Below, one piece after another: positions 1 to 64,000 of a DNA stretch of 64,000 nucleotides. Every line of letters begins with the position of its first letter. The stretch's first letter is position 1. Below the pieces are notes generated by a model. It searched no databases. It was not told the origin of the DNA and was given only the letters and a program-made list of their open reading frames with translations. This DNA comes from Aquisphaera giovannonii (GTDB lineage: Bacteria > Planctomycetota > Planctomycetia > Isosphaerales > Isosphaeraceae). The DNA lies in the NCBI RefSeq assembly GCF_008087625.1, contig NZ_CP042997.1, forward strand, positions 4,030,001-4,094,000, in the 5' to 3' direction. The translations under genes and the position numbers were made by a program.

Positions 1-22
1 GGTCGAGGTTCTCTTCCTGCAT
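1..22 (-). CDS. possible start of a gene running off the left edge
   Basis: An ATG on the minus strand at 22-20 opens a frame reading MQEENLD before the window ends. No clear Shine-Dalgarno sequence precedes it, so this is only a possible gene start. Nothing can be said about function. The stretch 23-119 between it and the NadR-like gene shows no other feature. Confidence 0.22.
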
Positions 23-119
23 CGTCTTGCTCGCGGGGGGTGGATGGGGCGAGTCTCCGCGGCGGGGCCTGCGGGAAGCCGCCGACGCCCCTCTAGCATC
101 GGGGCCGCGCCCGCCCCTG

Positions 120-1130
120 TCAACGCCGGCCCCCGGGCGTACCCCCGACCGGCCGGGGCTCGCGTAGGAGGCCATCGATCGCGGCGATCGCCCCCGCCTC
201 GCGGCCCTCGAACGGGCCCTCCAACACGCGGCAGGGGACGCCGCCGGCCATGAGCTGCTCCAGAAACCGGTCGTGCATCCAGCCTCGGATCCGCTCCCCG
301 TCCCGGAAGCCGTCCTGCACGAAGGGGACGTCCGGGGCGGCCAGCAGGTACAGGTCCGCCCGATCCCGCGCGCCGATGGCGTCCACCTCGGGGTCGCGAT
401 GGTGCTCGTAGCGCTCGAACCACGTCCCGGTGGCGAAGGCGTTCGTGTCGCAGATCAGCACCCGGTCTGCGACGCGCGCCAGGGCCTCCTCGCGCGCCCG
501 CTGCTCGGTCGCGATGTGGACGAACTCCTCCCGGGTCCAGGCCGGCGTCGGCCCGTCCATGGGGAGCCCCGCGACCTTCTTCTCCCAGTGTTCCCGGCCG
601 TACTCCGGCACCCAGGCGGTATGGTAATGCACGGCCAACCGCTGCGCCAGGGTCGTCTTGCCCGTGGACTCGGCACCGACCAGCACGACCCGGCGGACGA
701 AGTGGGCGCGGACGCAGGGTTCCAGCCATTCCAGGTGATCGAGCGGCGACTCCCGGACCTTCGTCCCGGAGATCGGGACCGCGGCCCTCGGCCGATCGAC
801 GAGGACGTGTCGCGTCCCCATCAGCCGGGCGTACTCCCAGCCGTAATCCTCGCTCGTGAAGACGACGTCCGGGGCCCGGCCCAGGTACCGCACCGTGAAC
901 TGGGCCCACTGGCGGCTGTCGTCCTCGAGCTCGTCGGGCACGAGGCGGACGTCGCAGTCGGGGTGGATCTCCTCCAGCCAGGCCTTCCGCAGCTCCCCCG
1001 GGATCGCCTGCGAGGGATGATGGGCGACCATGACGACCAGGTGGTCGACCTGCCGCCTCGCGGTGTCGATCAAGTGCTTGTGGCCGCGGTGGGGCGGGTA
1101 GAACTTGCCGACGATGAAGCCGAGCGTCAT
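120..1130 (-). CDS. nadR: NadR-like nicotinamide-nucleotide adenylyltransferase / ribosylnicotinamide kinase
   Basis: A 336-residue bifunctional NAD-salvage enzyme. The N-terminal half begins GFIVGKFYPPHRGHKHLI, the nucleotidyltransferase GKFxPxHxGH signature that joins NMN to ATP. The C-terminal half has a Walker A motif GAESTGKTTLA followed by the acidic and Arg-rich segments of the ribosylnicotinamide kinase. The helix-turn-helix repressor domain of enterobacterial NadR is absent, so a transcriptional role is unlikely. The frame stays open further upstream, but that part lies inside pnuC; the ATG at 1130 overlaps the pnuC stop as ATGA and begins exactly at the conserved domain. It is the last gene of a four-gene operon and would phosphorylate and adenylylate the nicotinamide riboside imported by PnuC. 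Confidence 0.9.
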   Translation of the reverse strand: MTLGFIVGKFYPPHRGHKHLIDTARRQVDHLVVMVAHHPSQAIPGELRKAWLEEIHPDCDVRLVPDELEDDSRQWAQFTVRYLGRAPDVVFTSEDYGWEYARLMGTRHVLVDRPRAAVPISGTKVRESPLDHLEWLEPCVRAHFVRRVVLVGAESTGKTTLAQRLAVHYHTAWVPEYGREHWEKKVAGLPMDGPTPAWTREEFVHIATEQRAREEALARVADRVLICDTNAFATGTWFERYEHHRDPEVDAIGARDRADLYLLAAPDVPFVQDGFRDGERIRGWMHDRFLEQLMAGGVPCRVLEGPFEGREAGAIAAIDGLLREPRPVGGTPGGRR

Positions 1131-1807
1131 CCCGCGACCTCCCCCTCGGGCTGCCCCTTGGCGGTCGCCTCCCGCCCTCGCCATTCGAGCAGCCCCATGA
1201 CCGCCATCCCCAGGAAGATCGCGTAGAGCACCGCGGTCAGGTGGAGCGACTTCGACGCATAGAGCGGCACGTAGATCGCATCGACGAGGATCCAGGCCAG
1301 CCAGCTCTCCGGCCGCTTTCGGTTCAGCAGCCATTGTGCCCCGAGGCTGATGGACGTCGTCAAGGCGTCCCAGAATGGCGCGGAGCCGCCCGAACGCGCG
1401 AGGACCGGCCAGAGGGCCGCCGTCATCGCGACGACCGCGAGGGCCACGCCGAGCCGCTCCGCGACGCCGGCGCCGGCGACCCTCAGCCCCGCGTGATCCT
1501 CGCCGCCGCGGACCCAGAGGTACCATCCCCGGCACCCGAGGACGAAGTACACCGCCTGCAGGCCCGCGTCCGCGAGCAGCCCCGCGCGGGCGAAGACGAC
1601 CAGGAACGTCGCGACGTTGACCAGGCCGATCGGGAAGTTCCAGGGATTCTCCTTCACCGTCAGCCAGACGCAGGCCGCGCCCGTGACGAAGGACGCGGCC
1701 TCGAGAGGGCTCGCGGCGCCCTTGGCGGCCATCCCCAGGGCCACGGACGCGACCAGGCCGATGAGGGCCGCCCCCCGCATCGCGACGAGACGTCGGCCGC
1801 CGCTCAT
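1127..1807 (-). CDS. pnuC: PnuC-type nicotinamide riboside transporter
   Basis: A 226-residue integral membrane protein with about seven hydrophobic segments. It has the family's SLEAASFVTGAACVWLTVKE and NPWNFPIGLVNV segments near the second and third helices, and a C-terminal SWLAWILVDAIYVPLY segment carrying the W/D-rich substrate site of Pnu transporters. Members move nicotinamide riboside by facilitated diffusion, and uptake is made effective by intracellular phosphorylation, here by the NadR-like product encoded directly downstream with a 4-bp ATGA overlap. The ATG at 1807 itself overlaps the upstream glycosyltransferase stop by 4 bp. The two overlaps imply one transcript and translational coupling. 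No NiaR or NadQ operator is visible upstream because the gene lies inside the operon. Confidence 0.9.
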   Translation of the reverse strand: MSGGRRLVAMRGAALIGLVASVALGMAAKGAASPLEAASFVTGAACVWLTVKENPWNFPIGLVNVATFLVVFARAGLLADAGLQAVYFVLGCRGWYLWVRGGEDHAGLRVAGAGVAERLGVALAVVAMTAALWPVLARSGGSAPFWDALTTSISLGAQWLLNRKRPESWLAWILVDAIYVPLYASKSLHLTAVLYAIFLGMAVMGLLEWRGREATAKGQPEGEVAG

Positions 1808-2760
1808 CCGGCCGCGTCCTCCTCGCCCGGCGGGTCCAGCCGCTCGGCGACGCTGTACGTGTCGCCCGGGCGGATGTTGTAGGAGGTTACCATCTCGGCG
1901 ACGATGCCCACGCCCAGTAGCTGCACGCCCACGATCAGGAAGCCCAGGGCGTAGAAGAGCAGGGGGCGGTTGCCGATCGGCCGCTCGCCCGCGGCCCAGA
2001 GGGCGGCCAGGTAGAGGAGCACGAGCACGCCGGCGATGGCCAGCGCCAGCCCCGTCCCGCCCAGGACGTGCAGGGGACGCTGGCGGAAGCCGGTGAGGAA
2101 CCGCACCGTGAGCAGGTCGAGGAACCCCTTGAGGAACCGCGAGAATCCGTACTTCGACCGGCCGTGGCGGCGGGCGTGATGCTCCACCACGATCTCCGAG
2201 ACCCGGAACCCGCGGGCGTGCGCCAGGACCGGGACGAACCGGTGCAGCTCGCCGTAGATGCCCACCTCGCGCAGGACTTCCGCGCGGTACGCCTTGAAGC
2301 CGCAGTTGTGGTCGTGGAGGTGGCAGCCGGTCATCCGGCTGACCATCGCGTTGAAGACCCGGCTGGGGAACACCTTGTGCCAGGGGTCGTGGCGGACCTT
2401 CTTCCAGCCGCTCACGACGTCGAAGCCCTCCCCGAGCTTGGCGAGGAAGCGGGGGATCTCCGCCGGGTCGTCCTGGAGGTCGGCGTCCATGGTGAAGACG
2501 GTGTCGCCCCGCGCGGCCTGGAACCCCGCCGTCAGCGCCGCGGCCTTGCCAAAGTTGCGGCGGAACCGGACCGCGCGGACGCGGGGGTCGGACCGGGCGA
2601 TCTCCGAGACCGCCCGCCACGAGCCGTCGGCGCTGCCGTCGTCCACGAAGACGAACTCCGCGGGCCCGAGCCGCCCGCCGTCGAAGACGGCCGCGAGCTG
2701 CCGATGGAGCTCGCCCAGGCTCCCCTCCTCGTTGTACATCGGGATGACGACGCTGATCAT
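1804..2760 (-). CDS. family 2 glycosyltransferase, DPM1/GtrB-like, with two C-terminal TM helices
   Basis: A 318-residue membrane-anchored GT-A glycosyltransferase. It starts MISVVIPMYNEEGSLGE, has the nucleotide-sugar DDGSADGS segment near residue 40 and the metal-binding MDADLQDDP motif near residue 95, as in dolichol- or undecaprenyl-phosphate glycosyltransferases. Two hydrophobic helices (about residues 228-255 and 265-290) match the GtrB/ArnC layout, in which a sugar is moved from UDP or GDP to polyprenyl phosphate at the inner face of the membrane. It overlaps the upstream UPF0104 gene and downstream pnuC by 4 bp each. The UPF0104 neighbour supports a lipid-linked sugar role. Sugar specificity cannot be read from the sequence. 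Confidence 0.88.
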   Translation of the reverse strand: MISVVIPMYNEEGSLGELHRQLAAVFDGGRLGPAEFVFVDDGSADGSWRAVSEIARSDPRVRAVRFRRNFGKAAALTAGFQAARGDTVFTMDADLQDDPAEIPRFLAKLGEGFDVVSGWKKVRHDPWHKVFPSRVFNAMVSRMTGCHLHDHNCGFKAYRAEVLREVGIYGELHRFVPVLAHARGFRVSEIVVEHHARRHGRSKYGFSRFLKGFLDLLTVRFLTGFRQRPLHVLGGTGLALAIAGVLVLLYLAALWAAGERPIGNRPLLFYALGFLIVGVQLLGVGIVAEMVTSYNIRPGDTYSVAERLDPPGEEDAAG

Positions 2761-3794
2761 GGCAGGCTCGGGCCGGCGTCGGCCGGCGGTTGGGCGGCCG
2801 GCTTCGCGCGGGCGCCGAGGGGGAGCAACACGGCCGCGGCCAGGACCTCCACGGCGGCCCAGACGAGGCGCAGCGTCAGCGCGGCGACGACCGCGACGTC
2901 CTCGCTCCCGACCGCCGGGGCGAGGGCCAGCATCAGCACGCCCTCGCGCACGCCCAGGCCGCCGGGCATGAGCGCCACGACGAACCCGGCCACGGTCGCG
3001 AACGCCACCGCCGCCGCGACCACCGGCATCAAGGCCGGCCAGCGGCCCGGCCCCAGGGGCACGAGCGCCAGGACGACCTCGACCTGGCTCGCCCCGAAGA
3101 GGATCCAGGTCGCGGCCGTCCAGCCGAGGCCGCGGAGCAGCAGCCCGGCGTCGAACCGCGGCAGCGCCTCGGCCCCCACCTTCGGGAAGGGCATGCTGAA
3201 CAGCAGCGAGAGCCGCCGGAACGCCGGGGGCGTGACGACGAGCAGGAACGCGAGCCCCAGCCCGAGCGACGCGGCCGCGGCGAGCCGGTACGTCTCGACC
3301 GAGATCGCCCCCAGCCCGGGCGGGCGGACCCGGAGGGCGGGGCTCGGCCCGGCGGCGGCGAATCCGGCCGCCGCGACGAGGCAGCCGGACGCCATCATGA
3401 CGAGCGTCTCGTAGAAGGTGGCGATCGCCGCCGTCGCCGCGCGGGCGCCGTAGGGGACCGACAGCCCCGCCCGCATCACGACGACCATCGCCTTGCCCGG
3501 GACGTACTTCCCCAGGTGGCTGATCAGGTAGGCCCGGAGCGCCGGGCCGGTCCCGACCGGCGTCGGGCTGGCGCGGAGGACCTGCTCATAGAACCTGCCG
3601 CAGCAGGCCAGGCCGGCCAGGTAGAAGGCCCCGGCGAGGGCCAGGCGAGCCGGGCGGAGCTGGAAGGCCACCTCGTGGGCCCTCAGCTCGGCCCAGGTCC
3701 GCAGCACCTGCCGGCCGAGCGCCCAGAGGACCAGCAGGGTCACCGCGGCCTTGATCGCCCGGATCAGGGGCCGCTTCCATCGGGCACCAGGCAT
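2757..3794 (-). CDS. UPF0104 / LPG-synthase transmembrane-domain protein
   Basis: A 345-residue polytopic membrane protein, first gene of the operon. It has the arrangement of the lysylphosphatidylglycerol-synthase transmembrane family: an early amphipathic SHLGKYVPGKAMVVVMRAG segment near residue 95, and a late GFVVALMPGGLGVREGVLML segment near residue 275, which is the conserved PGGLGxRE signature. There is no soluble aminoacyltransferase domain, so it is not MprF. Stand-alone members often sit next to GT2 polyprenyl-phosphate glycosyltransferases, as here, and are thought to handle lipids or lipid-linked sugars. The ATG at 3794 follows 248 non-coding bases shared with the divergent HAD gene, so the operon promoter should lie there; I see no convincing -35/-10 pair. 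Confidence 0.85.
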   Translation of the reverse strand: MPGARWKRPLIRAIKAAVTLLVLWALGRQVLRTWAELRAHEVAFQLRPARLALAGAFYLAGLACCGRFYEQVLRASPTPVGTGPALRAYLISHLGKYVPGKAMVVVMRAGLSVPYGARAATAAIATFYETLVMMASGCLVAAAGFAAAGPSPALRVRPPGLGAISVETYRLAAAASLGLGLAFLLVVTPPAFRRLSLLFSMPFPKVGAEALPRFDAGLLLRGLGWTAATWILFGASQVEVVLALVPLGPGRWPALMPVVAAAVAFATVAGFVVALMPGGLGVREGVLMLALAPAVGSEDVAVVAALTLRLVWAAVEVLAAAVLLPLGARAKPAAQPPADAGPSLP

Positions 3795-4042
3795 CGGCGG
3801 GGACCTGCCTCCGGCTGCGGGCCTCGCACGGACGGGCGCGGCACGACCGCGCGGGCCGTCGGCCTCGCCCGGTTCAGCGTACAGGCCGGCCCCGGGCCCG
3901 GCAAGTTTCCGCCCCGGCCGCCGCGATGGTCTCTCGCGAGTCCCGGCCCCCCTGTCGTATGATCGTCCCCGGCGAGCTCGGGCCGTCGTCGGCCGCCGCC
4001 GGGCCCGGATCCCGCAACCTCCCCCCAGGATGCCCGAACACG

Positions 4043-4909
4043 ATGAGCGTGCCCATCCCGACGGCCCCCGCCGCCCCCTCGAAGGCCGGATTCGCCGGCG
4101 AGGTGATCTTCCGCCCGTCCTTCGCCGCCCGGCCGGGCATCAGCCACGTCCTGTTCGACTTCGACGGGACCCTGTCGCTCATCCGCCAGGGGTGGCCCGA
4201 GGTCATGGTGCCGATGTTCACCGAGGCCCTCCCGCCGCTCCCCGGCGAGTCGGAGGAGGACCGCCGCCGCATGGCCTACGACGACATCATGCGGCTCAAC
4301 GGCAAGCAGACGATCTACCAGATGATCCAGCTCGCCGACCGGATCCGCGAGCGGGGCGGCGAGCCGAGGGAGCCGCTCTGGTACAAGCACGAGTACCTCC
4401 GGCGCCTGGACGTCCGCATCGCCGACCGCGTCGAGGGCCTCCGCGGGGGCGCGGTCCGGCCCGACGACCTGCTCGTCTTCGGCGCGCGGGCCCTCCTGGA
4501 GGACCTCCGCCGCCGGGGCCTGGCGATCTACCTCGCCAGCGGCACCGACGAGGTCTTCGTCAAGCAGGAGGCGGAGCTGCTCGGGCTCGGCGAATTCTTC
4601 GGCCCGCGGATCTACGGCGCCCAGGACGACTACAAGGCGTTCTCCAAGAAGATGGTCATCGAGCGGATCCTCCGCGAGAACGCCATCCCGGGCGAGGGCC
4701 TGCTCTCCTTCGGCGACGGCTACGTGGAGATCCAGAACACGAAGGAGGCCGGCGGCCTGGCCGTCGCCGTCTGCAGCGACGAGGCGAACAACGGCTCCGG
4801 CCGGATGGACGAGTGGAAGCGAGAGCGGCTCGCGGGCGTCGGGGCCGACATCCTGATCCCGGACTACCGCGACGCCGCGACGCTCCTGGAACGGATCCTC
4901 GGACGATGA
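4043..4909 (+). CDS. HAD-superfamily hydrolase
   Basis: A 288-residue HAD phosphatase. Motif I is HVLFDFDGTLSLI at about residues 36-48, with the two catalytic Asp of DxDGT. Motif II is IYLASGTDE near residue 170. A Lys in the KKMVIERIL segment and motif III (LSFGDGYVEIQ) follow. A helical cap lies between motifs I and II. I chose the ATG at 4043 because the 39 codons upstream in the same frame are low-complexity and precede the conserved fold. It overlaps the next gene by 4 bp (ATGA) and heads a plus-strand operon with a deoxyhypusine-synthase-like protein and a PfkB kinase. HAD plus PfkB recalls the kinase-phosphatase pairing of heptose-ADP synthesis, but the substrate is unknown. Confidence 0.85.
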   Translation: MSVPIPTAPAAPSKAGFAGEVIFRPSFAARPGISHVLFDFDGTLSLIRQGWPEVMVPMFTEALPPLPGESEEDRRRMAYDDIMRLNGKQTIYQMIQLADRIRERGGEPREPLWYKHEYLRRLDVRIADRVEGLRGGAVRPDDLLVFGARALLEDLRRRGLAIYLASGTDEVFVKQEAELLGLGEFFGPRIYGAQDDYKAFSKKMVIERILRENAIPGEGLLSFGDGYVEIQNTKEAGGLAVAVCSDEANNGSGRMDEWKRERLAGVGADILIPDYRDAATLLERILGR

Positions 4910-6018
4910 CAGCCAGGCCACTCGACCTCAGCCGCCTGAAGACCCTGCCGCTCGAGTCGCGCGACAGCCTCACCCGGGTCGAGGACGTCGTCATCGACCC
5001 CGTCGTGCCGGCGCCCCCGCTCACCCCGCCACTTTCGGCGCAGGTAGCCGCGGCGGCGGCCAGGATCCGGGCGGCCCGGGAGAAGGGGGCCGGGGTCATC
5101 CTGATCTACGGGGCCCACCTGCTCCGCAATGGCGCCGTGCGGCTCCTCGCGGAGCTGATGGACGCCGGCTTCCTCACCCACCTGGCCACAAACGGCGCCG
5201 GGACCATCCACGACTGGGAATACTCCTGGCTCGGCCGCTCGACGGAGAGCGTCCGCGCCAACGTCGCGACCGGCACGTTCGGCACCTGGAAGGAGACCGG
5301 CCGGAACATCCACCTCGCCTTGATCTCGGGCGGGCTCCGGGGCGAGGGCTACGGCGCGTCGCTCGGGCGCTTCATCGCCGAGGACGGCACCACGCTGCCG
5401 CAGCAGGCCGAGCTCGAGCGGCTCCTCCGCGAGGCCCCGCTGCATCCTCTAGCCCCCGCCTGGGCGGACACCCTGCTGGCGATGCACGCCCACGACCTGC
5501 CCGCCGGCCACGTCAACGTCCACCACCGCTGGAAGGAGGCCTCGATCCTGGCCCACGCCTTCCGGCACGGCGTGCCGGTGACCGTCCACCCGGGGATCGG
5601 CTACGACATCATCGCCAATCACCCCATGTTCAACGGAGCCGTGATCGGCCGCGCCGCGGCGATGGACTTCCGCCTCATGGCCGGCTCGGTGGACACCCTG
5701 GACGGCGGCGTGGTGCTTTCGGTCGGCTCGGCCATCATGGGCCCGCAGGTCTTCGAGAAGGCCCTGAGCTGCGCCAACAACCTGAGGCTCCAGGACGGCC
5801 GGCCGATCGTCTCCGGCCACTCCATCTTCGTCGTGGACCTGCAGGACGGCGGCGGCTGGGACTGGACGCAGGGCGAGCCCCCCAAGACGAACCCGGCGTA
5901 CTACCTGCGGTTCTGCAAGAGCTACGCGCGGATGGGCGGCGAGATGCACTACGTCCAGTGCGACAACGCGGCGTTCATTCACAACCTCCACCACCAGCTC
6001 CTCCGGGCCCCCGCATGA
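4906..6018 (+). CDS. conserved protein with deoxyhypusine-synthase-like features
   Basis: A 370-residue protein I place only tentatively with the deoxyhypusine synthase superfamily. Segments supporting this are GAGVILIYGAHLLRNG near residue 65, THLATNGAGTIHDWE near residue 95, which resembles the TxGxxxxHD type of motif, and GSVDTLDGGVVLSVGSAI near residue 260, which looks like a nucleotide-binding glycine-rich turn. Eukaryotic-style hypusination is not expected in this bacterium, and no eIF5A-like gene lies in the window, so a different NAD-dependent reaction is likely. The ATG at 4906 overlaps the HAD stop and the gene's own stop overlaps the PfkB start (both ATGA), so the three proteins should be made together and probably act in one pathway. 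Confidence 0.55.
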   Translation: MTARPLDLSRLKTLPLESRDSLTRVEDVVIDPVVPAPPLTPPLSAQVAAAAARIRAAREKGAGVILIYGAHLLRNGAVRLLAELMDAGFLTHLATNGAGTIHDWEYSWLGRSTESVRANVATGTFGTWKETGRNIHLALISGGLRGEGYGASLGRFIAEDGTTLPQQAELERLLREAPLHPLAPAWADTLLAMHAHDLPAGHVNVHHRWKEASILAHAFRHGVPVTVHPGIGYDIIANHPMFNGAVIGRAAAMDFRLMAGSVDTLDGGVVLSVGSAIMGPQVFEKALSCANNLRLQDGRPIVSGHSIFVVDLQDGGGWDWTQGEPPKTNPAYYLRFCKSYARMGGEMHYVQCDNAAFIHNLHHQLLRAPA

Positions 6019-7082
6019 ACCACGACCGGTTCCGCGTCCTGACCTCGGCCTACTCGGGGCTGACCGTCGCGGTCCTCGGCGACTTCTGCCTGGACCGCTA
6101 CCTGGAGATCGACACCGCCCGGCGGGAGACGTCGATCGAGACCGGCCTGCCGGTGCACAACGTCGCCTCGGTCCGCGCCCAGCCCGGCGGCGCGGGGACG
6201 ATCCTCAACAACCTCGTCGCGCTCGGGGTGGGCCGGATCCTCGCGATCGGCTTCTGCGGGGACGACGGCGAGGGCTACGAGCTCCGCCGGGCCCTCGCCG
6301 CCACGCCGGGCGTGGACCTCGGCCACTTCCTGACGACGCCCGAGCGCCGGACGTTCACCTACTGCAAGCCGCTCCTGATCGAGCCGGGCCGGCCGCCGGT
6401 CGAGCTGAGCCGGCTCGACTCCAAGAACTGGACTCCCACGCCGGACTCGCTGACGAGGCGGTTCCGCGACGCCCTCCGCGTGCTCGGGCCGGAGCTGGAC
6501 GCCCTGATCGTCCTGGAGCAGGTGGACCGAGCCGAGACGGGCGTGATCACGCGGGGCCTGCTGGACGAGGTCGCGACGCTCGCCGCCTCCCGCCCAGGCC
6601 TGCCGATCCTCGCCGATTCCCGCCGGGGGCTGGCGGGCTGGCCCGGCCTGAGCTTCAAGATGAACGCCGCCGAGCTCGCGACGCTGCTCGGCGAGCCCGC
6701 CGACGAGGGCCGCGACCTCGCGTCGGTCCGCTCGATCGCGGCGACGCTCGCGGCCCGGAATCGCCGGCCCGTCTTCGTCACGCTCGCCGAGCGCGGGATC
6801 GTCGCCGCCGGCCCGGACGGCGAGACGGAACACGTCCCGGCCCTGCCGGTGCGGGGGCCGATCGACGTCGTCGGCGCGGGCGATTCGGTCACGGCGAACC
6901 TCGCCGCCGCGCTCGCCGCGGGGGCGACGCCCCGCGAGGCGATCGCGCTGGCCGCCGTCGCGTCGTCGGTCGTCATCCATCAGCTCGGCACGACGGGGAC
7001 CGCGACGGTGGCGGACCTGGAATCGCTCCTCGGCCGGGTGCCCGCCGCCCCGGCCGGGCACGAGCAAGGCCACCGGCCATGA
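6015..7082 (+). CDS. PfkB/ribokinase-family carbohydrate kinase
   Basis: A 355-residue PfkB kinase. It opens with VAVLGDFCLDRYLEID, then QPGGAGTILNNLVALG, which matches PfkB signature 1, and ends with the catalytic anion hole and base in DVVGAGDSVTANLAAAL (signature 2) near residue 285. The N-terminal DRYLEI and the GGAGTILNN segment look like RfaE/HldE-type kinases, so a heptose or related phosphosugar substrate is plausible. There is no fused adenylyltransferase domain. It overlaps the preceding gene by 4 bp. Together with the HAD hydrolase it could form a kinase-phosphatase pair; this is inferred from context only. The upstream frame in 5958-6014 lies inside the previous gene and is not used. 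Confidence 0.85.
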   Translation: MNHDRFRVLTSAYSGLTVAVLGDFCLDRYLEIDTARRETSIETGLPVHNVASVRAQPGGAGTILNNLVALGVGRILAIGFCGDDGEGYELRRALAATPGVDLGHFLTTPERRTFTYCKPLLIEPGRPPVELSRLDSKNWTPTPDSLTRRFRDALRVLGPELDALIVLEQVDRAETGVITRGLLDEVATLAASRPGLPILADSRRGLAGWPGLSFKMNAAELATLLGEPADEGRDLASVRSIAATLAARNRRPVFVTLAERGIVAAGPDGETEHVPALPVRGPIDVVGAGDSVTANLAAALAAGATPREAIALAAVASSVVIHQLGTTGTATVADLESLLGRVPAAPAGHEQGHRP

Positions 7083-7089
7083 CCATCCC

Positions 7090-7614
7090 ATGAGCACGCC
7101 CGACCATCCCGCCCGGCTCTCGCCCGACTCCCTGGCCTCCGAGTGCGACTTCCGCGCCACCCGGCGATCCGGCCCGGGCGGCCAGAACCGAAACAAGGTG
7201 GAGACCGCCGTCATCCTCACCCACCGCCCGACCGGGCTCTCCGCCGAGGCATCCGAGCGCCGCACCCAGGGCGAGAACCGCGCCGCGGCCCTCTTCCGCC
7301 TCCGCCTCCGCCTGGCCCTGGAGGTCCGCCGCCCCGCCGCCGCGGGAGGGCCCGAGCCCTACGCCCCGACCGACCTCTGGTCGAGGCGGTGCCGCGGCGG
7401 CCGGATCTCGATCAACCCCGCCCACGACGACTTCCCCGCCCTCCTCTCCGAGGCCCTGGACATCCTGGCCGAGAACGCGTGGGACCCGAGGCGGGCGGCC
7501 CAGGTCCTGGGCTCCACCGCCTCCCAGCTCGTGAAGCTCCTCAAGGACGAGCCCCGCGCCCTGGCCCTCGCCAACGACCGCCGCCGCGAGCTGGGACTGC
7601 ACGCGCTCCAATGA
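7090..7614 (+). CDS. GGQ-motif release-factor-like protein
   Basis: A 174-residue protein with the peptidyl-tRNA hydrolysis loop FRATRRSGPGGQNRNKVETA near residues 23-42. The GGQ tripeptide is the catalytic signature of class I release factors and of ArfB/YaeJ-type rescue factors. It lacks the codon-recognition and N-terminal domains of RF1/RF2, so it most resembles a stand-alone stalled-ribosome rescue or RF-H type factor. The C-terminal half (HALQ end) has no ArfB-style Lys/Arg tail that I can see, so its mode of ribosome binding is unclear. It starts 7 bp after the PfkB gene and may be co-transcribed with it. Confidence 0.75.
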   Translation: MSTPDHPARLSPDSLASECDFRATRRSGPGGQNRNKVETAVILTHRPTGLSAEASERRTQGENRAAALFRLRLRLALEVRRPAAAGGPEPYAPTDLWSRRCRGGRISINPAHDDFPALLSEALDILAENAWDPRRAAQVLGSTASQLVKLLKDEPRALALANDRRRELGLHALQ

Positions 7615-7632
7615 GCGGTTGATGATCTTTTG

Positions 7633-7664
7633 TAGGGTGCGTCAAGCGCAGCGCAGACGCACCG
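7633..7664 (+). repeat. GTAG-headed REP-like hairpin
   Basis: GTAG is followed by a perfect 8-bp stem (GGTGCGTC / GACGCACC) closing a 12-base loop. A near-identical copy lies at 26543-26574 and a diverged inverted copy at 28359-28386. A 5' GTAG foot next to an imperfect palindrome is the layout of REP elements mobilised by RAYT (Y1) transposases; no such transposase lies in this window. The element falls in the 577-base gap 7615-8191, which holds only repeats and the promoter candidate at 8180. Confidence 0.6.
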
Positions 7665-7840
7665 GACCGGCCCGGCATCGCGGAAGGCCCGGCCTCCCCT
7701 GGCATGCGAGGCCTACGCACCTCCCCATCCCCGCTCATTCCACATGACGCGGCGGCCCGATGCGTCCGCGCCGCGATTGAAGCAAGGCACCATTCCAAGC
7801 CGCCGTGGGGGAGCCACGACGTCGGCCAGGAGCAAGCCCC

Positions 7841-7986
7841 GTGGGAGCCGGCTCCGCCCGGCGACCGGGTGAGCCGATGCCGGCGCGGTCGCCGGGCGGA
7901 GCCGGCCCGCGCGGCGCGGGCGGATGTCCCAGGGCTCGGCATCCGGGCCTTGGCTCACCCGGTCGCCGGGCGGAGCCGGCTCCCAC
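7841..7986. repeat. 35-bp repeat in inverted pair, family C
   Basis: A 35-base unit at 7841-7875 (beginning GTGGGAGCCGGCTCCGCCCG) is repeated as an exact reverse complement at 7952-7986. A partial third copy lies at 7887-7910. The same 35 bases recur at 28468-28502 with a diverged neighbour at 28413-28449. The unit contains the self-complementary GAGCCGGCTC and the CCCGGCGACCGGG hairpin, so each copy can fold on its own and the pair can form a longer cruciform. Short open frames across it only translate the repeat (PVGAGSARRPGEP) and are not genes. Confidence 0.75.
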
Positions 7987-8179
7987 GGGGCGGGCCCTTG
8001 TCATCCGCCAGGGGGTGATGCACCTTTCGACTCGGCTTCGCGCCCGCGGCCAACACGCCCGCAGATCGCCGGCCGCTCGCCGACTCGCCGGGACAGGCCC
8101 CCGCCATCGAGGGATGTCGGGGGCCGCACGTCATGCGTCCCCATCCCTCCTTGCCCCTCGCCGGGGCACGGTTCCTGCT

Positions 8180-8185
8180 TATAAT
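8180..8185 (+). promoter_or_regulatory. candidate -10 box for a near-leaderless transcript
   Basis: A perfect TATAAT lies only 7 bases before the ATG at 8192. If used, the transcript of the exonuclease-ligase operon would start at or within a base or two of the start codon. The best -35 match (TTGCCC at 8151) is too far away (23 bases), so the call rests on the -10 alone. Confidence 0.35.
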
Positions 8186-8191
8186 TCCCCC

Positions 8192-9310
8192 ATGACCTCA
8201 GGCGAACCCCTCCTCCAGACGACCGACGTCGGGCTCTACTGCTCCGCGGGCGACTTCCACGTCGACCCCTGGCGGCCGGTGCCGCGCGCGATCGTCACGC
8301 ATGCGCACGCCGACCATGCGTGCTGGGGCTGCGGCCGGTATTTGACGAGCTTCGAAGGCCGCACCGTCTTGCGGGCCCGCGTGGGCGAGGCGGCGGAGAT
8401 TCAGACGCTCCCCTATGGTGAGTCCCAGGACATCAACGGGGTGCGCGTCTCGCTCCACCCGGCCGGGCACATCCTCGGCTCGTCGCAGGTGCGGGTCGAA
8501 TACCGGGGCGAGGTGTGGGTCGTCTCGGGCGACTACAAGACCGAGCCGGACCTGACGTGTGCCCCGTTCGAGCCGGTCCGCGGCCACACCTTCATCTCGG
8601 AGTCGACGTTCGGCCTGCCCATCTACCGGTGGCAGCCGCAGTCCGAGGTCTTCGACGAGATCCTGGGCTGGTGGAGGTCGAACCAGGAGGCCGGCAAGGC
8701 CAGCCTCGTCATGGCCTACGCCCTGGGCAAGTCGCAGCGGGTGCTCGCCGGCCTGGCCGCGAAGGGGGAGTTGCCCGGGCCGATCTACACGCACGGGGCG
8801 GTCGAGGTCATCACGCGGGCCTATCGCGAGGCCGGCGTCGACCTTCCCCCCACGACGTACGCCGGCCAGGCGGAGAAGAAGACCGACTGGTCGCGGGCCC
8901 TCATCATCGCGCCGCCGTCGGTGCAGGGGACGCCCTGGCTCCGCAAGTTCGGGCCGATCTCCACCGGGTTCGCCTCCGGCTGGATGCGGATCCGCGGGCC
9001 GAGGCGGCGCAAGGCCGTCGACCGCGGGTTCGTCCTCTCCGACCACGTGGACTGGCCCAGCCTGCTCGCGGCCATAGACGCGACCGGCGCGGAGCGCGTG
9101 CTGCTCACCCACGGGTACACGTCGATCGTCGCCCGCTGGCTCCAGGAGCGCGGCAGGGACGCGGGCGTCATCGCCACCCGATACACGGGCGAGCGCGACG
9201 ACGCCTCCGAGCCCGAGGCCCCCGCCCCCCCGGCCTCCGCGGACGGCCCGACGCTGGCCTTCCAGGACGAGCCCGAGGCCCAGGTCTCGACCGACGAGGC
9301 GACCGCATGA
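8192..9310 (+). CDS. ligase-associated DNA exonuclease (metallo-beta-lactamase/beta-CASP type)
   Basis: A 372-residue metallo-beta-lactamase-fold nuclease. The metal motif is THAHADHACWG near residue 35, with further ligands in HPAGHILGSSQV near residue 90 and VVSGDYK near residue 113. A late FVLSDHVDWPSL segment near residue 290 supplies the beta-CASP His. This is the family typically encoded immediately upstream of an ATP-dependent DNA ligase and often with an Lhr helicase and PdeM phosphoesterase. Here only the ligase follows, overlapping by 4 bp (ATGA). I chose the ATG at 8192 because the upstream part of the frame is repeat DNA. The C-terminal 35 residues are acidic and Pro/Ala-rich. Expected role: trimming DNA ends before sealing. 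Confidence 0.88.
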   Translation: MTSGEPLLQTTDVGLYCSAGDFHVDPWRPVPRAIVTHAHADHACWGCGRYLTSFEGRTVLRARVGEAAEIQTLPYGESQDINGVRVSLHPAGHILGSSQVRVEYRGEVWVVSGDYKTEPDLTCAPFEPVRGHTFISESTFGLPIYRWQPQSEVFDEILGWWRSNQEAGKASLVMAYALGKSQRVLAGLAAKGELPGPIYTHGAVEVITRAYREAGVDLPPTTYAGQAEKKTDWSRALIIAPPSVQGTPWLRKFGPISTGFASGWMRIRGPRRRKAVDRGFVLSDHVDWPSLLAAIDATGAERVLLTHGYTSIVARWLQERGRDAGVIATRYTGERDDASEPEAPAPPASADGPTLAFQDEPEAQVSTDEATA

Positions 9311-10929
9311 AGGCCTTCGCCGACCTCTACTCCGCGCTCGACGAGACGACGAAGACCTCGGAGAAGGTCCGCGCCCTGGTCGATTACTTCGGCAAGGTCT
9401 CGCCGGCCGACGCGGCCTGGGCCGTCTACTTCCTCATCGGCCGCAAGCCCCGGCAGGTCGTCCCCAGCCCCAAGCTCCGCGCCTGGGCCATGGAGGAGTC
9501 GGGCGTCCCCGAGTGGCTCTTCCAGGAGAGCTACGACGCCGTCGGCGACATCGCCGAGACGATCGCCCTGCTGCTCCCGCCGCCGACGGAGTCGAGCGAC
9601 CTGGCGCTGACGCACTGGGTCGAGGACCGCCTGCTGCCGCTGCGGGCCATGGCCGAGGAGGCCCAGCACGCCGCGATCGTGGCGGCCTGGCGGTCGCTCG
9701 ACCAGCCCCAGCGGTTCGTCTGGAACAAGCTCATCAGCGGCGCGTTCCGCGTCGGCGTCTCCCAGCAGCTCGTCACCCGGGCCATCGGCGCGTTCGGCAA
9801 GGTCGATCCCGCGGTCGTCGCCCACCGCCTGATGGGCGACTGGGAGCCCTCGCCGGCGTTCTTCGAACGGCTCATCGCCGAGGATGCGGGCGACGCGGAT
9901 TTGAGCCGGCCTTATCCGTTCTTCCTCGCGTACGCCCTCGAGGATCCGCTCGAGTCCCTCGGCGAGGTCAGCGACTGGCAGGCCGAGTGGAAATGGGACG
10001 GCATCCGCAGCCAGCTCATCCGCCGCGGCGGCCAGACGTTCCTCTGGTCACGCGGCGAGGAGCTCGTCACGGAGCGGTACCCCGAGCTCGCCGCCGTCGG
10101 GGACTGCCTGCCCGAGGGCACCGCGATCGACGGCGAGATCCTCCCGTTCAAGGACGGCCACGTCCTCCCGTTCGCGATGCTCCAGAAGCGGATCGGCCGC
10201 AAGTCGGTCACGAAGTCGATCCTGTCCGAGGTCCCGGTCATCCTCATGGCGTACGACCTGGTCGAGGACGGCGGCGCGGACATCCGCGGCGAGCCGCTGT
10301 CCGGGCGTCGGAGTCGGCTGGCGATGGTGGTCGCCGGCGTCGAGCGCGACCAGCCCGTGCTGGCCCACCGGATCCGGCTCTCCCCGACGGTGCCCGCGGC
10401 CTCGTGGCCGGAGCTGGCGATGGCGCAGGCGACCAGCCGCGAGCAGGAGGCCGAGGGGCTGATGATCAAGCGCCGCGGCTCGGCCTACGGCGTCGGCCGC
10501 CGTCGCGGCGACTGGTGGAAGTGGAAGGTCCAGCCGCACACGATCGACGCCGTCCTGATCCTCGCCGCCCGGGGCACCGGCAAGCGAGCCAGCCTGTACA
10601 CCGATTACACGTTCGGAGTCTGGGACCCGGCCACCGGCAACCTCGTCCCGATCGCCAAGGCCTACTCCGGGCTCACCGACGAGGAGATCCGCAAGGTGGA
10701 CGCCTTCGTCCGCCGAAACATGATCGAGAAGTTCGGCCCGGTCCGCACGGTCAAGCCCGAGCTGGTCTTCGAGCTGGCCTTCGAGGGCCTGAACCGCTCC
10801 ACCCGCCACAAGTCGGGCATCGCCGTCCGCTTCCCCCGGATCCTCCGCTGGCGGACCGACAAGACCGCGGCCGAGGCCGACACGCTCGACACGGTGAAGG
10901 CCCTCCTGCCCCCGGTCGCGACGGCCTGA
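9307..10929 (+). CDS. ATP-dependent DNA ligase (LigB/LigC type)
   Basis: A 540-residue ATP-dependent DNA ligase. The adenylated lysine is K229 in AEWKWDGIRSQL (motif I). Motif III is IDGEILPF, motif IV EGLMIKRRGSAYG and motif V WWKWKVQP. An N-terminal helical DNA-binding domain occupies about residues 1-200 and a C-terminal OB domain about 420-540, so it has the architecture of human ligase I-like bacterial enzymes, not the minimal LigD ligase. There is no Ku, primase or phosphoesterase partner nearby, so this is not an NHEJ operon. It overlaps the upstream exonuclease gene by 4 bp, consistent with a two-enzyme end-processing and sealing module. Confidence 0.92.
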   Translation: MKAFADLYSALDETTKTSEKVRALVDYFGKVSPADAAWAVYFLIGRKPRQVVPSPKLRAWAMEESGVPEWLFQESYDAVGDIAETIALLLPPPTESSDLALTHWVEDRLLPLRAMAEEAQHAAIVAAWRSLDQPQRFVWNKLISGAFRVGVSQQLVTRAIGAFGKVDPAVVAHRLMGDWEPSPAFFERLIAEDAGDADLSRPYPFFLAYALEDPLESLGEVSDWQAEWKWDGIRSQLIRRGGQTFLWSRGEELVTERYPELAAVGDCLPEGTAIDGEILPFKDGHVLPFAMLQKRIGRKSVTKSILSEVPVILMAYDLVEDGGADIRGEPLSGRRSRLAMVVAGVERDQPVLAHRIRLSPTVPAASWPELAMAQATSREQEAEGLMIKRRGSAYGVGRRRGDWWKWKVQPHTIDAVLILAARGTGKRASLYTDYTFGVWDPATGNLVPIAKAYSGLTDEEIRKVDAFVRRNMIEKFGPVRTVKPELVFELAFEGLNRSTRHKSGIAVRFPRILRWRTDKTAAEADTLDTVKALLPPVATA

Positions 10930-10981
10930 CCGACCGACCCACGCACCAGCACTCAAGCCACCATACATGAAAACCTCACGC

Positions 10982-11011
10982 TTGACAGGCTCGGGGATTT
11001 CCCTGTAGTAG
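10982..11011 (+). promoter_or_regulatory. weak sigma70-like promoter candidate before the CHAD gene
   Basis: A perfect TTGACA at 10982-10987 is followed after 18 bases by TAGTAG at 11006-11011, a poor -10. The region 10930-11114 is AT-richer than its surroundings. The call relies mainly on the -35 box. Confidence 0.27.
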
Positions 11012-11114
11012 TTAGGGTTTATGAAGATTTTCAGAAGGTCCGTCTCCGAGCTCGATCCGGAGCCCGTAGCTCTCCCCGAGCGGCGGGCCATCCCCCGCAC
11101 CCCACGGTGCCCTC

Positions 11115-12185
11115 ATGAAGATTAAGACGAAGTCCCGCGTCTCACGCCGGAGGCCGGTCGGCCTCTCGGCGACGGACGCGGACGAAGATGGGGCCTCGAA
11201 CGGGGCCCCTCGCGGGAACGGCGTCCTTCCCACGGCCACGCCCGTCCAGGGCGGACTGCCGGCGGCCGCGATCACGGCCGATCAGCCGGCCTCCGACCTG
11301 ATCCGGTCGGCCATCCAGGGTGCGATCTCCCGCATCAGGGCCGCGGATCCGATGGCCAGGCGCGGGGAGCCCGAGGGGATTCACCGGATGCGGACCGGCT
11401 CGCGGCGGCTCCGCAGCGAGCTGCACGCCCTGCGCGACCTGGTCGAGCCGCACTGGCGTGAGGCGGCGGAGGGCGAGCTCAAGTGGCTCGCCGGCCTCCT
11501 GGGCGACGTCCGCGACCTGGACATCCTCGAGCATCGCCTGCACGACAAGGAGAAGCCCGGCGGGGACGGCTCGCCGTCTCCCGGCCGCGCCGAGCCGTTC
11601 TTCGACCGGCTCCACGAGCGGCACGACCGCAACTCGCGGGCCCTCCGCGACGCCCTCGACGGGGAACGCTACCGCGGCCTGATCGCCGCCCTGGAATCCG
11701 CGATCGCGACCACGCCCCTGGCGGACGAGGCCCACCAGCCGTGCCGCGTCGCCCTCCCGCCGATCGCCCGCGACGCCTGGCGACGCCTGCGGAAGAAGGC
11801 CCGCGCCCTGAAGGAGCACACGCCCGACGAGGCCTTCCATGACGTCCGCAAGAGCGCCAAGCGGGCCCGCTACACCGCCGAGCTGATCGCCCCGGCCCTC
11901 GGCCCCGAGATCCAGGACGAGGCCGGGCGTTTCATCCGCCTGACCACGCAGGTCCAGACCGTCCTCGGCGACCACCAGGACGCCGTCGTCGCCGCCGCCG
12001 AGCTCGAACGCTTCCTCGACGACAGCCCCGAGGGTGACCCGGCCGCGGACGACGCCCGCAAGCTCCTCAAGGCCCAGCGGAAGGCCTGCGACAAGTCCCG
12101 CGACAAGTTCTTCAAGGTCTGGGAGAAGCTCGACCGGAAGAAGTCCACGCGGTGGATCAAGGACGCGGAGAAGGGCGGCTCCTGA
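11115..12185 (+). CDS. CHAD domain protein
   Basis: A 356-residue protein with the CHAD (conserved histidine alpha-helical domain) fold from about residue 60 on. Conserved His and basic residues appear in EGIHRMRTGSRRLRSELHAL near residue 95 and again in FHDVRKSAKRARYTAELI near residue 245, the two helical-repeat His-Arg signatures. CHAD domains bind inorganic polyphosphate and often associate with CYTH triphosphatases or polyphosphate granules. No CYTH domain is fused and none is encoded nearby. The first 55 residues are low-complexity and probably disordered. The end is Lys-rich. It stands alone, with weak promoter signals upstream. Confidence 0.88.
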   Translation: MKIKTKSRVSRRRPVGLSATDADEDGASNGAPRGNGVLPTATPVQGGLPAAAITADQPASDLIRSAIQGAISRIRAADPMARRGEPEGIHRMRTGSRRLRSELHALRDLVEPHWREAAEGELKWLAGLLGDVRDLDILEHRLHDKEKPGGDGSPSPGRAEPFFDRLHERHDRNSRALRDALDGERYRGLIAALESAIATTPLADEAHQPCRVALPPIARDAWRRLRKKARALKEHTPDEAFHDVRKSAKRARYTAELIAPALGPEIQDEAGRFIRLTTQVQTVLGDHQDAVVAAAELERFLDDSPEGDPAADDARKLLKAQRKACDKSRDKFFKVWEKLDRKKSTRWIKDAEKGGS

Positions 12186-12222
12186 CGGCTCACGTCCGAC
12201 GAACTCCTCGACGGGCCCGATC

Positions 12223-12453
12223 ATGCGCGACACTCGGCGAGGCATCCGCGTGCGGACCCTCATGGCCTACGTGAAGCTCGCGGCCGTCTCGCTGTTGCTC
12301 GGGATGTCCTTCGAGTCCGAGTGCGATCCTTGCCACCTCTGCCACAACCTCCGGTCGATCACGTGGAGATCGTTATTTGGAAATCCGGTCGGTCCGCGAG
12401 TGGATGAAATGTTCACCTCCCATCACTGCGAAGACGACCACGTCCACCAGTGA
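12223..12453 (+). CDS. small hypothetical, possibly exported, protein
   Basis: A 76-residue reading frame, unrecognised. A basic start (MRDTRRGIRVRT) is followed by a short hydrophobic stretch (VKLAAVSLLLGMSF), then a Cys/His-rich segment (CDPCHLCHN) and a C-terminal CEDDHVHQ. The layout could be a signal sequence or single TM helix followed by a small metal-binding domain. GC3 is high in the first half and lower towards the end. A 77-codon frame runs antisense at the same place (stop at 12373) but has poorer codon use. The evidence for expression is weak. Confidence 0.38.
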   Translation: MRDTRRGIRVRTLMAYVKLAAVSLLLGMSFESECDPCHLCHNLRSITWRSLFGNPVGPRVDEMFTSHHCEDDHVHQ

Positions 12454-12663
12454 TGGCGGAACAGCAGGGGCAGTGCCGGGTTTTTCTGGGGCGGCTACGT
12501 CCAGTGCCGGACTCAACAGTGTCGCGACGGCTGCAAGGCACCGGACTGCCAGTATTGAAATGATGGCTAGCGGCTTGCGATCTGTTTGAGCTATGCCGCT
12601 CGTCATCCGGCCGGTGCACTCGCGGAGCCGAGCGGCCGGTTCCCCCACTCCGGGCGAGCGCTT

Positions 12664-12802
12664 CGGGTGGCTGGGGCAGAGCCGCAGGCGATGCCCCGGG
12701 ATCGCCTGCGCAGAGAACGGGCCGAGGCCGGCCCGAACGACGCGGACTCGCTCGGTCCCCGGCGATCCCGGGGCGTCGCTGCGATCCTCCCCAGCCACCC
12801 GG
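12664..12802. repeat. inverted pair of family B repeat
   Basis: The arm at 12664-12706 (starting CGGGTGGCTGGGGCAGAGCC) is a copy, with about three mismatches in 43, of the reverse complement of the 49-bp repeat found twice at 18991-19195. A more diverged copy in the opposite sense follows at 12761-12802, so the two arms can form a long hairpin. Nothing else is visible in the 388-base gap 12454-12841, which lies downstream of both flanking genes' ends. Confidence 0.65.
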
Positions 12803-12841
12803 ACGCCAATGGCTCGTCCCTGACGCCGCGCATATCTCCAA

Positions 12842-15064
12842 TCATCGCCCGGCCGGCGTCAGCAAGCGACGCCGGATTTGCCTGGACTTGACTTCCCATA
12901 GATCTTCATATCTCTTCTTGAGCTTCTCGAGTTGGAGCTTCACCGCGCGAACAGCCGGATCGTCCCCGTTGCCCAGAACCTCTTCCAGGAGCCTCCGCTT
13001 ATTCTCGATCGGCTCGATCCGATTGGCCAGTCCGACAACTTCGGGATCGCCGCGAAAGATCCGACGGACGCGATCTTCGTTCAGGGTGTCGTGCTCGTCG
13101 TTGGTCAAAGCCCTGAGCTTGCCTTCGGGCGAGACCTCGATCTCGAGCGTGGCTTTTTCATCAAGGTAAAACGTCTTCCGGTCCAGCATCATGGAGTCCC
13201 TGTCCACCTCGAGCTCGAACCAGCCGGAGTCCTGGGGGAATCGATAGGTAGCCGTCCGCGGCAAGGGCTCCAGGATCGTCCCGCGTAGCCGGATCTGGTA
13301 CGAGCGGTTTGCGGCCCGGACGATGACCTGTCCCTGCTTCTTGACGGGGGCTGGCGTCACCACGGTCACGGAGCTTCCCTGCTGCGGTCCGGTCAGCATG
13401 CGTAACGCGAGGAGCAGGAACACGAGCGAGAACACGATGGCGCCGGCGATCAGGAGCCGGCGAGGCCATTGGGCCCACGCCGTCGGCGGCTTCTCCGGGC
13501 CGACATCGTCGAGGACCGGCGAGGCCGCAAAGGAGGAACGGATCACACTCGGAATCGGTTCGTTGGCGACCGGCTCTGGCTCGTCGGGTTCTCCTCGCTG
13601 GCGGGCTGCGAGCCGATCGGCCAGGACGCGGGCGACATCCTCGGCGGAGGAATAGCGGTCGCCGGGCTCCTTGGCCAGGAGCCGGTCGATGATCCGGCAG
13701 AGCGATTCGGGGATGTCCGGGTTCGTCTCGCGGATCGGCCGGTGGGCGTCGTCGCAGACGCGCTTCAGCACGGCGAGCGTGGTCGAGGCCCGGAACGGGG
13801 ATCGGCCGGTACACATGGAGTACAGCACGACGCCCAGGCTGAACAGGTCGGCGCGGTGGTCGATGGCGTCTCCGCGGGCCTGCTCCGGGGCCATGAACAG
13901 GGGCGTGCCGGCGACGAACCCGCTGTGCGTCAGGCTGGCGTCGTCCGCGGCCCTCGCCAGGCCGAAGTCGGTGATCTTCACCCGCTCTACGCAGTTCTCC
14001 AGGAGGATGTTGGACGGCTTGATGTCCCTATGGACGAGCCCCTGGGCATGCGCCGCCGCCAGGCCCGCCGCGGCCTGCATGCCGATCCGCAGGATCGAGG
14101 TCAGGTCGAGGGGCGCGTCCTCGATGCGGGCCTGGAGCGACCGGCCCGGGATGAATTCCATGACCAGGTAGGGCAGCCCCCGCCACTCGTCCACCGAGTG
14201 GATGGCCACGACGTGCTCGTTGCGGATCGCGGCCGCGGCCCGGGCTTCCCGGGCGAACCGCTGCCGCGCCGTGCCGCTCGTCGCGAGCTGCGGCGCCAAG
14301 ACCTTGATCGCCACCGGCCGGTTGAGCGCCGGGTCGAACCCCCGCAAGACGATCCCCATCCCGCCCGAGCCGAGCACCTCCAGCACGCGATACGGCCCGA
14401 CCTTGCCGAGGTCGCCGGCCTCGCCGGGCGGGTCCAGCAGCCCGAGGAGCTCCGTCGGCGGCACCACGCCCGACGCGGCGAACGTCCCGGTCGCCGCCCC
14501 CGGCCCGGTCTGGTACGAATCCTTCAGGGCCCCGATGATCCGCTCCAGCCCGGGCGCATCCGCGACCGCCGGCCGCCGCAGGGCCTCCATGCGGCCCGGC
14601 AACTCATCGCCCCCGGCCAGCGCATCGAGCCGGGCCCGGCAGCCCTCGCAGCCGTCGAGATGGCCTGCCAGCGCCGCCTGCCTGCCTTCGGGGAGCGTGC
14701 CGGCGACGAGCCGCCGCAGGTCGGCCTCCGGCGGACATGCCGCCGGGCCCGGCACCGGCTCGCCGTTCGTGAGGGCGTCCAGGACGGCCGCGCACGGCCT
14801 GCACGCGTCCGCGTGATGCCCGATGACCTCGCTCGCGTGGTCTTCGAGCGAGCCGTCCAAATACCGCCGGATCACCGCCGGCGCGGGGCAGGGGATCGAC
14901 CTCGGATTCCCCCATCGGTCGTAGGCCAGCGACTCGATCCGCTCCTGGCAGGCTCCGCAGGACTCCAGGTGGCCCCGGAGGGCCTGGCCGTCCGTCTCGG
15001 GGAGCGAGCCGTCCAGCAGTAGCTCCAGGACGGCATCGCCGGGGCATGTCGCGGTGCGGCTCAT
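12842..15064 (-). CDS. Ser/Thr protein kinase with three N-terminal zf-HC2 zinc-finger modules
   Basis: A 740-residue transmembrane kinase. Residues 1-150 hold three evenly spaced anti-sigma-type zinc fingers of the form C-x24-H-x3-C-x2-C: C7/H32/C36/C39, C59/H84/C88/C91 and C110/H135/C139/C142. The Hanks kinase domain (about 222-490) has the glycine loop LGSGGMGIVLRG, VAIK (K254), HRDIKPSN (D347), DFGLA (D366) and APEQ. One TM helix follows at about 537-557, then a beta-rich extracytoplasmic part and a basic coiled C-terminus. It starts 6 bp after the stop of an ECF sigma factor gene. Zinc-finger plus sigma linkage suggests the N-terminus works as an anti-sigma module and the kinase as signal output or control; this is inference from family knowledge. 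Confidence 0.93.
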   Translation of the reverse strand: MSRTATCPGDAVLELLLDGSLPETDGQALRGHLESCGACQERIESLAYDRWGNPRSIPCPAPAVIRRYLDGSLEDHASEVIGHHADACRPCAAVLDALTNGEPVPGPAACPPEADLRRLVAGTLPEGRQAALAGHLDGCEGCRARLDALAGGDELPGRMEALRRPAVADAPGLERIIGALKDSYQTGPGAATGTFAASGVVPPTELLGLLDPPGEAGDLGKVGPYRVLEVLGSGGMGIVLRGFDPALNRPVAIKVLAPQLATSGTARQRFAREARAAAAIRNEHVVAIHSVDEWRGLPYLVMEFIPGRSLQARIEDAPLDLTSILRIGMQAAAGLAAAHAQGLVHRDIKPSNILLENCVERVKITDFGLARAADDASLTHSGFVAGTPLFMAPEQARGDAIDHRADLFSLGVVLYSMCTGRSPFRASTTLAVLKRVCDDAHRPIRETNPDIPESLCRIIDRLLAKEPGDRYSSAEDVARVLADRLAARQRGEPDEPEPVANEPIPSVIRSSFAASPVLDDVGPEKPPTAWAQWPRRLLIAGAIVFSLVFLLLALRMLTGPQQGSSVTVVTPAPVKKQGQVIVRAANRSYQIRLRGTILEPLPRTATYRFPQDSGWFELEVDRDSMMLDRKTFYLDEKATLEIEVSPEGKLRALTNDEHDTLNEDRVRRIFRGDPEVVGLANRIEPIENKRRLLEEVLGNGDDPAVRAVKLQLEKLKKRYEDLWEVKSRQIRRRLLTPAGR

Positions 15065-15070
15065 GGCGGT

Positions 15071-15664
15071 TCACTCCTCCAGCAGCAGGCGGACATGGTC
15101 CCGGATCCGGCCCAGCACGCGGCTCCGGGCGATGTACAGGGCACCCATCGACATACCGAGCTCGGAGGCCACCTCCTTGCTCGGCCTCCCGTCCACGGCC
15201 GTCCGCCAGAAGGCCTGCCAGGTGGCGTCCTCGAACGACGGGCGGACCTGCTCGGCCGCGTAGGCGAGGATGCGGAGCTGGTACTCCCGATCCCACTCCT
15301 CCGACGGATCCTCCCGCGACGGCTGCGACTCCAGCAGCGCCTGGACGTCCGGGTCGCCGGTCGCCCGCGGCGAGCGTCGCCGGGCCTCCAGGAACGAGTT
15401 CAGGGCGTTGCGCGTCACGGTGTAGAGCCACCCCCGGAACGTCCCCTTGCGGGGGTCATACTCGAGCCGGCCGACCGACGAGGCGACCGAGCGGAGCACC
15501 TCCTGAGTCAGGTCGGCCGCGTCGCAGTCCTGCAACCCCCGCCTCCGCGCCGTCTGGTAGACGAGCGGTGCGTAGATCTCGACGAACTGCTCCCACGCCC
15601 GCCGGTCGCCGGGATCCCGGATCCGCACCAGCAGGCTCGGTCGCGTCGCGTCGGGCTGGGTCAT
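15071..15664 (-). CDS. ECF-type RNA polymerase sigma factor
   Basis: A 197-residue sigma70-family ECF factor. Region 2 includes ADLTQEVLRSVASSVGRLEY and the -10-reading GTFRGWLYTVTRNALNSFL. Region 4 is the helix-turn-helix GRPSKEVASELGMSMGALYI. A short loop (about 100-130) links them. I chose the ATG at 15664 (MTQPDATRPSLLVRIRD), because the frame upstream runs into the neighbouring DUF2891 gene and is low-complexity. It is followed 6 bp later by the zinc-finger kinase, so the pair is likely one transcript. Planctomycete genomes carry many sigma-kinase pairs of this kind, and the kinase zinc fingers are the probable regulatory partner. Confidence 0.92.
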   Translation of the reverse strand: MTQPDATRPSLLVRIRDPGDRRAWEQFVEIYAPLVYQTARRRGLQDCDAADLTQEVLRSVASSVGRLEYDPRKGTFRGWLYTVTRNALNSFLEARRRSPRATGDPDVQALLESQPSREDPSEEWDREYQLRILAYAAEQVRPSFEDATWQAFWRTAVDGRPSKEVASELGMSMGALYIARSRVLGRIRDHVRLLLEE

Positions 15665-15728
15665 GCGGCGGCGTCTCCTATCCCTACTTACTGCCGCCGC
15701 CCGGGGACCTTTCATCTCTTTTTCGAGA

Positions 15729-16865
15729 TCAGTCGGCCGGCCCGGTCGTGAGCAGGTAGACGGCGAACGACGCCAGCCAGTGCTCGCCCGCGTAGTCGCC
15801 GCTGGCGACGTGGCCAAGCGCGGCGGCCGCGTGGCGGGCGGCCGAGGCCGACAGGGCGGCCCTCGTCGGGTCGTCGGCCGGCAACCCGGCGGCGATGCCC
15901 CGCAGGCACCAGGCCCGGCTCAGGTTCAGGCCGTCCAGGTGGACGAGCTGAGGGTCCGTGCGGTCGGTGACGATCGCGGGGTCGAACAGGGATCTCGGCT
16001 CGCCGTGCGCCGCGTCGGGCAGGAATCGGGCGAACCAGGCGGGGAACTCGCCCGGCGGCAGGACCCGCCGCATCAGGTCGGCCTCCATGAGCACCGGGGA
16101 GAAGAAGTCCGCGCCGGACGGCTCCCAGCGCGCGGGCGCGTCGCGGTCGCCCGCGTAGTAGGCCCGTGCCCGCTCCTCCACGAGCTTGCGCAGGTCGTCC
16201 TTGCCCGTCGCCCTCGCGTAGTCGTGGGCGAAGGCCAGCCCGAACGCCGTGTTCGGGTGGACGCCCGTGCGGATCGGGTACGTCTGCTTGGGGAGGAAGT
16301 CGAGGTAGCGGGCGACGATGACGTCCGCGAGGGGCGAGATCGCCCCGGACCATCGCCTCGCGTCCGGGTCGTCCCAGCCGCGAAGCTCCTCGGCGAGCTT
16401 CAGCAGCCAGGCCCAGCCGTACGTCCGCTCGAAGGACTTGCTCTCCTTGCGGGCGAAGTAATCCGCCTCGGCCTTCAGGTTCGCCGGGGTCAGGTGGTCG
16501 TTGAGCAGGGAGCGGACCTCGGCCGACTCGGGCAGGTCCGGGAAACGCCGGAGGAGGCGGCAGAGCGTCCAGTGGCCGTGGACGCAGGAGTGCCAGTCGT
16601 ACGCGCCGAAGAAGGCCGGGTGGAGGGCCTTCGGCGACTTCACGTCGTCCGGATTGGCCATGACGTGGTCGAGCTTGTTCGGGTACTCCCGGTCCAGCCC
16701 CTTGAGCACGAGTCGGGCGAAGGCGGACGCCTGGTCCCTCGATAGGGCCGGAGGCGGCTCCGCGGTCGCATCGGGCGGCGTCATGGCGATCCCCAGCGTG
16801 GAAGCCGCGAGGGCAAGGGCGAGGCTCCGGAAACTCCACATCCGCATGGCCATCCTTCGCATCAA
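15729..16865 (-). CDS. DUF2891 family exported protein
   Basis: A 378-residue protein with a Sec signal peptide (MRMWSFRSLALALAASTLGI, cleavage near AEP at about residue 36). The DUF2891 hallmarks are visible: HPAFFGAYDWHSCVHGHWTL near residue 82, a Trp-rich YGWAWLLKLAEEL segment and GEHWLASFAVYLL at the end. The fold is expected to be an alpha/alpha barrel like glycosidase or epimerase toroids, but no activity is established that I know of. Its ATG overlaps the end of the 2OG-Fe(II) oxygenase gene by 4 bp, so the two are co-transcribed; the oxygenase is upstream. Confidence 0.85.
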   Translation of the reverse strand: MMRRMAMRMWSFRSLALALAASTLGIAMTPPDATAEPPPALSRDQASAFARLVLKGLDREYPNKLDHVMANPDDVKSPKALHPAFFGAYDWHSCVHGHWTLCRLLRRFPDLPESAEVRSLLNDHLTPANLKAEADYFARKESKSFERTYGWAWLLKLAEELRGWDDPDARRWSGAISPLADVIVARYLDFLPKQTYPIRTGVHPNTAFGLAFAHDYARATGKDDLRKLVEERARAYYAGDRDAPARWEPSGADFFSPVLMEADLMRRVLPPGEFPAWFARFLPDAAHGEPRSLFDPAIVTDRTDPQLVHLDGLNLSRAWCLRGIAAGLPADDPTRAALSASAARHAAAALGHVASGDYAGEHWLASFAVYLLTTGPAD

Positions 16866-17896
16866 AGCACCGTGGAACGCAGCTCGGGGAAGACCTTGCC
16901 TACCTTGGTGAGGAGGTAGTCGCCGTACGTACCATCGAACATGTGGACGCTCGCGCGGTCCCAGCGCTCGGCCGCGTCGTCGGCCGGACGGTCTCGGCCG
17001 GGGAGGTCGATCGGCCGGACCGGGGCGGAGAAGTTCGGGTCGAAGAAGAAGGGGAACGACATCCGGTCGCGCGGGGCCGGGTTGCGGACGCGGTGCGGCG
17101 TCGATCGGTAGACCCCGCCGGTCATCCGGTCGAGCATGTCGCCGATGTTGCAGACGTACGAGCCGGGCAGGGGAGGGGCCGGGATCCAGCTCGAGCGCGA
17201 CTTGACCTCCAGGCCGCCCGCGTCGTCCTGGAGGAGGATCGTCAGGAGCCCGTAGTCCGTGTGCTCGCCGACGCCCCAGAGCGACGGGTCGGCCGGCGGC
17301 GGATAGTTGAAGATCCGGAAGAGCGTGAGCGGCTCCCGCGTGCCGTGGTCCTCGAAATACGCCTCATCCAGCCCCAGGCCGAGGGCCAGGCCGGCCATCA
17401 GGCGATGCCCCAGCCCCGTGAGCGCGGCCATGTAATCCAGGACCGCCTCGCGGAGCCCCTCCGGCCGCTCCGGGAAGAGGTTCGGCCCGTGCAGGGGCGT
17501 GCCCGCGACGACCCGCGGGTCATCCGGCGGCAGCTCCTGCCCGAAGTAGAGCCCTTCCTTCTGGTCGGGCTTGCCCGAGGTCAGCTCGTCCCCGACGCGG
17601 AAGTACCCCCGCCAGGCCCGACCGCCCAGCGCCATCCGGACGCGCATCTTCTCCTCGGTCTCCAGGGAGAAGAATTCGCGGCTCCGCTCGCGTAGACGGT
17701 TTTGTAACGCTTCGTCCACGCCGTGCCCGACGACGTAGAAGAAACCGCTCTCCCGGCAGGCCGCGTCGAGCTGCCGGGCGACGGCTTCCCGGGCGGCCCG
17801 ATCCCCGACCAGCCCGGCGACGTCGACGACCGGCACGCGCGAGAACTCACCGCCTGGAGCCACGTTCCCGCCTCCTTCGACCCGACGAGTCTTCAC
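16862..17896 (-). CDS. 2-oxoglutarate/Fe(II) oxygenase, isopenicillin-N-synthase family
   Basis: A 344-residue member of the IPNS/flavonol-synthase-like oxygenases. The N-terminal DIOX_N segment reads VPVVDVAGLV then ESGFFYVVGHGVDEALQNRL. The iron ligands are H and D of GEHTDYGLLTILLQD near residue 215 and the second His in STPHRVRNP near residue 270. The R-x-S co-substrate motif is RDRMSFPFF. Members use O2 and usually 2-oxoglutarate to oxidise small molecules; the substrate here is unknown. The downstream DUF2891 gene overlaps by 4 bp. A hairpin at 17906-17924 separates it from the aldo/keto reductase upstream. Confidence 0.88.
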   Translation of the reverse strand: MKTRRVEGGGNVAPGGEFSRVPVVDVAGLVGDRAAREAVARQLDAACRESGFFYVVGHGVDEALQNRLRERSREFFSLETEEKMRVRMALGGRAWRGYFRVGDELTSGKPDQKEGLYFGQELPPDDPRVVAGTPLHGPNLFPERPEGLREAVLDYMAALTGLGHRLMAGLALGLGLDEAYFEDHGTREPLTLFRIFNYPPPADPSLWGVGEHTDYGLLTILLQDDAGGLEVKSRSSWIPAPPLPGSYVCNIGDMLDRMTGGVYRSTPHRVRNPAPRDRMSFPFFFDPNFSAPVRPIDLPGRDRPADDAAERWDRASVHMFDGTYGDYLLTKVGKVFPELRSTVL

Positions 17897-17905
17897 GCCG
17901 CCGAT

Positions 17906-17924
17906 GCCTGCCTGGTAGGCAGGC
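17906..17924. terminator. short GC hairpin between two minus-strand genes
   Basis: A perfect 8-bp stem (GCCTGCCT / AGGCAGGC) with a 3-base loop lies between the end of the aldo/keto reductase gene (17985) and the oxygenase start (17896). No T-tract follows, so termination is only a guess. It could instead be a processing or stability hairpin in a longer transcript. Confidence 0.25.
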
Positions 17925-17984
17925 CGACGCCATTGGAGTCTCGCCTCTTCGTCCGCCCCTGTCCATCCTTCCGGCCTGTGCTCT

Positions 17985-18824
17985 CTACAGCATCGGCAGC
18001 GACCGCGGCTTCGGCCCGACCGGGAAGGCCGCGTCGAGGAGTGCCGCCTCGGCGTCCGTCAGCACGAGCGACCCGGCGCCGGCATTCTCGGCGGCGTGAT
18101 CGCCGCGGGAGGCTTTGGGGATCGTGAGCAGCGAGGATCGGCGCGTGAGGAAGGCGAGGGCAACCTGCCGCGGGGTCGCGCCGCGGGAGTCGGCGACTTC
18201 CTGGAGCACGCGGCCGCCGGGCGTGCCCGGCCTCGGGAACTTGCCGTGGCCGAAGGGGCTGTAGCCGACGACGGCGACGCCGTGGGCCTCGCACAGGGGG
18301 AGCACGGCGTGCTCGATGGCTCGCTCCTGGAGGTGGTACAGCACCTGGTTGCAGGCGATGCGACCCTCGCCGGCGATCGCCAGCGCCTCCTCCAGGTCGT
18401 CCTCGTCGAAGTTGCTCACGCCCCAGGAGAGGATCTTGCCGGCGCCCCGAAGGGCCTCGAACGCGGCGATGGTCTCGCCGAGCGGGACCGATCCGCGCCA
18501 GTGCAGCAGGTAGCAGTCCAGGCGATCCGTCTTCAACCGGGCGAGCGACCGCTCGCAGGCCGCGATCGTCCCGTCCTCGGAGGCGTTCGACGGGAGCACC
18601 TTGGAGACCAGGAAGACCTCGTCCCTCCGGCCGGCGATGGCCTCCGCGACGAGCGGCTCCGCCTCGCCGTACATCTCGGCCGTGTCGATGTGGGTCATGC
18701 CCAGGTCGAGCCCCCGCCGGATCGATGCGATCGCGGCGTCCCTGTCTCCGCGATCGATCTCCCAGGTCCCCTGGCCGATGACCGCAGTCTCTCGCCCCGC
18801 GTCGCCGAATGGATGCGTCCGCAT
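17985..18824 (-). CDS. aldo/keto reductase
   Basis: A 279-residue AKR-fold (TIM barrel) NADPH-dependent oxidoreductase. Catalytic tetrad residues are visible: D of HIDTAEMYGEAEP with the adjacent Tyr, K of FLVSKVLPSN, and H of CYLLHWRGS. The cofactor segment TIPKASRGDH sits near the C-terminus. It lies in the 2,5-diketogluconate-reductase-like group of short bacterial AKRs. I prefer the ATG at 18824 (MRTHPFGDAG) because AAAGGGGG lies 8 bases upstream; an in-frame ATG at 18848 would add eight residues that encode that purine tract. It is the first gene of the minus-strand run down to 15729. The physiological substrate cannot be inferred. Confidence 0.88.
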   Translation of the reverse strand: MRTHPFGDAGRETAVIGQGTWEIDRGDRDAAIASIRRGLDLGMTHIDTAEMYGEAEPLVAEAIAGRRDEVFLVSKVLPSNASEDGTIAACERSLARLKTDRLDCYLLHWRGSVPLGETIAAFEALRGAGKILSWGVSNFDEDDLEEALAIAGEGRIACNQVLYHLQERAIEHAVLPLCEAHGVAVVGYSPFGHGKFPRPGTPGGRVLQEVADSRGATPRQVALAFLTRRSSLLTIPKASRGDHAAENAGAGSLVLTDAEAALLDAAFPVGPKPRSLPML

Positions 18825-18990
18825 GCCAGCGCCCCCTTTCCCTTCCATCCTGCCGAACGCCGGCCCGCCCGTCGACGGTCAGCCGTGTGCCGCGCGTCGG
18901 CCCGTGCTCACGATGCCGTGACCACGACCCGCGCAGCTCGCCTGACCGGGGTCCATCCAGGCGTAGCCAGAGACAAGGCCTCGCGCGTGG

Positions 18991-19195
18991 GCCGGGGCGA
19001 TCCCGCGGCATCGCCTTCGGCTCTGCCGCAGCCACCCGGAGTGTCTCCTGGCCTCGAGATCGTGCTCAGGCCGGGGGTGGCCGTGGTGGAAGCGCAGCGA
19101 CACCACGGTCGGGCGGGCCGCGGCGATGCATGGGGCCCTCCCGCAGGCCGGGGCGATCCCGCGGCATCGCCTTCGGCTCTGCCGCAGCCACCCGG
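18991..19195. repeat. two identical 49-bp direct repeats, family B
   Basis: The 49-base unit starting GCCGGGGCGATCCCGCGGCA occurs at 18991-19039 and again, without a single difference, at 19147-19195. Reverse-complement relatives are at 12664-12706. The unit includes short internal complementarities and lies in the 607-base gap 18825-19431 between divergent genes. The rest of that gap shows no gene; frames through it (for example AAAEPKAMPRDRP) only translate the repeat. Confidence 0.8.
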
Positions 19196-19431
19196 CCGGC
19201 CGGCGATGTCACCTCGGGGCCTGCTCGACCGCGCCCGGGGCACGTTGCCGCCGGATGGGCCGAACGAGGGCGGACCTGTCCCATGCTTCGGCCGGAGAAG
19301 TTCCTCAGCGTCGGCTTGTGTGGTTTCACGCGCGGTGGGAGAATCGCCGACCGCGCGGACTGTGGCCGGAGCATGCCCCGATCGCGGTGACGAGAGGCGT
19401 CCGGCGGTACTCCACGGATCGAGGGCGGGCG

Positions 19432-21387
19432 ATGTCGCTGTCCGATTATCTCTTCGGCCGCCCGCTGGCGACCGACGAGGAGGGCGAGCAGAGGGTCGGC
19501 GTGTGGGCGGGGATCCCGATGCTCGGGCTGGACGCCCTGGGCTCCGCGGCCTACGGGCCGGAGGCGGCGCTGACGCTCCTCATCCCGCTCGGCGCGGCCG
19601 GCATCGGCTACATCGGGCCGATCAGCACGCTGATCATCGCGCTGCTCTTCGTCGTCTACATCTCGTATCGCCAGACGATCTCGGCGTACCCGCACGGCGG
19701 CGGCTCGTACACCGTGGCCCGCGAGAACCTGGGGACGACGGCCGGGCTCCTGGCCGCGGCGGCCCTGATGCTCGACTACGTGCTCGTCGTCGCGGTCGGG
19801 ATCTCGGCCGGCGTCGGGGCGCTGGTCTCCGCCGCGCCGACCCTCCAGCCCTACATGCTGCCGCTCTGCCTGGTGATCCTAACGATGATCACCGCCGTGA
19901 ACCTCCGCGGGGTTCGCGAGTCCGGGCTGGCCTTCCTGGTGCCGACGTACCTGTTCATCGTGTCGATGCTCGCGGTCCTGGGGGTCGGCGTGGGGAAGGC
20001 CGTCCTTTCCGGGGGCCGGCCGGTCCCGCTGGAGCCCCCGGCGCCGCAGGGATCGGCCGAGGCGGCGGCGGGGCTCTGGGTCCTGATGCGCGCCTTCGCG
20101 AGCGGCTGCACGGCGATGACGGGGGTCGAGGCGGTCAGCAACGGCGTCTCGGCCTTCCACGAGCCGACGGTCAAGTACGCCCGCGGGACGCTGACGGCCA
20201 TCATCGGGCTCCTGGCGGTGATGCTGGCGGGGATCGCGTTCCTCTGCCGGGCCTACGGAGTCGGCGCGACCGAGCCCGGCGGGCCCGGCTACCAGAGCGT
20301 CCTCTCGCAGCTCGTGGCCGCGGTGGTCGGCCGCGGGGCCTTCTATTACGTCACGATCGGGTCGGTGCTCGGCGTGCTGTCGCTCTCGGCCAACACCGGA
20401 TTCGCCGACTTCCCCAGGCTGTGTCGCGTCGTCGCCCAGGACGGCTACCTGCCCAACGGATTCGCCCACCGCGGGCGCCGCCTCGTCTATAGCTGGGGCA
20501 TCTTCGTCCTCGCCGCCCTCTCCGCCTCGCTCTTGATCGCCTTCGGCGGGATCACGGACCACCTGATCCCGCTCTTCGCGGTCGGTGCCTTCCTGGCGTT
20601 CACGCTCTCGCAGGCCGGGATGGTCGTCCACTGGCGGCGGGAAGGGGGGCCGAACGCGAGGCGGTCGGCCGCGATCAACGCCGTCGGGGCGGTGTGCACG
20701 GCGCTGACGCTCGTCATCGTCCTGGTCTCGAAGTTCGCCGAGGGCGCCTGGATCATGGTGCTGCTCGTCCCGGCGCTCCTGGCCTGCTTCGCGTTCGTCA
20801 ACGCGCATTACCGCACCGTGGGCAGGGAGGTGGCGACCGACCTGCCGCTAAACGCGACGGACCTCCGGCCGCCGCTCGCCCTGCTCCCGGTCCGCGGCTG
20901 GAGCGCCATCACGCGCAAGGCCCTGCGATTCGCGCTGAAGGTCTCCGACGAGGTCTATGCCCTGCACATCGCCGACGACGAGAACGCGATGCTCGCCCTG
21001 GAGGAAGGTTGGGAGCGGAACGTCCGCGAGCCGTGCCGATCGGCCGGCGTGAATCCGCCGAAGCTCATCGTCGTCTATTCGCCCTACCGGCGACTCTACT
21101 CCCCGCTCAGGCAGGTCGTCTCGGAGCTCCAGAAGACCCACCCCCGCCGCGACGTCGCCGTCATCGTCCCCCAGCTCGTCCGCACGCGCTGGTACCACTT
21201 CCTGCTGCACAATCAGACGGCCTCGGTCATCAAGGTCTACCTGCTTTTGAGCGGATTCCGCCGCGTCGTGGTGATCGACGTGCCCTGGTATCTCTCCGAC
21301 AGCCTGCCCCCGGCTGCGCCGGCGGACGCGGCATCGTCCCCGGCGCAGCCCGGTCGGATCCGCGACGAGGGCCCGACGGGGCCCTGA
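19432..21387 (+). CDS. APC-family amino acid permease with C-terminal cytosolic domain
   Basis: A 651-residue transporter. About twelve TM helices cover residues 20-460, with the first-helix break GIPMLGLDALGSAAYGPEAA and the GGSYTVARENLG loop typical of APC permeases, and TGVEAVSNGVSAF in TM6. A soluble domain of about 180 residues follows (ALLPVRGWSAITRKALRFAL through VVVIDVPWYLSD), which looks like the UspA-like domain fused to some APC transporters. The ATG at 19432 is chosen because the long upstream frame is repeat DNA and the protein begins sensibly with MSLSDYLFG. Substrate could be an amino acid or cation and is not readable. It stands alone. Confidence 0.85.
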   Translation: MSLSDYLFGRPLATDEEGEQRVGVWAGIPMLGLDALGSAAYGPEAALTLLIPLGAAGIGYIGPISTLIIALLFVVYISYRQTISAYPHGGGSYTVARENLGTTAGLLAAAALMLDYVLVVAVGISAGVGALVSAAPTLQPYMLPLCLVILTMITAVNLRGVRESGLAFLVPTYLFIVSMLAVLGVGVGKAVLSGGRPVPLEPPAPQGSAEAAAGLWVLMRAFASGCTAMTGVEAVSNGVSAFHEPTVKYARGTLTAIIGLLAVMLAGIAFLCRAYGVGATEPGGPGYQSVLSQLVAAVVGRGAFYYVTIGSVLGVLSLSANTGFADFPRLCRVVAQDGYLPNGFAHRGRRLVYSWGIFVLAALSASLLIAFGGITDHLIPLFAVGAFLAFTLSQAGMVVHWRREGGPNARRSAAINAVGAVCTALTLVIVLVSKFAEGAWIMVLLVPALLACFAFVNAHYRTVGREVATDLPLNATDLRPPLALLPVRGWSAITRKALRFALKVSDEVYALHIADDENAMLALEEGWERNVREPCRSAGVNPPKLIVVYSPYRRLYSPLRQVVSELQKTHPRRDVAVIVPQLVRTRWYHFLLHNQTASVIKVYLLLSGFRRVVVIDVPWYLSDSLPPAAPADAASSPAQPGRIRDEGPTGP

Positions 21388-21507
21388 CGAGCGGGGCGGG
21401 GAGTCCGCGCTCCTCGATCGCGAGCCGGTGGCATCGGAGATCTCGCCGGCGGAGCCCGGCACGATCCCGCCGGGCCCGTCCGCATCGTGCCCCCGGCCCC
21501 CACCCCA

Positions 21508-21729
21508 TCACTCCTCGATCTTGGCGTAGGACTCGAGGAACCCGCACTTCGGGCAGCAATACGTGACGACCTGGCGCTTCACCCGCCCGCCGAGCTTCAC
21601 GCCCGTCCAGAACGACCACTGGGGCGGCCCCTCGACCCACTTCGCGGACGACTGGGAGCCGGGCGCCTGGTCGAGGATGAAGCCCTCGTCCATCGGCTGG
21701 GTGCATTTGGGGCATTTCGGGGTCTTCAT
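21508..21729 (-). CDS. DUF6487 small zinc-ribbon protein
   Basis: A 73-residue protein with two CPKC knuckles: MKTPKCPKCTQPMDEGFI at the start and YCCPKCGFLESYAK at the end, forming one four-Cys zinc ribbon. Between them, GPPQWSFWTGVKLGGR is the aromatic core of the family. Such proteins are common in planctomycetes and Clostridia, and the function is unknown. The much longer open frame that extends upstream is the antisense of dnaJ and is not used. It converges with the APC permease gene, 120 bp away. Confidence 0.8.
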   Translation of the reverse strand: MKTPKCPKCTQPMDEGFILDQAPGSQSSAKWVEGPPQWSFWTGVKLGGRVKRQVVTYCCPKCGFLESYAKIEE

Positions 21730-21918
21730 GGTCTTCCCCTTGCGGAACGGGATCTGCGAATCCGCGGCGTGCCGCGACGCCCGCGGCCGCCACGGAATCG
21801 AGATCGAGGGGTATTCGGCCCGAAAGGCGCGTTCTTGAGCGGACCGGCGGCCCTGTGCCCTACGATACGGCGTCCGCGACGGCCGCTTGGCCGGGCGATC
21901 GAGGGGCCGTCGCGTCCC

Positions 21919-21948
21919 TTGAAGGGGGCCGCGACCGGCCGATAGAAT
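21919..21948 (+). promoter_or_regulatory. sigma70-like promoter for the dnaJ cluster
   Basis: TTGAAG at 21919-21924 and TAGAAT at 21943-21948 are separated by 18 bases and lie 66 bases before the dnaJ ATG. A second AT-rich box, TATAGT, follows at 21951. I see no CIRCE element or clear HAIR-type repeat, although the downstream MerR/HspR-like gene could repress this promoter. Confidence 0.5.
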
Positions 21949-22014
21949 GGTATAGTAGTGCCTGGTTGGACCGTCCGGTTCCGTCCCGCGAGCTCGCAGG
22001 GTCTGGTCACTCAC

Positions 22015-22986
22015 ATGCCCGATAGCGATTATTACGAGGTTCTCGGCGTGGCGCGCGACGCGACGCCGGATGCGATCAAGAAGGCCTATCGGGCGATGGC
22101 GCGCAAGCACCATCCGGACGTGAACCCCGGCGACAAGGCCGCCGAGAAGAAGTTCAAGGAGGTCCAGCAGGCCTACGACGTCCTCTCCGACCCCGAGAAG
22201 AAGGCTCTGTACGACCGCTACGGCAGCGCCGCGTTCGAGGGCATGGCCGCGGCCGGCCCGCGGACGAATGCGTCGGAGTGGACCTCCCAGTTCGGCGGCC
22301 ACGGCTACGAGAACGTCGACTTCTCGGACTTCTTCAGCCAGTTCAACCAGGGGCAGGGCGCCGGCGAGGAGGGCGGGGCGGGGATCTTCGAGGACCTGCT
22401 CGGGCGGATGCGGGGCGGCCGGGCGTCCTCTCGCCCCAGGGCGGGTCGGCCCGTGGAGGCCCACCTCTCCATCCCCTTCCTGACGGCGGTCCGCGGCGGC
22501 GAGACCTCGATCAACGTCCAGCGGAGCGACGGCTCGACCGAGAGCCTCGTCGTCAAGATCCCGCCGGGCGTCGACAACGGGGCGAAGCTGCGGCTGAAGG
22601 GGCAGGGGGAGGCCGCGACCAAGGGCGGCCCCCGCGGCGACATGACCATCGAGATCTCCGTCGAGCCGCACCCCTACTTCAAGCGGGACGGCCGCGACCT
22701 CGTGGTCGAGGTGCCCATCGGGGTCGCCGAGGCGATCCTCGGCGCGAAGGTGGACGTCCCCTCCCTCGACGGCAACAAGTCGCTGACGATCCCCGCCGGG
22801 GCCTCGTCCGGGCAGAAGCTGCGGCTGAAGGGGCAGGGGGTCCCGGCCGCGGGCGGAAAGCCCGCCGGCGACCTCTTCGTCCAGCTCAAGGTCGTCGTCC
22901 CCAGGAACGTGGACGACGCCAGCAGGAAGCTCATCGAGGAGTTCGCCGAGCGCAACAAGCAGGCCCCGCGCGCCGGGCTCTGGTGA
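22015..22986 (+). CDS. DnaJ-class J-domain co-chaperone (CbpA type, no zinc finger)
   Basis: A 323-residue J-protein. The J domain is residues 3-70, with YYEVLGVARDATPDAIKKAY and the HPD tripeptide in ARKHHPDVNPGD, which stimulates the DnaK ATPase. A Gly/Phe-rich linker follows. The zinc-binding CxxCxGxG repeats of DnaJ are absent, as in CbpA. Two C-terminal beta domains (from about residue 140) bind substrate: FLTAVRGGETSINVQ and KVDVPSLDGNKSLTIPAG. The ATG at 22015 begins exactly at the J domain. The next gene encodes a MerR-family regulator, the common arrangement of cbpA with cbpM or hspR. Confidence 0.92.
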   Translation: MPDSDYYEVLGVARDATPDAIKKAYRAMARKHHPDVNPGDKAAEKKFKEVQQAYDVLSDPEKKALYDRYGSAAFEGMAAAGPRTNASEWTSQFGGHGYENVDFSDFFSQFNQGQGAGEEGGAGIFEDLLGRMRGGRASSRPRAGRPVEAHLSIPFLTAVRGGETSINVQRSDGSTESLVVKIPPGVDNGAKLRLKGQGEAATKGGPRGDMTIEISVEPHPYFKRDGRDLVVEVPIGVAEAILGAKVDVPSLDGNKSLTIPAGASSGQKLRLKGQGVPAAGGKPAGDLFVQLKVVVPRNVDDASRKLIEEFAERNKQAPRAGLW

Positions 22987-23071
22987 CCCGGGGCCGCGTC
23001 CGCGACCGCGGGCGCGGACGCGGATCGAAGCAAGCAACCCAGGTGGAGCCCCCAGCCGGGTCCTCGCGGCC

Positions 23072-23443
23072 ATGACTCGACCACTCGTACCCCGCGACCT
23101 CGTCGCCAGACAGCTCTCGGTCTCGACCCAGGCGCTCGTCAAGTACGAGCGGCTGGGGCTCATCCACCCCTCGCAGGAGGGCCAGGTGGAGGGCTACGAC
23201 CCGTCGGAGGTCCGCCGCATCTGGACCATCCTGAGCTTCCAGCGGGACCTCGGCATCAACCTCGCCGGGGTGGAGGTCATCCTCCGCCTCTGCGACCGGA
23301 TGTCCCGGCTCCACAGCCACCTGGGCGGCCTCGCGGGCGAGCTGGCCGAGATCCTCGATCGCGCCGAGACGATCGTGGACATCGAGACCGACGAGCGGCC
23401 CCCTATCCCCATGCCGGGCCCCCGGCGCGATCGCCATGGCTGA
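23072..23443 (+). CDS. MerR-family regulator, HspR/CbpM-like
   Basis: A 123-residue protein with a winged helix-turn-helix of MerR type: DLVARQLSVSTQALVKYERL then GLIHPSQEGQVEGYDPSEV, and a helix LSFQRDLGINLAGVEVILRL that leads into a short coiled-coil (about residues 80-105). In HspR proteins this layout represses the dnaK/dnaJ genes; in CbpM-like proteins it binds the J-domain directly. The gene follows dnaJ by 85 bp, supporting either role. No ligand-binding domain follows. It overlaps the next small membrane-protein gene by 8 bp. Confidence 0.8.
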   Translation: MTRPLVPRDLVARQLSVSTQALVKYERLGLIHPSQEGQVEGYDPSEVRRIWTILSFQRDLGINLAGVEVILRLCDRMSRLHSHLGGLAGELAEILDRAETIVDIETDERPPIPMPGPRRDRHG

Positions 23444-23705
23444 GCCCCGGCCACCGGCCGAACCCCGGCGGAGCCGGCTGGGTCGGATCCTCGAGGAGCA
23501 CCCCGAGGCGAGGCCCCGCATCCGCGATGCCGTGTTCAGCCTGCTGGCCACGGCGCTCGCCACCATCGCCATCGTCGGCCTGCTGCTCATCTGGCACCTG
23601 CGACGGAGGGCCCGGCTGATCCGCGAGCGGCTGGCGCCCCCGCGACGCGTCTCGCTCCCCGACCTCGCCGCGAAGGACGACGTGGACCATGGACCCGACC
23701 AGTGA
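23436..23705 (+). CDS. small single-pass membrane protein
   Basis: An 89-residue protein, unrecognised. A basic N-terminus (RRSRLGRILEEHPEARPRIR) is followed by one TM helix (SLLATALATIAIVGLLLIWHL, about residues 33-53) and a positively charged cytosolic tail. It overlaps the MerR-like gene by 8 bp and rnpA by 17 bp, so it should be translated from the same message. Context gives no specific function. Confidence 0.6.
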   Translation: MAEPRPPAEPRRSRLGRILEEHPEARPRIRDAVFSLLATALATIAIVGLLLIWHLRRRARLIRERLAPPRRVSLPDLAAKDDVDHGPDQ

Positions 23706-24180
23706 CGCTCCGACGACGGCCGCGACCACCGAGGCCGACCGCGAAGGCGACCCGGCCTCGCGAGCCCGGTTCCGGCCCCACGAGCGGATCAAGGACCCGG
23801 CGGACTTCCGCCGCGCCTTCGACCGCCGCCGGAGCGTCTCCGACGCGGTGCTCGTCGTCTACGGCGTGGAGAACGGCCTGGGGCACGCGCGGCTCGGGAT
23901 CTCGGTCTCGCGGAAGAAGGTCCGCAAGGCGTCGGCCCGGAACCGCCTGAAGCGGCTGATCCGCGAGGCCTTCCGCCTGGGCAAGGGGGAGATCCCGCCC
24001 GGCATGGATTTGGTCGTCATCCCCCGCCCCGGGCAGCCGGACTTCGCCGCCGTGCGGGGCTCGATGGCGAGGCTCGGCCGCGACCTGGCTCGCCGGCTCC
24101 GGCTCCAGGCCCCATCGACGGGATCACCCCCGCCGCGGCCGGCTCCCGGGCCCCGGCCCGACGGCGAGCCCTCGACGTGA
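23689..24180 (+). CDS. rnpA: ribonuclease P protein component
   Basis: A 163-residue RnpA. The core fold begins near residue 30 ([20 protein letters not shown]) and contains the RNR signature [16 protein letters not shown] near residue 85, which contacts the P RNA and pre-tRNA leader. An Ala/Thr/Asp-rich N-terminal extension and a Pro-rich C-terminal tail flank it, making it longer than the usual 110-120 residues. The upstream rpmH gene that normally precedes rnpA is not here; instead the gene follows a heat-shock cluster. yidD overlaps its stop codon (GTGA), which keeps the conserved rnpA-yidD order. Confidence 0.9.
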
Positions 24181-24431
24181 CCGCCGCGACGCTCCGGACG
24201 TGGCTGTCCTGGCCGAGCAAGCTCGCGGTGGCGGTCCTCCTCGGGCTCATCCGCGTCTACCAGCTCACGCTGAGCCCGCTGCTCGGCAACGTCTGCCGAT
24301 TCGAGCCCAGTTGCAGCCGCTACATGGCGGAATCGCTCCGCAAGTACGGCCTCTTCCGGGGCGTCTTCCGGGGCCTGAAGCGGCTGTCGAAGTGCCACCC
24401 GTGGCACCCCGGCGGCCACGACCCTCCCTGA
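24177..24431 (+). CDS. yidD: YidD membrane protein insertion efficiency factor
   Basis: An 84-residue YidD. The conserved core is [20 protein letters not shown] followed by [20 protein letters not shown] and [12 protein letters not shown], with the family's Cys residues and amphipathic membrane-binding helix. YidD helps YidC-dependent insertion of inner-membrane proteins. The start is GTG at 24177, overlapping the rnpA stop, and is chosen because no ATG precedes the conserved core in frame. yidC/oxaA, usually next, is absent: 99 bases later a secreted alpha-galactosidase begins. Confidence 0.92.
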
Positions 24432-24530
24432 GCCGCCGCGTCCTTGTCCGACCTCGCCGGACGGCGTAGTGTGGGGCGATGGGGCCGGCTCCGCGGCCGC
24501 ATCGAACCACGAGGAAACAAGGACTTATTG

Positions 24531-26507
24531 ATGAAACGTGGACGACCTCGCTCATCCGTATTGGCCTTCCCATGCCTGTTGGCCCCGTTCCTGGTCCTCG
24601 CCGCGGCGGCCGCGGCCGACGAGTACCGCGTCTCCGCCCTGGACCTCTCGGGGGTGACGCAGGGCTGGGGCAGCCCGGGGAAGGATAAGTCCGTCGACGG
24701 GAGGACGCTGACGATCGCCGGCCGGCACTTCGAACACGGCGTCGGGACACACGCCGACTCGCGCCTGGCCGTCGATTTGAAAGGCTCGGCCAGCCGGTTG
24801 CACGCCTGGGTCGGCGTCGACGATGAGGTGACCGGCGAGGGCAGCGTCGAGTTCCGCGTCGTCGCCGACGGCAAGCTGCGCTGGTCCAGCGGCGTCATGA
24901 GGACGCACCAGGCGGCGAAGGAGGTCGACGTGGACCTCTCGAACGCCAGGAAGCTGATCCTCCAGGTCGCCGACGCGGGCGACGGCATCAACTACGACCA
25001 CGCCGACTGGGCCGACGCGACGATCACCTTCGAGGGGGCGAAGCCCGAGCTGCTCGTCTTCCATGAGGCGACGTACATCCTGACGCCGAAGCCGTCCCCC
25101 GCGCCCCGGATCAACGGCGCCAAGGTCGTGGGCGTCCGGCCCGGCAGCCCTTTCCTGTTCACCGTGGCGGCGACCGGCCGGAAGCCGATCGCCTTCGCGG
25201 CCGAGGGCCTGCCCGAGGGCCTCTCCCTCGACCCGGCCACCGGGTTCATCACCGGCCGCACCGAGGCCAAGGGCGAGCACAGGGTCCGGGTCTCGGCGAC
25301 GAACGCCCTCGGCAAGGCGACGCGCGAGCTCCGGATCGTCGTCGGCGACCGGCTGGCCCTGACGCCCCCGCTCGGCTGGAACTCCTGGAACTGCTTCGCC
25401 GGCGCCGTGACCGAGAAGAACGTCCGCGACGCCACCGACGCCTTCGTCAACGCCGGCCTCCGCGACCACGGCTGGACGTACATCAACATCGACGACTTCT
25501 GGATGACCAAGAACGACGACAGGGACCGGACCCTGCACGGCCCCGAGCGCGACGCGTCCGGCCGGATCAATTCCAACCCGCGGTTCCCGGACATGAAGGC
25601 CCTGTCCGACTACATCCATTCCAGGGGCCTGAAGGCCGGCCTGTACTCCTCGCCCGGGCCGACCACCTGCGGCGGCTGCCTGGCCAGCTACAAGCACGAG
25701 AAGGAGGACGCCGAGCGGTTCGCCGAGTGGGGCTTCGACTACCTCAAGTACGACTGGTGCAGCTACGGCAATGTCGAGCACGGCACCGGCCGGGCCTACT
25801 ACGCGAAGCCGTACGACCTGATGGGCCGGATGCTCCGCGCCCAGCCGCGGGACATCGTCTTCAGCCTCTGCCAGTACGGCATGGACAACGTCTGGGAGTG
25901 GGGCGACCAGGTGGGCGGCAACTGCTGGCGGACCACCGGCGACATCACCGACAGCTGGGGCAGCATGTCGGGCATCGGCTTCAAGCAGGACGGGCACGAG
26001 AAATACGCCGGCCCCGGCCACTGGAACGACCCGGACATGCTCGTCGTGGGCTGGGTCGGCTGGGGCCCTGCGCTCCACCCCACGCACCTGACTCCCTCCG
26101 AGCAGTACACCCACATCACGCTCTGGTCGCTCCTCTCCTCGCCGCTCCTGATCGGCTGCGACCTGACCCGGCTGGACGACTTCACGCTGAACCTCCTGAC
26201 CAACGACGAGGTCCTGGACGTGAACCAGGATCCGCTGGGCCGCCCGGCGCGCCGCGTCGTCAAGCGCGAGGACGAGACCGAGGTCTGGGCCCGCCCGCTG
26301 GAGGACGGCTCGATCGCCGTCGGCCTCTTCAACCTCGGCGAGGAAGAGGCGACCGCCACCGTGACCTGGGCCGAGATCGAGGCGAAGGCCCCGAAGGCGG
26401 TCCGCGACCTCTGGCGGCAGAGGGACGTTGAGGTGGATTCCAACGGCTACACCGTGAAGCTGCCCCGCCATGGCGCCGCATTGATCAAGGTCACGCCCGG
26501 GGCGTAA
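24531..26507 (+). CDS. GH27 alpha-galactosidase with NPCBM domain, secreted
   Basis: A 658-residue exported glycosidase. Signal peptide at 1-32 (hydrophobic VLAFPCLLAPFLVLAAAAAA, cleavage before DEY). An NPCBM carbohydrate-binding domain spans about 33-175 (FEHGVGTHADSRL is its signature), then a putative Ig-like domain (about 190-285). The GH27 barrel starts at TPPLGWNSWNCFAG; the nucleophile is D408 in YLKYDWCSYG and the acid/base D471 in WRTTGDITDSW; the WNDPDMLVVG loop is intact. A beta-sandwich ends the protein. The start at 24531 has GAGGAAACAAGG upstream. It should release terminal alpha-galactose from plant or algal polysaccharides outside the cytoplasm. It points towards the unrelated GH38 gene on the other strand. 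Confidence 0.93.
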   Translation: MKRGRPRSSVLAFPCLLAPFLVLAAAAAADEYRVSALDLSGVTQGWGSPGKDKSVDGRTLTIAGRHFEHGVGTHADSRLAVDLKGSASRLHAWVGVDDEVTGEGSVEFRVVADGKLRWSSGVMRTHQAAKEVDVDLSNARKLILQVADAGDGINYDHADWADATITFEGAKPELLVFHEATYILTPKPSPAPRINGAKVVGVRPGSPFLFTVAATGRKPIAFAAEGLPEGLSLDPATGFITGRTEAKGEHRVRVSATNALGKATRELRIVVGDRLALTPPLGWNSWNCFAGAVTEKNVRDATDAFVNAGLRDHGWTYINIDDFWMTKNDDRDRTLHGPERDASGRINSNPRFPDMKALSDYIHSRGLKAGLYSSPGPTTCGGCLASYKHEKEDAERFAEWGFDYLKYDWCSYGNVEHGTGRAYYAKPYDLMGRMLRAQPRDIVFSLCQYGMDNVWEWGDQVGGNCWRTTGDITDSWGSMSGIGFKQDGHEKYAGPGHWNDPDMLVVGWVGWGPALHPTHLTPSEQYTHITLWSLLSSPLLIGCDLTRLDDFTLNLLTNDEVLDVNQDPLGRPARRVVKREDETEVWARPLEDGSIAVGLFNLGEEEATATVTWAEIEAKAPKAVRDLWRQRDVEVDSNGYTVKLPRHGAALIKVTPGA

Positions 26508-26537
26508 GCTTCCATGAGCCAAGTACGTTCACATCTG

Positions 26538-26574
26538 CAATTGTAGAGTGCGTCAAGCGCAGCGCGGACGCACC
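26538..26574 (+). repeat. left arm of 37-bp inverted repeat, GTAG-type hairpin
   Basis: This arm reads CAATTG then AGAGTGCGTCAAGCGC and ends GGACGCACC; it contains the GTAG-headed hairpin at 26543-26574 with a 7-bp perfect stem. The right arm, 28354-28390, matches its reverse complement at about 33 of 37 positions, including the outer CAATTG. The pair brackets the duplicated-domain gene 26657-28342 and nothing else. Confidence 0.65.
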
Positions 26575-26656
26575 GAAAGGGCCCTGGCCGGGGCGTCCCT
26601 ACTCCGGCCGGGGCCCTTGCTGGTCCCATCCCATTTCCTACCCGACGGTCTTCGCC

Positions 26657-28342
26657 ATGGACATGTCCCAGTGGATGGCCTGCAACGAGCCGTGGGAGAT
26701 GCTCGTCTTCCTCGAACCCCGTGCCAGCGACCGAAAGTTGCAATTGTTCGCCGCGGCGTGCTGCCGACGTGCCTGGTCGATCGGCCCTGACCGCCGCCAC
26801 GAGGAACTCGTCGAGGCGGCCGAACGGTTCGCGAACGGATGGCTGAGCGAGGCGGAATTCGAGCGGTGCAGGGAGGCCGTTATCGCCATGAGGGAGGACA
26901 ACCCCGACGAGGAGCCGTGGAGTCCGAGCTGGTGCCTGACGAGCGCGACCCTCCACGCCCGCGGAGGGGGCGCGGCCCGTTACGCGGCCAGGTTCGTCGC
27001 GAACGGGCTCGCGGTCCTGGCCGGCGAGCAGGAGAGCGAGGCCTGGCACGCGGCCCTGCACGACGAGATGCGTCATCAGTGCGAGATCCTGCGAGACGTC
27101 ATCGGCGATCCGTTCCGGCCGTTCCGATTCGACCCTTCGTGGCTCTCGCACGAGGGAAGGCCGGCCCAGCGGATGGCCGAAGAGATGGAGGAATCCGGTC
27201 GGTATGATGAGCTCGGCCGATTGGCGGATGTCCTCGAGCAGAACGGGTGCAAGGACCTCGCCGTCCTGGAGCATTGTCGCCGCGCGAGTGGCCACGTCCC
27301 CGGATGCTGGGTCATCGACGCCCTCCTCGGTCGCGAGAGCAGCGTCGCCATCGGCCTGACGACCGAGGCGGGCTGGCGCGATTGCGACGACCCGGCCTCG
27401 TTGCTGCACTTCCTGCGCGAGAAGGGGACTGCGAGACGATGGCGACTCTTCGAAGTCGCCTGCTGCCGCCGCATCGAGCAATTGATCACCGATGATCGAT
27501 GCCGCGGCGCGCTTCAGGCCGCTGCCCGACACGCCGTGGGAAAGGCCGGCGACGAGGAACTCGAGCGTGCAAGGATCGCCGCGCAGGCGGCCGAAGATGA
27601 GGCGAGCAAGAGAGAATGGGTCACGGAGGCCGAGGAGCAGTCCTGCTCGACGCCGCGCTATTGCGACGCAGGCCGCGACATGTTCGTCGCGTCAGCAGTC
27701 CGGAGCGCGGTATGTCGCGACGTCCGCTGCGCCGATGCCGCCCCCGGCACACCCGACGCGGAACAGTGGTCGCCGAGCCACCGCCTGGCACCGAATGCGA
27801 TCTACTGGCACGTCTGCGGTACAGCGCTCCGCGTGGAAGCCGCCACCAGGGAAAACGCGATCTGCGACCCATCGCTTTCGTCAGAGGACGGCCAGGAGAT
27901 GGACTGTCCCTATCAACCCGAGGCGAAGGAGAGCCTGATCGGATCCGCGGCTCGAAGGGCCGAGCTCAAAGTCCAGTGCGACATCCTCCGCGACCTCTTC
28001 GGTGAATTCTTCGGCCCGCTCGGCACCGAGGGAATGTGGATGCCCCGCAGGAGCGATGCGCCCGGCTCCGAGTGGTGGTGCCTGCTTCCCACACCGAAGA
28101 GAGCCGTCGTCAGGCCGGAGTGGCTTGAGTGGTCGGGAGGAGTTGTCCCGAGGCTGGCGGAAGAAATCCTCTCCGGGAGCGGATTCGATCGCCTGCCCCT
28201 CCTCGCCGAGGCCCTGGAACGAGCCGGCTGCGAGGATCCGGTGATCCTCGGCCACCTGCGCAGCCGGGGCACTCATTATCCGGGCTGCTGGGTCCTCGAG
28301 TTGCTCCTGGGCCAGTCACGTCCGGAGTCCGACTCGCCCTGA
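26657..28342 (+). CDS. hypothetical protein with two homologous halves
   Basis: A 561-residue cytosolic protein of unknown function, apparently built from one duplicated unit. Each half starts with a short acidic helix and a DRKLQLFAAACCRRAW / ARRWRLFEVACCRRIE motif (near residues 25 and 255), and each ends with a CDILRDLFGEFFGPL-type segment, a PSWL/PEWL helix, then AEALERAGCEDPVILGHLRS and YPGCWVLELLLGQ (or VIDALLG). I have a strong impression that such proteins are numerous in planctomycetes, but I know no activity for them. GC3 is lower than in the neighbours. It is bracketed by 37-bp inverted repeats, so the gene may have moved with them. The start ATG at 26657 is one of two (second at 26663). 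Confidence 0.8.
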   Translation: MDMSQWMACNEPWEMLVFLEPRASDRKLQLFAAACCRRAWSIGPDRRHEELVEAAERFANGWLSEAEFERCREAVIAMREDNPDEEPWSPSWCLTSATLHARGGGAARYAARFVANGLAVLAGEQESEAWHAALHDEMRHQCEILRDVIGDPFRPFRFDPSWLSHEGRPAQRMAEEMEESGRYDELGRLADVLEQNGCKDLAVLEHCRRASGHVPGCWVIDALLGRESSVAIGLTTEAGWRDCDDPASLLHFLREKGTARRWRLFEVACCRRIEQLITDDRCRGALQAAARHAVGKAGDEELERARIAAQAAEDEASKREWVTEAEEQSCSTPRYCDAGRDMFVASAVRSAVCRDVRCADAAPGTPDAEQWSPSHRLAPNAIYWHVCGTALRVEAATRENAICDPSLSSEDGQEMDCPYQPEAKESLIGSAARRAELKVQCDILRDLFGEFFGPLGTEGMWMPRRSDAPGSEWWCLLPTPKRAVVRPEWLEWSGGVVPRLAEEILSGSGFDRLPLLAEALERAGCEDPVILGHLRSRGTHYPGCWVLELLLGQSRPESDSP

Positions 28343-28353
28343 GCCTCACATGA

Positions 28354-28390
28354 GGTGCGTCCGCGCCCCGCTTGACACGCCCTACAATTG
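28354..28390 (-). repeat. right arm of 37-bp inverted repeat, GTAG-type hairpin
   Basis: Inverted copy of 26538-26574, beginning 12 bases after the stop of the duplicated-domain gene. Read on the minus strand it is CAATTG, then GTAG-headed with GGACGCACC at the foot. It has about four differences from the left arm. Confidence 0.6.
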
Positions 28391-28412
28391 CACCAAGTGC
28401 CCGCCAGCCCGA

Positions 28413-28502
28413 GCTCACCCGGTCGCCGGGCAGAGCCGGCTCCCGCGGGCTCCGCTCGATCGGCCGGGGCTCACCCGGTCGCCGGGCGGAGCCGGCTCCC
28501 AC
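28413..28502. repeat. family C repeats, two tandem copies
   Basis: 28468-28502 is identical to the 35-bp unit at 7952-7986, and 28413-28449 is a copy with a few changes. Both are in the same orientation, unlike the inverted pair at 7841-7986. They fill most of the 225-base gap between the duplicated-domain gene and the convergent alpha-mannosidase, so they may also act as a shared hairpin terminator. Confidence 0.7.
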
Positions 28503-28567
28503 GGGGAGGCAAGAGCGGGAACCTCGACCGCGCCGGACCTGCCCGGCGCGGTCGCTTCGTTGACGGT

Positions 28568-31228
28568 TCACCCGGCCCGCTCGACGCGGAGCGTGACGAT
28601 GCCCCAGCCGGGGACGGCGATGGGGCCGTCCTGCTCGGAGAGGGGCTTCTCGGTGGTGTTGCTCAGCCAGGTCTTCCTCGGGGCCGGGTCGGTCCACTTC
28701 AGGTCGACGGTGCGATCCTCGCCCGAGGCGCCGTAGAGGCGGACGATCCAGGCCTTGCCGTCGTCGCTCGGCTTGAGCGCGACGACGTTCACGCCCTCGC
28801 CGGAGACCGTGAAGAGCGGCATGCCGGTCGGCCTCGGGCCGCGGGCCAGGGTCGCGACGAGGGGCTGGCTCAGGCCGGTCGCGAACCGAGAGGCCGCGGC
28901 CGGGTCCGGCGAGCCGTGCGGGCGCAAGGCATAGCGGAAGATCACCGGGCCTTCCTGGTAGGCGCGGTAGTTCGTGTGCCAGTGATTGTTCATCACCCAC
29001 GAGTAGAGGTGCTGCGTCGGCTCGATCGTCTGCCGCCAGAGCTCCGGTTTCTGGATCGAGTTGAGCAGCCGGCCGGAGAGCTCGCCGAGCTGGACGAGCG
29101 GCGCGTCGAGCGTCGCCCAGGTCACGCCGGCGGCGGGATTCGAGACGTCGGCCCAGCGGCCGATCGGGATGTCGTTCTTGCAGGCGCCGGGGATCTGGTC
29201 CACCTCGGGCCGGATCGCGCCGACGGGCAGGTCGAGGAGCATCTTGCCGCCGGGCACGTGCAGCGGGAAGGCGAAGTTGACGCTCTCCTTCCCCTCCTTC
29301 GCCATGTAGCTCGCGGCCTCCAGCCGCTTCTTGTCCACGGTGTTGGCCATCTCCACGCGATCGAGCCCGGCGATGACGCGGACCTCGCGGCGGAGCGAGT
29401 GGCAGCCCGGCGCGGCGGAATCGACGACGATCGCGGCGACGATCGGGCCGTCGTCCACGACCTTGATCGTCGGGGCCCCGGCCGTCTTGACGCCCTTCAG
29501 GTCGTCGCCGTTGAAGTACAGATATTCGTTGGCCTGATGGCCCGAGGAAGGATCCACGAGGTTCCCCCCGATGCCCCGGGCGTGAACCTCCGACACGCCG
29601 CCGGAGTGCGGGTCGATCCTGGCCTGGAGCAGGCCGTTGTCGAGCACCCCGTCCTTCGCCGAGGCGACGGCCCCGCCGGCGGGCATGGGCGCGGCCGGGC
29701 CGGGCGAGATCGTGTAGCGGCGGCCGCTGAGCGGGGGCACGTCCGTAGCGACGAACACGAGGTCGCCGCCGGAAAGCCGCTGCGAGGGGACGGGCCGGCC
29801 CCGGTCGTCGAGCACCCGGTCCATCCGATTCGAGACCGTGGAGAGGATCTTCGGCACGACCACCAGGTCGGTCCGGGTCCAGGACGAGGTGTTGTAGACG
29901 TCCACGTCCGAGCTGAGCGCGGCCTCGTCGTCCCCGGGTCGGGCGCGGCGGGCGAAGACCTGGTCCACGAACTCGCGAGAGCGGATATCGGCGCCCGCGG
30001 CGTACGAGGACTTCATCCGCCACTGGTCCTGGGTCAGCGGGATCGAGGGCTCGGTGATGCTGCAATGCGCGCCCCAGGTGTGCTCGGAGTAGAGCAGCAC
30101 GTCCTTCCAGGCGGCGTCGAAGGCCCGCGCCGGGTAGCCGGCCGGGTCGATGAGGCTCCAGAGCGTCTCGGCCTGGGTCAGGCGGTCGGCGGCCCAGCGG
30201 TTGAGGCTCGTCTCCAGGGCCGAGGACGCCGCGCCGTCCTCCCAGTAGGGCGTCCAGTCGCCGCGGACGACCGGGAGCTTATCCCCATAGCGGGCCTCGA
30301 AGGCCCGGAACGCCTCGCTCGTGGACGAGATCCGGAACTTCGGCCATTCGTGCTCGGCGTTCCATTTCTTCACCGACTCGCAGATGCCGGGATCGGGCGT
30401 CGCGTTGTCGCCGTGGCCCGACCAGCGGAGGTAGGCGATGTCGTAGGGATAGGCCGCCTTCTCCAGGTCCGCCGTGTACTCGGCGACGAATTTCGGCGAG
30501 AGCTCGTGGATGAGGTGCGAGAGCGCATAGCCCTTCGTCGGGATCCAGACCAGGACCTTCTCCTTGCCGGAGGGCGAGGCCCAGTAGAAGGGCCTGTTCT
30601 CCCACTTCTGGAGCGTGCCGCCGATCCGGTCGATGTAGTTCGGGGCGGCGGCGAAGTACCTGATCCCGGCCTGGCTCATGGCCGTGACCGTGCCCCAGGT
30701 GTACCCGGGGACGTCGCTGATCATGGCCGCGTCGATCGGCACGCCGGTGAGGTCGGCCAGCTTCGTGGCCTCGCGGAAGAGGCGGAGCAGCTCCTCGGTC
30801 CGGCAGAGGCCCGTCAGCTCGTTGAGGTACATCCCGTGCAGGGCGACGTGGCCCCGCCTCACGGCATCCAGGAACTCCGCCTTCTGGGCCTCGCCCAGCC
30901 GATGGAGGAACAGGTCCGCCGCCCAGAGCACCTCCACGTTCCAGACGAAGCGGGAGCCCTCGGGATAGCCGGCGGTCCGCTTCGCCAGGGCGATCCCCTG
31001 GAGCAGGTTGTCCACCTGCTTCCGCTCGATCTGCGTCTGGACCTCGGTGTAGCCGATGTCCGTGTGCGAATGCGGGACGATGTAGACCGTCAGCTTCCTC
31101 GGCGAGCCCGGCGCGGAGGGGCCGTCGCCGGCCCGGGCCGTGGCGGCGAGCGCCAGCGTCGCGAGGGCGGCCAGCACGGCCGCGGCGCGCGTGCGGGCCC
31201 CCAGGGCAAAAGTCTTTCCAATGCTCAT
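28568..31228 (-). CDS. GH38 alpha-mannosidase-type glycosidase, secreted
   Basis: An 886-residue exported glycosidase. A Sec signal peptide (ARTRAAAVLAALATLALAAT, cleavage after ARA near residue 33) is followed by the GH38 barrel, which opens VYIVPHSHTDIGYTEVQ with zinc ligands H55 and D57. The probable nucleophile is D172 in AAMISDVPGYTWG. The zinc His of HSHWGAHCSI-like position (TWGAHCSITEP) lies near residue 395. The C-terminal half is the beta-rich domain of GH38 (LVGDPSSGHQANEY region onward). Related enzymes remove alpha-mannosyl residues; the divergent signature leaves the exact linkage open. The ATG at 31228 gives a proper signal peptide, and the 156-codon extension upstream lies in the repeat region. 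Confidence 0.85.
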   Translation of the reverse strand: MSIGKTFALGARTRAAAVLAALATLALAATARAGDGPSAPGSPRKLTVYIVPHSHTDIGYTEVQTQIERKQVDNLLQGIALAKRTAGYPEGSRFVWNVEVLWAADLFLHRLGEAQKAEFLDAVRRGHVALHGMYLNELTGLCRTEELLRLFREATKLADLTGVPIDAAMISDVPGYTWGTVTAMSQAGIRYFAAAPNYIDRIGGTLQKWENRPFYWASPSGKEKVLVWIPTKGYALSHLIHELSPKFVAEYTADLEKAAYPYDIAYLRWSGHGDNATPDPGICESVKKWNAEHEWPKFRISSTSEAFRAFEARYGDKLPVVRGDWTPYWEDGAASSALETSLNRWAADRLTQAETLWSLIDPAGYPARAFDAAWKDVLLYSEHTWGAHCSITEPSIPLTQDQWRMKSSYAAGADIRSREFVDQVFARRARPGDDEAALSSDVDVYNTSSWTRTDLVVVPKILSTVSNRMDRVLDDRGRPVPSQRLSGGDLVFVATDVPPLSGRRYTISPGPAAPMPAGGAVASAKDGVLDNGLLQARIDPHSGGVSEVHARGIGGNLVDPSSGHQANEYLYFNGDDLKGVKTAGAPTIKVVDDGPIVAAIVVDSAAPGCHSLRREVRVIAGLDRVEMANTVDKKRLEAASYMAKEGKESVNFAFPLHVPGGKMLLDLPVGAIRPEVDQIPGACKNDIPIGRWADVSNPAAGVTWATLDAPLVQLGELSGRLLNSIQKPELWRQTIEPTQHLYSWVMNNHWHTNYRAYQEGPVIFRYALRPHGSPDPAAASRFATGLSQPLVATLARGPRPTGMPLFTVSGEGVNVVALKPSDDGKAWIVRLYGASGEDRTVDLKWTDPAPRKTWLSNTTEKPLSEQDGPIAVPGWGIVTLRVERAG

Positions 31229-31627
31229 GGCATCTCTCCTGGATGGATCGTCGCGTGAAGGCCGGCCGTCGTGGTCCGGAGTCCTTCTCAGTCGCAGTCC
31301 AGGGCGTGGTCCGACGGCGGGCGCCGCGCGGACACGTCGCACGAGGGCGGGGAGGCAGACCGTCCGCCCCGGCGGCGGGGAGGGCGATGGGATCATCGTA
31401 ACCCCGCGCCGGGCGGGATGCCATGATCCGGTCCTCCGGGCCGGGCGGGGCGCGACGCCCAACAGGCCTCGGCGAGGAAGCACGGCCGCCCAGACGCCGC
31501 GATCCGGGATCGAGTCGTGCTCCGCGACTCGTTTGCTTCCCCCCTCACGAAGGGGGGACACAAGGGGGTGTGTTCGATCGCCTCGGCCCGGACTATCCGC
31601 TCCCTCCAGCTCCCCCTTCGTAGGGCT

Positions 31628-31807
31628 ATGCTTTACCCACAGGTCGAACGTGCGAGCTCCAGGGTAGGGTGGGTCAGCCGAGCTTGCGAGGCGCAACCCG
31701 CCGCCTTTCGGTGGGTTGCGCCTCGCAAGCTCGGCTGACCCACCCTACTCCGATGCGACCTCGCAAGGGCCTGAGCGGAAAGAACTTGCGACTTGTGGGT
31801 AAAGCAT
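31628..31807. repeat. nested long inverted repeats
   Basis: The inner element is a perfect 36-bp palindrome (31664-31699 with 31713-31748, 13-base loop) whose foot is GTAGGGTGGGTCAGCC. An outer 19-bp inverted repeat encloses it, 31628-31646 with 31789-31807, with one mismatch. A further C6/G6 hairpin lies at 31539-31557 and a 7-bp stem at 31511-31531. Together they fill much of the 641-base gap 31229-31869, which lies upstream of the mannosidase and downstream of the FAD/Fe-S gene. The rest of the gap shows no gene. The GTAG foot again resembles REP elements. Confidence 0.85.
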
Positions 31808-31869
31808 CGCTTCGTAGGCGGAGAGCCGGATTGGCTTCCGCCCTCTTCTGGAGGCAGATACGGTCCCCC

Positions 31870-34797
31870 TCACGGCTCCCGCGTCAGCTCCTCCAGGAGG
31901 AAGATCACCGAGCGATAGTCCCCGCCGGTGGCGAGGTTCATGCCGATCTCGCAGGTGCGGTTGCTGGAGAGGTAGCGGTCGAAGGCGCGGCCGGAGAGCT
32001 CGGTCGCCTGCTCGGCCGTCGCCGCCCGGGTCAGCTCGGGATGGAGGAAGCCCCGGTCGCCGGCGAAGCCGCAGCAGGTGGCGTGGATCGGCGTCACCAC
32101 CTCGTCGGCGAGGGCCTTCGCCAGCTCCTGGAGCGCCTTGACGATCCCGAGGTGATGGGTCGAGCAGACCGGGTGCAGCGCCGCCGAGCCGACCCGGCGG
32201 CGGACCTTCAGCCGGGGCAGCAGGTGGTCCCTCGCCCAGACGATGGAGTCCAGCAGGGTGAGCTTCCGGTGCCGGTCCCGGTTCTCCGGGGTCAGGTACG
32301 GGATGACTTCGTGGGAGATGCCGAACGAGCACGAGCTGGCGTCGCAGATGACCGGCAACCGGCCGGAGTCGCTCCAGGCCCACATCCGCTCGACGACGTG
32401 GTTGGCCATGTAGGTGTTGCCGTCCTCGTAGCCCTTCGAGTGCCAGACCGTGGCGCAGCAGGTCCCGGCGATGTCCTCGGGGATCCAGAGCGGCAGGCCG
32501 GCCCTCGCGGAGACGGCGACCATCACCTCGGCCAGGCCGGGCAGCGAGGACGAGCCGTCGGAGTTGCCGAACATCCGGTTGACGCAGGCGGAGAAATAGA
32601 CCGCCGCCGCGCCCTCTCGCGCGGTCGCCGGGAGCCTCGCCGTCGACGCGCCGGGGATGTTGGGGAGCCAGCCGGGGACGAGGTCCTCGCTGAAGATCGC
32701 CCGCGCGGCCGAGGTCAGCCCCTTCGCCGGCAGGCCGCCGATCCAGGACTGCGCGGCATGGTTCAGCGTGAGCGCGGCGCGGCCGGCCTTCTCGATCGCG
32801 GCCCAATGCCGGGCCGTGCCCTCGGCGGCCCGCTCCTGGGCGCGGGTGTGCTCCTCGTGGCGGAAGCGCTTCATCAGGTCGCCGGTGTTGATCCCGACGG
32901 GGCAGGCCAGCGCGCACGTGCCGTCGCCGGCGCAGGTCTCGATCGCCTGGTACTCGTAGTCGCGGAGGATGGCGGCGGTGACCTCGGATCCGGCGGGCTG
33001 GCGCATCATCTCGCGCCGGAGGACGATCCGCTGGCGGGGCGTCGTCGACAGGTTGCGGCTCGGGCAGACGGGCTCGCAGTAGCCGCACTCGATGCAGCGA
33101 TCGACCTCGTGCTCCACGGTCGGGATCGTGTGCAGGTGGTTCAGGTGCGACTGCGGGTCGTCCGACAGGAGGACGCCCGGGCCGAGGATGCCGTCCGGGT
33201 CGGCGAGCCGCTTGAGCTTCCACATCAGGGCCGTCAGCTTCGGCCCCCACTCGCGCCCGACGAACGGGGCGACGTTCCGCCCGGTGCCGTGCTCCGCCTT
33301 CAGGGAGCCGTCGTACTTGCCGGCCACGAGCTCGACGATGTCGCGCATGAAGCCGTCGAACCGGGCCACCTCCGCCTGCTCGTTGAGGTAGGGCGTGATC
33401 AGGAAGTGGAGGTTCCCCGCGGAGGCGTGCCCGAAGACGACGCCCTCGTAGCCGTGGCGGGCGATCGTCGCCTGGAGGTCCAGGGTCGCGTCCGCCAGGC
33501 GGTCCTTCGGGAAGCAGACGTCCTCGAGGATGACCGACGTGCCGCTGGGCCGGGCCCCGCCGACGGAGGGCAGGAGGCCGTTGCGGACGGTCCACATGAG
33601 CGCCGCGACGGCCGGGTCCTTCGTGAACTCGGCCGGCTCGAGGAGGTTGAGCCCGGAGAGGATCCGCCCGGCCGCGCCCTCGGCCTCGGCCCGGGCCTCG
33701 GGCGAGGGCTCGCGGAACTCGACGAGGAGCGCCGTGGCACCGTCCGGCAGGGACCGCCAGCGCTCCGGGACGCCGGGCCGCCCCTGGACGGATCGGATCG
33801 ACGCCCGGTCGGACATCTCCACGGCCGCCGCACCCCGCTCGACGAACGGGCCGACGGCCGCCGCCGCCGCGTACATGTCCGGGAAGATCAGCATCGACGT
33901 GAGCCGGTACTTGTCGTCGGGGACGGTGTCGAAGACCGCCTCCGAGAGGAACGCGAGCGTCCCCTCCGAGCCCACGAGGACGCGACGGAAGATCTCCAGC
34001 GGCGTGTCGCCGTCGAGGAAGGCCTCCATGTGGTACCCCGTCGTGTTCTTGATCCGGTACTTCTTCCGCATCCGGGCCGTCAGCTCGGCGTCGGCCTCGA
34101 TCTCCCGCTTGATCTCCATCAGGCCCTTAGCCAGCTCTGGCGCCGCGGCGGCGAACGCGGCCTCGGCGTCGGGCGCGGCGGTGTCGATGCGACGGCCGTT
34201 CGCCAGCACGAACGAGAGGGAGCGGAGCGTCCGGTACGCGTTCTGGGCGGTGCCGCAGCACATGCCGCTGGAGTTGTTGGCGATCACGCCGCCGACCGTG
34301 GCGACGGCACCGCTGGCCGGATCGGGCCCGAGCCGGTAGCCGTACGGGGCGAGCGCGAGGTTGGCCCGGAACATCACGGTCCCCGGGCGGACCCGGAGCC
34401 GCTTGCCGCCGTCCTCCACCGTCCAGCCGGCCCAGTGCCGGCGGGCCTCGATCAGGATGCCGTCCCCCTGCGACTGCCCGCTGAGGCTCGACCCGGCGGC
34501 CCGGATGGTGACCGGGATCGCCTTCCGCCGGGCGTACTCGAAGATCCGGGCGACCTCGTCCGCGTCGCGGGGCAGGACGACGGCCTTCGGCAGCATCCGG
34601 TACGGGCTCGCGTCCGACGCGAACATGACCAGGTCGATGGCCCGGGAGAGCACCCGGTCCTTGCCCACGATCGCCGCCAGGTCGTCCCGGAGCCACCCGG
34701 GCGTGCCCGCCGCAACCTCGGCCGGGGCCCGGTCCCGCGTGGGGGCATGGCCCCGGGGCTCGATGCGGAACGGATCGGGCTGGAAGAGCTTGAGCAT
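31870..34797 (-). CDS. FAD-linked oxidase fused to Fe-S and CCG domains (D-lactate dehydrogenase type)
   Basis: A 975-residue fusion of glycolate oxidase subunits. Residues 60-290 form the PCMH-type FAD domain (IRAAGSSLSGQSQGDG and TVGGVIANNSSGMCCG are the FAD-binding turns). The substrate/FAD C-terminal domain ends at KAEHGTGRNVAPFV. Then come two 4Fe-4S clusters, CIECGYCEPVCPSRN and CAGDGTCALACPVG, and two CCG domains (GTCCATVWHSKG, HATCCGFAGDRG). This GlcD-GlcF-like arrangement is found in Dld-type quinone-linked D-lactate or 2-hydroxyacid dehydrogenases. The start at 34797 (MLKLFQPDPFRIEP) is followed by normal codon use; the frame further upstream is the antisense of other sequence. No neighbour specifies the acid. 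Confidence 0.92.
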   Translation of the reverse strand: MLKLFQPDPFRIEPRGHAPTRDRAPAEVAAGTPGWLRDDLAAIVGKDRVLSRAIDLVMFASDASPYRMLPKAVVLPRDADEVARIFEYARRKAIPVTIRAAGSSLSGQSQGDGILIEARRHWAGWTVEDGGKRLRVRPGTVMFRANLALAPYGYRLGPDPASGAVATVGGVIANNSSGMCCGTAQNAYRTLRSLSFVLANGRRIDTAAPDAEAAFAAAAPELAKGLMEIKREIEADAELTARMRKKYRIKNTTGYHMEAFLDGDTPLEIFRRVLVGSEGTLAFLSEAVFDTVPDDKYRLTSMLIFPDMYAAAAAVGPFVERGAAAVEMSDRASIRSVQGRPGVPERWRSLPDGATALLVEFREPSPEARAEAEGAAGRILSGLNLLEPAEFTKDPAVAALMWTVRNGLLPSVGGARPSGTSVILEDVCFPKDRLADATLDLQATIARHGYEGVVFGHASAGNLHFLITPYLNEQAEVARFDGFMRDIVELVAGKYDGSLKAEHGTGRNVAPFVGREWGPKLTALMWKLKRLADPDGILGPGVLLSDDPQSHLNHLHTIPTVEHEVDRCIECGYCEPVCPSRNLSTTPRQRIVLRREMMRQPAGSEVTAAILRDYEYQAIETCAGDGTCALACPVGINTGDLMKRFRHEEHTRAQERAAEGTARHWAAIEKAGRAALTLNHAAQSWIGGLPAKGLTSAARAIFSEDLVPGWLPNIPGASTARLPATAREGAAAVYFSACVNRMFGNSDGSSSLPGLAEVMVAVSARAGLPLWIPEDIAGTCCATVWHSKGYEDGNTYMANHVVERMWAWSDSGRLPVICDASSCSFGISHEVIPYLTPENRDRHRKLTLLDSIVWARDHLLPRLKVRRRVGSAALHPVCSTHHLGIVKALQELAKALADEVVTPIHATCCGFAGDRGFLHPELTRAATAEQATELSGRAFDRYLSSNRTCEIGMNLATGGDYRSVIFLLEELTREP

Positions 34798-35059
34798 GCG
34801 ATCCTCGCTGCGGTGCGGGCGTGTCCCGAGGCGTCGGGCGCCTCGGCCCGGGAACCGGGCCCCGATCTTACCAGCCGCCGGGCCGGGTCGCCACGAAGCG
34901 ACGGCCCCCCGGGCGGGCCCGCCGGCATCGCCCCGCCCCCATGCAACCGCCATCGAGCGACCCGAGCGAAATCCGGACGGAATGCTCCGGATCGATACGG
35001 AATATGCCCCCGGCGAGGGTGGAGTCCGCTCCTCCGCGGCGCTTCGCGTGCACGCCGGG

Positions 35060-35088
35060 TTGACGATCGCGGGATGCGTCCGTATAAA
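35060..35088 (+). promoter_or_regulatory. strong sigma70-like promoter upstream of small ORF and RND operon
   Basis: TTGACG at 35060-35065 and TATAAA at 35083-35088, spaced exactly 17 bases, the best consensus match in the window. It lies in the gap 34798-35142, otherwise empty, and would transcribe the small exported protein at 35143 and probably the efflux operon from 35703. Confidence 0.62.
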
Positions 35089-35142
35089 GAAGCATCTCGC
35101 CCCGTCCGCGCGGGCGTCCTCCATTCGGAGCATTTCGCACGC

Positions 35143-35517
35143 ATGAATCGCTCCGGCGTTAGCATCCGGCTTGCATCGGGCGTTGCCCTGGTGGTGGCGA
35201 TGATCCTGTCGCCGCTCCGCGGGCCCGATAAGGCCGTTTGCCTCTCGTCGGGCCGGGCCCATCAACACGCCTCCGCGCCCGGGCCCGTCGGGCACGCCCC
35301 GCCGGCCGGGTCGCATTCGCGGGCACCCGCGAAGCCGCTCCCCGTGGACGGCGGGGCTCGCGTCAAGGCCCTCAGCTCCTCCCGCAGCAAGCCGATCATC
35401 GTCCTGCCATCCTGGGCCCCCGAGCGTCGCCCATCCCCCTCGATCGCCGTCCTTCGGCGTGGGACGCAGCACCGGCCCGCCCCCGCACTCCCGTCGCCGC
35501 AGCCTCTGCGCTGCTGA
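35143..35517 (+). CDS. small hypothetical exported protein
   Basis: A 124-residue frame, unrecognised. It begins with a plausible signal peptide (MNRSGVSIRLASGVALVVAM then ILSPL), and the remainder is rich in Pro, Ser, His and Ala without a visible domain. It lies 55 bases downstream of the strong promoter at 35060-35088, 185 bases before the RND pump gene. Codon use in the C-terminal half is less biased than in real neighbours, so the end of the frame may not be coding. The much longer frame that includes it is the antisense of the FAD/Fe-S gene. Confidence 0.4.
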   Translation: MNRSGVSIRLASGVALVVAMILSPLRGPDKAVCLSSGRAHQHASAPGPVGHAPPAGSHSRAPAKPLPVDGGARVKALSSSRSKPIIVLPSWAPERRPSPSIAVLRRGTQHRPAPALPSPQPLRC

Positions 35518-35702
35518 GCCGCCCCGGGCGCCTTCCTTGCGCGCCTCTCCCACCGCTGCGAACTCGCCGTCTTCGGTGACGGACGCGCCCACCGCGCCCG
35601 CCCCTCGGCGTGACCCTCGCACGCTCCGAGCAAGCCAATCCCCGTACTGACATCCCAAGCGCGTCCGCGCGATCGCGGCCCTGGTCCGGGAGCCTTCAGG
35701 CT

Positions 35703-38700
35703 ATGAACCCGATCGTATTCGCCATGCGCAGGCCGGTCACGACGATGATGTTCGTGGTCGCGCTCATCAGCAGCGGCTTGCTCGCCTACAGCCGCATGCG
35801 CGTGGATATCTTCCCCGCCTTGAACACGCCGAAGATCTACGTCTTCCTCGACTACGTCGGCATGAGCCCGGATCAGATGGAGGGCTTCATCGTCAACCAG
35901 CTCGAGCTGTTCTTCCAGTACGTGGACGGCGTCCAGGACATCAACACGCGGAACATCCAGCAGGTCTCGCTCTGCGAGCTCTCCTTCTACCCGGGCACGG
36001 ACATGGGGCAGGCGATGGCGCAGGTGGTCGCCATGTCCAGCCGGGCCATGTCGTGGATGCCCAAGGGGACGCTGCCGCCGATGATCATGCGGATGGACGC
36101 CGGCAGCGTCCCCGTGGGCTATCTCGTCTTCGAGAGCGAGAAGACGTCCCTGGGGCTGATGGGGGACCTCGCGCAGAACGTGGTGCGCCCCCTGGTGCAG
36201 AAGTACGTCCCGGGGACGGTGGCGATCTCCCCCTTCGGCCCGAACATGCGGTCGGTGGTCATCAACGTCGACCCGCAGAAGCTCCTGGCCTACAACCTCC
36301 AGCCGCAGCAGCTCGTGGACGCGGTGGCGAAGGGGAACACGGTGGCGCCGGCGGGCAACATCTACATCAAGGACGCGATGCCGATCGTGTCCAACAACGC
36401 GACGGTCAGCGACGTCCAGCGGCTGGGCGACATCCCGCTGCGGATCGGCCAGAACGTCTACCTGCGCGACGTGGCGACCATCGCCGACGACACGGACATC
36501 ACCTACGGCTACGCGCTGGTCAACGGCAAGAAGTCGGTCTACCTGCCGATCATCAAGAAGGACACCGGCTCCACGCTCACGGTCGTCGCCGACGTGCACA
36601 AGGCGCTGCCCGTCTTCCGCGACGCAGTGCCGAAGGACGTCTCGGTCAACTTCGAGTTCGACGAGTCGCCCACGGTGGTGGCGGCGGTCGAGTCGGTGGC
36701 GACGGAGGGCCTGATCGGCGCCGGCCTGACCGGGCTGATGATCCTGCTGTTCCTGGGCGACCTCCGGAGCGTGATCGTCGTCGTGGCGAACATCCCGCTG
36801 GCGCTCCTCGGGTCGCTCTTCGGGCTCTGGGTCACGGGCAACACGATCAACATCATGTCGCTGGGCGGCATGGCCCTGGCCATCGGCATCCTCGTGGACG
36901 AGTCCACGGTGACGATCGAGGCCACGCACGTCCAGATGACGCGGACGGACAACATGGCCTCGGCGGTCCTGCACGGCAACCTGATCACCGCGGTCCCGCG
37001 GCTCCTGGCGCTGCTCTGCATCCTGTCGGTGTTCATACCGGCCTTCATCATGGGCGACCCGCTGCGGTCGCTGTTCATGCCGCTGACCCTCGGGGTGGGA
37101 TTCGCGATGATCGCGTCCTACTTCCTCTCCAGCACCTTCGTGCCGATCATGTGCGTCGCGCTCCTGAAGCACGGCCACCACGGGGGCCACGACGAGGACA
37201 AGGGGCTGTTCAACCGGGTGCTCAAGGTCTACCGCCGCCTCGTCGAGGGCTTCGTCGCCTGGCGATTCACGGTGGTCATGGCGTACCTCGGCGCGTGCGC
37301 CGCGGTGATGGCCGTCCTCGGATTGCAGGTCGGCAACGAGCTCTTCCCGCAGATCGACTCCGGCCAGTTCGTGCTCCGGTTCCGCCCGCCGCCGGGGTCC
37401 AGCTTCGACCTCACGCGGGAGATGGCCGTGCAGTCCCTGAAGGTGATCGAGGAGGAGGCGAAGGCCGAGAACATCGAGATCTCCATGGGCTTCGTGGGCC
37501 AGGTCGCGCCCAACTTCGGCATCGACAACATGGTCCTGTTCATGCGAGGCCCCGACGACGGCCAGCTCCGCGTGGCCCTGAAGGAGGAGAGCGGCATCAA
37601 GCTGGCCGAGTTCCGCGAGCGGCTCCGGCAGGCCCTGCCCGAGCGCGTGGGCGGGTGGCTGGCGAAGCGGCTCAAGGACGGCGGCATGCCCGAAGGCGAG
37701 GCGAAGCGGCAGTCGAAGCTCGCGGTCTTCGGCTTCGAGCCGGGCGACATCGTCACGAACGTGATGAGCTTCGGCTCGCCGATGCCCATCGCCGTCCGCG
37801 TCGTCGGCACCGACCTCAAGGACGTGAGGAAGTTCGCGGAGAAGATCGCCGGCGAGATGCGCGGGATCAAGACGCTGCGGGACGTGCAGTTCCAGCAGCA
37901 GCTCGACTACCCGAGCGTCGAGGTCACCGTCGACCGCGAGAAGGCCGGCCTCAGCGGGGCCAAGATCGAGGACGTGGTCCACGCCCTGGTCATGGCCACC
38001 GCCTCCACCCGGTTCGCCAACCTCAACTACTGGATCGACGCGAAGACCGGCTTCGACTACCTGGTCCAGCTCCAGATCCCGCCCAAGCGGCTGGACAAGC
38101 CCGAGGACGTGGAGACGCTGCCGCTGGAGTCGGTCAACCCGCTGGTCAACCTGATGATCCGCGACGTGGCCACGGTCAGCCGCGGCGTCCGGCCCGGCGA
38201 GATCGACCGCGACATGTCCCAGCGCTACCTCACGCTGGTCGCGAACGTGGAGGGCGAGGACATGGGCCGCGCCGCCCGCCGCGTGAGCGAGGCGATCGCG
38301 AAGGCCGGGGAGCCCCCCCGCGGCGTCCGCGTCGAGCTGATGGGCCAGCTCCCGGCCATGACCGAGATGTTCAAGGCCCTGGGCATCGGGCTGGGGGTCG
38401 CCGTCTTCGTGATCTTCGTCCTGCTCACCGCCTACTTCCAGTCGGCGAGCATGGCCCTGATCTCGATCGGCGCCGTGCCGGGCGTGCTGGCGGGCATCGC
38501 CACCATCCTCTACTTCTGGAACACGTCGCTGAACATCGAGTCGTTCATGGGCTCGATCATGTGCCTCGGCGTCTCGGTGTCCAACTCGGTCATGCTCGTG
38601 ACCTACATGGACGAGTACTGGAAGGGGGGCTCGCCCGGCTACGAGGCGGCCGTGAAGGGCGCCGCCGACCGCCTCCGCCCCATCCTCATGACGGCCTGCG

Positions 38701-39248
38701 CCATGAGCGTGGGCATGGTCCCGATGGCCCTGGCCCTGGAGAAGGGGAGCCAGATGCAGGCGCCGCTCGGCCGGGCGGTCATCGGCGGCCTGGTGATGTC
38801 CACCTTCGCGACCCTGCTGGTCGTGCCGTCCATCTTCGCGCTGGTCATGGGCAAGCGCAAGGCCATCTCGCCCTCGATCTACCCGGACGACCCGGAGAGC
38901 CGGTACTACGACCCCGAGGTGTTCGTGGACGCGGCCCACAAGTCCCACGGCCACGGGGAGCACGGCGAAGGGGAGGGCGAGGGGCATCCCACGGTGCACG
39001 CCGACGTCCCGACCCGCCACCACGACGCGGTGATCCACCACGACGAGGACGCGATCGCGTTCCTGCGGCGGATCCTCGACGAGGCCCGGGCGAGGCGTCA
39101 CGACATGGTCACCCACTACACGGTGGACGACCTCCGCTCGGCCCTCGGGTTCACCCGGTCCGAGCCGTACGTCCCGGATCCCGACACGGGCCGCGTCGAG
39201 GGCGGCCCGGGCTCGCCGAAGCACGACGACCTCCACGGAGGCTCCTGA
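35703..39248 (+). CDS. RND-family efflux pump, inner-membrane component
   Basis: An 1181-residue RND transporter with the usual twelve TM helices and two periplasmic domains. It starts with TM1 FAMRRPVTTMMFVVALISSG. TM4 reads LAIGILVDESTVTIEATH, where the paired Asp of AcrB (DD) is replaced by D-E. TM10 reads CLGVSVSNSVMLVTYMDEY, with no Lys at the relay position. Proton coupling may therefore differ from AcrB. Two His-rich cytosolic parts stand out: ALLKHGHHGGHDEDKG between the halves and an HxH-rich tail from about residue 1080. The start at 35703 follows 185 bases after a small ORF. The adaptor gene overlaps by one base (TGATG), and two TolC-like genes follow. Substrate is unknown; His clusters suggest metals. 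Confidence 0.9.
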   Translation: MNPIVFAMRRPVTTMMFVVALISSGLLAYSRMRVDIFPALNTPKIYVFLDYVGMSPDQMEGFIVNQLELFFQYVDGVQDINTRNIQQVSLCELSFYPGTDMGQAMAQVVAMSSRAMSWMPKGTLPPMIMRMDAGSVPVGYLVFESEKTSLGLMGDLAQNVVRPLVQKYVPGTVAISPFGPNMRSVVINVDPQKLLAYNLQPQQLVDAVAKGNTVAPAGNIYIKDAMPIVSNNATVSDVQRLGDIPLRIGQNVYLRDVATIADDTDITYGYALVNGKKSVYLPIIKKDTGSTLTVVADVHKALPVFRDAVPKDVSVNFEFDESPTVVAAVESVATEGLIGAGLTGLMILLFLGDLRSVIVVVANIPLALLGSLFGLWVTGNTINIMSLGGMALAIGILVDESTVTIEATHVQMTRTDNMASAVLHGNLITAVPRLLALLCILSVFIPAFIMGDPLRSLFMPLTLGVGFAMIASYFLSSTFVPIMCVALLKHGHHGGHDEDKGLFNRVLKVYRRLVEGFVAWRFTVVMAYLGACAAVMAVLGLQVGNELFPQIDSGQFVLRFRPPPGSSFDLTREMAVQSLKVIEEEAKAENIEISMGFVGQVAPNFGIDNMVLFMRGPDDGQLRVALKEESGIKLAEFRERLRQALPERVGGWLAKRLKDGGMPEGEAKRQSKLAVFGFEPGDIVTNVMSFGSPMPIAVRVVGTDLKDVRKFAEKIAGEMRGIKTLRDVQFQQQLDYPSVEVTVDREKAGLSGAKIEDVVHALVMATASTRFANLNYWIDAKTGFDYLVQLQIPPKRLDKPEDVETLPLESVNPLVNLMIRDVATVSRGVRPGEIDRDMSQRYLTLVANVEGEDMGRAARRVSEAIAKAGEPPRGVRVELMGQLPAMTEMFKALGIGLGVAVFVIFVLLTAYFQSASMALISIGAVPGVLAGIATILYFWNTSLNIESFMGSIMCLGVSVSNSVMLVTYMDEYWKGGSPGYEAAVKGAADRLRPILMTACAMSVGMVPMALALEKGSQMQAPLGRAVIGGLVMSTFATLLVVPSIFALVMGKRKAISPSIYPDDPESRYYDPEVFVDAAHKSHGHGEHGEGEGEGHPTVHADVPTRHHDAVIHHDEDAIAFLRRILDEARARRHDMVTHYTVDDLRSALGFTRSEPYVPDPDTGRVEGGPGSPKHDDLHGGS

Positions 39249-40864
39249 TGACCGCATCGAATCCCGACCACCTCGACCCTTACCCGGGGGCGGCGCCCGT
39301 CGCGCCGCCGTCCGTCACGACCCGCCCCCTCGCCCGGAGCAGTACCATGCATCGCGCGTCCCGGCCCCGGAAAGCGGGCCGCCCCCTGGGCCTCGCCACG
39401 GCGCTGGCCGCGGCCTCCCTCGCGGCCGCGGGGTGCGGCCACAAGGAGGAGAGCCGCTACACCAGCGTCTCCAGGCCCCAGGCCGTCCAGGTCGTCCAGC
39501 CGACTCGGCGGACGATCGTCCGCGTCGTCGGCCAGCCCAGCTTCATCGAGAGCTACGAGCGCACCTCGATCTACCCGAAGCTGACCGGCTACATCGACAA
39601 CTGGAAAGTCGACATCGGCGACAAGGTCAAGAAGGGCGAGCTGCTCGCCAAGCTCTTCGTCCCCGAGCTGGAGGAGGACCTCGAAACCAAGAAGGCGACC
39701 GTCGGCCTGGATAAACGCCGGGTGGAGCTGGCCGAGAAGCTGGTGAAGGTGGCCGAGGCCGACGTCAAGTCCGCGGAGGCCACCCTCTCCGAGGCCCAGG
39801 CGATCTACGGCAAGTACGAGGCCGAGGTGGAGCGATGGGATACCGAGATCAAGCGATTGAAGCGTGAGGTCGACCGGGGCGTCGTCGACCCGCAGATCCT
39901 CCTCGAGTCGACGAACCAGTGGAAGTCGAGCGTCGCCTCGCGACAGGCGGCCAAGGCGACCATCGAGAAGGCCCAGGCGGATCTCCTTTCGCAGCAGGCC
40001 ACGCTCGCCAAGGCCCAGGTGGACGTCTCGGTCGCCCAGGCCGACCTCTCTGTCGCCGAGAGCGAGGCGAAGCGGATCGAGGCGTGGGTCGGCTACATCA
40101 CGCTGTCGGCCCCGTTCGACGGCATCATCGTCACCCGCAACGCCAACACCGGCGACTTCGTCCAGCCGTCCACGGGCGACCCGACGGCCAACATGAGGTC
40201 CCCGAACCTCGCGCCCGGCGGGATGGCGGCGCCGATCTACACGGTGGACCGCACCGACATCGTCCGCATCTTCGTGGACGTCCCCGAGCAGGACGCCAAC
40301 TACGTCCAGGTGGGCACCAAGGCGACCGTGCTCGTGAAGGCCTATCGGGACGAGCCGATCCCGGGCACGGTCACGCGGACCTCGTGGGCGCTGAACATCA
40401 AGAGCCGCACCCTCCGCGCGGAGATAGACCTGCCCAACAAGGGCAGCCAACTGCTGCCGGGCATGTACGCCTACGCCAAGGTCATCATCGAGCGCCCCGG
40501 GGCGCTGGCGTTGCCCGCCTCCGCGTTCGTCCAGAGCGGCGAGAAGACGTTCTGCTGGACCTACAAGGACGGCAAGGCCCGCCGGGCCGAGGTGCGCACC
40601 GGGGTCAGCGACGGCGATTGGTACGAGGTCACCAACCTGATGTACGAGGGTAGCGGCTCGAAGACCGAGGATCCCTGGAAGCCCGTCACGGGCTCGGAGC
40701 GGGTGATCCTGGGGGACCTCTCCATCCTCGCCGATGGCGCGGAGGTCCAGATCGCCTCCCCGGAGGGGGAGAATGTCGCCGGGCCGGCCCGGACCAAGGG
40801 GGACGGGCCGGCGGCCACGTCGGTCGCCGAGAAGGATCCCGAGGGGAGCACGCCGGTCCGGTGA
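39248..40864 (+). CDS. RND periplasmic adaptor (membrane fusion protein), lipoprotein
   Basis: A 538-residue membrane fusion protein. The export signal is GLATALAAASLAAAGCG with the lipobox Cys near residue 64, so the mature protein is anchored by lipid. A lipoyl/barrel-sandwich half-motif (YIDNWKVDIGDKVKKGELLA) is followed by a long alpha-hairpin (about 140-270), the second lipoyl half (GWVGYITLSAPFDGIIV), beta-barrel and membrane-proximal domains. It links the RND pump to the TolC-like channel. The first ATG (39248) overlaps the pump stop; the ATG at 39347 (MHRASRPRKAG) puts the signal peptide at the N-terminus and may be the real start. Confidence 0.9.
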   Translation: MTASNPDHLDPYPGAAPVAPPSVTTRPLARSSTMHRASRPRKAGRPLGLATALAAASLAAAGCGHKEESRYTSVSRPQAVQVVQPTRRTIVRVVGQPSFIESYERTSIYPKLTGYIDNWKVDIGDKVKKGELLAKLFVPELEEDLETKKATVGLDKRRVELAEKLVKVAEADVKSAEATLSEAQAIYGKYEAEVERWDTEIKRLKREVDRGVVDPQILLESTNQWKSSVASRQAAKATIEKAQADLLSQQATLAKAQVDVSVAQADLSVAESEAKRIEAWVGYITLSAPFDGIIVTRNANTGDFVQPSTGDPTANMRSPNLAPGGMAAPIYTVDRTDIVRIFVDVPEQDANYVQVGTKATVLVKAYRDEPIPGTVTRTSWALNIKSRTLRAEIDLPNKGSQLLPGMYAYAKVIIERPGALALPASAFVQSGEKTFCWTYKDGKARRAEVRTGVSDGDWYEVTNLMYEGSGSKTEDPWKPVTGSERVILGDLSILADGAEVQIASPEGENVAGPARTKGDGPAATSVAEKDPEGSTPVR

Positions 40865-41029
40865 AGCGGCAGGCGCCGTCGCGTCCGTCACGATCGTCAG
40901 ACTCACGCGGGATTCCCCGAACCCCGACAAGCGGCCTCCGCCGATAAGGAATTCAAGGCCCGGTCGATGACCCCGGCAGAGGCGGCGGAGGCCCCCGCCG
41001 CGGGCCCCGTCGCCGTCAAGGAAGGAACC

Positions 41030-42718
41030 ATGGACCGAACAGCGAGGACATGGATGTCCGTAGCGGCCTTCGGGCTGCTCGCCTGCGAGACGCCCGGGCC
41101 GGCCGCGGCCCAGGCGCCCACGAGCCCGAGGCCGCCGGCCGCCTCGGCGTCCCCCCCGGCCGCGTCGCCGGGGCCGGCAATCAACCCGCCGGCCGCCGCG
41201 AGCCCGGCCTTCGGCGCGCCGGCGGCCGACCTCCCGGTCCCGCTGCCGGTCGCCGCGCCCGCCGGCAACCCGCTCGCGAGGAACCTGGACCTGAAGGCCG
41301 CGCCCTTCGAGGCGAACGACCGCCGGTTCCCGATCAACCTGGCCGCCGCGCTGCGGCTGTCCGACGCCAGGCCCCTCATCGTCGCCGCCGCCCAGGCCGG
41401 CACCTGGGTCGCCGAGGCCGAACTCCTCAGGGCCAAGCTGCTCTGGGTCCCGACGCTCAACATCGGCTTCAACTACGTCCGACACGACGGCGGCGGCCCC
41501 GACTTCAACAAGGGCATCATGACCGCACCCTCGGTCAACTTCTTCTACGGGGGTGCGGGCATGACCTACACCCTGTTCACGGCCGACGCCGTCTTCCAGC
41601 CCCTCGTCGCCCGCCAGACGCTCAATGCGGCCCACTGGAATATCCAGACCGCGAAGAACGACGCCCTCCTCCAGACCTCCGACGCCTACTTCCGCGTCCA
41701 CCAGCAGCGCGGCATCTACACGGGCACCCTCTACAGCGTCGAACGCGGCCGCGAGCTCGTCCAGCGGGTCTCCGACCTCAGCGTCGAGCTGGTGCCCAAG
41801 GTCGAGGTGGACCGGGCCCGCAACATGCTCGCCGACCTGGAGCAGCAGGCCGTGATGGCCCGCCAGGAGTGGCGCGTCGCAAGCGCCGACCTCACCCAGG
41901 TCCTCCGGCTCGACCCTCGCGCCGTCCTCGAGCCGCTGGAGCACGACCACGCCCAGATCACGATCATCGACCCGGGCCGCACGCTCGACGACCTCATGCC
42001 CATCGCCCTGACCAACCGCCCCGAGTTGGCCGCCCACCAGGCGCTCGTGCAGGCGATGATGAACGAGATCCGGAATCAGAAGTGGCGTCCGCTCATCCCC
42101 AACCTCTGGCTCAACGGCTTCCAGACCCCGTATGAGATGCTCCAGGCGGGGATCTTCGGCCTGGGGCCCAACTCGAGCATGAACCAGTGGAAGGGCCGGT
42201 TCGACCTGAGCCTCCAGCCGCTCTGGCAGCTCGACTCCCTGGGCCTGGGCAACCTGGCGATGATCAAGTCGGCCAGGGGGATGCAATCCCAGGCGATCAT
42301 CCAGTTCCTGATGAACCAGGACGCCGTGGCGGCCGACGTCACCAGGGCCCAGGCCCGGGTGCAATCGGCGGCCGCCCGGGTGCTCCAGGCCGACCGCGCC
42401 CTCCGCACGGCGATCATCACCTTCAACGGCAACTACGAGGGGCTGCGCCAGACGACCAGGCTCGGCAACGTGCTGGTGCTGGTGAACCGCCCCCAGGAGG
42501 CGGTCTTCGCCCTCCAGCTCCTGCAGGTCGCCTTCAACGAGTACTTCACGACGGTGGCCGATTACAACCGCTCCCAGTTCGAGCTCTTCCATGCCCTCGG
42601 GTATCCGGCGCGCGAGATCGCCCAGCTCCGCCCGGCGGGCGACGCGGTCCCCGTCGATATCCAGCGGCCCGGCTACCTGCCTCCGGTCGGCAACGGCCCG
42701 CCCCCCGCGACCCGATGA
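41030..42718 (+). CDS. TolC/OprM-like outer-membrane efflux protein, copy 1
   Basis: A 562-residue outer membrane channel. Signal peptide at 1-29 (WMSVAAFGLLAC, cleavage near AAAQA), then a Pro/Ala-rich linker (about 30-85), then the two OEP domains. Typical features are INLAAALRLSDARPLIVAAA, the coiled QTLNAAHWNIQTAKNDALLQ hairpin and the mirrored second repeat ADVTRAQARVQSAAARVLQA. The ATG at 41030 has AAGGAAGG upstream; the frame's earlier ATG (40967) has none. It ends the pump-adaptor-channel set. A paralogue follows at 43547, with stretches of over 70 bases identical at the DNA level. Confidence 0.9.
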   Translation: MDRTARTWMSVAAFGLLACETPGPAAAQAPTSPRPPAASASPPAASPGPAINPPAAASPAFGAPAADLPVPLPVAAPAGNPLARNLDLKAAPFEANDRRFPINLAAALRLSDARPLIVAAAQAGTWVAEAELLRAKLLWVPTLNIGFNYVRHDGGGPDFNKGIMTAPSVNFFYGGAGMTYTLFTADAVFQPLVARQTLNAAHWNIQTAKNDALLQTSDAYFRVHQQRGIYTGTLYSVERGRELVQRVSDLSVELVPKVEVDRARNMLADLEQQAVMARQEWRVASADLTQVLRLDPRAVLEPLEHDHAQITIIDPGRTLDDLMPIALTNRPELAAHQALVQAMMNEIRNQKWRPLIPNLWLNGFQTPYEMLQAGIFGLGPNSSMNQWKGRFDLSLQPLWQLDSLGLGNLAMIKSARGMQSQAIIQFLMNQDAVAADVTRAQARVQSAAARVLQADRALRTAIITFNGNYEGLRQTTRLGNVLVLVNRPQEAVFALQLLQVAFNEYFTTVADYNRSQFELFHALGYPAREIAQLRPAGDAVPVDIQRPGYLPPVGNGPPPATR

Positions 42719-42791
42719 TGCCGTCCGACGGCGAGCCGCCGCCCGCGGCGGCCGCCCCATCCGCACCACCTATCCAAGGGGAGGAGGCCCC

Positions 42792-43487
42792 GTGTCCGAG
42801 CGCCCGTCCGCAAGGTTCCGCCCGTGCCTCGAGAACCTCGAGGCCAAGCAGCTGCCGAGCACAGTCGCGAGCCTCGGGGCGGCCGCCCGCCGGGTCGCGG
42901 CGGAGACGAAGGTCCAGCCCGAGGCCGTCCAGCCCAAGCCGACCCACGGCTACCTCGTCTTCCGCATCACCAACCCCAGCCGCTACAACAACACGGTCCT
43001 GCCGCCCTTCCAGCAGGTCCTCGTCCAGAGGGACCAGCCGGTCCGCGGCCAGACGTATAACATCCTCTCGGTCGTCGTCCGCAACGGCACGGCGAGGACC
43101 TTCACCGCCTCGGACAACCTCCGGGTGAGGCTCTCCCAGCAGAATTACTCGACGCCCATCCTGACCGACGACCAGCAGTGGCGGCCCGGCCAGTGGATCG
43201 TCTTCTACGTGCTGACGAAGAAGTACTACCCGCTGCCCTCGCAGGTCAAATCCGGGTTCAACTTCAATCTCGGCGGCGCCAGGTCCCTGGCGATCCCGGG
43301 ACCGTCCGGGATCTTCCAGCGGATCACGTACAACCCGGCCACCTTCCCGCGCACCCTGGACGCGATCACGTCCTTCGGCGTCGGGGCCCAGGGAGGGGCC
43401 GGCTACAAGTACGGCCTGCCCGTCACGAATGTCGCGGAGTTCGTCTCCGCGAAGACGAACCGGAACGACTTCGGCGGCTACTTCTGA
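42792..43487 (+). CDS. protein with LEPR-XLL-like N-terminal anchor motif
   Basis: A 231-residue protein located between the two TolC-like genes. The N-terminus (SERPSARFRPCLENLEAKQL) resembles the LEPR-XLL or LExLExRxLPS signature that opens many planctomycete surface or secreted proteins. A beta-rich domain follows (TNPSRYNNTVLPPFQQV, then IVFYVLTKKYYPLPSQVKSG) and the tail has GGAGYKYGLPVTN. The start is GTG at 42792, preceded by GGGGAGGAGG, because the frame further upstream lies in the previous gene. Its gene position hints at a role at the cell surface or with the efflux channels, but no activity is recognised. Confidence 0.6.
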   Translation: MSERPSARFRPCLENLEAKQLPSTVASLGAAARRVAAETKVQPEAVQPKPTHGYLVFRITNPSRYNNTVLPPFQQVLVQRDQPVRGQTYNILSVVVRNGTARTFTASDNLRVRLSQQNYSTPILTDDQQWRPGQWIVFYVLTKKYYPLPSQVKSGFNFNLGGARSLAIPGPSGIFQRITYNPATFPRTLDAITSFGVGAQGGAGYKYGLPVTNVAEFVSAKTNRNDFGGYF

Positions 43488-43546
43488 ACGGCCCCGGCGG
43501 ACCCGACCGCGACGACAGACAGAGGAGAGGGAGGGCGAGGATCGCC

Positions 43547-45448
43547 ATGCGTCACAGGTGCGCGAGGATATTGTTCGCGGGGGCGGCGCTGCTCACGTGG
43601 CCCGGCACGTCGGCGTCCGCGGCCGCGGCGGGGATGATGGACGCCGCGGACGGGGCATCGCCCCCGGCATCCGCGGGCGTCGACGGCGCCCGCATCGACG
43701 ACATGCCGTCCACGGTCTCGCCCGCGATCGCGCGGTTCCTGCGGGAGAACGGCGACAGGCCCATCCCCGCGGTGCCCGCGGCGCGGCCGCCCTCGGCCGT
43801 CGCCCCCGGCTCGGGCCGGCCGCCGATCGGCCCGTCGCCCGGTCCGCCGTCGCCCCTCGCCGTTCGGCCGGACATACCCCAGCCGCCCTCGGGCGGCGGA
43901 GCCTCGCCGGGCCTCCCCCCCCAACCCTCCCCGCCGCAGGACAACAGGCCGTTCGCGAATTCCCCGTTCGTCACGCCCGCCCCCCCCGGCGGCGACGCGC
44001 TTGCCGCGGCGGGCCTCGAGCTCAAGGCCGCCCCCTTCGAACCGACCGACCTGAGGTTCCCGATCAACCTGGCCGCCGCGCTGCGGCTGTCCGACGCCAG
44101 GCCCCTCATCGTCGCCGCCGCCCAGGCCGGCGTCTGGACCGCCGAGGCCGACCTGATGCGGGCCAAGGTCCTCTGGGTGCCCAGCGCCCTCTTCGGCGTC
44201 GACTACACCCGGCATGACGGCGGGGGCCCCGACTTCAACAAGGGCGTGATGACCGCCGCGTCCGTCAACTACTTCATGGGCGGCGGCGGCCTGGGCCTCT
44301 ACGTGAACGTCACGGATGCCGTCTTCGAACCGCTCGTCGCCCGGCAGGCCCTCAACGCCGCGCACTGGGACGTGCAGGCTTCGAAGAACGACGCCCTCTT
44401 CCAGGCCGCCGACGCCTACTTCCGCGTCCACCAGTACCGGGGCATGTACGCCGGGGCCCTGTACACCGTCGAGTACGGCCGGCTCCTCATCGACAAGATC
44501 CAGGCGCTCAGCCGCGAGCTCGTGCCCCTGGACGAGGTCGACCGGGCCCGCAACATGGTGGCCGACCTGGAGCAGCGAGCCGTCCTCGCCCGCCAGGAGT
44601 GGCGCGTCGCCAGCGCCGACCTGACCCAGGTCCTCCGGCTCGACCCCCGCGCGGTCCTCGAGCCCCAGGAGCACGACCACGCCCAGATCACGATCATCGA
44701 CCCGGGCCGCACGCTCGACGACCTCATGCCCATCGCCCTGGCCAACCGCCCCGAACTGTCGTCGAGGCGGGCGAGCCTGCTGGCGGCGGAGGCCCGCATC
44801 CGCCGCGAGAAGATGCGGCCCCTCCTCCCCCTGCTCACGGTCAACGGCTTCCAGCACCCGGGCTTCACCATGCAGGGCGGCGTCTTCGGCCTGGGGCCCA
44901 ATAGCAGCCTCAACCAGTTCGTCGGCCGCAACGACGTCACGCTCGGCGTCTTCTGGCAGCTCGAGGGCCTGGGGATCGGGAACCTGGCGCGGATCAAGCA
45001 GCAGCGCGGACTGGAGTCGGACTCGATCATCCGGCTCCGTCGCCAGCAGGACCTGGTGGCCGCGGACGTCACCCGCGCCCTCGCCCGGGTGCAGTCCGCG
45101 GCGGCCCGCGTGCTGCAAGCGGACCGCGCCCTCCGTACCGGCATCGTCACCTTCATCGGTCACCTGGAAGGCCTGGGGCAGACCCGCCGGCTCGAGAACG
45201 TCCTGATCTTGACGTTCCGGCCCCAGGAGGCGGTCTACTCCCTCGACATGCTCAACGTGGCGTTCAACGAATACTTCACGACCGTGGCCGAGTACAACCG
45301 GGCGCAGTTCGACCTCTTCCACGCGCTCGGATACCCGGCCCGCGAGCTCAGCCAACTGCGCCCCGTCGGCACCCCGCTGCCGGTGGATACCGAGCGGCCG
45401 GTCTACCTGCCCGGCGTCGGCGTCGGCCCCCCGCCGGCGACCCGCTGA
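43547..45448 (+). CDS. TolC/OprM-like outer-membrane efflux protein, copy 2
   Basis: A 633-residue paralogue of the channel at 41030. Signal peptide at 1-27 (RILFAGAALLTWPGT), then a longer Pro/Ala-rich linker (about 40-160), then the same OEP repeats: INLAAALRLSDARPLIVAAA and HDHAQITIIDPGRTLDDLMP are shared word for word. Differences concentrate in the outer hairpins and loops (for example GGGGLGLYVNVTDAVFEPLV). Two channel genes behind one pump suggests alternative exit ducts or a duplication still being sorted. A ribosome-binding GAGGGAGGGCGAGG precedes the ATG. Confidence 0.9.
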   Translation: MRHRCARILFAGAALLTWPGTSASAAAAGMMDAADGASPPASAGVDGARIDDMPSTVSPAIARFLRENGDRPIPAVPAARPPSAVAPGSGRPPIGPSPGPPSPLAVRPDIPQPPSGGGASPGLPPQPSPPQDNRPFANSPFVTPAPPGGDALAAAGLELKAAPFEPTDLRFPINLAAALRLSDARPLIVAAAQAGVWTAEADLMRAKVLWVPSALFGVDYTRHDGGGPDFNKGVMTAASVNYFMGGGGLGLYVNVTDAVFEPLVARQALNAAHWDVQASKNDALFQAADAYFRVHQYRGMYAGALYTVEYGRLLIDKIQALSRELVPLDEVDRARNMVADLEQRAVLARQEWRVASADLTQVLRLDPRAVLEPQEHDHAQITIIDPGRTLDDLMPIALANRPELSSRRASLLAAEARIRREKMRPLLPLLTVNGFQHPGFTMQGGVFGLGPNSSLNQFVGRNDVTLGVFWQLEGLGIGNLARIKQQRGLESDSIIRLRRQQDLVAADVTRALARVQSAAARVLQADRALRTGIVTFIGHLEGLGQTRRLENVLILTFRPQEAVYSLDMLNVAFNEYFTTVAEYNRAQFDLFHALGYPARELSQLRPVGTPLPVDTERPVYLPGVGVGPPPATR

Positions 45449-45490
45449 ATGACCTCGATCTCAGGGAAGACGTAGCAGAGGAGACGGACC

Positions 45491-46150
45491 ATGCATCAGA
45501 AAGCGACGACCGGGGCCGGAACCGGCCTCGTGGCGCTGGCCTTCGCGATCGCACTCTCGGGCGCGACCCCCCAAGCCCACGGCGACGACGGCAGGCCGTG
45601 TGCGGAGGGCTGCAAGCTCCAGCACGCCCACCATTACCGACAGGCCATGCCCGCGGCCGGCACGCTCGGATACGGGCCCCCGGGCATCCATCCGGGCTTC
45701 CAGGGCTTCGGGCTCGGCTGGCACCGCGGATACGGCTACGGCGGCAGGGCGCTGGGCCCCGGTGCCGAGGGGGGCTACCCGTTCTACGGCGGCCCCGGCT
45801 ATCCCCACCCCTGGCCGACGCTCCGCCGGATCGGCGGGATCAACCCGTTCCCCCACTTCATCGGCCCCGGCGGCCCTACCCCGACCTGCCCCAATTTCTA
45901 CGGCGAGCCCGGTCAGCTCAGGCCGGATAGCCCCGTGGTGCAGATCGTCGGCGCGCCTCCGGAGATGGGCTACGGCCAGTTTCACGGCATGCTCCCGTAT
46001 CCCGATTCCACGTTCGCCCCGTTCACGGCCGCCGCGAGCGGCGAGGCCACCGGGGTCGGCGCGACGCCCCCCGCGCCCGAGGCCAACTCGCCCAACGGGC
46101 TCCCCACGGCCCCCTCGCCCGCGAACACCCCGCCCCCGTCGAGGCCCTGA
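45491..46150 (+). CDS. exported Gly/Pro/Tyr-rich protein
   Basis: A 219-residue protein with a Sec signal peptide (GTGLVALAFAIALSGATP, cleavage near AHG) and a CAEGCKLQHAHHYRQ segment just after it. The rest is Gly-, Pro- and Tyr-rich with His and no recognisable domain, ending with a Pro/Ser/Thr tail. Similar low-complexity exported proteins are common in planctomycetes and are thought to be cell-surface material. It follows the second TolC-like gene by 42 bp. Confidence 0.65.
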   Translation: MHQKATTGAGTGLVALAFAIALSGATPQAHGDDGRPCAEGCKLQHAHHYRQAMPAAGTLGYGPPGIHPGFQGFGLGWHRGYGYGGRALGPGAEGGYPFYGGPGYPHPWPTLRRIGGINPFPHFIGPGGPTPTCPNFYGEPGQLRPDSPVVQIVGAPPEMGYGQFHGMLPYPDSTFAPFTAAASGEATGVGATPPAPEANSPNGLPTAPSPANTPPPSRP

Positions 46151-46262
46151 ACCGGGGCCGGGGCCGGTTCCTCACGACCACGGCCCCAAGAATCGCCGTC
46201 GGCCAGCGAATAGGCTCGGAGGCAAGCTCACCCTCCGGGCCCATTCTTGTTGAGGTACTGCG

Positions 46263-46622
46263 ATGGCGACCGAGGACCGCGGCAACCCCGGCATGCTCGA
46301 CATCCTGGACACGGCCCTGATCGGGGCGATCAAGGGCGCCGTCTGGCTGCCTCTGGTCGCCCTCCCCCGGCTGATCCAGCGGACTTTACCCTCGGTGGTC
46401 AAGCTGCTCCGCGTCGCGGTCCTCGCGGCGGTCTGGCTCGTCCTGGTCTTCGGCCCGCTGCCGTTCCTCGACGGCGTGGACGACCCGATCCTCGGCTTCG
46501 CCCTCGCGGGCTGGACCGTGGTCGCTTGCCTCGGCTCGGCGATCGGCCTGCTCAGGCTGCGCCGGATCGCCCTCAGGCGGCCGGGGCCCAAGCCTCGCGA
46601 CCTCAGGGAAGCGTTCGCCTGA
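46263..46622 (+). CDS. small membrane protein
   Basis: A 119-residue protein with two hydrophobic segments: LLRVAVLAAVWLVLVFGPLP and LGFALAGWTVVACLGSAIG, each a probable TM helix, in a hairpin with a short periplasmic DGVDDP loop. An amphipathic N-terminal region precedes them. I do not recognise the family. It lies between the exported Gly/Pro-rich protein gene and the tRNA-Ser, which is on the other strand. Confidence 0.6.
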   Translation: MATEDRGNPGMLDILDTALIGAIKGAVWLPLVALPRLIQRTLPSVVKLLRVAVLAAVWLVLVFGPLPFLDGVDDPILGFALAGWTVVACLGSAIGLLRLRRIALRRPGPKPRDLREAFA

Positions 46623-46698
46623 TCGGGCGAAGCGCCTTGATGTACCGCCCGCGTCTTGACCCGGCCGGCATCATCGCCCGCCATCGGCCCGACACAAA

Positions 46699-46786
<88 letters not shown>

Positions 46787-46892
46787 GGAACGCTGCAACC
46801 CGCCCTAGGGTTCTGACTTCGGTCTCTGCTCCTTGCCTGCGATCCTGGCGGAGCCGCGTCCTGGCAAGAACGGGAGCGTGTCGCCGGGATTT

Positions 46893-46921
46893 AGATTACT
46901 GGACACAGGGCTCTTTGGCAA
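46893..46921 (-). promoter_or_regulatory. sigma70-like promoter candidate for tRNA-Ser
   Basis: On the minus strand, TTGCCA (46921-46916) and TAATCT (46898-46893) are spaced 17 bases and point towards the tRNA, whose 5' end lies about 100 bases downstream. The rest of the gap 46922-47181 shows no gene or repeat. Confidence 0.42.
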
Positions 46922-47181
46922 TGGGCCCTGGCCGGCGAGCGACCTTCGTCCGGCAATCCTGATGGAGTCTCCCCGAGCGACGGGGCCCGCGGCCCATGTC
47001 GAGGCTCGGTCCGCGCCCGCCACCGTCCGGTGCCTGCACGCCCGCCACGACGCGATGCCGGCGCCCGCTTCGCGAGCAATCCGCGGCCCTCCGCACGTGC
47101 TCGCATGGGATTTGCTGCAGAGGGCCCATCGGCCGAGCGGGGCCGCGTCCCGCCCCCATTCCACGATACGGAGAGGATCCG

Positions 47182-48207
47182 ATGAGCCGGCGTGCTGACC
47201 CGCAGCGGGGTGAGCCGACAGACTACGAAGCCGAGCAGGTCCGACGGATCGCCGCCTGGAAATCGCAGCCCCCCAACCCGTTGGCCGAGCTCTGGACCAC
47301 GCTCACGCTGCCGGCGGCCAGGGCGGTGGAGAAGCTCATCCCCGACCGGCTGGCCGGATGGACCGTCGAACGGATCCTGGACACGGCCGATCTGCTGGCC
47401 GGCCAGGAGGACATCAAGCGGAGCGCCGGCGTCCGGGACCTCGCCGAGCTCCGCGGGCGCCCTATGGAGGAATGCGACCGGATGGCCCGGCAGGTCGGGC
47501 TGGGGGCCATGGCGGTGGCGACCGCCGAGGGGGCGGCCACCGGCGCCGGCGGCGCCTGGACCACCCTGCTCGACGTCCCCTTGCTGTTCGGGCTGGCACT
47601 GCGGACCATCTACAAGATCGGCCACTGCTACGGGTATCCCCTGGACGGAGATGGCGGCCGCGCCCTCGCGCTGGCCACCCTCGTCACCGCCCTCTCCGGC
47701 TCGCTCGAGGTCCGGCGGCAGCGGCTCCGGCGCCTCCGCGAGTTCGAGGAGATGGTCTTCGACGAGGCCGAGGAAGAGGTGCTCACCCAGGAGGTGCTCT
47801 CGTTCCTCTTCCAGATCGAGGCGTTCGAGGAGATCCCGGGAGTCGGCGCCCTCTCCGGGGCCGCACTGAACCTGGCGCTCATCCGGCGGGTGGACGTGGC
47901 CGCCCGGCGGGTCTTCCAGGAACGCTGGCTCCGAGGCGGCGGGAAGATCGAGGGCTACATCGAGCCGGCGGAGGCCCATCCCCGCGCGCTGGCCCCGGGG
48001 ATCTCCGGCGCCTTGGGGAGACTGGCGTACTCGGGATGCTACTCCGTGGTCTTCGGGGTGGCGGTGCCGTTCTACGCCTCGGCCGCCGTTCTCCGGCCGG
48101 CGGGCGACGCCGTGGCTCGCGGAGTCGGGCGGGCCGCCAGCCGGGCCCAGGTCGCGACCGCGTCCTTGATCCCTGGCCGCCGACCGGCCCCGGCCCTCTC
48201 GGCCTGA
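47182..48207 (+). CDS. EcsC family protein
   Basis: A 341-residue EcsC-like protein. The family core runs through VGLGAMAVATAEGAATGAGG, LLDVPLLFGLALRTIYKIGH and EIPGVGALSGAALNLALIRR, the hydrophobic Gly-rich pieces that give EcsC proteins their membrane-associated helical bundle. Soluble Arg- and Glu-rich parts surround them. EcsC was named from the Bacillus ABC exporter operon ecsABC, but no ABC genes are nearby here, and the role of stand-alone members is unknown. The ATG at 47182 follows GGAGAGG. The gene stands alone. Confidence 0.85.
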   Translation: MSRRADPQRGEPTDYEAEQVRRIAAWKSQPPNPLAELWTTLTLPAARAVEKLIPDRLAGWTVERILDTADLLAGQEDIKRSAGVRDLAELRGRPMEECDRMARQVGLGAMAVATAEGAATGAGGAWTTLLDVPLLFGLALRTIYKIGHCYGYPLDGDGGRALALATLVTALSGSLEVRRQRLRRLREFEEMVFDEAEEEVLTQEVLSFLFQIEAFEEIPGVGALSGAALNLALIRRVDVAARRVFQERWLRGGGKIEGYIEPAEAHPRALAPGISGALGRLAYSGCYSVVFGVAVPFYASAAVLRPAGDAVARGVGRAASRAQVATASLIPGRRPAPALSA

Positions 48208-48270
48208 CCCCGATCGCCCCGAGGCGGCTCGGCGGGGCACGCACGAGCCGCCCTCCACGTCAGGCCGGGG

Positions 48271-48996
48271 TCAGTGCCCTGGCCCGGCGTACGGGCCTGC
48301 GGGGCGTTCGCCCGCGCTCTTCCTCGCCTCGTCGATGCCCCTCTGTACGCCCGCGACGGTCTCGTCGAAGTAGGCCGGCCCGGCCTCGACGACCCATTCG
48401 TGCAGGGCATGCTCGGTCGCCAGTCCCTCCTTGTCGAGCCGTTTCTGGGTGTCGTTGGCCAGCAGCACCCCGCGGAGGACGGCGGCCTCCACGTCGCCGA
48501 CGGCGAGCGCGGCGTTGCCCTGGTCCCGGAGCAGGGGGGCGAAGGCCACTCGCTCGACCCCCAGGCGGGCCGCCTCCCGCCCGGCCGTGCGGCCCACCCG
48601 TTCCATCGTGCCGAGCGACAGGGAGCCCTCGTCGCCGAGGCCGACCAGCAGGAGCCGCCCCGCCTTGATGGTGCCCGGGCGAGGCGTAAGAAGGAGCGTC
48701 TCGCCATCGTCGCCGACGAACTCGCCACGATCTCGGAGCGATCGGATCACCCCGCCCAGCCGCTCATCCAGGGTGACGGCCGCCCCGAGCGTCCGGTCGC
48801 CACCTTGCTTGTGCCGGAAGTAGCAGACCACCTGGAGCGGCACGTCGGCGTCGTACGGGCCCTGCGCCCGGACGATGACCTTCACGCCGTTCGTGCCCTC
48901 CAGCGTCCTGTCCCGGGGGCCTTTGCGATCATCGGCGCTTGCGATTCCGCCCAGGACGAGCCCCAGCACGACGACCATCAAGCCTGTCCGCTTCAT
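48271..48996 (-). CDS. exported stand-alone M17 aminopeptidase N-terminal domain
   Basis: A 241-residue protein with a signal peptide (MKRTGLMVVVLGLVLGGIA, cleavage after SADD near residue 23). The rest resembles the N-terminal domain of leucyl aminopeptidases (M17): LDERLGGVIRSLRDRGEFVG, ETLLLTPRPGTIKAGRLLLV then GLGDE, and VERVAFAPLLRD. The catalytic C-terminal domain with the zinc ligands is missing, and codon use continues cleanly to the stop, so this is not a recent truncation. In M17 enzymes this macro-like domain is regulatory or structural. The exported single-domain form suggests binding of a ligand or partner and not peptide hydrolysis. Confidence 0.65.
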   Translation of the reverse strand: MKRTGLMVVVLGLVLGGIASADDRKGPRDRTLEGTNGVKVIVRAQGPYDADVPLQVVCYFRHKQGGDRTLGAAVTLDERLGGVIRSLRDRGEFVGDDGETLLLTPRPGTIKAGRLLLVGLGDEGSLSLGTMERVGRTAGREAARLGVERVAFAPLLRDQGNAALAVGDVEAAVLRGVLLANDTQKRLDKEGLATEHALHEWVVEAGPAYFDETVAGVQRGIDEARKSAGERPAGPYAGPGH

Positions 48997-49026
48997 GATG
49001 CCTCCCGCGGGACGCGGTCCCGGTGA

Positions 49027-50868
49027 TCAGTACGCCCAGCACCCGCAGCCGCCACCCCAGAGCGGCTCACCGCCGCCCCGGCACGCGCCCAGGAGGCGAT
49101 CGAGCAGGTTGTGCCGGTGAGCCCGGCTCGCGGCACCAGGGGCGGCGGCCTTTGCCGCCGACGCCCGATGGTAGCCGCCGTAGACGCCCACCGGCGACCA
49201 GTCAGGGCTGACCGGCAGCGGCGGGGGTGCGAACGGGCCGAACGGGCCCGAGGCGTGGACGACCTTCCCGCCGACGACGGTGAGGACCGACTCGATGCCC
49301 TTGATGCGATCCTCGGGCACGGAGAAATAGTCGTCGGAGAGCACGGCGAGGTCGGCCAGTTGCCCCGCCTTGAGCGTCCCGCGCACGCCTTCCTCGTTCG
49401 AGAACCAGCCGCCCGCCTGCGTGTACAGGCGGAGCGCCTGCTCGCGGCCGAGCCGGTTCGCCTCCGGGTAGAGCGTGAGGCCGCCGACCGTCCGGCCCGT
49501 GACGAGCCAGTGGAGGCAGGCCCACGGGTTGTAGCTGGCGACCCGCGTGGCGTCGGTCCCGGCCGAGACCGGCAGGCCCATCCGCAGCATGTCGGCCACC
49601 GGGGGCGTGGCCTCCGCCTTCTCCGCCCCGTAGCGGTCCACGAAGTACTCGCCCTGGAAGGCCATCCGGTGCTGCACGGCGATGCCGCCGCCCAGCGCCT
49701 TCGTGCGCTCCAGGTTGCGCGGGGTAATCGTCTCGGCGTGGTCGAAGAACCAGTGCAGCCCGTCGAACGGCACCTCGCGGTTGACCGCCTCGAAGATGTC
49801 CAGGAACCGGCCGATCGACTCGTCGTAGGTGGCGTGGAGGCGGAAGGGCCAGCGGCTCTCGGCCAGGAGGCGGACGACGCCGGGTAGGTCCGCCTCCAGC
49901 GAGGGCGGCAGGTCGGGCCTCGGCTCGAGGAAGTCCTCGAAGTCGGCCGCCGAGAACGTGAGCATCTCCCCCGCGCCGTTCATCCGGTAGAAGTCGCTGC
50001 CCCGGCCGGGCCCGGTCATCGCGACCCAGCGGCGGAAGTCGTCGAGCTCGCCGCCGGGCTTCTGCGTGAACAGGTTGTAGGCGACCCGGACGGTCATCTC
50101 GCCCTTCTCGTGCAGCGCCTCCATCACCCGGTAGTCGTCGGGGTAGTTCTGGAACCCGCCCCCGGCGTCGATCACGCCGGTGATCCCCAGCCGGTTGAGC
50201 TCCCGCATGAAGTGGCGGGTCGAGTTCTCCTGGTCGGCCGGGTCGAGCTTCGGCCCCAGGGCCAGGGTCTTGTACAGGATCATGGCGTTGGGCCGCGCGA
50301 CGAGCAGGCCGGTCGGGTTGCCGGACCGGTCCCGCTCGATCATCCCGCCGGGCGGCTCGGGCGTGTCCCGGGTGTACCCCACGGCCCGAAGTGCCGCGCG
50401 GTTCAGCAACGCCCGGTCGTAGAGGTGCAGCACGAAGACCGGCGTGTCCGGGGCCGCGGCGTTGATCTCGTCCAGGGTCGGCATCCGCCGCTCGGCGAAC
50501 TGGAGCTCGCTCCAGCCGCCGACGACCCGGACCCACTGCGGGGGCGGCGTGCGGCGGGCCTGGTCCCGGAGCATCCTCAGGGCGTCGGCCAGGCTGGGCA
50601 CCCCGTCCCAGCGGAGCTCCATGTTGTAGCTCAGCCCGCCCCGGATCAGGTGCATGTGCGTGTCAGTGAGGCCCGGGACGGCGGCGTGGCCGCGGAGGTC
50701 GATCGCGGTCGTGCGCGGTCCCCGATGCGGGGCCACATCCCGCTCACTCCCCACGACCAAGAACTTGCCATCCCGTACGGCCACGGCCGAGGCGGCCGGG
50801 TTGGCGGGGTCGAGGGTCGCGAACCGGCCGTTGCTCAGGATCAGGTCGGCCTGGATGGTGTCGCCCAC
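49027..50868 (-). CDS. YtcJ-like metal-dependent amidohydrolase
   Basis: A 613-residue amidohydrolase of the YtcJ/AtzF type. The metal motif is VPGLTDTHMHLIRGG near residue 75, with further ligands in HWFFDHAETITPRN, VQHRMAFQGEYFV and LPVSAGTDATRV. The small beta-sandwich domain is formed by both ends. The C-terminus has an unusual extra tail rich in Gly and Cys (DRLLGACRGGGEPLWGGGCG then CWAY). The start is GTG at 50868, with GGAGGA 8 bases upstream; the frame continues upstream only through low-complexity sequence. It is the last of four minus-strand genes after a MarR regulator, pirin and DoxX. Substrate unknown. Confidence 0.88.
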   Translation of the reverse strand: MGDTIQADLILSNGRFATLDPANPAASAVAVRDGKFLVVGSERDVAPHRGPRTTAIDLRGHAAVPGLTDTHMHLIRGGLSYNMELRWDGVPSLADALRMLRDQARRTPPPQWVRVVGGWSELQFAERRMPTLDEINAAAPDTPVFVLHLYDRALLNRAALRAVGYTRDTPEPPGGMIERDRSGNPTGLLVARPNAMILYKTLALGPKLDPADQENSTRHFMRELNRLGITGVIDAGGGFQNYPDDYRVMEALHEKGEMTVRVAYNLFTQKPGGELDDFRRWVAMTGPGRGSDFYRMNGAGEMLTFSAADFEDFLEPRPDLPPSLEADLPGVVRLLAESRWPFRLHATYDESIGRFLDIFEAVNREVPFDGLHWFFDHAETITPRNLERTKALGGGIAVQHRMAFQGEYFVDRYGAEKAEATPPVADMLRMGLPVSAGTDATRVASYNPWACLHWLVTGRTVGGLTLYPEANRLGREQALRLYTQAGGWFSNEEGVRGTLKAGQLADLAVLSDDYFSVPEDRIKGIESVLTVVGGKVVHASGPFGPFAPPPLPVSPDWSPVGVYGGYHRASAAKAAAPGAASRAHRHNLLDRLLGACRGGGEPLWGGGCGCWAY

Positions 50869-51008
50869 GGGTCGGTTCCTCCGGTCGGTGCGATGTCGCC
50901 CTGAGGCGGGTCGGATGCGGCGGCTCGTCGATCGTGGAGAGAGCATACTCGCTCCCGGGCCGGGGCCGCACCGTGCGGCCCCGCCGGATGGGACTGCGAG
51001 CATGGGCC

Positions 51009-51476
51009 TCATCCGCCGTGAGCGGCGGCCGCCTCCAGGGGAGTGGATGCCCGCCCGGCCGCGAGCGGCCTGCACCCATCCAGGCTCATCGGCCCGGTGC
51101 CGTTGGCGATGACCAGGAGCATGGCCCCCATCAGGCCGAGGTTCTTCATGAACTGGATCACCTGCTCCTGCTTCGCCTGCGGGTCGGCGACGGTCCAGAA
51201 GTCGTGGAAGTAGTACGTGGCCAGCACCAGGAAGGCGAGCAGCAGGGCCGCCCCGATGCGGGCCCCGTAGCCGAGCACTACCGAGACGCTCCCGGCGATC
51301 AGGAAGACGATCGCGCCGGCGAGCATGACCTGCGGCGCCGGGACTCCCTCCTTCGCCATGGCCCCGGCGACGGCCCGGAAATTGGGGATCTTGTTCCCCA
51401 CCGCGGACATCAGGAAGATCGTGCAAAGCAGGACCCTGCCGACGACGGACACGAGCCCCTGGAGCGTGCGAGGCAT
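51009..51476 (-). CDS. DoxX family membrane protein
   Basis: A 155-residue DoxX-like protein with four TM helices (VVGRVLLCTIFLMSAVGNKI; VMLAGAIVFLIAGSVSVVLG; IGAALLLAFLVLATYYFHDF; NLGLMGAMLLVIANG). In the family, such small membrane proteins associate with stress or thiol oxidation functions. The FHDFWTV and Gln/Lys loop are typical of the YphA/DoxX subgroup. The start is 27 bases after the pirin stop, so it is in the same operon. The C-terminal 25 residues are Ala/Gly-rich and probably non-essential. Confidence 0.88.
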   Translation of the reverse strand: MPRTLQGLVSVVGRVLLCTIFLMSAVGNKIPNFRAVAGAMAKEGVPAPQVMLAGAIVFLIAGSVSVVLGYGARIGAALLLAFLVLATYYFHDFWTVADPQAKQEQVIQFMKNLGLMGAMLLVIANGTGPMSLDGCRPLAAGRASTPLEAAAAHGG

Positions 51477-51503
51477 CTTCGGTCTCCTTTCGGGAAGGTT
51501 GGA

Positions 51504-52202
51504 TCAGGCCAGGTCGAAGAGAAGGACCTCGGACGGCTGCTCGGCCCGGATCGCCAGGGCCGACTCCTCGCTCACGGCGGCACCGTCGCCCGCGGAGAGC
51601 GCCCGGCCGTTCAGGTCGACGCCCCCCCGCAGGACCTGGAGCCAGGCGTGGCGGCCCGGGGCGATCGCGTGCGACACCTCGCGGCCCCCGTCGAGCGTGG
51701 AGAGGTACAGCCGGGCGTTCTGGCGGATCGTCAGCGAGCCGTCCTCGCCGTCCGGCGAGGCGACCAGCCGCAGCTGGTTGAGCCGCTCCTCCTCCGGGAA
51801 GGCCTTCTGCTCGTAGGACGGCTCCAGGCCCTCCCGCTCCGGCAGCAGCCAGATCTGGTAGAAGTGGGCGGGCTCGTCCTCCGAGGGGTTGAACTCGCTG
51901 TGCGTGATCCCCGTCCCGGCCGTCATCCGCTGGAACTCGCCCGGCTTCAGCGTGCTGCCGGTGCCCAGGCTGTCCCGGTGCGCCAGCGCCCCGGAGAGGA
52001 CGTAGCTGACGATCTCCATGTTGTCGTGCCCGTGGGTCCCGAAGCCCCGGCTCGGCTGCACCCGGTCCTCATTCATCACCCGGAGCGACCGGAAGCCCAT
52101 GTGCTCCGGGTCGTAGTACCGGGAGAACGAGAAGGTGTGGGAGGTGTCCAGCCAGCCGTGGTCGAAATGCCCCCGCTCGGACGCCTTGCGGACCCGGATC
52201 AT
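51504..52202 (-). CDS. pirin family protein (quercetin dioxygenase-like bicupin)
   Basis: A 232-residue pirin, a two-domain cupin. It opens MIRVRKASERGHFDHGWLDT. The metal ligands are the His cluster of RGFGTHGHDNMEIVSYVLSG near residue 57 and the later His in FNPSEDEPAHFYQIW (the conserved HSEF-like His is in THSEFNPSE). Bacterial pirins such as YhhW have quercetin 2,3-dioxygenase activity in vitro or bind partners. GGAGGG precedes the ATG. The DoxX gene follows 27 bp later. The 66-bp gap to the MarR gene upstream contains a promoter-like sequence, so pirin-DoxX may be a separate transcript controlled by MarR. Confidence 0.92.
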   Translation of the reverse strand: MIRVRKASERGHFDHGWLDTSHTFSFSRYYDPEHMGFRSLRVMNEDRVQPSRGFGTHGHDNMEIVSYVLSGALAHRDSLGTGSTLKPGEFQRMTAGTGITHSEFNPSEDEPAHFYQIWLLPEREGLEPSYEQKAFPEEERLNQLRLVASPDGEDGSLTIRQNARLYLSTLDGGREVSHAIAPGRHAWLQVLRGGVDLNGRALSAGDGAAVSEESALAIRAEQPSEVLLFDLA

Positions 52203-52229
52203 CGAAGCCCTCCTTTGGTTTGAGTGCCG

Positions 52230-52257
52230 ATTATTGACACATCGACTATTTGGACAA
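52230..52257 (-). promoter_or_regulatory. promoter candidate for pirin-DoxX
   Basis: On the minus strand, TTGTCC (52257-52252) and AATAAT (52235-52230) are 16 bases apart, about 28 bases before the pirin ATG. The AT-rich stretch contains TTGACAC and TTGGACA half-sites similar to those in the MarR promoter at 52790. Confidence 0.42.
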
Positions 52258-52268
52258 AAAAGGGACGC

Positions 52269-52754
52269 TCACGCCCCCGCCGAATCGTCGAGCGGCTGGC
52301 GGGCCTTCTCCAGCAGGCCGATCAGCTGACGCAGCTCCTCCGGGCTCATGTGCCCGAGAAGCCGCCCGTGCAGGGCGGAGACCGGCTCGTCGAGCTGCCG
52401 GAGGAGGTCGAGTCCCTTCGGCCGGATCGCCACGAAGACGACCCGCCGGTCCTCGGCCGAGCGATCCCGGGCGACCAGCCCCATGCCCTCCAGGCGGTCG
52501 ATAAGCCCGGTGATGCCCGGCACGGCGGCCAGCATGCGGTCGGCGACTTCGAGGATCGGCAGCGGGTTGCCCTCGCCGCGCAGGATCCGCAGGACGTTGT
52601 ACTGCGACGGGGTGAGCCCGTACTCCCGGAAGAGGCGGGCGAAGCAGATGCCGAAGCGGTCGGCCGTGCGGGCGATGCTCAGGCTCGCCTCCTGCTCGGC
52701 CGACTCAAACGGATTCCGCTTCCTCAACTCCCGTTGCAGGCGACTATTCGACAT
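52269..52754 (-). CDS. MarR family transcriptional regulator
   Basis: A 161-residue winged helix-turn-helix regulator. The DNA-binding part is YGLTPSQYNVLRILRGEGNP, ILEVADRMLAAVPGITGLID as recognition helix, and wing GLVARDRSAEDRRVVFVAI. Amphipathic N- and C-terminal helices would form the dimer. It lies directly upstream of pirin and DoxX. MarR-pirin-DoxX is a common neighbourhood in bacteria, where the regulator represses the operon and responds to phenolic or electrophilic compounds or oxidants; the single Cys near residue 38 (FGICFARLF) could be a redox sensor. Two palindromic promoter sites in the flanking gaps fit autoregulation. Confidence 0.92.
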   Translation of the reverse strand: MSNSRLQRELRKRNPFESAEQEASLSIARTADRFGICFARLFREYGLTPSQYNVLRILRGEGNPLPILEVADRMLAAVPGITGLIDRLEGMGLVARDRSAEDRRVVFVAIRPKGLDLLRQLDEPVSALHGRLLGHMSPEELRQLIGLLEKARQPLDDSAGA

Positions 52755-52789
52755 GCCCGTCCTCCAAAGCCCGCTTTCAACTGCACGCC

Positions 52790-52821
52790 ATTAGTTTACA
52801 CGTCAACCAATAGCATGTCAA
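52790..52821 (-). promoter_or_regulatory. marR promoter with overlapping palindromic operator
   Basis: On the minus strand TTGACA (52821-52816) and TAAACT (52798-52793) are spaced exactly 17 bases, 39 bases before the MarR ATG. A 22-base imperfect palindrome (ATTAGTTTACA / CGTCAACCAAT, 52790-52811) covers the spacer and -10, with 8 of 11 positions symmetrical. This is the right size and place for a MarR dimer site. Confidence 0.55.
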
Positions 52822-52922
52822 GCGATTCCAGCGTAGGATCGACCCGGAAACCGTCCCATGGGTTTTTCGCCGTTGCAAGGAGGAGAGGACGAACGGGTGA
52901 CCGCGGGCGTGAGCCCGTGGTT

Positions 52923-53047
52923 CGGACGGGCGGAGCCTCCAGCCTCCGGCGTCAGCCGGACCGACATGCGGCGCCGTACCGCCGGGAGATGCCGCCCGGC
53001 CCCGGATCGCACTGACGCGCGAGGCTGGAGGGCTGCGCCCCGTCCGG
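52923..53047. repeat. long inverted repeat upstream of the RNA-repair operon
   Basis: Arms 52923-52946 (CGGACGGGCGGAGCCTCCAG then CCTC) and 53021-53047 are reverse complements with a few mismatches and indels, separated by about 75 bases. The structure lies in the 565-base gap between the divergent MarR gene and Hen1. The sequence from 53048 to 53319 shows no gene of its own; an open frame crosses it but it has no start signal or domain. No clear promoter for Hen1 was found. Confidence 0.55.
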
Positions 53048-53319
53048 ACAACGATCTGACGATCATGGTCACCCGGGCATGCGACTCGACGCCAGGCGAC
53101 GGGCGTCCGATGGCGCAAACCACCACCGTCGTCACCGGGCCCCGGATGCGGGCCGGACTCCCGCGGCACCCGTCGAGGGCCGGTGTATCCGGACCGTGGT
53201 CCCCATCGCGAACCTGGGGACGTCGCGGCCTGTCCGACCTCGGATGGAGCCGGGGCCTTCCGCGAACAATCCCGCTCGAGGATGATGGCGGCTCGCGAAC
53301 TCCGGATGCAGGTGGTCCC

Positions 53320-54726
53320 ATGCTGCTGACGATCACGACGACGCACCGGCCGGCCGGGGACCTCGGGTTCTTGCTCCACAAGCATCCCGGGCGGTTCCAG
53401 AGCTATGACCTGAGCTTCGGCCGGGCGCACGCCTTCTACCCCGAAGCGTCCGACGACCGCTGCACGGCGTGCCTGCTGCTGGACGTGGACCCGGTCGGCG
53501 TGGTGCGGGGCAGGGGGGCCGGCGAGGGGCTGCTGGATCAGTACGTCAACGACCGGCCGTATGCCGCGTCGTCCTTCCTGAGCGTGGCGATCTCCCAGGT
53601 CTTCGGCTCGGCGCTCCAGGCCCGCTGCAACGATCGGCCCGAGCTGGCCGGGACGCCGATCCCGCTGGAGGCCCGCCTGGATGTCCTGCCCGTCCGCGGC
53701 GGCGAGCCCTTCCTCCGCGCCGTCTTCGAGCCGCTCGGCTACCGCGTCGAGGCGACACGCCACCCGCTCGATGAGCGATTTCCGGAGTGGGGCGAGAGCC
53801 CCTACTACAGCGTGACGATCGCCGGCGAGGTGACGCTCTCGGCCTTGCTGACGCACCTGTACGTGCTGGTCCCGGTCTTCGACAACCAAAAGCACTACTT
53901 CGTCGGCGACGACGAGATCGAGAAGCTCCTGGCCAAGGGGGCCGGCTGGCTGGCCGGTCATCCCGAGCGTGACGCGATCACGCGGCGATACCTGCGGTCC
54001 CACCCGAGCCTCTACCGCCAGGCCCTCGCCCGGCTGGTCGAGGAGGAGCCGCCGTCGGAGGCCGTTACGGATGGCGAGGAGCCGCGACACGGCGACCGGG
54101 CCGAGGGTGCGATCGAGAAGCCGCTGAGCCTCCACGAGCAGCGACTCGGCGCCGTGCTGGCTGCCCTCAGGTCGGGCGGGGCCCGGCGGGTGCTGGACCT
54201 CGGCTGCGGCGAGGGGAAGCTGCTGCGGGAGCTGCTCAAGGATCCGCAGTTCGAGGAGATCGTCGGCATGGACGTGTCGATCCGCTCGCTCGAGGTCGCC
54301 CGCGACCGCCTGAAGCTCGATCGCCTGCCCGAGCGCCAGGCGGCCCGGATCAGGCTGATTCACGGCTCCCTGATCTACCGCGATCGTCGCCTCGAGGGGT
54401 TCGACGCCGCCGCCGTGGTCGAGGTCGTCGAGCACCTCGACCCGCCCCGGCTGGCCGCCTTCGAGCGGGCCCTCTTCGAGTTCGCCCGCCCGGGCACGGT
54501 CGTCCTGACGACCCCCAACCGGGAGTACAACGTCACCTGGGAGAACGTCGGCCCCGACCGCCTCCGCCATCCCGACCACCGCTTCGAGTGGACGCGTGAA
54601 GAGTTCCGGTCCTGGGCCGAGGGCATCGCCGGTCGGCATCGTTATACGGTCCGATTCCTGCCCGTCGGGCCGGTGGATGAAGTGCTCGGGCCGCCGACGC
54701 AGATGGGGGTCTTCCGCCGTGACTGA
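53320..54726 (+). CDS. hen1: bacterial Hen1 RNA 3'-terminal ribose 2'-O-methyltransferase
   Basis: A 468-residue bacterial Hen1. The N-terminal Hen1-L domain (about 1-240) begins MLLTITTTHRPAGDLGFLLH and reads KHPGRFQSYDLSFGRAHAFY; in characterised systems it activates the Pnkp ligase. The C-terminal methyltransferase has the SAM motif VLDLGCGEGKLLREL (about 291-305) and the metal site E368/E371/H372 in EVVEHL plus a His of HPDHRFEW near 417-420. Bacterial Hen1 methylates the 2'-OH at a cleaved RNA 3' end before sealing, so the repaired RNA cannot be cut again. The ATG at 53320 begins the conserved sequence. Its Pnkp partner is encoded six genes downstream. The next gene overlaps by 8 bp. Confidence 0.95.
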   Translation: MLLTITTTHRPAGDLGFLLHKHPGRFQSYDLSFGRAHAFYPEASDDRCTACLLLDVDPVGVVRGRGAGEGLLDQYVNDRPYAASSFLSVAISQVFGSALQARCNDRPELAGTPIPLEARLDVLPVRGGEPFLRAVFEPLGYRVEATRHPLDERFPEWGESPYYSVTIAGEVTLSALLTHLYVLVPVFDNQKHYFVGDDEIEKLLAKGAGWLAGHPERDAITRRYLRSHPSLYRQALARLVEEEPPSEAVTDGEEPRHGDRAEGAIEKPLSLHEQRLGAVLAALRSGGARRVLDLGCGEGKLLRELLKDPQFEEIVGMDVSIRSLEVARDRLKLDRLPERQAARIRLIHGSLIYRDRRLEGFDAAAVVEVVEHLDPPRLAAFERALFEFARPGTVVLTTPNREYNVTWENVGPDRLRHPDHRFEWTREEFRSWAEGIAGRHRYTVRFLPVGPVDEVLGPPTQMGVFRRD

Positions 54727-55555
54727 CGTCATCCCGACGACCGTCGAATGGACGCCTCCCGATGACCCTCGCACGATCGACGAGCTGATGATGACCGCCC
54801 TATGCGAGACCGACGAGGATCTCGCCTGGGACGCCATCTCGACGCTCCACCGGCGCGGGACGCGGGAGGTCGTGGATCGGGCCGTCGCCCTTTGCCGGAG
54901 TGCCTGCGCGGTCGAGCGTCGCGTCGGAGCGGACATTCTGGGAAAGCTTGGCCTCCCGGACCGCACCTGTCTCGAGGAGCGCTTCCGTACGCTGCGAGAC
55001 ATGGCCGAGACGGAACAGGATCATCGGGTCTTGCAGGCGATCGTAGCCGCCCTGTCCCACCTCAAAAGGCCGGAGGTCGTCGCCATCGCCTGCCGCTACA
55101 AGAGCCACGAAGACCCCCAGGTCCGCTACGCCGTCGTCCACGCGCTGATCGGACAGACCGACCGCGAGGCCATCGCAACCCTCGTCGAGCTGTCGCGCGA
55201 TCCGGAGGTGCATGTCCGCGACTGGGCGACCTTCGGGCTTGGGTCGATGATCGAGCTGGACACGCCGGAGATCCGCGAGGCGCTCGCGGCCCGGCTCGCG
55301 GACGAGGATTCGGATACCGGCTACGAGGCGATGGTCGGGCTGGCCCGGCTTGGCGATCGGCGGATCCTGCCGGCCCTCATCAGCGAGCGGGAATCCGGGT
55401 CCGTCTGCGTCTACGCGGTCGAGGCGGCGGCCCTCATCGCCGATCCGGGCCTCCATCCGCTCCTGATCGAGCTGCGAGAGTGGTGGGATGTCGCCCCGGA
55501 CCAGCTCGAGGAGGCGATCCGCGCCTGTTCGCCGGGCCCGACCGAGGCGACTTGA
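54719..55555 (+). CDS. HEAT-repeat protein in the RNA-repair operon
   Basis: A 278-residue all-helical protein built from HEAT-like repeats: RRVGADILGKLGLPD, LQAIVAALSHLKRPEVVAIA, PQVRYAVVHALIGQTDREAI, VHVRDWATFGLGSMIELDTP and TGYEAMVGLARLGDRRILPA are successive units. The start is GTG at 54719, 8 bases before the Hen1 stop; an ATG at 54788 lies later but would remove the first helix. Such repeats normally act as scaffolds for protein or nucleic-acid binding. Its overlap with hen1 puts it in the same translational unit, and it may bring together the repair enzymes. I know no description of a HEAT partner for Hen1. Confidence 0.85.
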   Translation: MTDVIPTTVEWTPPDDPRTIDELMMTALCETDEDLAWDAISTLHRRGTREVVDRAVALCRSACAVERRVGADILGKLGLPDRTCLEERFRTLRDMAETEQDHRVLQAIVAALSHLKRPEVVAIACRYKSHEDPQVRYAVVHALIGQTDREAIATLVELSRDPEVHVRDWATFGLGSMIELDTPEIREALAARLADEDSDTGYEAMVGLARLGDRRILPALISERESGSVCVYAVEAAALIADPGLHPLLIELREWWDVAPDQLEEAIRACSPGPTEAT

Positions 55556-55604
55556 CGCGACCTCGCGGCCGACGTGTGATGGGGGGACATCGGGAGGGCT
55601 GAGC

Positions 55605-56909
55605 ATGGCCACCGGACCACACCTGCGGATCGAGGAGGTGGAGCAGAAGGTCTGCGACATCGCCTCGGAGCAACTGGGCATCCCCCGCCAGAAGGTCTCC
55701 CCCGGGTCCCGGATCGTCCAGGACCTGCAGTGCGACAGCCTCGACCTCGTCGAGCTGTTCATGAGCGTCGAGGACGCGTTCGAAGTCACCCTCCCCGACG
55801 GCTCCCCCGATCCCGTCTTCAAGGCCGTCTTCACCCGGCCGGGCTTCCGGCTCGCGGACCTCGCCGAGCTCGTCTACCTCGCCCAGGGGACGGGGAAGCC
55901 GGAAAGGGACGGGTGGCGGCGGGCCCGGGTCGCGACGGCGGCAACGGCGACCATCCCGTTCACGCAGCTCGACGGGCGCTGGGAGCCGGGTTCGACCGAG
56001 CGGCCCGGCCTCTTCGAACCGCTCAAGGCACCGGGGCCGATCCGCCCGTACCGTCGCCGATCCGATGGCATGCGCTGCCTGCGCATCCCTTCGGCGGCCG
56101 TCGAGCTCGGCAGCGACGCGCCCGAGGCGCCGGACGACGAGCGGCCCCGACGCGTGGCGGAGATCGACAGCTTCCTGATCGACGCCGAGCCGGTCTCGAC
56201 GACGGCCTATTGCCGCTTCCTCAACTCCGCCGACGAGGCCGACCCCGCCGTCCTGGCCGATTGGTTCGTACTCGATCCGGAGGACGACCGCATTGAGCAT
56301 ATGCTCATCACGAAATGCGGGCCGGACTGGCGGCCGCGGCCGGGGACCGAGCGGTGGCCGATGATCCTCGTCTCGTGGTACGGCGCGAACGCCTACTCGC
56401 TCTGGGCCAACGGCCGGGACTGGCGGAGCTATCGGGGCGAGGGCGAGCTCGGAGACGGGCAGGAGAGCTTCCTGCCGAGCGAGGCCCAGTGGGAATATGC
56501 CGCGAGGGGCGACCGCAGCCGGACTTACCCCTGGGGGGACGAGCCCTGCACGCCCGATCGGCTGGTCTTCGGCCAGCATCGCAGGGGGGCGACCTACCGG
56601 GCCGAGACGCTGCCGATGGCCGACGTGAACGCCGAGCTCGGTATGTCGCCCTTCGGGCTGCACCACATGGCCGGGAACATCTGGCAGTGGTGCCGGGACT
56701 GGTACGATGGCGCCTTCCCCGCCCGGCCGGAGGCGTCGCTGCCCAATCCGCTCAACCGGACACCCGGCACGGCCCGGAGCGAGCGGGGAGGGAGCTGGGT
56801 CGGCCCGGCCAGCCTCTGCCGCAGCTCCTTCCGGCGGGGCCGACCGCCTCACGCCCGCGGCCGCTGCCTGGGCTTTCGCTGCATCGGCCTCGCGAGCGAC
56901 GCCCGCTGA
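55605..56909 (+). CDS. acyl carrier protein fused to SUMF1/FGE-like domain
   Basis: A 434-residue fusion. Residues 5-92 are an acyl carrier protein: the phosphopantetheine attachment motif is [20 protein letters not shown] with S45. After a linker (about 95-160) comes a SUMF1 (formylglycine-generating enzyme fold) domain: [63 protein letters not shown] and [18 protein letters not shown]. Of the two catalytic Cys in true FGE only the second position is a Cys here (the first is Gly), so it is not a canonical sulfatase activator. The ATG at 55605 follows GGGAGGGC. It lies 49 bp after the HEAT gene and 82 bp before the RNA ligase. A tethered acyl group could be used by or on the SUMF1 domain; that is speculation. 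Confidence 0.85.
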
Positions 56910-56991
56910 ACCCGCGCGGGGCTTCGGGTGTCCGGCTTTCACGCGCCGGAACCCGGCGGGCGCGGAGGGGATCAGGGCGGGGGAACCGACG

Positions 56992-57732
56992 ATGGGCAGC
57001 TCACGGGACACGTTCGTCAAGTACCCGAGGACGCCCCACCTCTTCGGCTCCCGGGGGACGGACGACGACAGGCACATGGGGGAGGCGGAGTCGCTCCGGT
57101 TCCTCGCGGACGAGTCGCTGATCGTCGAGGAGAAGCTGGACGGCACGAACGTGGGCATCCATTTCTCGGGCGGCGGGGAACTCGTCCTCCAGTGTCGCGG
57201 GCACCTGATCGCGGAGGGGATGCACCCGCAGTACGACCTCTTCAAGCAGTGGGCCGCCGCGAAGCGGCCCGTGCTGGAGGCGATGCTGGAGGACCGGTTC
57301 ATCCTCTTCGGCGAATGGCTCTACGCGAGGCACTCGGTCCACTACCGCGGGCTGCCGCATTACTTCTTCGAGTTCGACGTCTACGACAAGGAGGCGGAGG
57401 CCTTCCTGGACCTGGAGCAGCGGCTCATCCTGCTGGAAGGCACCGGCGTGCGGACGGTGCCGGTGGTCCACAGGGGGGCGATCGGACGCGACGAGCTCTC
57501 GGCACGGATCGTCCCCTCGCGGTATGACAGCGTGTTCGACAACCCGATGACCGGGCGCGCGGACGACCTCATGGAAGGGCTGTACCTGCGGACCGAATCG
57601 AACGGCGCCGTGACCGGCCGGGCCAAGCTCGTGCGGCCGGAGTTCGTCGAAAGGGTCAAGCGGAGCGAGCACTGGCAGCACCAGGCGATGGTCCCGAATC
57701 GCCTGGCCGAGGGGGCGGACATCTGGTCATGA
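56992..57732 (+). CDS. Rnl2-like ATP-dependent RNA ligase
   Basis: A 246-residue nucleotidyltransferase of the RNA_ligase/Rnl2-like family. The adenylated lysine is K48 in [17 protein letters not shown] (motif I KxDGxN). Motif III-like [13 protein letters not shown], motif [13 protein letters not shown] and motif [11 protein letters not shown] are in order. There is only the catalytic domain with a short tail, no OB-fold, as in minimal RNA ligases. It should join 3'-OH and 5'-phosphate RNA ends. The HD/kinase gene overlaps its stop by 4 bp (ATGA), as in Deinococcus-type clusters that pair a ligase with an HD/kinase protein. The start at 56992 is preceded by GGGGGAA. Confidence 0.9.
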
Positions 57733-58856
57733 GCTGGGACGACCTGAACAACGCGGAGCCAGACGAGGTCCTGGCCTGGGCCGAGGCCCAGCCCTGGGCG
57801 GTCGCGATGGCGTCCTGCCAGCAGGATGCGAGCTGGCACGCCGAGGGGGACGTCTGGACCCACACGAAAATGGCCTGCGCCCAGCTCACGGGACTCGACG
57901 AGTGGCCCGACCTGACGGGCCGCGACCGTACCGTGCTCCTGTTCACGGCCCTCTTCCACGATTTCGGCAAGCCCCTCACCTCGCACGTCAATCCAACCAC
58001 CGGGCGGATCACCTCGCCGAAGCACGCCCTGAAGGGCGAACATCTCGCAAGGAACATCCTGCGGGAGCTCGGCTGCGACCTGGAGACGCGGGAACAGATT
58101 GCCCGGCTCGTCCGCTTCCACGGCCGGCCGGCGTTCCTCCTCGAGAAGCCGGAGCCGGACGTCGAGGTCGTCTCCCTCTCCTGGCTCGTCCGCAATCGCC
58201 TGCTCTACCTCTTCGCCCTGGCCGACACCCGGGGCCGGATCACGGCGGAAATGGGCCGGCCCGAGGAGAGCCTTCATGTCTGGCGGCTCGTCGCCGAGGA
58301 GAACGGCTGCCTCGACCGGCCCTATCCCTTCGATAGCGACCACGCGCGGTTCGTATTCTACCGGCAGGAACGCCCGAATCTTCACTACGCGCCCCACGAG
58401 GCCTTCCGAGGCGCGGTGACGATGCTCTCCGGGCTCCCCGGCGCCGGCAAGGACGCGTGGATCGCCGCGAATGCACCCGGCATGCCGGTCGTCTCGCTCG
58501 ATGAGCTCCGTCGCGATCTCGAGATCGAGCCGGACGACGATCAGGGCGAGGTGATCCAGGCGGGACGCGAGCGATGCCGGGAGCACCTGCGGGCGGGCCG
58601 GCCGTTCGTATTCAACGCCACGAACCTCCTCCGCCAGACGCGCCGGAGATGGATCGACCTCTTCGACGACTACGGCGCCCGGATCGAGATCGTCTACATC
58701 GAGCCGCCGCTGTCGGTCATCCTGAAGCAGAACACGCGGAGGGTTCGCCCCGTGCCCGAGCGGGTCATTCGCAGGCTCGCCGAGAAGTGCGAACCGCCGA
58801 CGCTCACGGAAGCGCACGGGCTTGTCATGGTGACTGGCCGGGAGGGTTCGGCATGA
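57729..58856 (+). CDS. HD phosphohydrolase fused to P-loop polynucleotide kinase
   Basis: A 375-residue RNA/DNA end-healing fusion. The HD domain (about 20-200) has H45, the H77-D78 pair in [10 protein letters not shown]99, H131 and D165. The C-terminal kinase (about 228-370) has the Walker [11 protein letters not shown] at 235-244, where the usual Ser/Thr after Lys is Asp, then SLDELRRDL and the lid-side [13 protein letters not shown]. The layout is that of the radiation-induced HD/polynucleotide-kinase protein of Deinococcus radiodurans (DRB0098), which processes 3' and 5' ends. Overlaps of 4 bp on both sides link it to the ligase and the small unknown gene. It should prepare ends for the RNA ligase, and GKD needs checking against active homologues. 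Confidence 0.88.
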
Positions 58857-59251
58857 CGGACGGCGAGCAAGAAGCAACGACGGAAGGTGTGTGGGCGATC
58901 GTCGCCAACATCAAGAAAGAACATCCGTACGGTCCTGGTGGCGTGGAAACGAGGATCGGGACGCGACAGTTCCGTGGTGGGACGAAGGTCTACATCGCCG
59001 GGTGTTTTCCCGGCACTTGTGATGCTGTCGTGGCCATAGGCCTGCACCGCAAGTCCAGGCGGTTCATCACCTGCGCGGTCGATGTCCGGTACGTCGAGAA
59101 CTTCCGCGTCAAGCTTGTCTACCACCCCAGCGTGATCGAACGGATCAAGCAGGACGAGAGTTGCTGGATCCGCACCAAGGAAGAAGCGGAGAAGTGGGCC
59201 GCTGCATTTCCCGAATGGCAAAGGCTCTGGGAAGAGAAGGCGTCAGAATGA
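58853..59251 (+). CDS. small unknown protein inside the RNA-repair operon
   Basis: A 132-residue soluble protein I do not recognise. The body reads as alternating strands ([38 protein letters not shown] then [15 protein letters not shown]), ending with an amphipathic helix rich in Glu, Lys and Trp ([20 protein letters not shown]). GC content is lower than in its neighbours, which may mean more recent arrival. It overlaps the HD/kinase gene and the Pnkp gene by 4 bp each, so its product is made with the repair enzymes. It could be a nucleic-acid-binding or accessory subunit. Confidence 0.75.
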
Positions 59252-61830
59252 CGATAAAGATTCCCAAGCTCAGCCTCGTCGTCCTGATCGGCCCCAGCGG
59301 CTCGGGCAAGAGCACGTTCGCGCGCCGACACTTCAAGCCCACGGAGATCCTCTCGTCGGATTCCTTCCGGGGCATGGTCTCGGACGACGAGAACGACCAG
59401 GCGGCGACGAAGGACGCGTTCGAGGTGCTCCGGTTCGTGGCGGGAAAGCGGCTGGCGCTCGGGAAGCTGACGGTCGTCGACGCGACGAACGTCCAGCCCG
59501 AGGCCCGCAAGCCGCTCGTGGAGCTGGCCCGGCAGTATCACTGCCTTCCGGTGGCCATCGTGCTCGACCTGCCGGAACGGATCTGCCAGGACCGGAACGC
59601 CGGGCGGGCCGACCGCGCCTTCGGCCCGCACGTGATCCGCAACCAGGCCTCGCAGCTACGGCGGTCATTCCGCGCGCTCCGCAAGGAGGGATTCCGGCAC
59701 GTCTTCCGGCTGGAGTCGCCCGAGGACGTCGAGGCGGCCGTCGTCGAGCGAGTCCCCCTCTGGAACGACCGCTCGTCCGAACGCGGCCCGTTCGACATCA
59801 TCGGCGACGTCCACGGCTGCTGCGACGAGCTCGAAGCGTTGCTCGGTCGGCTCGGGTACACCGCGACGACCGGAGGAACCCCGCACTACGCCCACCCCGA
59901 GGGGCGGCGGGCGATCTTCCTCGGCGACCTCGTGGACCGCGGCCCCCGCATCCTCGACACGATGCGGCTGGTCCAGAACATGGTCTCCGCCGGCTCGGCG
60001 CTGTGCGTCCCGGGCAACCACGACATGAAGCTCCTCAAGAAGCTCCAGGGCAGGAACGTCCAGGTCACGCACGGCCTGGCGGACACGCTCTCCGAGATCG
60101 ACGCCCTGCCGGCGGAGCTGCGCGGGCCGCTCTGCGAGGAGCTGGCCCGGTTCCTCGACGGCCTGGTCAGCCACTACGTCCTGGACGGCGGCAGGCTCGT
60201 GGTCGCGCACGCCGGGATGAAGCGGGAGATGCAGGGGCGGGGCTCGGCGAAGGTCCGCGACTTCGCGCTCTACGGCGAGACGACCGGCGAGACCGACGAG
60301 TTCGGCCTCCCCGTCCGTTACGACTGGGCGAGGGAGTACCGCGGCGAGGCCATGGTCGTCTACGGCCACACGCCGGTCCCCGAGCCGGAGTGGCTCAACC
60401 GCACGATCAACATCGACACCGGCTGCGTCTTCGGCGGCCAGCTCACGGCGCTCCGCTACCCGGAGAAGGAGCTCGTCTCCGTCCCCGCGGCGCGGACGTA
60501 CTGCGAGCCGGCCCGGCCGTTCCTGCCCTCCGAGGACCAGGCCCCCGGGCTCTCGGCGCAGCAGGCGCACGACGAGGTGCTGGACGCCGAGGACGTCATC
60601 GGCAAGCGGATCATCTCCACGCGCCTGCGCGGGAACGTGACGATCCGCGAGGAGAACGCCGCCGCGGCCCTGGAGGTCATGAGCCGGTTCGCCGCCGACC
60701 CGAGGTGGCTGATCTACCTCCCGCCGACGATGTCCCCCTGCGAGACCAGCCGGGCCGAGGGCCTCCTCGAGCATCCCGCGGAGGCCTTCGCCTACTACCG
60801 CGCCGAGGGCGTCCCGCGGGTGATCTGCGAGGAGAAGCACATGGGCTCGCGTGCCGTCGTGGTCGCCTGCAAGGACGAGGCGGCGGCCGCGGAGCGGTTC
60901 GGCGTCGCGACCGGCGAGCTCGGCATCGTGACGACGAGGACCGGGCGGAGGTTCTTCCAAGACCCGGACCTGGAGCGTCGATTCCTGGGCCGCGTCCGCG
61001 AGGCCCTCTCCGCCGCCGACATCTGGGGCCGGCTCGAGACGTCCTGGGCACTCCTCGACTGCGAGCTGATGCCGTGGTCGGCCAAGGCCCAGGAGCTCCT
61101 GAAGACGCAGTACGCGGCCGTCGGCGCCGCCGGCTCGGCCTCGACGCCGCGTGCCGTCGCCGCGCTGGAACGGGCGGCCGAGAGGCTGGAGGGTGAGGAG
61201 CGGGACAAGCTCCTGTCGGCGGAGCTGGCGTATCGGCGGCGGGAGCAGGACGTCGGGCGGTTCGTGGCCGCCTACCGGCAGTATTGCTGGAAGGTGGAGT
61301 CGCTCGCCGACCTGAAGCTGGCCCCGTTCCACCTGCTGGCCACCGAGGGGCACGTCCACGCGAACCGGGATCACGCCTGGCACATCGAGACGCTGGCGGA
61401 GGTGTGCCGTGCCGATCCCGGGCTGTTGCTGGCAACCCGGTGCCTGGTCGTGGACGTGACCGACCCGGCCAGCCAGGATGCGGCGGTCGCCTGGTGGCTC
61501 GAGCACACCGGCCGCGGCGGCGAGGGTATGGTCGTGAAGCCCCTCGACTTCGTCCACCGCGGGCGGCGGGGCCTCAGCCAGCCGGCCGTGAAGTGCCGGG
61601 GCCGCGAGTACCTCCGGATCATCTACGGGCCGGAATACACCGAGCAGGAGAACCTCTCCCGGCTGCGGACCCGGGGCCTGGGCCGCAAGCGTTCGCTGGC
61701 CCTGGGCGAGTTCGCCCTCGGCATCGAGGGCCTGGAGCGATTCGTCCGCCGTGAGCCCCTGCGCCGGGTCCACGAGTGCGTCTTCGGCGTCCTGGCCCTG
61801 GAGAGCGAGCCGGTGGATCCGAGGCTCTGA
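59248..61830 (+). CDS. pnkp: bacterial Pnkp: polynucleotide 5'-kinase, 3'-phosphatase and ligase
   Basis: An 860-residue three-domain enzyme, full length for the family. The kinase (1-165) has GPSGSGKSTFARRHF (P-loop at 15-22) and DATNVQPEAR. The metallophosphatase (about 180-420) has GDVHGC (186-191), GDLVDRGP (226-233), GNHD (256-259) and GHTPVPEPEW. The ligase-like adenylyltransferase (about 445-860) has K530 in CEEKHMGSRAVV, further motifs ETSWALLDCELMPW and GEGMVVKPLDF. The enzyme heals 2',3'-cyclic or 3'-phosphate ends to 3'-OH and 5'-OH to 5'-phosphate; sealing needs Hen1, encoded in the same cluster. The ATG at 59248 overlaps the previous stop by 4 bp. It ends the operon. Confidence 0.96.
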   Translation: MTIKIPKLSLVVLIGPSGSGKSTFARRHFKPTEILSSDSFRGMVSDDENDQAATKDAFEVLRFVAGKRLALGKLTVVDATNVQPEARKPLVELARQYHCLPVAIVLDLPERICQDRNAGRADRAFGPHVIRNQASQLRRSFRALRKEGFRHVFRLESPEDVEAAVVERVPLWNDRSSERGPFDIIGDVHGCCDELEALLGRLGYTATTGGTPHYAHPEGRRAIFLGDLVDRGPRILDTMRLVQNMVSAGSALCVPGNHDMKLLKKLQGRNVQVTHGLADTLSEIDALPAELRGPLCEELARFLDGLVSHYVLDGGRLVVAHAGMKREMQGRGSAKVRDFALYGETTGETDEFGLPVRYDWAREYRGEAMVVYGHTPVPEPEWLNRTINIDTGCVFGGQLTALRYPEKELVSVPAARTYCEPARPFLPSEDQAPGLSAQQAHDEVLDAEDVIGKRIISTRLRGNVTIREENAAAALEVMSRFAADPRWLIYLPPTMSPCETSRAEGLLEHPAEAFAYYRAEGVPRVICEEKHMGSRAVVVACKDEAAAAERFGVATGELGIVTTRTGRRFFQDPDLERRFLGRVREALSAADIWGRLETSWALLDCELMPWSAKAQELLKTQYAAVGAAGSASTPRAVAALERAAERLEGEERDKLLSAELAYRRREQDVGRFVAAYRQYCWKVESLADLKLAPFHLLATEGHVHANRDHAWHIETLAEVCRADPGLLLATRCLVVDVTDPASQDAAVAWWLEHTGRGGEGMVVKPLDFVHRGRRGLSQPAVKCRGREYLRIIYGPEYTEQENLSRLRTRGLGRKRSLALGEFALGIEGLERFVRREPLRRVHECVFGVLALESEPVDPRL

Positions 61831-61885
61831 CCCCGGGGGAAGATCGCCCAGGCCGGGGAAGAAGGTTGCCGCGCCCGGCCGTCGA

Positions 61886-64000
61886 TCACGGTCGCGGCGG
61901 TCCCCCGCGAATCGCATCGAGCCTCTCGGGGACCTCGTGCCCCTCGCGGATCAGGTAGCCGGAATCGGGCTCGATCCCGGTGCGGCGGTCGACGCGCCCC
62001 GACGGCCAGGCGACTTCCACGGCCTCGATCCGGGCATCCGCGCCGAGGCCGAAGTGGATGCGGGGGTCGGAGGCGGACTGGTAGCTGCCGCCTCCGGTGC
62101 GCCAGGCGACTCGGTTCCCGCCGGGACGGATCAGCGTCACCTTCGCCCCGACGGCGTCTCGATTGGACTTCGAGCCTTCCAGGCGAAGCACCAGGAAGTG
62201 GCCGCCGGCCGTCCGGTTGTGGAAGTAGGCCAGCGGCTGATCGTGCGAGAGGATCAGCACGTCCTGACGCCCGTCGTTGTCCAGGTCGCCCACCGCGAGT
62301 CCCCGCCCCATCCGCGGCACTTGCCAGACGGCGCCGGCGTGTCCGGAGGCATCTAGCAATCGGCCATCATCCCCGTTCAGCAGGAGCTGGGCCGGCATCA
62401 GGTACGGATAGTTGGGCCGCAGGTCGTTGACGTGCCCGTTGGCCGTGGCCATGTCCATTCGGCCGTCGTTGTTCGCGTCGAACAGGCCCAGCCCGAACCC
62501 GAGGAGGCGGCGGCTCGCGACGTCCAGCCCGATCGAGGCGGTGGCGTCGGTGAAGAGGCCGCCGCCCAGGTTGCGGAAGAAGGAGGTCGACTCGCCGTAG
62601 AAGTTGGTGACGGCCAGGTCGATGAGCCCGTCCGCATCGATGTCGCCGGCAGCGGCGCCCATGCCGGCCTGGTAGATCCCCGAGGCGTTGCTGGCCACGC
62701 CGGCGAGGTGGCCGACCTCCTCGAACCGCATCCCGCCCAGGTTGCGGAACAGGAAGTTGGCCGAGGAGTCGTTGGCGACGAACAGGTCCACCAGGCCGTC
62801 TCCGTCCAGGTCGGCCGCGACCACGCCCAGCCCGCGGCCGTCGCGGTCGATGATGCCGGACTCGGCCGACACGTCGACGAACTTGCCGCCGTCGTTGCGA
62901 AAGAGGCGGTCGGGGAGCGACTCGGCGTCGAGCGGGTTGCAGTTGAGGTAGGCCCCGGTCTTGGCGTCGCGGCAGATCCGGGGATGGTCCAGGTCCCAGG
63001 CCGCGTAGTGGCAGACGTAGAGGTCCAGGTCGCCGTCGTTGTCCAGGTCGGCGAAGGCCGCGGACGTCGGCCAGTCGCGGCGTCCGCCGAGGCCCCAGCG
63101 ATCGGTGGCGTCCTGGAAGCGACAGCCGCCGAGGTTCCTGTACAGGGCGTAGGACCGCCATCGCGTGACGAGCAGGTCGGGCAGGCCGTCGTTGTCCACG
63201 TCTCCCACCGCAACGCCGTGCCCGTGGCCGCGGGGGGAGGGGCCGATCCCGGACCGTCCCGTGATGTCTTCGAAGCTCCCGTCTCCTCGATTGCGGAACA
63301 GCCGGTCCCCCGCGTCGGAGGGCGGGGTTGCCCCCGGATCGGCCGCGTAGGGGCCGCCCTGGACGCAGTAGACGTCGAGCCACCCGTCGCCGTCGACGTC
63401 GAGCACCGCCAGGCCGCCGCCGAAGGGCTCCGGGAGCTGGCGGAGGGGCGTCCCGGCATTGTCGTAGACGAAGCGGAGGCCTGCCGACTCGGCCTCATCG
63501 GCGAAGGCTGGCCGGCCGTCGGTCGCACGGCCGGGCCCGCTCGGCCGGCCAGGCGCGTGCGTGGCCTCGGGTTCCAGCGCGTGGGCCGCTAGCTCAAGGG
63601 CCCATCGCCGGGCCGAATCGTCGCGATCGAGCCGGGCGAGGCCCTCCCGGGCGGCCGGGGCGCCCGGCGAGGCCTTCAGGGCCCAGGCGAAGAGCGCGCG
63701 GGCCTCGTGCCGGAGGCCCGCCTCCTCCGCCAGCCGGGCGAGCGCGGCCCGCTCGGCCGGCGTGCGCGGGGGCTCCTCGCGCCAGAGGAGGAGGCGATAC
63801 GCCGCCATCGCCCGCTCGACGTCGCCCTGGCGCCGCCGTAGCTCCGCGACGCGTCCCGGGCGGCCGGCCCGGTGGGCCAGCTCGACCAGCCGCTCCATCG
63901 CCCGGATCGCCCCGGGCTCGAGCGCCAGCCAGGCTTCCGTCGCGGCGGCCTCCGCCTCGGCGTCGCCGCCCCGCCGGGCGAGCCAGGCGCGCAGCTCGAG
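61886..64000 (-). CDS. TPR / FG-GAP / ASPIC-UnbV repeat protein (5' end outside window)
   Basis: At least 704 residues, cut off by the window's right edge. The visible N-terminal part (from the edge to about 63540) is helical with TPR-like Ala/Leu/Arg pairs (AYRLLLWREE, ARALFAWALKASPGAPAARE). Then follows a beta-propeller of FG-GAP/VCBS repeats with calcium-binding DxDxDGxxD loops (DVDGDGWLDVYC, DVDNDGLPDLLV, DLDNDGDLDLYV, DLDGDGLVDLFV). The C-terminus is the ASPIC/UnbV domain (NRDAVGAKVTLIRPGGNRVA, then HFGLGADARIEAVEVAWPSG). Such proteins are exported and are abundant in planctomycetes and Acidobacteria, but no activity is defined. It converges with Pnkp, 55 bp away. The reading frame is open to the edge, so the ATG at 63898 is not necessarily the start. 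Confidence 0.88.
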   Translation of the reverse strand, partial: LELRAWLARRGGDAEAEAAATEAWLALEPGAIRAMERLVELAHRAGRPGRVAELRRRQGDVERAMAAYRLLLWREEPPRTPAERAALARLAEEAGLRHEARALFAWALKASPGAPAAREGLARLDRDDSARRWALELAAHALEPEATHAPGRPSGPGRATDGRPAFADEAESAGLRFVYDNAGTPLRQLPEPFGGGLAVLDVDGDGWLDVYCVQGGPYAADPGATPPSDAGDRLFRNRGDGSFEDITGRSGIGPSPRGHGHGVAVGDVDNDGLPDLLVTRWRSYALYRNLGGCRFQDATDRWGLGGRRDWPTSAAFADLDNDGDLDLYVCHYAAWDLDHPRICRDAKTGAYLNCNPLDAESLPDRLFRNDGGKFVDVSAESGIIDRDGRGLGVVAADLDGDGLVDLFVANDSSANFLFRNLGGMRFEEVGHLAGVASNASGIYQAGMGAAAGDIDADGLIDLAVTNFYGESTSFFRNLGGGLFTDATASIGLDVASRRLLGFGLGLFDANNDGRMDMATANGHVNDLRPNYPYLMPAQLLLNGDDGRLLDASGHAGAVWQVPRMGRGLAVGDLDNDGRQDVLILSHDQPLAYFHNRTAGGHFLVLRLEGSKSNRDAVGAKVTLIRPGGNRVAWRTGGGSYQSASDPRIHFGLGADARIEAVEVAWPSGRVDRRTGIEPDSGYLIREGHEVPERLDAIRGGPPRP

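What the first reader, a model, noticed from the sequence alone, without database searches (positions are those of the whole stretch)
41030..45448. Paralogous efflux channels with patches of identical DNA
The two TolC-like genes share stretches of about 70 bases with no differences, including third positions (for example 41340-41400 against 44061-44130, and 41940-42010 against 44670-44740), while the rest is diverged. Patchy identity is a sign of gene conversion. A surface-type protein gene lies between them.
Basis: seen in the sequence. Interest (0 to 1): 0.5.

Follow-up and report, generated by a model that had tools for sequence, protein, structure and literature searches.

The report
Gene conversion between tandem efflux-channel genes
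Two neighbouring genes for outer-membrane efflux channels have repeatedly copied short stretches of DNA into each other while other stretches stay distinct, a known kind of gene-family evolution seen here in a gene pair shared by related planctomycete-type bacteria.

Summary
The TolC-family genes OEP1 (41030-42718) and OEP2 (43547-45448) align without gaps over 480 codons at an offset of 2730. Exact runs of 77 nt (41325-41401/44055-44131) and 73 nt (41938-42010/44668-44740) stand in 76% overall identity. Shuffling codon pairs within amino-acid type never reached the longer one: 0 of 2000. Synonymous divergence is 0.05-0.07 in windows centred on the patches and mostly 0.24-0.56 elsewhere.

Relatives decide it. 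OEP1 and OEP2 each group with their own orthologues from another genus, so the duplication is older than that split. Yet in each genome of this clade the two copies share identical patches, at partly different places and with different bases, plus private states such as an AGG codon. Column blocks 0-59, 200-256 and 431-489 group by genome; 60-109, 257-359 and 360-430 by paralogue. Recurrent ectopic gene conversion beside protected paralogue-specific segments fits; constraint and recent duplication do not. A second gene pair repeats the block layout only in part.

The phenomenon is known (mtrA, tuf, opsins). A mixed two-protein channel is an untested bolder reading.

The parts
35703..39248 (+). 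RND-type inner-membrane pump gene, first gene of the cluster (start codon placed by eye)
   Evidence: PF00873 ACR_tran, 562.5 bits against cut-off 28, searched from 35712; a homologue is found in 11 of 18 relative stretches, several of which are cut by contig ends
39248..40864 (+). periplasmic adaptor (membrane fusion protein) gene; an inner ATG at about 39347 is an alternative start
   Evidence: TIGR01730 RND_mfp 150.4 bits against cut-off 94.9; PF16576 86.6 bits against 30
41030..42718 (+). OEP1, TolC-family outer membrane efflux protein, 562 aa
   Evidence: PF02321 OEP, 54.2 bits against cut-off 22
42792..43487 (+). gene X, 231 aa, unknown, between the two OEP genes
   Evidence: no Pfam or NCBIfam match; homologues of 41-71% identity
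43547..45448 (+). OEP2, TolC-family outer membrane efflux protein, 633 aa
   Evidence: PF02321 OEP, 43.7 bits against cut-off 22, searched from 43550
45491..46150 (+). gene Y, 219 aa, unknown, downstream of OEP2
   Evidence: homologues downstream of OEP2 in G040, G041, G048, G049, G050 and G052; no family match
41325..41401 (+). converted patch 1 in OEP1 (77 nt identical)
44055..44131 (+). converted patch 1 in OEP2
41938..42010 (+). converted patch 2 in OEP1 (73 nt identical)
44668..44740 (+). converted patch 2 in OEP2
42023..42538 (+). mainly paralogue-specific stretch of OEP1 (alignment columns 257-430), with 21 of the 30 fixed clade differences

Best explanation
OEP1 and OEP2 are an old tandem duplicate, older than the split between the genera compared, in an RND efflux cluster (pump, adaptor, OEP1, X, OEP2, Y). 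Short stretches have been copied between them repeatedly by homologous recombination without loss of the gene between them. At least two tracts, now seen as 77 and 73 identical nt, were transferred in this lineage after it split from its sampled relatives. In this clade conversion homogenises the start of the first TolC repeat, the linker and start of the second repeat, and the tail. Clusters of paralogue-specific residues (predicted first barrel strands, parts of the second repeat) stay distinct, most simply because conversions there are selected against or fail for lack of homology. Shown: old duplication, genome-private patches, conflicting segment trees. Inferred: RecA-type recombination, non-reciprocity, and selection as the reason for the protected blocks.
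For: Two exact runs; longest run and summed runs each reached in 0 of 2000 shuffles. pS 0.05-0.07 in the patches, mostly 0.24-0.56 outside. Orthologue clades: OEP1 with copy 1 of G049, G050, G052 (100/99); OEP2 with copy 2 of the same (100/99), and of G041 too (98/99). Each of these five genomes has its own shared run: 77 and 73 nt here, 117 in G050, 71 in G049, 69 in G052, 63 in G041. Shared-private nucleotide states within a genome: 12 here, 9 (G049), 19 (G050), 9 (G052), 30 (G041), against 1-8 in 20 cross-genome paralogue controls and 1-12 in 20 orthologue controls. AU tests: blocks 0-59, 200-256 and 431-489 reject the paralogue tree (p 0.0026, 0.0046, 0.015); blocks 60-109, 257-359 and 360-430 reject the by-genome tree (p 4e-11, 3e-9, 8e-5). 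Separate pair B (G000B/G002): 98 orthologue, 40 paralogue and 7 cross site patterns; columns 257-359 are 38:4 against 60:36 elsewhere, Fisher p 0.0009. Clustering of the patterns along the gene: 0 of 5000 column shuffles in both sets. 14 tandem OEP pairs of lower identity (36-66% aa) have no run above 22 nt. OEP genes 840 kb apart in this genome share no significant run, 4 of 4 comparisons.
Against: Shared codon preference within a genome also makes two copies alike at synonymous sites, so the pattern counts are partly inflated; the shuffles are not affected by this. The 9 shared-private states of G049 and of G052 lie inside the range of the orthologue controls. Six of 16 orthologue control pairs also had an unusually long run (fewer than 100 of 2000 shuffles), none with a gene of the window; five of the six lie in columns 66-105, so one block is alike between genomes for another reason. 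Eight of 19 tandem pairs show no significant patch, among them pair B of this genome and pairs as similar as 76-85% aa (G016, G041B). The AU blocks were chosen after seeing the profile, with 5000 resamplings, which the program calls too few. Patch 2 alone does not reject the paralogue tree at 5% (AU 0.067). Block 110-199 is undecided. Pair B repeats the layout only in part: 257-359 agrees strongly and 200-256 leans the same way (2 orthologue: 6 paralogue, not significant), but 0-59 and 431-489 favour the orthologue tree there (10:4 and 8:4). The finer A and B profiles correlate only weakly (Spearman 0.34, p 0.09). Direction of transfer could not be assigned.
Confidence: 0.93

Rival explanations
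1. Selection at the DNA level (codon choice, mRNA structure or a binding site) holds the patches identical without any exchange.
For: Columns 66-105 show runs of up to 89 nt shared between different genomes (7 of 672 between-genome comparisons reach 60 nt), so some block-wise DNA conservation exists in this gene.
Against: The window's two patches are not in that block. In the patch columns, orthologues in other genomes use other synonymous codons while the two copies inside a genome tend to agree (27 of 38 genes shown). Synonymous identity in columns 20-39 is 0.92 within the five clade-A genomes and 0.66 in 20 cross-genome paralogue pairs. Patches lie at partly different places in different genomes and, where places overlap (for example columns 16-41 here and 6-44 in G050), carry different bases.
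Confidence: 0.03
2. A recent tandem duplication whose copies then diverged quickly except in the patches.
For: The pair is tandem and ungapped over 480 codons.
Against: OEP1 and OEP2 fall in separate orthologue clades with genes of another genus, and G041, G049, G050 and G052 have pump, adaptor, OEP1, X, OEP2 and Y in the same order. With the two patches taken out, the by-genome tree is rejected (AU 1e-5).
Confidence: 0.02
3. Assembly error: reads of two similar genes were merged in the patches.
For: Many of the relatives are fragmented assemblies.
Against: The window's genome is 10.5 Mb in 3 contigs. Runs of 86, 71 and 112 nt also occur in G048 (3 contigs), G049 (9) and G057 (6). The copies are only about 76% identical overall, and runs of about 75 nt are shorter than a usual read (general knowledge).
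Confidence: 0.02

Closest known systems
mtrA-1/mtrA-2 of methanogens (PMC4632066; abstract and section 12 read)
   Same: Old duplicate inside one operon; one part homogenised by gene conversion over long times in separate lineages, another part kept distinct.
   Different: There the converted domain is 92.4-99.7% identical within species and the distinct part is a different transmembrane domain; here short identical runs of about 60-120 nt alternate with distinct sites inside one homologous protein.
tuf gene pair of Salmonella (PMC5485169; abstract and passages read)
   Same: Bacterial gene conversion between two copies of a protein gene; mismatch repair shortens the tracts.
   Different: tuf copies are near-identical and far apart (recalled); here neighbouring copies differ at about a quarter of sites.
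Red/green opsin pattern and the model of divergence peaks under gene conversion (PMC3924837; passages read; the original Teshima and Innan 2008 not read)
   Same: Low divergence maintained by conversion, with peaks of divergence where difference is favoured.
   Different: Eukaryotic case with known functional sites; here such sites are only inferred.
TolC / OEP family (PF02321)
   Same: Pfam match above cut-off; beside an RND pump and an adaptor gene.
   Different: Two channel genes in one cluster; function and assembly not tested.

Membership tests
Ectopic gene conversion (concerted evolution of paralogues) | Stretch of identity between paralogues longer than chance allows given overall divergence | tested here: met
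   0 of 2000 shuffles
Ectopic gene conversion (concerted evolution of paralogues) | Paralogues of one genome more alike in the tract than orthologues, although the duplication is older | tested here: met
   patch 2 on its own only at AU 0.067
Ectopic gene conversion (concerted evolution of paralogues) | Non-reciprocal transfer | not testable with these tools
   one genome per species is held; donor and recipient could not be told apart
OEP/TolC family (PF02321) | Profile match above the curated cut-off | tested here: met
   54.2 and 43.7 bits against 22
OEP/TolC family (PF02321) | TolC fold as a trimeric alpha/beta barrel | tested here: inconclusive
   model of OEP1 with mean pLDDT 46 and pTM 0.30; its secondary structure fits the recalled TolC layout in the first half, strands of the second half are missing
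Divergence peaks at selected sites under gene conversion | Conversion-poor segments hold fixed paralogue differences in several lineages | tested here: met
   30 fixed differences in five genomes, none in columns 0-59 or 110-260; three blocks reject the by-genome tree; pair B agrees clearly only for 257-359
Divergence peaks at selected sites under gene conversion | Functional effect of those sites | not testable with these tools
   needs experiment

The most novel reading that the evidence does not exclude
OEP1 and OEP2 are obligate partners that build one mixed TolC-type channel, or two channels sharing one adaptor and pump. Conversion keeps the shared surfaces matched while selection protects partner-specific residues in the barrel and the second-repeat tip. 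All 16 genomes with the family at E <= 1e-150 carry it as 2 or 4 tandem copies, none as a single copy, which fits but does not show this.
Probability: 0.2. Interest if true: 0.6.

Novelty: new member of a known kind. Interest (0 to 1): 0.42.

Why it matters
It gives a bacterial example, in a clade of five genomes from three genera and in part in a second gene pair, of gene conversion and paralogue specialisation acting on alternate blocks of one gene. The protected clusters point to candidate sites that make the two channel proteins differ. It also warns that whole-gene trees of such pairs average over conflicting histories. If the pair forms a mixed channel it would bear on how tripartite pumps assemble.

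Tried and rejected
Constraint, recent duplication and assembly error were considered and set aside (see rivals). The structure model was too poor for a fold search, so patches are placed only on predicted secondary structure. A PDB sequence search gave three chance-level matches, best E 0.26. Direction of transfer: judged by reading only, no formal test; no diagnostic site inside the patches was seen. The scan of genome contigs found one named relative. A search for long repeats in the whole window found no further paralogous gene pair. Neighbours of pair B: none of four open frames tried had a Pfam match, and the window's pump and adaptor had no tblastn match in that 12-kb stretch, so its partner pump is unknown. 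Literature: no paper on gene conversion in TolC-type genes was seen among the 15 listed of 18 papers or the 2. Searches listed the precedents; one search gave none of use. This is no proof of absence.

Rows dropped or chosen: the broken or incomplete copies on G016 contig 602 (L044) were but left out from then on by a score threshold, and fall below the cut-off. One gene of G041 that was fetched twice was counted once. The 14 pairs were picked by me as adjacent hits, not as a census; 2 of the 14 had their longest run (18 and 16 nt) reached in fewer than 25 of 500 shuffles. One search covered 40 genomes; the 45 family genomes that are held, the window's own included (300 asked for). One search, with 20 genes, was superseded with 38; there no between-genome run exceeded 51 nt in 168 comparisons, but the larger set has 7 of 672 at 60 nt or more.
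Full report
WHAT IS THERE. The region holds a gene cluster on the + strand: an RND-type pump (PF00873), a periplasmic adaptor (TIGR01730 above its cut-off), OEP1 (41030-42718), gene X (42792-43487), OEP2 (43547-45448) and gene Y (45491-46150). Both OEP genes match PF02321, outer membrane efflux protein, above cut-off. Their last 480 codons align without a gap at an offset of 2730. The proline-rich N-terminal parts were left out of the analysis. Block positions below are columns (0-based) of a 490-column codon alignment of 38 genes, in which the window's genes have 10 gap columns.

THE PATCHES. Two exact runs of 77 and 73 nt stand out; the next is 26 nt. Shuffling codon pairs among positions with the same amino-acid pair keeps codon usage, protein conservation and the total of synonymous differences. 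It gave a mean longest run of 34.8 and a maximum of 74 nt; 0 of 2000 shuffles reached 77, and 0 of 2000 reached the summed length of runs of 40 nt or more. Synonymous divergence is 0.07 and 0.05 in the windows centred on the patches, 0.18 and 0.19 in two further windows overlapping patch 2, and 0.24-0.56 in the others.

RELATIVES. The genome has a second tandem pair, B, 840 kb away. Of 45 family genomes held, the window's own included, 16 have this subfamily at E <= 1e-150, each with 2 or 4 copies. After dropping fragments, 19 tandem pairs from 16 genomes (38 genes) were aligned. A protein tree puts OEP1 with copy 1 of G049, G050 and G052 (100/99) and OEP2 with copy 2 of the same genomes (100/99). 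G041 joins the copy-2 clade at 98/99; its copy 1 lies beside the copy-1 clade in a weakly supported fork (92/90). G049, G050 and G052 belong to another genus than the window's genome, G041 to a third. The duplication is therefore older than at least the first of these splits.

PATCHES ARE PRIVATE TO EACH GENOME. The longest runs in the five clade-A pairs lie in columns 16-41 and 228-252 here, 6-44 in G050 (117 nt, although the rest of that pair is far diverged at synonymous sites), 359-382 in G049, 65-89 in G052 and 214-234 in G041. Some places overlap, but the bases differ from genome to genome. Of the 19 tandem pairs 11 have a run of at least 60 nt; of 672 between-genome comparisons 7 do, all in columns 66-105. 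By shuffling, 11 of 19 tandem pairs have a longest run reached in fewer than 100 of 2000 shuffles; 9 of 19 have at most 5 of 2000 on at least one of the two measures; 8 of 19 show nothing on the longest run. Among 16 orthologue controls 6 had fewer than 100 of 2000, none with a gene of the window. The two copies here share AGG for an arginine at column 31, a state absent from all copies of other genomes in the alignment. They also share an isoleucine at column 237 where the other rows shown have leucine or valine (27 of 38 genes shown).

BLOCKS. Trees of segments for the ten clade-A genes conflict. Columns 0-59, 200-256 and 431-489 fit grouping by genome and reject grouping by paralogue (AU p 0.0026, 0.0046, 0.015). 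Columns 60-109, 257-359 and 360-430 do the reverse (4e-11, 3e-9, 8e-5), and 110-199 is undecided (5000 resamplings, which the program calls too few; blocks chosen after seeing the profile). Patch 1 alone rejects the paralogue tree (6e-5); patch 2 alone does not quite (0.067). Fixed amino-acid differences between the OEP1 and OEP2 clades number 30, at columns 60-61, 89-109, 261-295, 323-355 and 387-426, and none lies in 0-59 or 110-260. Clustering of site patterns along the gene exceeds all 5000 column shuffles.

PAIR B AS A CHECK. The B pair, with clear orthologues in G002, gives 98 orthologue, 40 paralogue and 7 cross patterns, so exchange is seen there too. Columns 257-359 are almost purely orthologue-like (38:4 against 60:36 elsewhere, p 0.0009), as in clade A. 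Columns 200-256 lean to grouping by genome (2:6, not significant). But 0-59 (10:4) and 431-489 (8:4) favour the orthologue tree in B, unlike clade A, and the finer profiles correlate only weakly (0.34, p 0.09). The protected core in 257-359 is thus shared by both sets; the rest of the layout is not.

CAUTION. Synonymous patterns in clade A count 292 paralogue, 72 orthologue and 69 cross. Shared codon preference within a genome inflates the first number; the contrast between blocks (paralogue to cross 67:5 in 0-59, 62:5 in 200-256, 32:20 in 257-359) is what speaks for conversion.

CONDITIONS. Tandem OEP pairs with 36-66% amino-acid identity show no run above 22 nt (14 pairs). OEP genes of pairs A and B, 840 kb apart in this genome, share no significant run (4 of 4 comparisons). 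In G006, where two pairs sit side by side in opposite orientation, the four comparisons have runs of 57, 46, 46 and 28 nt, reached in 7, 30, 97 and 281 of 1000 shuffles; in G041, with two pairs some 7 kb apart, none of four is significant. Similarity and closeness may both help, but they are not enough: tandem pairs such as G016 (76% aa) and G041B (85% aa) show no patch.

HOW IT LIKELY WORKS. Homologous recombination, presumably RecA-dependent as in other bacteria (general knowledge), copies short tracts between the neighbours. A simple crossover between direct repeats would delete X, so surviving events are those without one; that is inference. Segments where the two proteins need not differ are homogenised. 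Clusters of differences are kept, either by selection against conversion, as in the opsin example described in PMC3924837 (passages read), or because homology there is too low. On the predicted secondary structure (poor model) patch 1 covers the first short helix and the start of the second, patch 2 the linker and the matching helix of the second repeat. The protected sites include the predicted first strands and, by analogy with OEP proteins (recalled), the region of the second periplasmic tip.

NOVELTY. Gene conversion between paralogues in prokaryotes is known: mtrA (PMC4632066, abstract and section 12) and tuf (PMC5485169, abstract and passages). A case in TolC-type channel genes was not seen in the listings. 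This is a new member of a known kind.

Noticed in passing
window 41471-41551 (alignment columns about 65-92 of OEP1) and homologues: A stretch coding for RHDGGGPDFNKG...SVNFFYGG is nearly identical in DNA between different genera (7 of 672 between-genome pairs share 60 nt or more, up to 89). Preferred codons of a conserved motif, selection on the DNA or exchange between species are all possible.
   Followed up: partly
window 42792-43487: Gene X has no family match; its start (RPCLENLEAKQLPS) recalls the planctomycete LEPR-XLL-like N-terminal motif (recalled, not tested). It lies between the OEP genes in 13 of 19 pairs.
   Followed up: partly
L084-L097: Tandem OEP pairs of lower identity (13 of 14 at 36-45% aa) occur in many of these genomes; 14 such loci, picked as adjacent hits, were read. 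Paired channel genes may be usual in this family.
   Followed up: partly
L044 (G016 contig 602): A further OEP pair with X and Y whose OEP reading frames are broken into pieces; decay or draft-assembly errors.
   Followed up: no
window 41030-41119 and 43547-43650: OEP1 begins with a lipobox-like LLAC and OEP2 with a plain signal-like sequence, seen by eye; the two proteins may be anchored differently.
   Followed up: no
window 18977-19039 and 19133-19195: A 63-nt direct repeat, 90% identical, start-to-start spacing 156 nt.
   Followed up: no

Follow-up and report, generated by a model that had tools for sequence, protein, structure and literature searches.

A carrier-protein–SUMF1 fusion that recurs beside RNA-repair genes in planctomycetes

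We asked why a gene for an acyl carrier protein (ACP) fused to a SUMF1 domain should lie among RNA-repair genes in the planctomycete Aquisphaera giovannonii. Ligases, kinases, phosphatases, methylases and nucleotidyltransferases are all known from RNA-repair operons; the papers cited here describe no thioester or thiol carrier in such operons, and literature searches on carrier proteins with RNA repair, and on SUMF1 with carrier proteins, returned nothing relevant. In the window, the 64,000-nucleotide stretch of DNA that was analysed, genes for Hen1, a HEAT-repeat protein, the ACP–SUMF1 fusion, an RNA ligase, an HD-domain kinase, a small protein and Pnkp follow one another in this order, overlapping or closely spaced (Table 1). 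The Hen1 and Pnkp genes flank the fusion gene, bearing out the original prediction that it lies inside an RNA-repair operon. This arrangement resembles the Pnkp–Hen1 and Pnkp1–Rnl–Hen1 complexes (PMC4411300) in pairing Hen1 with Pnkp, here alongside an RNA ligase and an HD-kinase, but it differs from Pnkp–Hen1 systems in its extra gene between Hen1–HEAT and Pnkp, which close relatives lack; the described complexes contain no ACP or SUMF1 subunit (PMC4411300).

The fusion gene reads from ATG 55605 to TGA 56909 as 434 uninterrupted codons, with a purine-rich, ribosome-binding-like GGGAGGG a short distance 5′ of the start. Its GC content by codon position is 0.69/0.55/0.91, the third-position value fitting a genuine gene in the source genome. 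An alternative in-frame ATG lies 39 codons 5′ at 55488; homologues mostly begin near 55605. The long open frame on the reverse strand of the gene was taken as a GC-rich shadow. Pfam places PP-binding at residues 14–65 (5.6e-6, above the cut-off) and FGE-sulfatase (PF03781) at residues 159–427 (1.9e-38), and these matches, together with an invariant Ser45 and the two-domain homologues described below, uphold the earlier description of an ACP with Ser45 joined to a SUMF1 domain.

Table 1 Coordinates in the window of the fusion gene, its parts and the surrounding RNA-repair genes
Feature	Position	Strand	Evidence
Hen1 3′-terminal RNA ribose 2′-O-methyltransferase	53320..54726, start approximate	+	TIGR04074, 696.7 bits vs cut-off 340
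HEAT-repeat protein	54719..55555, start approximate	+	HEAT_2 5.8e-17; after Hen1 also in G398, G464 and G413
ACP–SUMF1 fusion, 434 aa	55605..56909	+	Pfam PP-binding and FGE-sulfatase; 31 further homologues; one clade; AlphaFold
Acyl carrier domain, residues ~1–100	55605..55904	+	PP-binding 14–65; profile match 2ehs; model helices
Ser45 codon, predicted 4′-phosphopantetheine site	55737..55739	+	Invariant across 31 aligned homologues
Conserved linker, residues ~101–158, PFxQLxG and a further 10-residue motif	55905..56078	+	Invariant residues
SUMF1 (FGE-sulfatase) domain, residues 159–427	56079..56885	+	PF03781 1.9e-38; Foldseek 6xtq 1.6e-18
C-terminal signature E393–C426, 34 residues	56781..56882	+	Gly400, Cys405, clade-specific Cys421
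RNA ligase	56992..57732	+	PF09414 4.6e-34
HD domain and P-loop kinase protein	57729..58856	+	PF01966 1.5e-6; PF13671 1e-23; overlaps ligase stop codon
Small protein, about 130 aa, overlapping HD-kinase and Pnkp genes	58853..59251	+	No Pfam/NCBIfam match
Bacterial Pnkp (kinase-phosphatase-ligase)	59248..61830	+	TIGR04075, 1409 bits vs cut-off 750

Homologues were drawn from 392 genomes of the phylum, 398 genomes of the class, GTDB contigs and three family searches. With the window copy included, the fusion is known from 32 planctomycete species in about 19 genera; the 31 further homologues are full length and, as far as sampled, all fall within the window's class, among them those of Candidatus Laterigemmans baculatus and a Planctomycetaceae MAG, each counted once. 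These full-length proteins from further planctomycete species refute an assembly artefact, the possibility raised with the original prediction. Identity to the window copy is 45–68% over the whole two-domain protein (30 further species, aligned), and carriers make up 5 of the 45 genomes of the window's family. In the alignment of 31, D40, L41, S45 and L46 are invariant in the carrier domain, as are F119, L122, G124, R151, D154, G155 and M156 in the linker, and a 36-residue C-terminal signature is almost unchanged. The SUMF1 halves of 31 fusions form one clade (support 100/100, stem 0.99), while those planctomycete proteins that have both Cys of the FGE motif form a clade of their own, apart from it. 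Judged from these sequences, the distribution is consistent with a fusion that arose once and was kept thereafter. A variable protein of a diversity-generating element was rejected because the C terminus is the most conserved part rather than hypervariable. Nor was there a phage match, viral contigs yielding only relatives of the SUMF1 part (22–40% identity), and no plasmid match was full length, coverage of the query reaching 71% at best and identity 28–33%. The PADLOC anti-phage defence models gave no match for the fusion protein.

The association with RNA repair recurs well beyond the window. Repair genes are linked to the fusion at 13 of 32 loci, in seven genera spread over the two main halves of the tree; they comprise Hen1, Pnkp, Rnl, RlaP, Thg1, R2K ATP-grasp and Macro; three times the fusion lies inside the repair operon itself. 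Within 12 kb, linkage is seen in 6 of 16 carrier genera of the class sample, against about 1% by chance (P about 1e-8). The gene orders differ from locus to locus: Hen1–HEAT–fusion–(288 aa)–Pnkp in one genome (G398, L076) and Thg1–Rnl–HDkinase–Hen1–RlaP–R2K–RlaP–fusion–Pnkp in another (G644, L089), where the cluster from Rnl through Pnkp occupies one strand (L089:7315-17451) and Thg1 stands directly ahead. Across the seven genomes of genus g4, Rnl, HD-kinase and Hen1 begin 4–8 kb downstream of the fusion on the same strand; at six g4 loci (L048-L050, L081, L082, L084) PcfJ-like proteins lie in between, joined in four of the six by a Thg1 gene. Two RlaP genes are found 2.7 kb downstream of the fusion in G421 (L087), and consecutive R2K ATP-grasp, Macro and ACP–SUMF1 genes occur in two genera (G647, L090; G775, L228). 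This last unit spans L090:7245-9777 and L228:9166-11704, its middle Macro gene being 74% identical between the loci.

The gene kinds that neighbour the fusion at L087, L089, L090 and L228 are those of described RlaP/R2K/Macro RNA-repair and conflict modules, in whose description SUMF1 was not found (PMC7824862). There, RlaP enzymes are nucleotidyltransferases believed to put back bases lost from RNA ends, R2K enzymes have the predicted activity of joining aminoacyl groups to proteins, and Macro domains act on ADP-ribose products (PMC7824862), so the company of the fusion is one of end-repair and modification chemistry.

At the other 19 of the 32 loci, no repair gene appeared in the stretch read (usually 8–10 kb per side, less at contig ends). 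Two relatives, G464 of the window's own genus and G413, carry Hen1–HEAT and then Pnkp without the fusion; Hen1–Pnkp is likewise present without it in G512 and G484, and G152 has Hen1–RlaP–R2K–RlaP–Pnkp with its own fusion gene distant. The anticipated conserved placement of the fusion next to hen1 and pnkp thus holds in part: it lies in or near repair genes in seven genera, but at most of its loci none appeared in the stretch read, and the close relatives G464 and G413 lack the fusion. The link between fusion and RNA repair is real, yet it is not obligatory, and the fusion is not essential to the operon.

Co-occurrence by genome points the same way. Among the 398 class genomes, and uncorrected for relatedness or genome size, Pnkp is present in 20 of 29 carriers versus 98 of 369 others (odds ratio 6.1, p 6e-6) and RlaP in 24 of 29 versus 150 of 369 (odds ratio 7.0, p 9e-6). 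Counted by genus, RlaP is found in 15 of 16 carrier genera versus 74 of 170. Several carriers whose fusion is unlinked still have Pnkp and RlaP elsewhere in the genome; at the thresholds used, four of the 29 carrier genomes (G069, G339, G645 and G707) have neither. No alternative neighbour recurs across distant genera at the annotated unlinked loci, where amidohydrolase, BNR, beta-helix, PurK and other genes recur within one genus at most, and the fusion loci as a whole share no acyltransferase or loading enzyme. Because the gene recurs beside RNA-repair genes, the fusion is probably an uncharacterised RNA-repair helper.

What the SUMF1 half might do can be approached through its resemblance to formylglycine-generating enzyme (FGE). 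The family profile of this half finds FGE 6muj as its best match in the PDB (1.7e-24), and Foldseek on the fusion model ranks FGE 6xtq first (1.6e-18, 28% identity), followed by CalU17, PvdO, SUMF2, EgtB/OvoA-type enzymes and ToxD. With aerobic FGE (SUMF1, PF03781) the protein shares the fold, the GGS motif, the second active-site Cys and a Ser, Ser397, at the Ser333 position of human FGE. It differs in its fused ACP and in the active site: the positions of human Cys336, His337, Tyr340 and Cys341 align with Gly400, Pro401, Leu404 and Cys405, all four invariant in the 31 aligned fusion proteins. The 14-residue C-terminal motif picked out earlier is present, its first FGE Cys replaced and its second kept. 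The accompanying view that formylglycine production is unlikely stands, given Gly, Pro and Leu at the Cys336, His337 and Tyr340 positions and a clade separate from the two-Cys FGEs, and we rejected a true FGE on its active-site residues and tree position.

The fusion is like EgtB, OvoA, PvdO, ToxD and CalU17, SUMF1-fold enzymes of small-molecule pathways, in structure, whereas identity to them is 18–22% and an ACP in cis was not found in those matches. EgtB and OvoA bind iron in a DinB domain; an EgtB/OvoA-like sulfoxide synthase was set aside because the fusion has no DinB domain, Pfam finding PP-binding and FGE-sulfatase only. A GldK/PorK identity was also dropped, its scores lying far under the cut-off.

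Beyond the replaced copper Cys, E195, S198, C203, R204, N207, D227, R229, H354, E393, R411, R413, R420 and C421 are fixed in the fusion clade and rare elsewhere in SUMF1 proteins, a pattern that suggests, at the level of sequence, a site rebuilt rather than decayed. The C-terminal GRCLGFRC contains invariant Cys421 and Cys426, and Cys421, specific to the fusion clade, takes the place of the Asn immediately before LGFRC in human FGE, a residue we take to line the substrate groove. Mutating Ser333, Cys336, His337, Tyr340 or Cys341 alters human FGE activity, and FGE C336S traps the substrate Cys in a disulfide with Cys341 (PMC4505483). From this trapping we infer that Cys405 is located where a thiol, possibly a pantetheine thiol, could bind.

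The carrier half resembles type II fatty-acid AcpP in its DSL motif, the order of its four helices (9–24, 45–59, 70–76 and 83–92 in the AlphaFold model) and its match to AcpP structures, the family profile finding the AcpP-type ACP 2ehs best in the PDB (1.1e-15). Ser45 sits in D44-S45-L46 and is invariant across all 31 aligned homologues. The source genome encodes its own AcpP, whose sequence the carrier domain matches, and two genes of the phosphopantetheinyl-transferase (ACPS) family. Unlike AcpP, the carrier is a fused N-terminal domain that scores below NCBIfam acyl-carrier cut-offs, and it has an extra conserved segment, KxIFTRxPFR, around residues 73–82, between helices II and IV.

AlphaFold run on close homologues alone gave a pLDDT of 62.7 and a poor SUMF1 half; when distant SUMF1 sequences were added (58 sequences), the fusion was modelled as one confident two-domain unit (mean pLDDT 94.2, pTM 0.93). 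For a 434-residue two-domain protein this pTM suggests that, in the model, the ACP is placed confidently relative to the SUMF1 domain. The architecture is new, and the folds are known.

The reading we favour, tentatively and at somewhat under an even chance, is that of a planctomycete-specific accessory protein of RNA-repair loci in which the arm on Ser45 brings a group to a redesigned SUMF1 pocket working through Cys405. An AcpS-type transferase would load 4′-phosphopantetheine onto Ser45, a step suggested by the transferases in the genome and by a DSL motif that is AcpP-like and invariant. The ACP would then pack on SUMF1 in a defined manner rather than swing freely, to judge from the pTM of 0.93 and the conserved linker, and such packing could let the arm enter the groove that holds the substrate peptide in FGE. 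In a pocket apparently rebuilt by loss of the copper Cys pair and fixation of Cys405 with Glu393, Arg411, Arg413, Arg420, Cys421 and His354, the thiol or thioester of the arm might meet Cys405, allowing thiol-based transfer or oxidation of the arm-bound group. More speculatively, the group could be passed to, or readied for, an acceptor that belongs either to RNA repair or to the accompanying ADP-ribose or aminoacyl chemistry (Macro and R2K ATP-grasp genes, at some loci). As suggested earlier, what is delivered might be an acyl group, and RNA, a repair enzyme or a toxin might receive it. In a narrower version, which we consider unlikely, the arm is loaded (at loci with an adjacent R2K ATP-grasp ligase, perhaps by that enzyme), and Cys405 processes or transfers the group so that the product reaches damaged RNA ends or a repair or translation protein; if true, this would place acyl- or aminoacyl-carrier chemistry within an RNA-repair pathway. 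More generally, a fusion beside repair genes suggests that RNA repair includes a chemical step not yet recognised or that it is tied to acyl/CoA status, and a SUMF1 subfamily with carrier and pocket fused lets the substrate of these orphan enzymes be sought directly, on the arm, by mass spectrometry.

Chief among the rivals of the arm-in-pocket reading is that the ACP serves a purely structural purpose. The ACP, with an acyl chain or none, would stabilise or gate a non-catalytic, C-type-lectin-like SUMF1 binding domain with no group transfer, by analogy with mitochondrial ACP as a subunit; candidate ligands include repair proteins and the ends of RNA. The fixed packing that AlphaFold models with confidence would suit this role, as does the non-FGE nature of most SUMF1 homologues matched in other genomes, and the invariant arginines R410 R411 G R413 ... 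R420 could bind phosphate; we nevertheless hold it to be rather unlikely, since, with Cys405 and Cys421 invariant and the C-terminal signature nearly identical, the region resembles an active or tightly constrained site. That site might alternatively still work as a formylglycine-type copper oxidase, with Cys405 and Cys421 or the arm thiol ligating copper and the phosphopantetheine thiol or a partner Cys as substrate. Copper FGEs are indeed the closest solved folds, Cys405 is retained and the new invariant Cys421 lies in the same C-terminal region, yet every aligned homologue has Gly for the first copper Cys and all have Pro and Leu at the activity-affecting His337 and Tyr340 positions (PMC4505483), which leaves an oxidase highly improbable.

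The linkage data bear on a different doubt, that the protein is a general lipid or secondary-metabolism enzyme encoded by an accessory, mobile gene that enters variable RNA-repair islands and has no repair role. Its 19 unlinked loci, its patchy occurrence within genera and in the window's family, and structural matches to PvdO, CalU17 and ToxD of natural-product pathways all fit that account. We regard it as improbable, however, because linkage spans seven genera and both tree halves, involves differing repair genes and falls thrice within the operon, while annotated unlinked loci offer no alternative neighbours recurring across distant genera and several unlinked carriers keep Pnkp and RlaP elsewhere.

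Around the operon itself, a large protein with repeated D-x-D-x-D-G, FG-GAP/VCBS-like by eye, is encoded convergently to the repair genes at 61886-63898 on the reverse strand of the window. An RlaP gene lies outside the window about 9 kb past the end of Pnkp (L139:9767-10477), so the repair island may reach past the window. Elsewhere in the sample, the Pnkp gene at G455:C1:4231624-4234227 is interrupted by one internal TAG and may be a pseudogene or reflect a sequencing error, and at G557:C284:5547-11757 a stretch of about 6 kb encodes four SUMF1 proteins in tandem, which looks like a local expansion.
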